This document shows positions 1-13,956 of a stretch of DNA of 13,956 bases, piece after piece. Source of the DNA: Desulfobacteraceae bacterium UBA2230 (GTDB lineage: Bacteria > Desulfobacterota > Desulfobacteria > Desulfobacterales > Desulfosarcinaceae); contig DDYQ01000216.1 of assembly GCA_002348005.1 (NCBI GenBank), positions 3,154-17,109 on the forward strand, in the 5' to 3' direction. A program made the translations under genes and the position numbers. The notes below the pieces were generated by a model that worked only from the letters and a program-made list of their open reading frames with translations, did not search any database and was not told the DNA's origin. How positions within the stretch are numbered: position 1 is the first letter of the stretch; every line of letters begins with the position of its first letter.

Positions 1-67
1 GATGGCCCCGTACCCGCCGCTGCGGGCGAACCGTTACCGTACCTGATACAAAGCCGTCTTCAAATCA

Positions 68-1450
68 ATGAAAACCATTGGACGCTATGTCATCCGGGGC
101 ATGCTGGGTCGCGGGGGAATGGGCAAAATCTTCAAGGTTGAGCTGCCCGCGGTGGGCAAGATCGCTGCCTTGAAGCTGTTCGATCCGGACCCGATGCTCG
201 TCAGACTCATGGGAGGTTCGGAGCTGCGCGCGCTGTTCATGCGCGAAGCGACCCTTCTGGCCGGCCTCAATCACCCCCATATCGTTGCGCTGCACGATTT
301 CGACACGGCCGGTGAAAGGCCTTTTTACGTTATGGACTTTTTCGTGAATAATCTGGGCGTGCTGATCGGAGAAACCTACAGAACCGAGCAGTCGTCGCGG
401 CCCATCAGCGTGGACAAGGCCCTCGATTACACGCGCCAAACGTTGAATGGGCTGGCCTGTCTGCATGCAGCGGGAGTGGTGCACCGCGATATCAAGCCCT
501 TTAATTTATTGCTCTCCGCCTGGGACACCATCAAGATATGCGATTTCGGCTTATCCAGGCTGCGCGGTGAAATCTTCCATGGACCCGCCAACCTCAATGT
601 CGGCTCGCCCTACTATGCAGCGCCGGAACAGGAAGACCACCCGGATCGTGCCGAGGCATCCGCCGATCTCTACTCTGTCGGTGTCATGCTCTACCGAATG
701 CTCACAGGCCGGCTGCCGTTTCCGGCAGCCGACCCGCGATTCAAGCCGGTCAGTCGGCTGAATCCGGATCTGAACAGCCGCTGGGACGACCTCATCAAAC
801 AGGCACTGGCGGTGTGGCCGCAGGAGCGATTCGCCAACGCCCGAAGCATGATGACCGCCCTCGAAGCGCTGGCCGGCCATTGGGAATCTGAAAAGCAGAA
901 AATATGCCTCCTGCCCGATGAACCTTCCCCAAACCACCCTCCCTCTTCCGGCCGGTCGATACTGCGGGCAAAACCCTTGAAAGCGCCCCCCCGCCAGGCC
1001 CGAAACCTGTTCGGGCTCGATCCGCTCTGGCGACCCCGCTCCTATACCGCCAATCGATTTCAAAGCGGTCCCGGTGTGGTGACTGATGACGCCACCGGAC
1101 TGATATGGCAGCGGTCCGGACGCGCTTTTGCCTGCCGTTGGAACGAAGCCCACAGCTACATCGCCGGACTCAACAGCGAACGCTTCGCCGGCCAGGATTG
1201 CTGGCGCCTGCCCACCATCGCCGAACTGAGTTCGCTGCTGCGCCCTGCACCGCGCGCCCAGGCGCTCTGTATTGCTCCGATATTCGATCCGGAGCTGCGC
1301 TGGCTGTGGAGCAGCGATCGCCGTTCCTTCACCTCGGCCTACTATGCCGATCTGGAACTGGGATTTGTGGGCTGGCAGGATTCAAGCGCCACCTATCATG
1401 TCCGTGCCGTCTGTTCTGCTGCTCCTCTCCGGTCGCGTCCCCTGGCATAA
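68..1450 (+). CDS. Ser/Thr protein kinase (Hanks type) with C-terminal DUF1566 domain
   Basis: A 460-residue cytoplasmic protein that should phosphorylate Ser/Thr residues of unknown targets. The kinase domain spans about residues 7-270 and has every catalytic landmark: glycine-rich loop GRGGMG (14-19), ATP-binding Lys36 in AALKLF, helix-C Glu60, catalytic loop HRDIKPFN (His139, Asp141, Lys143, Asn146), DFG at 159-161, APE at 185-187, helix-F Asp200 and Arg254. A Pro/Arg-rich linker (about 285-325) leads to a DUF1566 (Lcl C-terminal) domain at about 330-450, shown by VVTDDATGLIWQ and WRLPTIAEL. No transmembrane segment or signal peptide is visible, unlike many bacterial PknB-type receptor kinases. 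The ATG at 68 starts just before the kinase fold; I see no strong Shine-Dalgarno, and an in-frame stop at 44-46 rules out a much earlier start. The DUF1566 module is probably a sensor or target-binding part, but its ligand is unknown. A 230-bp gap separates it from the next gene, so co-transcription is uncertain. Confidence 0.93.
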   Translation: MKTIGRYVIRGMLGRGGMGKIFKVELPAVGKIAALKLFDPDPMLVRLMGGSELRALFMREATLLAGLNHPHIVALHDFDTAGERPFYVMDFFVNNLGVLIGETYRTEQSSRPISVDKALDYTRQTLNGLACLHAAGVVHRDIKPFNLLLSAWDTIKICDFGLSRLRGEIFHGPANLNVGSPYYAAPEQEDHPDRAEASADLYSVGVMLYRMLTGRLPFPAADPRFKPVSRLNPDLNSRWDDLIKQALAVWPQERFANARSMMTALEALAGHWESEKQKICLLPDEPSPNHPPSSGRSILRAKPLKAPPRQARNLFGLDPLWRPRSYTANRFQSGPGVVTDDATGLIWQRSGRAFACRWNEAHSYIAGLNSERFAGQDCWRLPTIAELSSLLRPAPRAQALCIAPIFDPELRWLWSSDRRSFTSAYYADLELGFVGWQDSSATYHVRAVCSAAPLRSRPLA

Positions 1451-1680
1451 CCTTCCCTTCTCTTTCCTGTCCTTTCGGATTTAAAGTAAACTCCGGTAGG
1501 TCTTTCGGCGCGGCGAATACGGCCCCCACCCGATTGTTTGATTCAATGCCCACGGTAAGTTGAAGACACGCTTTCCACAGTATTCCCGAGTCTGCACGAG
1601 GCCGATGCTTCATCCGCATCCCGGCGCAGTGCTGAATTTAAAACAAAGAAGGGGCTAAGCCCCCAATCGAAAGGGCGGGT
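1451..1680 (+). other. 230-bp leader region before the molybdoenzyme gene
   Basis: No convincing reading frame lies between the kinase stop and the molybdoenzyme start. The left part is pyrimidine-rich (1451-1480). The most notable element is a short GC hairpin close to the start codon, listed separately. I see no clear sigma70 promoter: TTGAAG near 1560 with TATTCC 15 bases on is too poor to call. If the molybdoenzyme unit has its own promoter it should be here. Confidence 0.5.
1651..1663 (+). promoter_or_regulatory. GC hairpin in the 5' leader of the molybdoenzyme gene
   Basis: GGGGC-TAA-GCCCC is a perfect 5-bp inverted repeat with a 3-base loop, ending 17 bases before the ATG at 1681. There is no U-tract after it, so it is not a canonical terminator. 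Its place between the leader and a weak purine-rich ribosome-binding region (AAAGGG, 1670-1675) would allow an effect on translation initiation or message stability. That role is inference, and a chance palindrome in GC-rich DNA is possible. Confidence 0.3.
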
Positions 1681-4600
1681 ATGCGTCATACTTCTGAACG
1701 CAAGGGACTCTGCGGCATTTGTCCCGCAGGATGCTGGATCGTGGCCAGCTACGATGCGGATGGCAGGATCTGCGCCGTGCGTCCCGACCCGGACTCCCCC
1801 TTGGGCGCCATCTGTAAACTGGGCGAACATTCCGCCGAGATTCTTTATGCGCCGGAGCGTTTACGCCAGCCGTTGCGCCGCAAAGGGCCTAAAGGCACCT
1901 ATGCGTTTGAACCGATCGACTGGGACGAGGCCATGCAGGAAATCGCCGAACGGCTGAAGGCCATCAAGGCTGAGAGCGGCCCGGAGGCTGCGGCCATTTA
2001 CACCGGCCGGGGCAGCTTCGAGCTGGCCATGTGCGACATCTTTCAGCCCAAGGGGGTGGCGGTTTCCTCCGCTTCCAGCGTTCTTTTTCCGTTCGGTTCC
2101 CCCAACAGCATGGGCGTGGGCGCGCTGTGCTACGTATCGTACGCCATGATCGCGCCGCATGTCACCATGGGGGGGATGCACATCGATCTTTTCTCGGATA
2201 TCGAAAACGCCGAATTGATTGTGGTGTGGGGGGCCAATCCAGCCACCGACTGCCCGCCTCTCGACCTGGAGCGGGTTCTGAACGCACGGCGCCGCGGTGC
2301 CGAGGTTATCGTCATCGACCCGCGCCGCACCCAGACGGCCAAGCTGACCGATGCCCGATGGATCCCAATCCGCTCGGGAACAGACGGCGCTCTGGCCCTC
2401 GGCATGTGCCAGGTGCTGATCGAAGAAGAGCTGTGCGATGAAATGTTTGTCGCGCAGTGGGTTCATGGATTCGAACCCTTCGCCCGGTACGTTCAGCACT
2501 TCCGGCCCGAAGTAGTGGAAACGATAACGGGAGTTGCCGCCGATACCATTCGCGGACTGGCCCGTCAGATTGCGGCCGCACACGGCGCCGCACCGATCAT
2601 GTACACCGGTCTGGAGTACAGCGACAGCGGTGTGCAAGCCATTCGCGCCACTCTGGTGCTGTGGGCCCTTGCCGGTCAGCTCGACGTTCCCGGCGGCCGC
2701 TGCTTTGCCATGCCGGCCAACACCTTTCCCATCAACCGGGAAGGTCTGGTGGCCAATCCCAGTCCCCAAAAAGCGCTCGGCCGCGACCGCTTCCCGGTCT
2801 ACAGACTTTACCGGGGCGAATCGCACGCCAACGCGCTCCCGGATGCGGCTCTGAATGGCAAACCCTATCCCCTGCGATCGCTGATTATCCTCGGGGCCTC
2901 CATGATCACAGCCTGGCCCCAACCGCGGGTTTGGCGCAAGGCTCTGAAAGCACTCGATTTCCTGGTGTGTGTCGATGTAACCATGACCGCCGACTGCGCC
3001 TACGCCGATATCGTGCTACCGGCCGCGACATCCTATGAAATCGAATCCTACATGCGCTATGGACCGCTTTTCCGCATACGCGAAAAAATGATCGAACCCA
3101 TAGGCCATGCCCGCAATGGAATATTGATCCTGTCCGAACTGGCCGACCGCCTCGGTTACGGCGACCTTTATCCCCGAACCGAGGAAGCCGTTTTGCGTCA
3201 CGCGTTGCGGGGATCTCCTTTCAGCCTCGAGGAGGTCCGCGCCGCCGGCGGGCAGGTGCAGGTTGAGACGGTGATGATGCAATATAAAAAATGGGAAAAA
3301 GGATTGCTGCGACCCGACGGACGACCGGGCTTCAACACCCCCAGCGGTCAATTCGAGATCGCCTCCACCATCCTCGAAGAACACGGTTATGATCCTTTGC
3401 CGGTCTACACGGAACCGGCCGAAGGTCCGCTTGCGCAGCCACAAACCGCCGAACGCTTTCCGCTGGTCTTTAACTCCGGCGCGCGCGTCGCCACCGATTT
3501 CCGGAGCCAGTTCCATCACATCCCCGGATTGAACCGGATGCATGCCGAACCAGCGGTGACGATCAACAGCGCAGATGCCGAACAGCGCGGCATTCGAAAC
3601 GGCGACCGCGTCGAGGTGCGCTCACCGCGCGGTGCAGTCAGGATGCGCGCCCTGGTGAGCAACGATATTCACCCGGGCGGTGTGGACGCCAGCATGGGAG
3701 GCGGCGGTCCTCTGGGACCATCTGCCTGGCAGGATTGCAATATCAATGAACTGACCGACCTGCGATACGACCCGATTTCGGGCTTCCCGATCTATAAGGC
3801 CTTGCTCTGCGAAGTGGTGAAAGCGGACGAAAGTGCCGCCCGCCTGGAAATCGGATCGGACGAAATCTCGGATCCGGCACCCGCACCGGCGCTTTCAAGC
3901 GCCATGTTCGAACGCATTTATCTGGATCACAATGCCACTACCCCGCTGGACCCCCAGGTGCAGGACGCCATGCAACAGCAGATGAACCATCTGCCTGGCA
4001 ACCCGTCATCGATCTACCGTGAAGGCCGGGAGTCGCGCACGGCCATCGAGGCGGCCCGCCGCAAAGTCGCCGGTCTGCTGGGCTGCACGGCGCGAAGGAT
4101 TACCTTCACGGGTGGCGGCAGCGAAGCCAACAACCAGGTGCTCAAAGGCAGCGCCATGGGTCAAGGCCATCGTCGCAATCACCTGATCACCAGCGCCATC
4201 GAGCACCCCTCCGTACTGAACACCTGCGACTGGCTGCGAAAAATGGGCTTCCGAATCACCCGACTGCCTGTGGATGCAAGCGGATATGTCGACCCCGCAT
4301 CCCTCGAGGATGCGATCGACGACCATACCTTCCTGGTGAGCGTCATGGCGGCCAACAATGAAACCGGCACAATCCAACCTATTGTCGAGTTGGCCCGCAT
4401 CAGCCACGCCCACGGCGCCCTGTTCCACAGCGACGCCGTCCAGGCCGCGGGAAAAATACCCTTGGACGTTCGAGCGCTGGGCGTCGATTTCCTGACCTTG
4501 TCGGCGCATAAGTTCTATGGTCCCAAGGGAATTGGGGTCTTGTACGTGCGCAGGGAGGTGCAGCTTGAGCCGCTGATCCATGGCGGAAAGCAGGAGAACG

Positions 4601-5070
4601 GCCGGCGCGCCGGAACCGAGAACACACTCGGTATCTTAGGGTGCGGCCAGGCGGCCGAATTGGCCGTCGAACGGCTTCATGAATACGCGGACCGTATCCT
4701 TTCGCTGCGCGAGCAATTATGGCTGGGGCTGCAACGAATCGTTCCCGATGTGCAGTTAAACGGCCACCCCGGACAGCGCTTGCCCAACACGCTGAATGTT
4801 TCCCTTCCCGGAGTACGCGGTGAGTCGCTGGTGCTGGCCCTGGATCAGGCCGGCATAGCGCTCTCTTCGGGCTCGGCCTGCCGATCGGGCTCACCCAAGC
4901 CGTCCCACGCGCTTCTGGCCATGGGGCTTTCCGAGGAGCGCGCCCATTGCGCTCTGCGCTTTTCCCTGGGGCTTCAAAACACCCCGGCCCATATCGATCA
5001 AACCTTGTCCCACATTGCCCGGGTGTTGGAAGCTTCGCGCAGCATGGTGCGCTTTGTCTCCTGCCGTTAA
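1681..5070 (+). CDS. Molybdopterin oxidoreductase-cysteine desulfurase fusion; candidate Mo-dependent ergothioneine synthase
   Basis: A single uninterrupted 1129-residue frame holding two complete enzymes. Residues 1-720 are a DMSO reductase-superfamily Mo-bisMGD enzyme: N-terminal [4Fe-4S] motif with Cys11, Cys14, Cys18 and Cys45; likely Mo ligand Cys150 in GALCYVSY; dinucleotide-binding VVWGANPATD (181-190); MGD-binding C-terminal domain at about 593-715. A Pro/Ala-rich linker (about 725-741) leads to a class I NifS/IscS-type cysteine desulfurase (742-1129): YLDHNATT (747-754), GGGSEANN (811-818), PLP-stacking His842, NNETG (892-896), Asp918 and Gln921, Schiff-base Lys944 in SAHKFYGPKG, and persulfide Cys1067 in SSGSACRSGS. 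The desulfurase half is full length with nothing essential missing. There is no Tat signal, so the protein is cytoplasmic, and no Fe-S or membrane subunit gene is adjacent. The egtD-like gene starts 36 bp downstream. The enzyme classes are seen directly; use of desulfurase sulfur by the Mo centre, and hercynine as substrate, are inferred. The alternative is a formate dehydrogenase-like or sulfur-oxyanion enzyme with a built-in sulfuration partner. Confidence 0.93.
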   Translation: MRHTSERKGLCGICPAGCWIVASYDADGRICAVRPDPDSPLGAICKLGEHSAEILYAPERLRQPLRRKGPKGTYAFEPIDWDEAMQEIAERLKAIKAESGPEAAAIYTGRGSFELAMCDIFQPKGVAVSSASSVLFPFGSPNSMGVGALCYVSYAMIAPHVTMGGMHIDLFSDIENAELIVVWGANPATDCPPLDLERVLNARRRGAEVIVIDPRRTQTAKLTDARWIPIRSGTDGALALGMCQVLIEEELCDEMFVAQWVHGFEPFARYVQHFRPEVVETITGVAADTIRGLARQIAAAHGAAPIMYTGLEYSDSGVQAIRATLVLWALAGQLDVPGGRCFAMPANTFPINREGLVANPSPQKALGRDRFPVYRLYRGESHANALPDAALNGKPYPLRSLIILGASMITAWPQPRVWRKALKALDFLVCVDVTMTADCAYADIVLPAATSYEIESYMRYGPLFRIREKMIEPIGHARNGILILSELADRLGYGDLYPRTEEAVLRHALRGSPFSLEEVRAAGGQVQVETVMMQYKKWEKGLLRPDGRPGFNTPSGQFEIASTILEEHGYDPLPVYTEPAEGPLAQPQTAERFPLVFNSGARVATDFRSQFHHIPGLNRMHAEPAVTINSADAEQRGIRNGDRVEVRSPRGAVRMRALVSNDIHPGGVDASMGGGGPLGPSAWQDCNINELTDLRYDPISGFPIYKALLCEVVKADESAARLEIGSDEISDPAPAPALSSAMFERIYLDHNATTPLDPQVQDAMQQQMNHLPGNPSSIYREGRESRTAIEAARRKVAGLLGCTARRITFTGGGSEANNQVLKGSAMGQGHRRNHLITSAIEHPSVLNTCDWLRKMGFRITRLPVDASGYVDPASLEDAIDDHTFLVSVMAANNETGTIQPIVELARISHAHGALFHSDAVQAAGKIPLDVRALGVDFLTLSAHKFYGPKGIGVLYVRREVQLEPLIHGGKQENGRRAGTENTLGILGCGQAAELAVERLHEYADRILSLREQLWLGLQRIVPDVQLNGHPGQRLPNTLNVSLPGVRGESLVLALDQAGIALSSGSACRSGSPKPSHALLAMGLSEERAHCALRFSLGLQNTPAHIDQTLSHIARVLEASRSMVRFVSCR

Positions 5071-5106
5071 AGGGGCCCGGTCAGCAAATGGAAGGAGCAC
5101 GCGAGG

Positions 5107-6099
5107 ATGTCCACAATAAAATCGACTCAATCGGCCGCGGATCTGCTCGCCGGTCAAGACCCGCAACGGCAGATGGAGGCCGATATCCGCACCGGTTTAA
5201 CCGCCAGGCCCAAACAGATTCCCTGCAAGTATCTCTATGATGCCCGCGGATCGGAACTTTTCGAACAGATCTGCGCTATCCCGGAATATTACCCGACCCG
5301 CACCGAATTGAAAATCCTGGAGCAATCGGGATCCGATATCATGAACCTACTGGGCCCCCGGGGAGGCGACCTGATCGAACTGGGCAGTGGTTCAAGTCTT
5401 AAAATCCGCAGACTGCTGGCTTCTATCGATGGGCGCCGACGCCGCAGAATACGCTACATCCCCGTGGATATCAGTGAATCATGCCTGTCGGAGGCCACTC
5501 GGGAGTTGTCCGATCTGCATGCCGATCTGGAGATCAGCGGTGTGGTCGCCGATTTCACCTGTTCGCTGGAAATGCTGTGCGGCAGCCGCAGAAAGATGAT
5601 TCTGTTTCTAGGCAGCACCATCGGAAACTTCTCCACGCCGGAATGCACCGCCTTTCTCGAAAACATTGCCGCGGCCATGAATCATGCGGATTACCTGGTC
5701 ATCGGGCTGGATATGCTCAAAGCGATTCCAATTCTGAAAAGGGCTTACAACGATGCTGCCGGGGTGACGGCAGCCTTCAATTTGAACATCCTGCGACGCT
5801 TGAACCGGGAACTGAACGCAGATTTTGATCTGCGCGATTTCAAGCATGCGGCTGTTTTCAATTCCCAGGACGCCTGCATCGAAATGCACCTGCGGGTCAT
5901 GCGCGACACGACCGTGACCCTGAAGCAGCTGCCACTTGAAGTTGAATTTCGCCGGGGGGAAACCATCCGCACCGAAATTTGCCGCAAATTCAGCCGCAGC
6001 GGGGCCACTGCGCAATTTAACCGGGCCGGACTGGCGCCGGTGCGCTGGTTCACGGATGAACGCCGCTGGTTCTCGGTAGTGGTCCTGCAAAGAAGATGA
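5107..6099 (+). CDS. egtD: EgtD-type L-histidine Nalpha-methyltransferase (hercynine synthase)
   Basis: A 330-residue SAM-dependent methyltransferase expected to convert histidine to Nalpha,Nalpha,Nalpha-trimethylhistidine (hercynine), the first step of ergothioneine synthesis. Length matches EgtD (about 320). Family signatures are KYLYDARGSELF (41-52), PEYYPTRTE (59-67), SAM-binding ELGSGSS (91-97), YIPVDIS (117-123) and FLGSTIGNF (167-175). From memory of the Mycobacterium enzyme, histidine-contacting residues Asn166, Tyr206 and Glu282 map with a constant offset of 8 to Asn174, Tyr214 and Glu290 here; Ser284 maps to Cys292, a possible active-site variant. The start is supported by GAAGGAG (5091-5097) nine bases before the ATG. 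It lies 36 bp after the molybdoenzyme-desulfurase gene on the same strand, so the two are almost certainly co-transcribed. No egtB, egtC or egtE is near. The pairing suggests that the upstream fusion performs the sulfur insertion, as EanB does after EanA in green sulfur bacteria, but with a different enzyme type. The family call is firm; strict histidine specificity is inferred. Confidence 0.93.
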   Translation: MSTIKSTQSAADLLAGQDPQRQMEADIRTGLTARPKQIPCKYLYDARGSELFEQICAIPEYYPTRTELKILEQSGSDIMNLLGPRGGDLIELGSGSSLKIRRLLASIDGRRRRRIRYIPVDISESCLSEATRELSDLHADLEISGVVADFTCSLEMLCGSRRKMILFLGSTIGNFSTPECTAFLENIAAAMNHADYLVIGLDMLKAIPILKRAYNDAAGVTAAFNLNILRRLNRELNADFDLRDFKHAAVFNSQDACIEMHLRVMRDTTVTLKQLPLEVEFRRGETIRTEICRKFSRSGATAQFNRAGLAPVRWFTDERRWFSVVVLQRR

Positions 6100-6145
6100 T
6101 CGGCTGCGGGCGGGCCATCGACCGTCATATCATCGCTCCGATCAC

Positions 6146-6466
6146 CCGCAAAAGCGTTGGGATTTCACCGCCAAGCATTTCAGAACCTGGGGCGGTTCCG
6201 TTGCGGCAATGGTTGCCCTGCACCGTCTGGCCGCCCGAATCCGAACGGGAATTCAAACGCAAGGTCAATCAGGCCTGCGGCAGACTGCTCGCCGGATAGG
6301 CAACACCTCAACCATCTGCCGCAAGTATTAGGTTCACCCGGCGATCATCGACGCTTTCCGGAATGGAGATCTTTTCAAGCTAATGGGAAAAGTTAGGACG
6401 GATAGTCCTGAAGCATCCGGCCTGTCCATGGATGAGGAGGCGCTGGTGGTTTTGCTGCGCACCGCA
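6146..6466 (+). pseudogene. Degenerate 3' fragment of a type IB DNA topoisomerase
   Basis: No intact frame exists, but pieces of a bacterial topoisomerase IB appear in order across two frames. First comes DFTAKHFRTWGGSVAAMVAL from about 6161, matching the family's conserved FRTW block with its catalytic Arg. After a frameshift near 6230 comes PPESEREFKRKVNQACGRLL. After a shift back near 6295 come ARRIGNTSTICRKY, a TAG stop at 6329-6331, then VHPAIIDAFRNGDLF and GLSMDEEALVVLLR, ending near 6460. The stop sits exactly where the active-site tyrosine belongs: eleven positions from the G of GNT, as in GHT...Y of poxvirus topoisomerase. The N-terminal two thirds are absent. With two frameshifts, a lost nucleophile and missing 5' coding sequence it cannot be functional. 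It is a relic, so 6100-6470 should not be annotated as small hypothetical genes. Confidence 0.8.
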
Positions 6467-6688
6467 GGTTCGAGAGTCGCGGCCGCCCATAGCAATCGCC
6501 CGTTGAGGTGCCTGTCCCGGTACACCGTATCGCCTTACCTGGCAGGCAGATCTTTGTTCCGCTTTCCGCGATTCGAACGTCGGCATGGCGAGAACGCCAG
6601 CGATCTCTACTGAATCCACTTCAGCGAGAATCGCTGGCTGATCGGAAACACGACAAAACGCCGTCTCAAATCGGTAATACTACCTCTC
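6467..6688. other. Non-coding stretch after the topoisomerase relic
   Basis: The relic's reading frame stays open to a stop near 6613, but beyond about 6466 the translation resembles nothing I know. Short frames on both strands here lack ribosome-binding sites and recognisable motifs. I read it as decayed DNA flanking the dead topoisomerase gene, or its extended remains. Confidence 0.5.
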
Positions 6689-6708
6689 AATAAAACGCCG
6701 CATCGGCA
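6689..6708 (-). terminator. Possible intrinsic terminator of the hemerythrin gene
   Basis: On the minus strand GCCG-ATG-CGGC forms a tight hairpin (6697-6707), which a flanking G-U pair could extend, and it is followed by G then TTTTATT. It lies about 43 bases past the hemerythrin stop codon in the right direction. The stem is short, so efficiency is uncertain. Confidence 0.4.
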
Positions 6709-6750
6709 TTGGCCATCAAGGGATAGCTGCTTGACCCCGACGGCGCGCCA

Positions 6751-7197
6751 TCAGGAGAGCTTCTTTTTCATTTTTTGCTTTACATTCTGGAAGCTCTCAT
6801 AAATCTCAGATATTTTTTTTTCGTCCAATACCTCCCGCGCGGCCTCGAAAACCTCATCCTCTTCTTCCTCGATGTGGTGTTCAAGCAGTTCACCGAACAC
6901 CTGCATCTTGGCCTTCCATTGGTCTCCCGACTTATCTCCTTTTTCAAGCTCCTTCAGCACCAACTCGGCGACATGATGCTCTTCCAGCGCCTCCAGAGCT
7001 TGTTCGCGGGACTCTTTTTTATCGGCCAACACCGGATAGAAAGCTTTCTCTTCGGCTTCCATGTGGGGTTTTAGTTCAATTATGAATTGCTTCAAAAGGT
7101 TTTCGCGGTTCTTAGGACCGGTTGACTCCTTAAGTTTTTCCAACATCGACTTTACTTCTTGGTGGTCATTTTTAATTTCTTTGAAAAGGTCGTGCAT
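6751..7197 (-). CDS. Hemerythrin HHE-domain protein
   Basis: A 148-residue, highly charged, all-helical soluble protein of the hemerythrin HHE cation-binding family, expected to hold a non-haem di-iron centre that binds O2 or responds to nitrosative/oxidative stress. Candidate iron ligands are His12 (NDHQEV), His45 with Glu49 (PHMEAEE), His74/His75 (EEHHVAEL), and His107/His108 with following acidic residues (LLEHHIEEEEDE). It is a stand-alone domain of usual length, with no chemotaxis or signalling module attached. The start is firm: AGGAGGTG (7202-7209) lies just upstream of the ATG. The gene is visibly richer in A/T and in Lys/Glu codons than its neighbours, which may be composition bias of the protein or recent acquisition. 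It is transcribed alone, divergently from the mla genes. In an anaerobe an O2-binding or scavenging role is plausible but not shown. Confidence 0.93.
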   Translation of the reverse strand: MHDLFKEIKNDHQEVKSMLEKLKESTGPKNRENLLKQFIIELKPHMEAEEKAFYPVLADKKESREQALEALEEHHVAELVLKELEKGDKSGDQWKAKMQVFGELLEHHIEEEEDEVFEAAREVLDEKKISEIYESFQNVKQKMKKKLS

Positions 7198-7477
7198 TCT
7201 CCACCTCCTGATGGGATTTACGGTTTGAATTGCCGCATATTAGGGCGGAACGGTCGGGAAGGGAAATAAGGTATTCAATCAATGGGCCGGCCGACGCCGC
7301 CCGTATTTGGCACCTACAGTTTGGAAGGTGAATCTCCTGGCCGTGAAAGAGCATGACGAGTCTGCGGGCTGCAAATACAAACAACGCGGGGCCTATAATA
7401 CCACTGTCCCCCTATTCACCCCCGAAACTCCAGGTATTACGCTCAGTTTTCGAATGTTTTCAGCTGAAAGAGAAAAG
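7198..7477. other. Divergent intergenic region between hemerythrin and mlaE
   Basis: It should carry promoters for both directions. On the minus strand TAATAT (7242-7237) is a possible -10 for the hemerythrin gene; a -35 at 17 bases is only TTCCCT. On the plus strand the mlaE frame is open back to a TTG at 7307, but residues before Met at 7454/7478 do not resemble MlaE, so I treat this part as untranslated. Confidence 0.4.
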
Positions 7478-8242
7478 ATGGATGTACGGCGCACCGCATC
7501 CCAACTGCAGGACTTCTATATCCTGTCGGTCAAATCGATCGGGTATATTTTCCGTCGTCCTTTCTACCTGGACGAAATCATCGAACAGATGAATTACATC
7601 GGTGTCGGATCCCTGCTGCTGGTGGCCCTGGTATCGCTGTTCATCGGCCTGGCGTTGTCACTGCAAATCTCCACGGAATTGTCCCTTTTAGGATTGCAGA
7701 TGTATACCGGTAACATCGTGGGGGTGTCGATCATCAAGGAGATCGGGCCGGTTTCGATCGGCCTGGCCTTCGCCGGACGGGTCGGTTCGGGAATGGCCTC
7801 GGAAATCGGTTCCATGGTGATCGGCCACCAGGTCGATGTATTGAGAGTTTACGGCGTTCTGCCGCTGAAAAAACTGGTGGTTCCGCGTGTACTGAGCTGT
7901 CTTGTGATGCTGCCGTTGCTGACGGTCATCGGAGATACCATCGCCATTCTGGGCAGCTATTATATCGCCATTTACGAAAGCCATCAGAGCAGCGCCTTCT
8001 TCTGGAGCCAGATCAAGGCCACCCTGACCTTCAGCAACATGCTGACGGGGGTGCTCAAACCGGTCGTTTTCGGGTACATCATCGCTTGCGTAAGCTGCTA
8101 CAAGGGGCTTGCAACCAGCGGCGGAGCCAAGGGTCTCCGTATGGCCACAACCCAGGCGGTGGTCATCTCGAGCATCGCGATCATCGTGGCTGATTTTATG
8201 ATCACACGCTCCCTGATGCTCTTTCTGGGCGAATACGCATGA
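7478..8242 (+). CDS. mlaE: MlaE-family ABC permease (phospholipid transport)
   Basis: Inner-membrane permease of an MCE-type ABC transporter that moves phospholipids between the inner membrane and the periplasm. From the ATG at 7478 it is 254 residues, the usual MlaE size. Hallmarks are the amphipathic N-terminal helix, several hydrophobic segments, the central EIGPVSIGLAFAGRVGSG block followed by ASEIG, LKKLVVPRVLS, and the C-terminal CYKGLATSGGAKG block. Start choice: the frame is open from TTG at 7307 with ATGs at 7454 and 7478. I favour 7478 because purine-rich GAAAGAG (7466-7472) precedes it at five bases and the length fits; 7454 (eight residues more) is possible. The stop overlaps the mlaF start (ATGA), indicating translational coupling. 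Confidence 0.94.
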   Translation: MDVRRTASQLQDFYILSVKSIGYIFRRPFYLDEIIEQMNYIGVGSLLLVALVSLFIGLALSLQISTELSLLGLQMYTGNIVGVSIIKEIGPVSIGLAFAGRVGSGMASEIGSMVIGHQVDVLRVYGVLPLKKLVVPRVLSCLVMLPLLTVIGDTIAILGSYYIAIYESHQSSAFFWSQIKATLTFSNMLTGVLKPVVFGYIIACVSCYKGLATSGGAKGLRMATTQAVVISSIAIIVADFMITRSLMLFLGEYA

Positions 8243-9012
8243 TTGAATTCAATAAGGTCAGTCTCTGTTTCGGAGAGCGCGTCGTGCTCCGGGAGATCGA
8301 CGTGCGTATCGCCCTGCATGAACGCGTAGCAATTGTGGGAGGCAGCGGCTCCGGCAAAACCTCTTTGCTCAAACTGCTGCTCGGCTTGAATCGACCGGAC
8401 AGCGGAAACATTGTCATTGACGGTGAGGAGATCACGCGCCTGTCCGAAAAGGCTTTGGCCCCTATCAGGATGAAATTCAACATCGTCTTCCAGGAGGGGG
8501 CGCTGTTCGACTCGCTCAGCGTCCGCGAAAACACCGCCTTCTGCCTGCGGGAGAAGTTCAAGATGAGCGAAGCGGAAATCGAACGCAAAGTGCGCGACGT
8601 GCTTAGAAGGCTGGGTCTCGAAGAGGCCATCGATTTGATGCCGGAGCAATTGAGCGGGGGGATGCAGCGTCGTGTGGCCATTGCCAGATCACTGAGTGAG
8701 TGTGAACCCAGGATGTTCCTTTACGACGAACCGACTGCGGGCCTGGACCCCATAACGGCTGAACAGATCGGCGATCTTATCGCCGACCTCTCCTCTGGGC
8801 ACGCTCCGAAAAACAAAGGATTTATCATTGTGACCCACCAGGTGCTCGATGTCGCCCGACTGGCCCGGCGTTTGATCTTTTTGCATGAAGGAACCATCCG
8901 CTTCGACGGCGAATTGGCCGAACTGCGACACACCCCGGATCCCCTGTTGCGCACTTTCTTCAAGGAGGTCCTTTCGGGTAACGCTCCGCTGGAGAAGAGC
9001 GATCATGTATGA
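8239..9012 (+). CDS. mlaF: MlaF-family ABC ATPase
   Basis: A 257-residue cytoplasmic ATPase energising the MlaE/MlaD complex. Walker A GGSGSGKT (34-41), Q-loop Gln85 within FQEGALFDSLSV (a sequence typical of MlaF rather than other ABC ATPases), signature LSGGM (138-142), Walker B MFLYDEPTAGLD (159-170) and switch His200 are all present. The C-terminal extension past the H-loop ends in the FFKE region seen in MlaF. It starts inside the mlaE stop (ATGA) and overlaps the mlaD start by eight bases, so the three proteins are made from one message. No STAS-domain partner (MlaB) is encoded nearby. Confidence 0.95.
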   Translation: MIEFNKVSLCFGERVVLREIDVRIALHERVAIVGGSGSGKTSLLKLLLGLNRPDSGNIVIDGEEITRLSEKALAPIRMKFNIVFQEGALFDSLSVRENTAFCLREKFKMSEAEIERKVRDVLRRLGLEEAIDLMPEQLSGGMQRRVAIARSLSECEPRMFLYDEPTAGLDPITAEQIGDLIADLSSGHAPKNKGFIIVTHQVLDVARLARRLIFLHEGTIRFDGELAELRHTPDPLLRTFFKEVLSGNAPLEKSDHV

Positions 9013-10066
9013 CTACAGCAAACGCGTCGCCCTGGCGCGCCTGAAGGTCGGCATCGTGGTAACCCTTGGCATCATGGCGCTGGTGGCGGGCCTTTTGTTC
9101 GCCGGCGGGATCGGCAATCTGTTTACGCGCAAGGTCATCATTCATGCCGTATTCCAGGATGTACAGGGACTAAGACCCGGAGCCCCCGTGCGCTTTTCCG
9201 GCGTGGAAATCGGCAATGTCAAGGAATTGTACTTCGATCCGGCCAGCCGCATTCGTGCCAACCTGTCGATCAGGGCGGATGTTCTGAAGCATTTGAAATC
9301 GGATTCAAAGGCTCAACTGCTGACGCTGGGCCTGCTGGGCGATAAGTACGTCGGCATTACAACCGGTACGCCCCAAGGCAAGCCCCTGCGAGAGGGCGAC
9401 ACCGTTGAAGGCGAACTGGAGCATGGGTTCGGCGATGTGGTCCAATCCACCGAACAAGTGATCGGGCGCGTCAATGCATTCATCGAGAAGATCCAAACGC
9501 TGTTCGACCAACTCGACCTTGAAAACGGCGGCATCGCAAGGCTGCTCTCCGATCCGCAGATTTATCAGGACACCAAGGCCTCAATCCGGTCGTTGGCCCA
9601 GGTGCTCGAAAAGCTCAATTCGGGACCGGGATCGTTGGCGATGCTGCTTAACGACCAGGATCTTTATCGACGGCTTACCTCTGCGGCCGAACAGATCGAA
9701 ACCTTCAGCACCCGTCTTAACACGGCCGAAGGCAGTTTGCAGCGCCTCATCGATGATCCGGTGCTATACGATAATCTTCGCATTGCTTCGCAAAATCTGG
9801 TTGATCTCGTCCGCCAAATCAATGCCGGCGAAGGGACCCTTGCCAAGCTGATTCAAGATGACCGTCTCTATGCCAACCTTGAAAGCTTGACCGCCTCTTT
9901 GGACAAGCTGCTGTCCCGGGTCGATGCCGGGCAGGGAGTGCTGGGCAAACTGGCCCGTGACGAACGCTTTTTCAAAGAACTGCAGAACACGGTGCGGGAG
10001 TTGAACCGGCTGATCAAGGACGTCCGCGCCAACCCCGGCAAATATTTTGATTTCAGTTTGTTTTAG
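9005..10066 (+). CDS. mlaD: MlaD-like MCE-domain protein with tandem C-terminal repeats
   Basis: A 353-residue substrate-binding subunit. One N-terminal transmembrane helix (about 14-36) anchors it in the inner membrane; the MCE domain follows at about 42-118, with VRFSGVEIGNV and LLGDKYVGI. Much of the remainder is five tandem repeats anchored at Gly176, Gly209, Gly243, Gly277 and Gly311, a spacing of 33, 34, 34 and 34. Each has the pattern G-x-L-x-x-L-(L/I)-x-D-x-x-(L/I/F)-(Y/F) and is followed by a predicted helix. E. coli MlaD (about 180 residues) lacks this, so the protein is nearly double length and may form an extended helical barrel or bridge. The start at 9005 is preferred over an upstream in-frame codon at 8885 because it gives the correct N-terminal anchor, has GGAG at 8991-8994, and overlaps mlaF by only eight bases. 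No mlaC or mlaA follows. Confidence 0.93.
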   Translation: MYDYSKRVALARLKVGIVVTLGIMALVAGLLFAGGIGNLFTRKVIIHAVFQDVQGLRPGAPVRFSGVEIGNVKELYFDPASRIRANLSIRADVLKHLKSDSKAQLLTLGLLGDKYVGITTGTPQGKPLREGDTVEGELEHGFGDVVQSTEQVIGRVNAFIEKIQTLFDQLDLENGGIARLLSDPQIYQDTKASIRSLAQVLEKLNSGPGSLAMLLNDQDLYRRLTSAAEQIETFSTRLNTAEGSLQRLIDDPVLYDNLRIASQNLVDLVRQINAGEGTLAKLIQDDRLYANLESLTASLDKLLSRVDAGQGVLGKLARDERFFKELQNTVRELNRLIKDVRANPGKYFDFSLF

Positions 10067-10151
10067 CCAGATGAACCATGCAGCACGCGGATAGGGAGCG
10101 GAGCCGGCAGGGCGCCCGCCCCGATCCGGCCCTTAGCCTGAACGCTATTCG
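10067..10151. other. Convergent gap between mlaD and the DUF3618 gene
   Basis: An 85-bp GC-rich spacer between converging stop codons. It contains the GC-rich inverted repeat GGGC-GCCC-GCCC and an outer GCCGG...CCGGC pair, but no T-tract on either strand, so I do not call an intrinsic terminator. Confidence 0.35.
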
Positions 10152-11237
10152 TTAGCTCTTCTTGTCGAATGGATCCTCCGGTCTTGTGATGCCTTCTTCT
10201 CTGGCGTGCTCCATTTTGGCGCGTGCTTTATCGACCGCTTCACGGCTCTTATCTTCGGCCTTGTGTATCGCGGCGCTGCTCTTCTCTTCAACTTTCCCGG
10301 CACTTTGGGGGTCCAGAAGATCCTGGCGCTGGGCTTCATCAATGGCCGCCTCTTTGGCATGATGAGCGACGCTGCGGACTTTTTCTATCTGCTCCCTGCC
10401 GGCTTCACGCGCGCGGTCGGCCAGGCTGTCGCGCGCCGAGCCCATCATTTCACGCTCCTTCTCCGTCCGGGGGGCCAGAAGTCCGATCGCGGCGCCGACA
10501 GCAAACAAAATACCGGCCACCGCTAATGGATTGGAATCCAATGAATCGAGGAAACTGCGCTTCGCCTGATATCCCCGCTCCTGTGCACGGTGGCTGAGGT
10601 CCGAGGCCGTTGTCTTGAAATGTTCACTCGACTCCTTGGCTTTCTCGCCCCACTGCTGAGCACGGCTGCGCGCGCTTTCACTCATATCCGACGCGCGACG
10701 TTTGAGGTTGTCGGCGGCTGACCGCATCTTTTCCCGTCCCTCGTCCATTTTGGAGTGGAGTTTCTCCCGTCTCTCTTCTCCCTGGTATTCAGCCGCGGTT
10801 TCGGCACCCATGCTCTCGTAGTAGCGCCGGGCGTAAGGATAATCCAGGTCGCCCACTTCCTCGAAGGATTGCTCGTCATAGGCAGGCACATATTTTTCAC
10901 GTCCGCCAAACCTCTCTTTATCTCTGCCGTCACCCCTGTTGCGGATTAACCAGGCGACGCCGGTGCCCACCAGCATGGTGGGTATAGGGTTATGCCTGAC
11001 CGTATTGTAAACGCTTGTCCCCCAGTCTTTTGTCTTGTAACTTGCTTTTCTGGTCATGATTTGTGCCTTTCCAACAGTTGCATCACGTATTGTCTGCCTT
11101 GTGCGGCTCTTGACGCTATCCATCGACAGCCGACGCTGCAGCTCGCTCATGGTCTGAACGCTCTCATAGCGTGCTCTTTCGATCTCTGCCCGTAATACAT
11201 CCGTTTTGTTTTTTAGGTTAGCTGTTGTTTCATCCAT
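10152..11237 (-). CDS. DUF3618 membrane protein with long amphipathic helices
   Basis: A 361-residue protein of unknown function. The N-terminus (about 9-55) fits DUF3618: LRAEIERARYESVQTMSEL is the family's helical segment. A first hydrophobic segment follows at about 82-99 (HNPIPTMLVGTGVAWLIR). Residues 130-222 are charged, Ala/Lys/Glu/Arg-rich and strongly helical. A second hydrophobic segment at about 225-246 is again introduced by an NP motif (SNPLAVAGILFAVGAAIGLL), then comes another charged helical tail. The two NP-plus-hydrophobic units suggest internal duplication of a membrane-anchor module. The start is supported by AAGGAG (complement of 11246-11251) upstream of the ATG. It overlaps the 3' end of the preceding gene by 25 bp, so it is the last gene of a three-gene operon. 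A role in envelope or osmotic stress is suggested only by association with similar small membrane proteins in other bacteria. Confidence 0.85.
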   Translation of the reverse strand: MDETTANLKNKTDVLRAEIERARYESVQTMSELQRRLSMDSVKSRTRQTIRDATVGKAQIMTRKASYKTKDWGTSVYNTVRHNPIPTMLVGTGVAWLIRNRGDGRDKERFGGREKYVPAYDEQSFEEVGDLDYPYARRYYESMGAETAAEYQGEERREKLHSKMDEGREKMRSAADNLKRRASDMSESARSRAQQWGEKAKESSEHFKTTASDLSHRAQERGYQAKRSFLDSLDSNPLAVAGILFAVGAAIGLLAPRTEKEREMMGSARDSLADRAREAGREQIEKVRSVAHHAKEAAIDEAQRQDLLDPQSAGKVEEKSSAAIHKAEDKSREAVDKARAKMEHAREEGITRPEDPFDKKS

Positions 11238-11611
11238 ATTCGGCTCTCCTTAATACTCGAAATCGCCTGAGTAGGTTTTAAATCGGTTTGCTTCAACCGC
11301 TTGATCCCCGCCGCGGCGATCAGGGCCCCTGCCAGCAGCACCACCACGGCCACAATCAATGCGGCGGCCCACGGCGGTAGCACCGCCGCGAGGGCATAAA
11401 CCGCAGCGAACAGCAATACCAGAAAGCCACCAAACAGTACCACGGCGCCGATCCCGATCATGGCCACGTTCTTGACTGAGCTGCGGGCTTTGGCGGTCAT
11501 TTCGACACGGGCGAGTTCAAACTCCTTGCGCATCATTGAACTCATGCTCTGCGCAAGGTTGGAAAAAAGCTCTCGAATACTGAGTTCTTCTTCGTATTTG
11601 GGCTGTTGCAT
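11213..11611 (-). CDS. Holin superfamily III-like (DUF1469) membrane protein
   Basis: A 132-residue inner-membrane protein. A basic/acidic amphipathic N-terminal helix (about 8-45) with MRKEFELARVEM is followed by two transmembrane segments (about 48-78 and 80-102) and a short charged tail, the layout of the Phage_holin_3_6/DUF1469 family. Despite the family name, there are no phage genes around it, and members in Proteobacteria are usually chromosomal, next to DUF883 and DUF3618 genes as here. The start is clear: GGAGGT (complement of 11618-11623) precedes the ATG at a good distance. The stop lies inside the DUF3618 gene. Function is unknown; lysis activity should not be assumed. Confidence 0.88.
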   Translation of the reverse strand: MQQPKYEEELSIRELFSNLAQSMSSMMRKEFELARVEMTAKARSSVKNVAMIGIGAVVLFGGFLVLLFAAVYALAAVLPPWAAALIVAVVVLLAGALIAAAGIKRLKQTDLKPTQAISSIKESRIWMKQQLT

Positions 11612-11661
11612 GTAAATACCTCCGTTTTAGCATAGTCGCGCAGCTTTGAAATCGCCCATCC

Positions 11662-12078
11662 TCAACGTTGTGACGATTTAAGAAACCGAGCCGCGGCTAC
11701 CCCCAGCAGAAACGCCGCCCCGATCGTAACCCAAGGGCGTTCACGGCCGAATCGCTGGATGTCGTCCACAATCGTATCGACACTGTTGTTCTGTAAATAC
11801 ATGGAATAACGGTCCAGCCGTTCGGCGGCCTTGTGCGCATACTCGCCGCCACGTGATTTGTCGTGTTGAATCAAGTTTTCAGCGGTTTCGCGCAACACCT
11901 CGGCCGTATCCTTGATTTGATCGGCCAATTCGTTCTTCCTTTTGGCCATCATCGGCTTTGCTTTTTCCTTCAAGGTGGATTGATAGCCTTCGCTGTTACG
12001 GGCGCCGGAGGTTTCGCCAAAGCCTTGATACGACCTGGCCGGCTGGGTTCTCGGTTCGAATGTCGGATTTTCTCTCAT
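11662..12078 (-). CDS. DUF883/YqjD-ElaB-like membrane-anchored protein
   Basis: From the ATG at 12078 it has 138 residues. A disordered N-terminus (about 1-40) is followed by a long charged amphipathic helix (about 45-110) and a C-terminal glycine/alanine-rich hydrophobic anchor preceded by RERPWVTIGAAFLLGVAAA. This layout matches the DUF883 group (E. coli YqjD, ElaB), tail-anchored inner-membrane proteins linked to stationary-phase and stress physiology. The frame runs upstream to 12135, but I choose 12078 because GGAGGAGAG (complement of 12088-12096) sits nine bases before it. It is the first gene of a three-gene minus-strand operon (50-bp gap to the next). The YqjD assignment rests on architecture and the C-terminal motif, not a long alignment. 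Confidence 0.8.
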   Translation of the reverse strand: MRENPTFEPRTQPARSYQGFGETSGARNSEGYQSTLKEKAKPMMAKRKNELADQIKDTAEVLRETAENLIQHDKSRGGEYAHKAAERLDRYSMYLQNNSVDTIVDDIQRFGRERPWVTIGAAFLLGVAAARFLKSSQR

Positions 12079-12465
12079 GATGGTCTTCTCTCCTCCAACC
12101 CGTCTTGATCGGAATGGGCGAAGCCAATCCGCCACAACCGGGCTCTCATGGGGTTCGGTAAATGTTCTGTGAGTTACAATACTTGCGTAAGATTGCCGCT
12201 CCCAGCAGACTTAACAATACGCATAACACCCCAATTAAATCTTGGCGGTACCTTAGCATTCAGCTGCAGGTGCGGCGAAAAATCAGGCGGGGCAAGGCTT
12301 CACAGGATTGCTGGCGTAGCGGCAGGTGATCTCCGTCTGTTGCCGCGTGTTTGCAGTGATTTATTCCGGCAGAGTGCATGCGGCATCGACGACCGCTGGC
12401 GAGCCCCTGTGTGAGGCCGATCCGCCCGGCGGTAGGGCTGAAAAGGCGAGCTGACGGGTTCGGTA
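12079..12465. other. 387-bp intergenic region between the ABC exporter and the stress operon
   Basis: The minus-strand promoter of the DUF883-like operon should lie here. The best match is weak (TTGTTA, 17 bases, AATCTT, on the minus strand of about 12185-12220). A 37-codon minus-strand frame (12259-12146) encodes a possible single hydrophobic helix but has no Shine-Dalgarno. The rest (12260-12465) shows nothing I recognise, and no T-tract terminator follows the exporter stop. Confidence 0.4.
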
Positions 12466-13956
12466 TCAGGCGGCCAGCGGCAGGATCAATCCACTGGTCT
12501 GTTTGCGCACCAGGCTGGCGTAATACGTGTCGGTGCGAATCAACTCGAGGTGGGATCCCGCCTCGATGATGCGACCTGCTTTTAGCACGATAATGCGGTC
12601 GGCGGCTGCCACCGTCTGCAGACGATGGGCGATGATAAAAGTGGTGCGTCCCTTGATCAATTGCCGCAGGGCTTGCTGTACCAGCAATTCCGATTCCGCA
12701 TCCAGGGCCGATGTAGCCTCATCGAGAACCAGGATGGGCGCGTCTTTGAGCAGCGCGCGGGCGATGGCGAGGCGCTGGCGCTGCCCGGTGGAAAGGCATT
12801 TGCCGCCTTCGCCGGCCACTGTGGCATAACCGTGCGGCAAGGCGGCGATGAAATCGTGGGCATTGGCAGCCCTCGCGGCGGCCTCGACCTGAGCGTCCGT
12901 GGCATCCGGACGGCCGTACGCGATATTGAAGCGCACGCTGTCGTTGAAAAGCATCGTATCCTGCATAACGAAACCGATATGACGGCAGAGCGATTCCCGC
13001 TGAATGGCGCGCAGGTCGATGCCGTCGATTGACACGGCGCCGGTCACAGGATCGTCGAAGCGTTGCAGCAGCGACAGCAGCGTGCTTTTTCCAGCACCGC
13101 TCGGCCCCACCAGGGCCACGGTCTCCCCTGGATGCACCTGCAGGCTGATGTTTTTGAGCACGCATGGGCCATTTTCGTACGCGAAGGTTACATTTTTGAA
13201 CTCGACCGCTCCGCGCACCACCCTGAGCGGTCCCGCTCCCGGGGCGTCTTTAAGTGGATTGGCGGCGTCCAGGATCTCGAAGATTGCATTCAGAAACACC
13301 GAGGCTCGTCTGAGCATTTGATAAGTTCCGGTCAATCCTTGAACCGGTCCGAAGAGACCTCCGATGTATCCCAGAAAAGCGACCACCGTGCCGATGGTAG
13401 CCTGCCCTTTGATCACCAGATAACCGCCGGCGGCGGCAATGGTGATGCGGCCCAGTGCGATGATCAGGCTGCTTACCGCGTCTACGGATGTGTCGCGCGT
13501 GACGCCCCGCATCACCACCTGATTGGTTTCACGCACCCGGGCCATGAATTGGCCACGTTCGGCGGCTTCGCGGGTAAAACTCTTGACCGTGGCGATACCG
13601 GCCAACACCTCATGAAAGCGTCCGAAAATCTGGCTCCAGCGCGTCATCAGCGTACTTTCGCGCTCGGTCTGCTCTTTGGCAGCCCAGGCGCCGATCAAGG
13701 TCGGCAGGGGACAAAAAAACAAGGCCAGCACAAACAGGCGCCGGTCCAGCAGAAACATACTGAACATCGAAATGGCCAGATAAATGAGATTGGGCAGCAC
13801 GCGGGAGGTCATTTCACTGAAAACATCCATGTAGCCGCTGATTCCGCGATTCATTTTAGTGATGATACCGCCCACGCTGCGGCTGCGAAAAAAAGCCAGT
13901 GGCAATGTACACAGCCGGTCCACTACGGCATGTTGGATATTGTTGTTTACGCCGAT
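12466..13956 (-). CDS. MsbA-type ABC exporter (5' end beyond the window)
   Basis: At least 496 residues of a half-size type IV ABC exporter (transmembrane domain fused to ATPase), the fold of MsbA (lipid A flippase) and bacterial multidrug exporters. The frame stays open to the right edge (residues IGVNNNIQHAVVDRL at the edge), so roughly 80-100 N-terminal residues are missing; a GTG at 13923 is not the real start. The visible transmembrane part includes PLAFFRSRSVGGIITKMN, an intracellular coupling region typical of exporters. In the ATPase domain: Walker A VGPSGAGKST, Q-loop FVMQDTMLF, signature CLSTGQRQRLAIARAL, Walker B ILVLDEATSALD and switch IIAHRL. The signature reads LSTGQ rather than LSGGQ, a mild variation. 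MsbA is likely given size and single-polypeptide layout, but substrate cannot be decided from this part, so I give no symbol. Confidence 0.93.
   Translation of the reverse strand: MGVNNNIQHAVVDRLCTLPLAFFRSRSVGGIITKMNRGISGYMDVFSEMTSRVLPNLIYLAISMFSMFLLDRRLFVLALFFCPLPTLIGAWAAKEQTERESTLMTRWSQIFGRFHEVLAGIATVKSFTREAAERGQFMARVRETNQVVMRGVTRDTSVDAVSSLIIALGRITIAAAGGYLVIKGQATIGTVVAFLGYIGGLFGPVQGLTGTYQMLRRASVFLNAIFEILDAANPLKDAPGAGPLRVVRGAVEFKNVTFAYENGPCVLKNISLQVHPGETVALVGPSGAGKSTLLSLLQRFDDPVTGAVSIDGIDLRAIQRESLCRHIGFVMQDTMLFNDSVRFNIAYGRPDATDAQVEAAARAANAHDFIAALPHGYATVAGEGGKCLSTGQRQRLAIARALLKDAPILVLDEATSALDAESELLVQQALRQLIKGRTTFIIAHRLQTVAAADRIIVLKAGRIIEAGSHLELIRTDTYYASLVRKQTSGLILPLAA

Follow-up and report, generated by a model that had tools for sequence, protein, structure and literature searches.

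The locus considered here raises the question of whether a gene that joins a molybdopterin enzyme to a cysteine desulfurase, and that is followed closely by an EgtD-type methyltransferase gene, specifies an oxygen-independent route to the antioxidant ergothioneine. The DNA under study (hereafter the window) is a stretch of 13,956 nucleotides from contig DDYQ01000216.1 of Desulfobacteraceae bacterium UBA2230; its preliminary description proposed such a route as a distinct new chemical solution and added, with reservation, that molybdenum-dependent ergothioneine synthesis might already have been reported. The reservation was borne out by the literature and the novelty was not, since Beliaeva and Seebeck described in 2022, as a third class of ergothioneine synthase, a metallopterin-dependent enzyme (MES) with the same fusion (PMC9516567). 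The pair in the window is a clear new example of this known class, to which it adds a member, and its chemistry is not new.

According to the same paper, about 80 genomes lacked a known sulfur-inserting enzyme, and in 55 of them MES is encoded together with a histidine-specific methyltransferase; four homologues from different organisms yielded ergothioneine in E. coli, and the desulfurase and relay residues were tested in one of them, CaMES from Caldithrix abyssi. For homologues, the paper demonstrates that ergothioneine is made and that these residues are required, and it proposes the metal-sulfido step (PMC9516567). C–S bond formation by a Mo/W enzyme was reported there for the first time, with MES, which is also called 'encoded exclusively in anaerobic' species (PMC9516567), and the description of the class is repeated in a 2023 review (PMC10903977).

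Organization of the fusion gene and its product

Both genes lie on the (+) strand, with EgtD downstream of MES and 36 bp between the two open reading frames, an arrangement that had been noted from the letters and is confirmed by the frames and by domain matches (Table 1). Pfam, NCBIfam and Foldseek place in one chain an N-terminal bis-MGD molybdopterin module and a complete C-terminal cysteine desulfurase of the PLP-dependent NifS/IscS type. The top NCBIfam model for the fusion is a NifS-type desulfurase, which matches aa 746-1123 with 472.9 bits and so falls short of the NifS equivalog cut-off (530.75); the next ones are other desulfurases. The AlphaFold model of the protein has a mean pLDDT of 87 and a pTM of 0.81, with values below 50 at residues 732-742 (the linker), 1066-1071 and 1121-1129, the last two segments holding relay cysteines. 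With this predicted model, the first Foldseek matches were acetylene hydratase (2e7z; TM 0.84 by target length) for the Mo module and Nfs1 for the desulfurase module, the latter resembling Nfs1/IscS with a TM of about 0.9 by target length.

Relatives were collected in one scan of genome_contigs with six peptide patterns taken from the window protein, by which distant MES may have been missed; the scan returned 66 loci, 55 of them with the Mo module, and the other 11 (L056-L066), in which the match was confined to the desulfurase part, were dropped. A scan of viral_contigs with the MES patterns returned no relative. The closest relative in genome_contigs belongs to a Syntrophobacteraceae MAG (70% identical). 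Protein matches numbered 4627, and within the best 120 the closest protein besides the window's own is 83% identical. The fusion is no assembly accident: the 55 relatives that have the Mo module come from many phyla, and 54 of them are matched on both sides of the junction, L048 and L051 in two separate frames each; the single relative without a junction match (L055) stops at a contig edge before the junction is reached.

A version of the protein in a public protein set has 1109 aa and begins 20 codons late, leaving out window positions 1681-1740 and, with them, the iron-sulfur cysteines C11, C14 and C18. The start at 1681 is better than this prediction, since the three cysteines precede the 1109-aa start and no readable row in either of two alignments lacks them.

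With CaMES, the window protein shares the domain order, the iron-sulfur cysteines, the cysteine ligand of the metal, the PLP lysine and the relay cysteines, as well as the co-encoded EgtD; the published domain limits give CaMES 1136 aa, compared with 1129 aa for the window protein, and no essential difference was seen in this comparison, made through published residue numbering and domain limits (PMC9516567). EanB of Chlorobium limicola also inserts sulfur into hercynine independently of O2 and is paired with an EgtD homologue, but it is rhodanese-like and uses polysulfide (PMC9516567), and the EgtB/Egt1 sulfoxide synthases act likewise on hercynine from EgtD, but are O2- and iron-dependent and unrelated to MES. 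The reported lack of EgtB and of a rhodanese-type EanB from the window holds for its 11 scanned proteins, none of which has an EgtB/FGE or rhodanese match in Pfam.

Table 1. Coordinates of the MES and EgtD genes and of selected residues in the window; conservation is given for alignment 1, then for alignment 2.
Feature	Position	Strand	Evidence or conservation
MES (metallopterin-dependent ergothioneine synthase), 1129 aa	1681..5070	+	ORF, domain matches, alignments, model
[4Fe-4S] cysteines C11, C14, C18, C45 (CaMES Cys14/17/21/48)	1711..1815	+	54/54 readable rows of 56; 62/62
Molybdopterin module	1858..3801	+	Pfam PF00384, molybdopterin oxidoreductase (aa 60-490), and PF01568, dinucleotide-binding domain (aa 602-707)
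C118, near-invariant cysteine	2032..2034	+	54/55 readable; 61/62
C150, predicted Mo/W ligand (CaMES Cys153)	2128..2130	+	55/55 readable; 62/62
C710, invariant cysteine where the Mo module ends, ahead of the linker	3808..3810	+	54/54 readable; 62/62
Cysteine desulfurase module	3916..5001	+	Pfam PF00266, class-V aminotransferase (aa 746-1107)
K944, PLP lysine (CaMES Lys952)	4510..4512	+	51/51 readable; 62/62
C1067, desulfurase persulfide cysteine (CaMES Cys1074)	4879..4881	+	50/50 readable; 62/62; low-confidence loop 1066-1071
C1128, C-terminal relay cysteine (CaMES Cys1135)	5062..5064	+	50/50 readable; 62/62; low-confidence tail 1121-1129
EgtD, L-histidine N-alpha-methyltransferase, 330 aa	5107..6099	+	TIGR03438, PF10017, PDB 4uy5

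The methyltransferase

The assignment of the second gene to EgtD follows from an NCBIfam score well over the cut-off (TIGR03438, 361.0 bits, cut-off 290.9), a Pfam match of 360.4 bits (PF10017) and a match to the EgtD of PDB 4uy5 at 3.1e-69. The residues lining the site of the M. smegmatis enzyme, which we take to be Tyr39, Tyr56, Asn166, Tyr206 and Glu282, are kept in the window protein as Y44, Y61, N174, Y214 and E290. The position of M. smegmatis Ser284 is occupied by C292; among 35 readable relatives, this position is a serine in 32 and a cysteine in 2. Scans for promoters and terminators gave no more hits than shuffled sequence (2 against a mean of 2.2, and 6 against 6.5, respectively), and no RNA family was matched at gathering thresholds.

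Conserved residues of MES

Two alignments were used, one of 56 rows (the window and the 55 loci), with counts made over the rows readable at each site, and one of 62 rows (the window, 47 loci and 14 proteins); they overlap and are not independent. Residues of CaMES were mapped to the window through the published numbering, which runs ahead by 3 in the Mo module and by 7 or 8 in the desulfurase. All the residues essential in CaMES are present in the window protein and unchanged in every readable relative (Table 1). C1090, the equivalent of CaMES Cys1097, varies (2 of 50 readable rows in the first alignment, 2 of 62 in the second), in keeping with the loss of only twofold reported for C1097S in CaMES (PMC9516567).

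Two further cysteines, C710 and C118, are as well or nearly as well conserved. In the main text of PMC9516567 no word starts with Cys7 or Cys12, which leaves the equivalents of both residues unnamed there, and the passages returned for Cys11 name Cys1135. From its conservation, C710 may be considered a candidate further station of the sulfur relay. The sole change at C118 is C118N in locus L036, whose genome has no detected EgtD; this MES homologue (L036:7983-11381) perhaps acts on another substrate, or the MAG is incomplete.

C150 aligns with a cysteine of acetylene hydratase (PDB 2e7z), which is nearest to the Mo module of MES in both solved fold and sequence and itself has no desulfurase module. 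After the second cluster cysteine, acetylene hydratase carries its catalytic Asp, which we take to be Asp13, and the window protein carries Pro15, the 62 rows having Pro, Ser and Ala in 51, 9 and 2 cases, respectively. This difference bears on the reading of the fusion as an ordinary oxidoreductase or hydratase of the DMSO-reductase family, with a desulfurase of its own that would sulfurate the cofactor once, during maturation. Such a reading would agree with the solved structures nearest to the Mo module, those of acetylene hydratase and of polysulfide/thiosulfate reductase, and with the role of desulfurases in the maturation of other Mo enzymes (PMC9516567); against it, in addition to the replaced Asp, sulfur exchange at the metal site persists in desulfurase-dead CaMES, yet this variant makes about 2000-fold less ergothioneine (PMC9516567), and apart from EgtD no neighbour cluster, among the 14 listed, is found in more than 7 of the 55 loci. 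We consider it extremely unlikely, and a function like that of acetylene hydratase or an ordinary reductase was rejected on the Pro15 (Pro/Ser/Ala) column and on the neighbour clusters.

Linkage of MES and EgtD in relatives

The preliminary description had called for a search for the fused architecture with egtD across genomes, and the linkage proved to be conserved. EgtD lies within 37 of the 55 MES loci, and within 27 of the 34 in which both flanks reach at least 1200 bases. It is placed downstream on the same strand in 19 of the 37, upstream on the same strand in 14 and upstream on the opposite strand in 4, and the pairing seems to have been re-formed repeatedly, because these three arrangements occur. 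When frames of at least 110 residues within 5 kb of MES were clustered, the EgtD cluster was found in 33 of the 55 loci (fewer than 37, the clustering filter dropping some frames that overlap MES), the next cluster in 7 and the others in at most 4, so that EgtD is, among the 14 clusters listed, the only strongly recurrent neighbour of MES; the group present in 7 loci seems to consist of ABC-type ATPases, which form a large family. A merely accidental adjacency of the fusion gene and an unrelated egtD would account for the 7 of 34 well-flanked loci in which EgtD is not nearby, but hardly for its presence in the other 27, in several arrangements and in many phyla, with the next neighbour cluster at 7 of 55; its probability is practically nil, and it was rejected on the conservation of the linkage across unrelated genomes.

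Whole-genome searches covered the genomes of 50 of the 55 loci (L040, L043, L044, L045 and L055 being left out). EgtD was found anywhere in the genome in 47 of the 50, over the cut-off in 41, and in none of the 14 control genomes over the cut-off, one of them having a weak match. It was not detected in three MES genomes (G002, G004 and G036), an absence that carries little weight, since all three are MAGs of untold completeness.

Proposed pathway

Taken together, MES and EgtD almost certainly make up a pathway of the MES type, in which ergothioneine is produced independently of O2; its steps in the window are inferred from the order of the domains, the identity of the residues and the linkage of the genes. 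EgtD would methylate histidine three times to give hercynine (trimethylhistidine), and the C-terminal desulfurase would take the sulfur of cysteine as a persulfide on C1067. The sulfur would then move to C1128 in the C-terminal tail and on, perhaps also by way of C710, to the metal of the bis-MGD cofactor, with C150 as its ligand, from which the metal-bound sulfido group would pass to C2 of the hercynine imidazole. The earlier proposal that the fusion replaces EgtB and EanB, placing cysteine sulfur on hercynine, is thus supported by the work on homologues (PMC9516567) and, at the level of the sequence, by the essential residues and the linkage to egtD.

Alternatively, the fusion may sulfurate a different imidazole or another heterocycle, with EgtD supplying another betaine. 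The three MES genomes, out of 50, in which EgtD was not detected, one of which (G036) has the sole change at C118, and the cysteine at the Ser284 position of the window EgtD would fit such a substrate; the identity of all essential MES residues, an EgtD that scores over the equivalog cut-off with its Tyr, Tyr, Asn, Tyr and Glu contacts kept, and the ergothioneine made in vivo by four homologues (PMC9516567) point instead to hercynine, and a different substrate is very unlikely.

EgtB, OvoA and oxidase genes in genomes with MES

The expectation that egtB would be missing where MES is present holds for most of the 50 genomes, but not for all. EgtB was found over the cut-off in three of them (L001, L031 and L032) and in none of the 14 controls, a result upheld on the translated proteins, and in a fourth genome (L002, a Spirochaetia MAG with no EgtD match) a contig end truncates an EgtB-like frame (L072:3-452), which covers model positions 2-116 of 413 with 138.6 bits. 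Matches below the cut-off to TIGR03440 and TIGR04344, present in 32 of the 50 genomes at E <= 0.001 in each search, were not counted, save for the EgtB fragment just described and the OvoA proteins given below; we think that they are mostly formylglycine-generating-enzyme-like proteins. MES is therefore not always the sole sulfur-inserting enzyme in its genome.

In one of the three EgtB genomes, EgtD is linked to EgtB and not to MES: the Syntrophobacteraceae MAG has an EgtB–EgtD operon (L067:4307-6970) beside genes for methylmalonyl-CoA mutase, MeaB and a membrane pyrophosphatase, on a contig separate from that of MES, and its 19-kb MES locus (L001) has no EgtD. The tetranucleotide profile of L067 correlates with that of the MES contig L001 at r = 0.942, the next of the 54 loci reaching 0.745, which argues against contamination. 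The corresponding values are 0.893 (next 0.813) for the Bdellovibrionales MAG (L032/L069) and 0.874 (next 0.792) for the Spirochaetia fragment, of 3 kb only; for 'Bpl_16' (L031/L068) the value of 0.920 is exceeded by two other genomes and is non-discriminating.

CtaD/CoxA, a subunit of aa3-type oxidase, was over the cut-off in 8 of the 50 MES genomes and in 4 of the 14 controls, and a near-full-length match of at least 540 bits occurs in 20 of the 50, among them the Spirochaetia MAG and all three genomes with EgtB; an oxidase gene is no proof that its host grows aerobically, and a MAG may contain foreign contigs. MES and EgtD travel together across many phyla, and MES is found also where EgtB or a subunit of an O2 oxidase is encoded. 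Given EgtB in three of the 50 genomes and its fragment in another, together with the oxidase subunit in 20, MES is probably not confined to strict anaerobes, and the statement that it is 'encoded exclusively in anaerobic' species probably needs widening; this bears also on the role of ergothioneine in cells that may be exposed both to O2 and to its absence. Some bacteria, such as the Syntrophobacteraceae MAG, might make ergothioneine with EgtB in air and with MES without air, from one EgtD, and C710, perhaps with C118, might carry sulfur from the tail to the metal; we hold this combined proposal as tentative, and somewhat doubtful. Among the literature titles found, none deals with MES in oxidase- or EgtB-bearing genomes.

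OvoA was over the cut-off in 4 of the 50 genomes (L027, L046, L047 and L049), three of Geomonas and one of Citrifermentans; the whole-protein check, made in the genome of L027, showed a complete two-domain OvoA (L070:2216-4321). No paper pairing 'ergothioneine' with 'Geomonas' was found in the literature searched. These Geomonas and Citrifermentans genomes, with both MES and OvoA, possibly allow the synthesis of both ergothioneine and ovothiol.

Other genes in the window

Just upstream of MES, positions 68-1450 encode a protein with a protein kinase domain and an Lcl C-terminal domain (PF07603). Three genes on the (-) strand at 10152-12135 comprise one for a holin-X-like membrane protein (PF07332) and, on either side of it, two whose products match no family above curated cut-offs in Pfam or NCBIfam. 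A hemerythrin-domain protein is encoded at 6751-7197 (-), with a weak likeness, below the cut-off, to the PA2171 ribosome-binding family, and genes for MlaE, an ABC ATPase and MlaD follow one another at 7307-10066, probably as a lipid-transport cassette.
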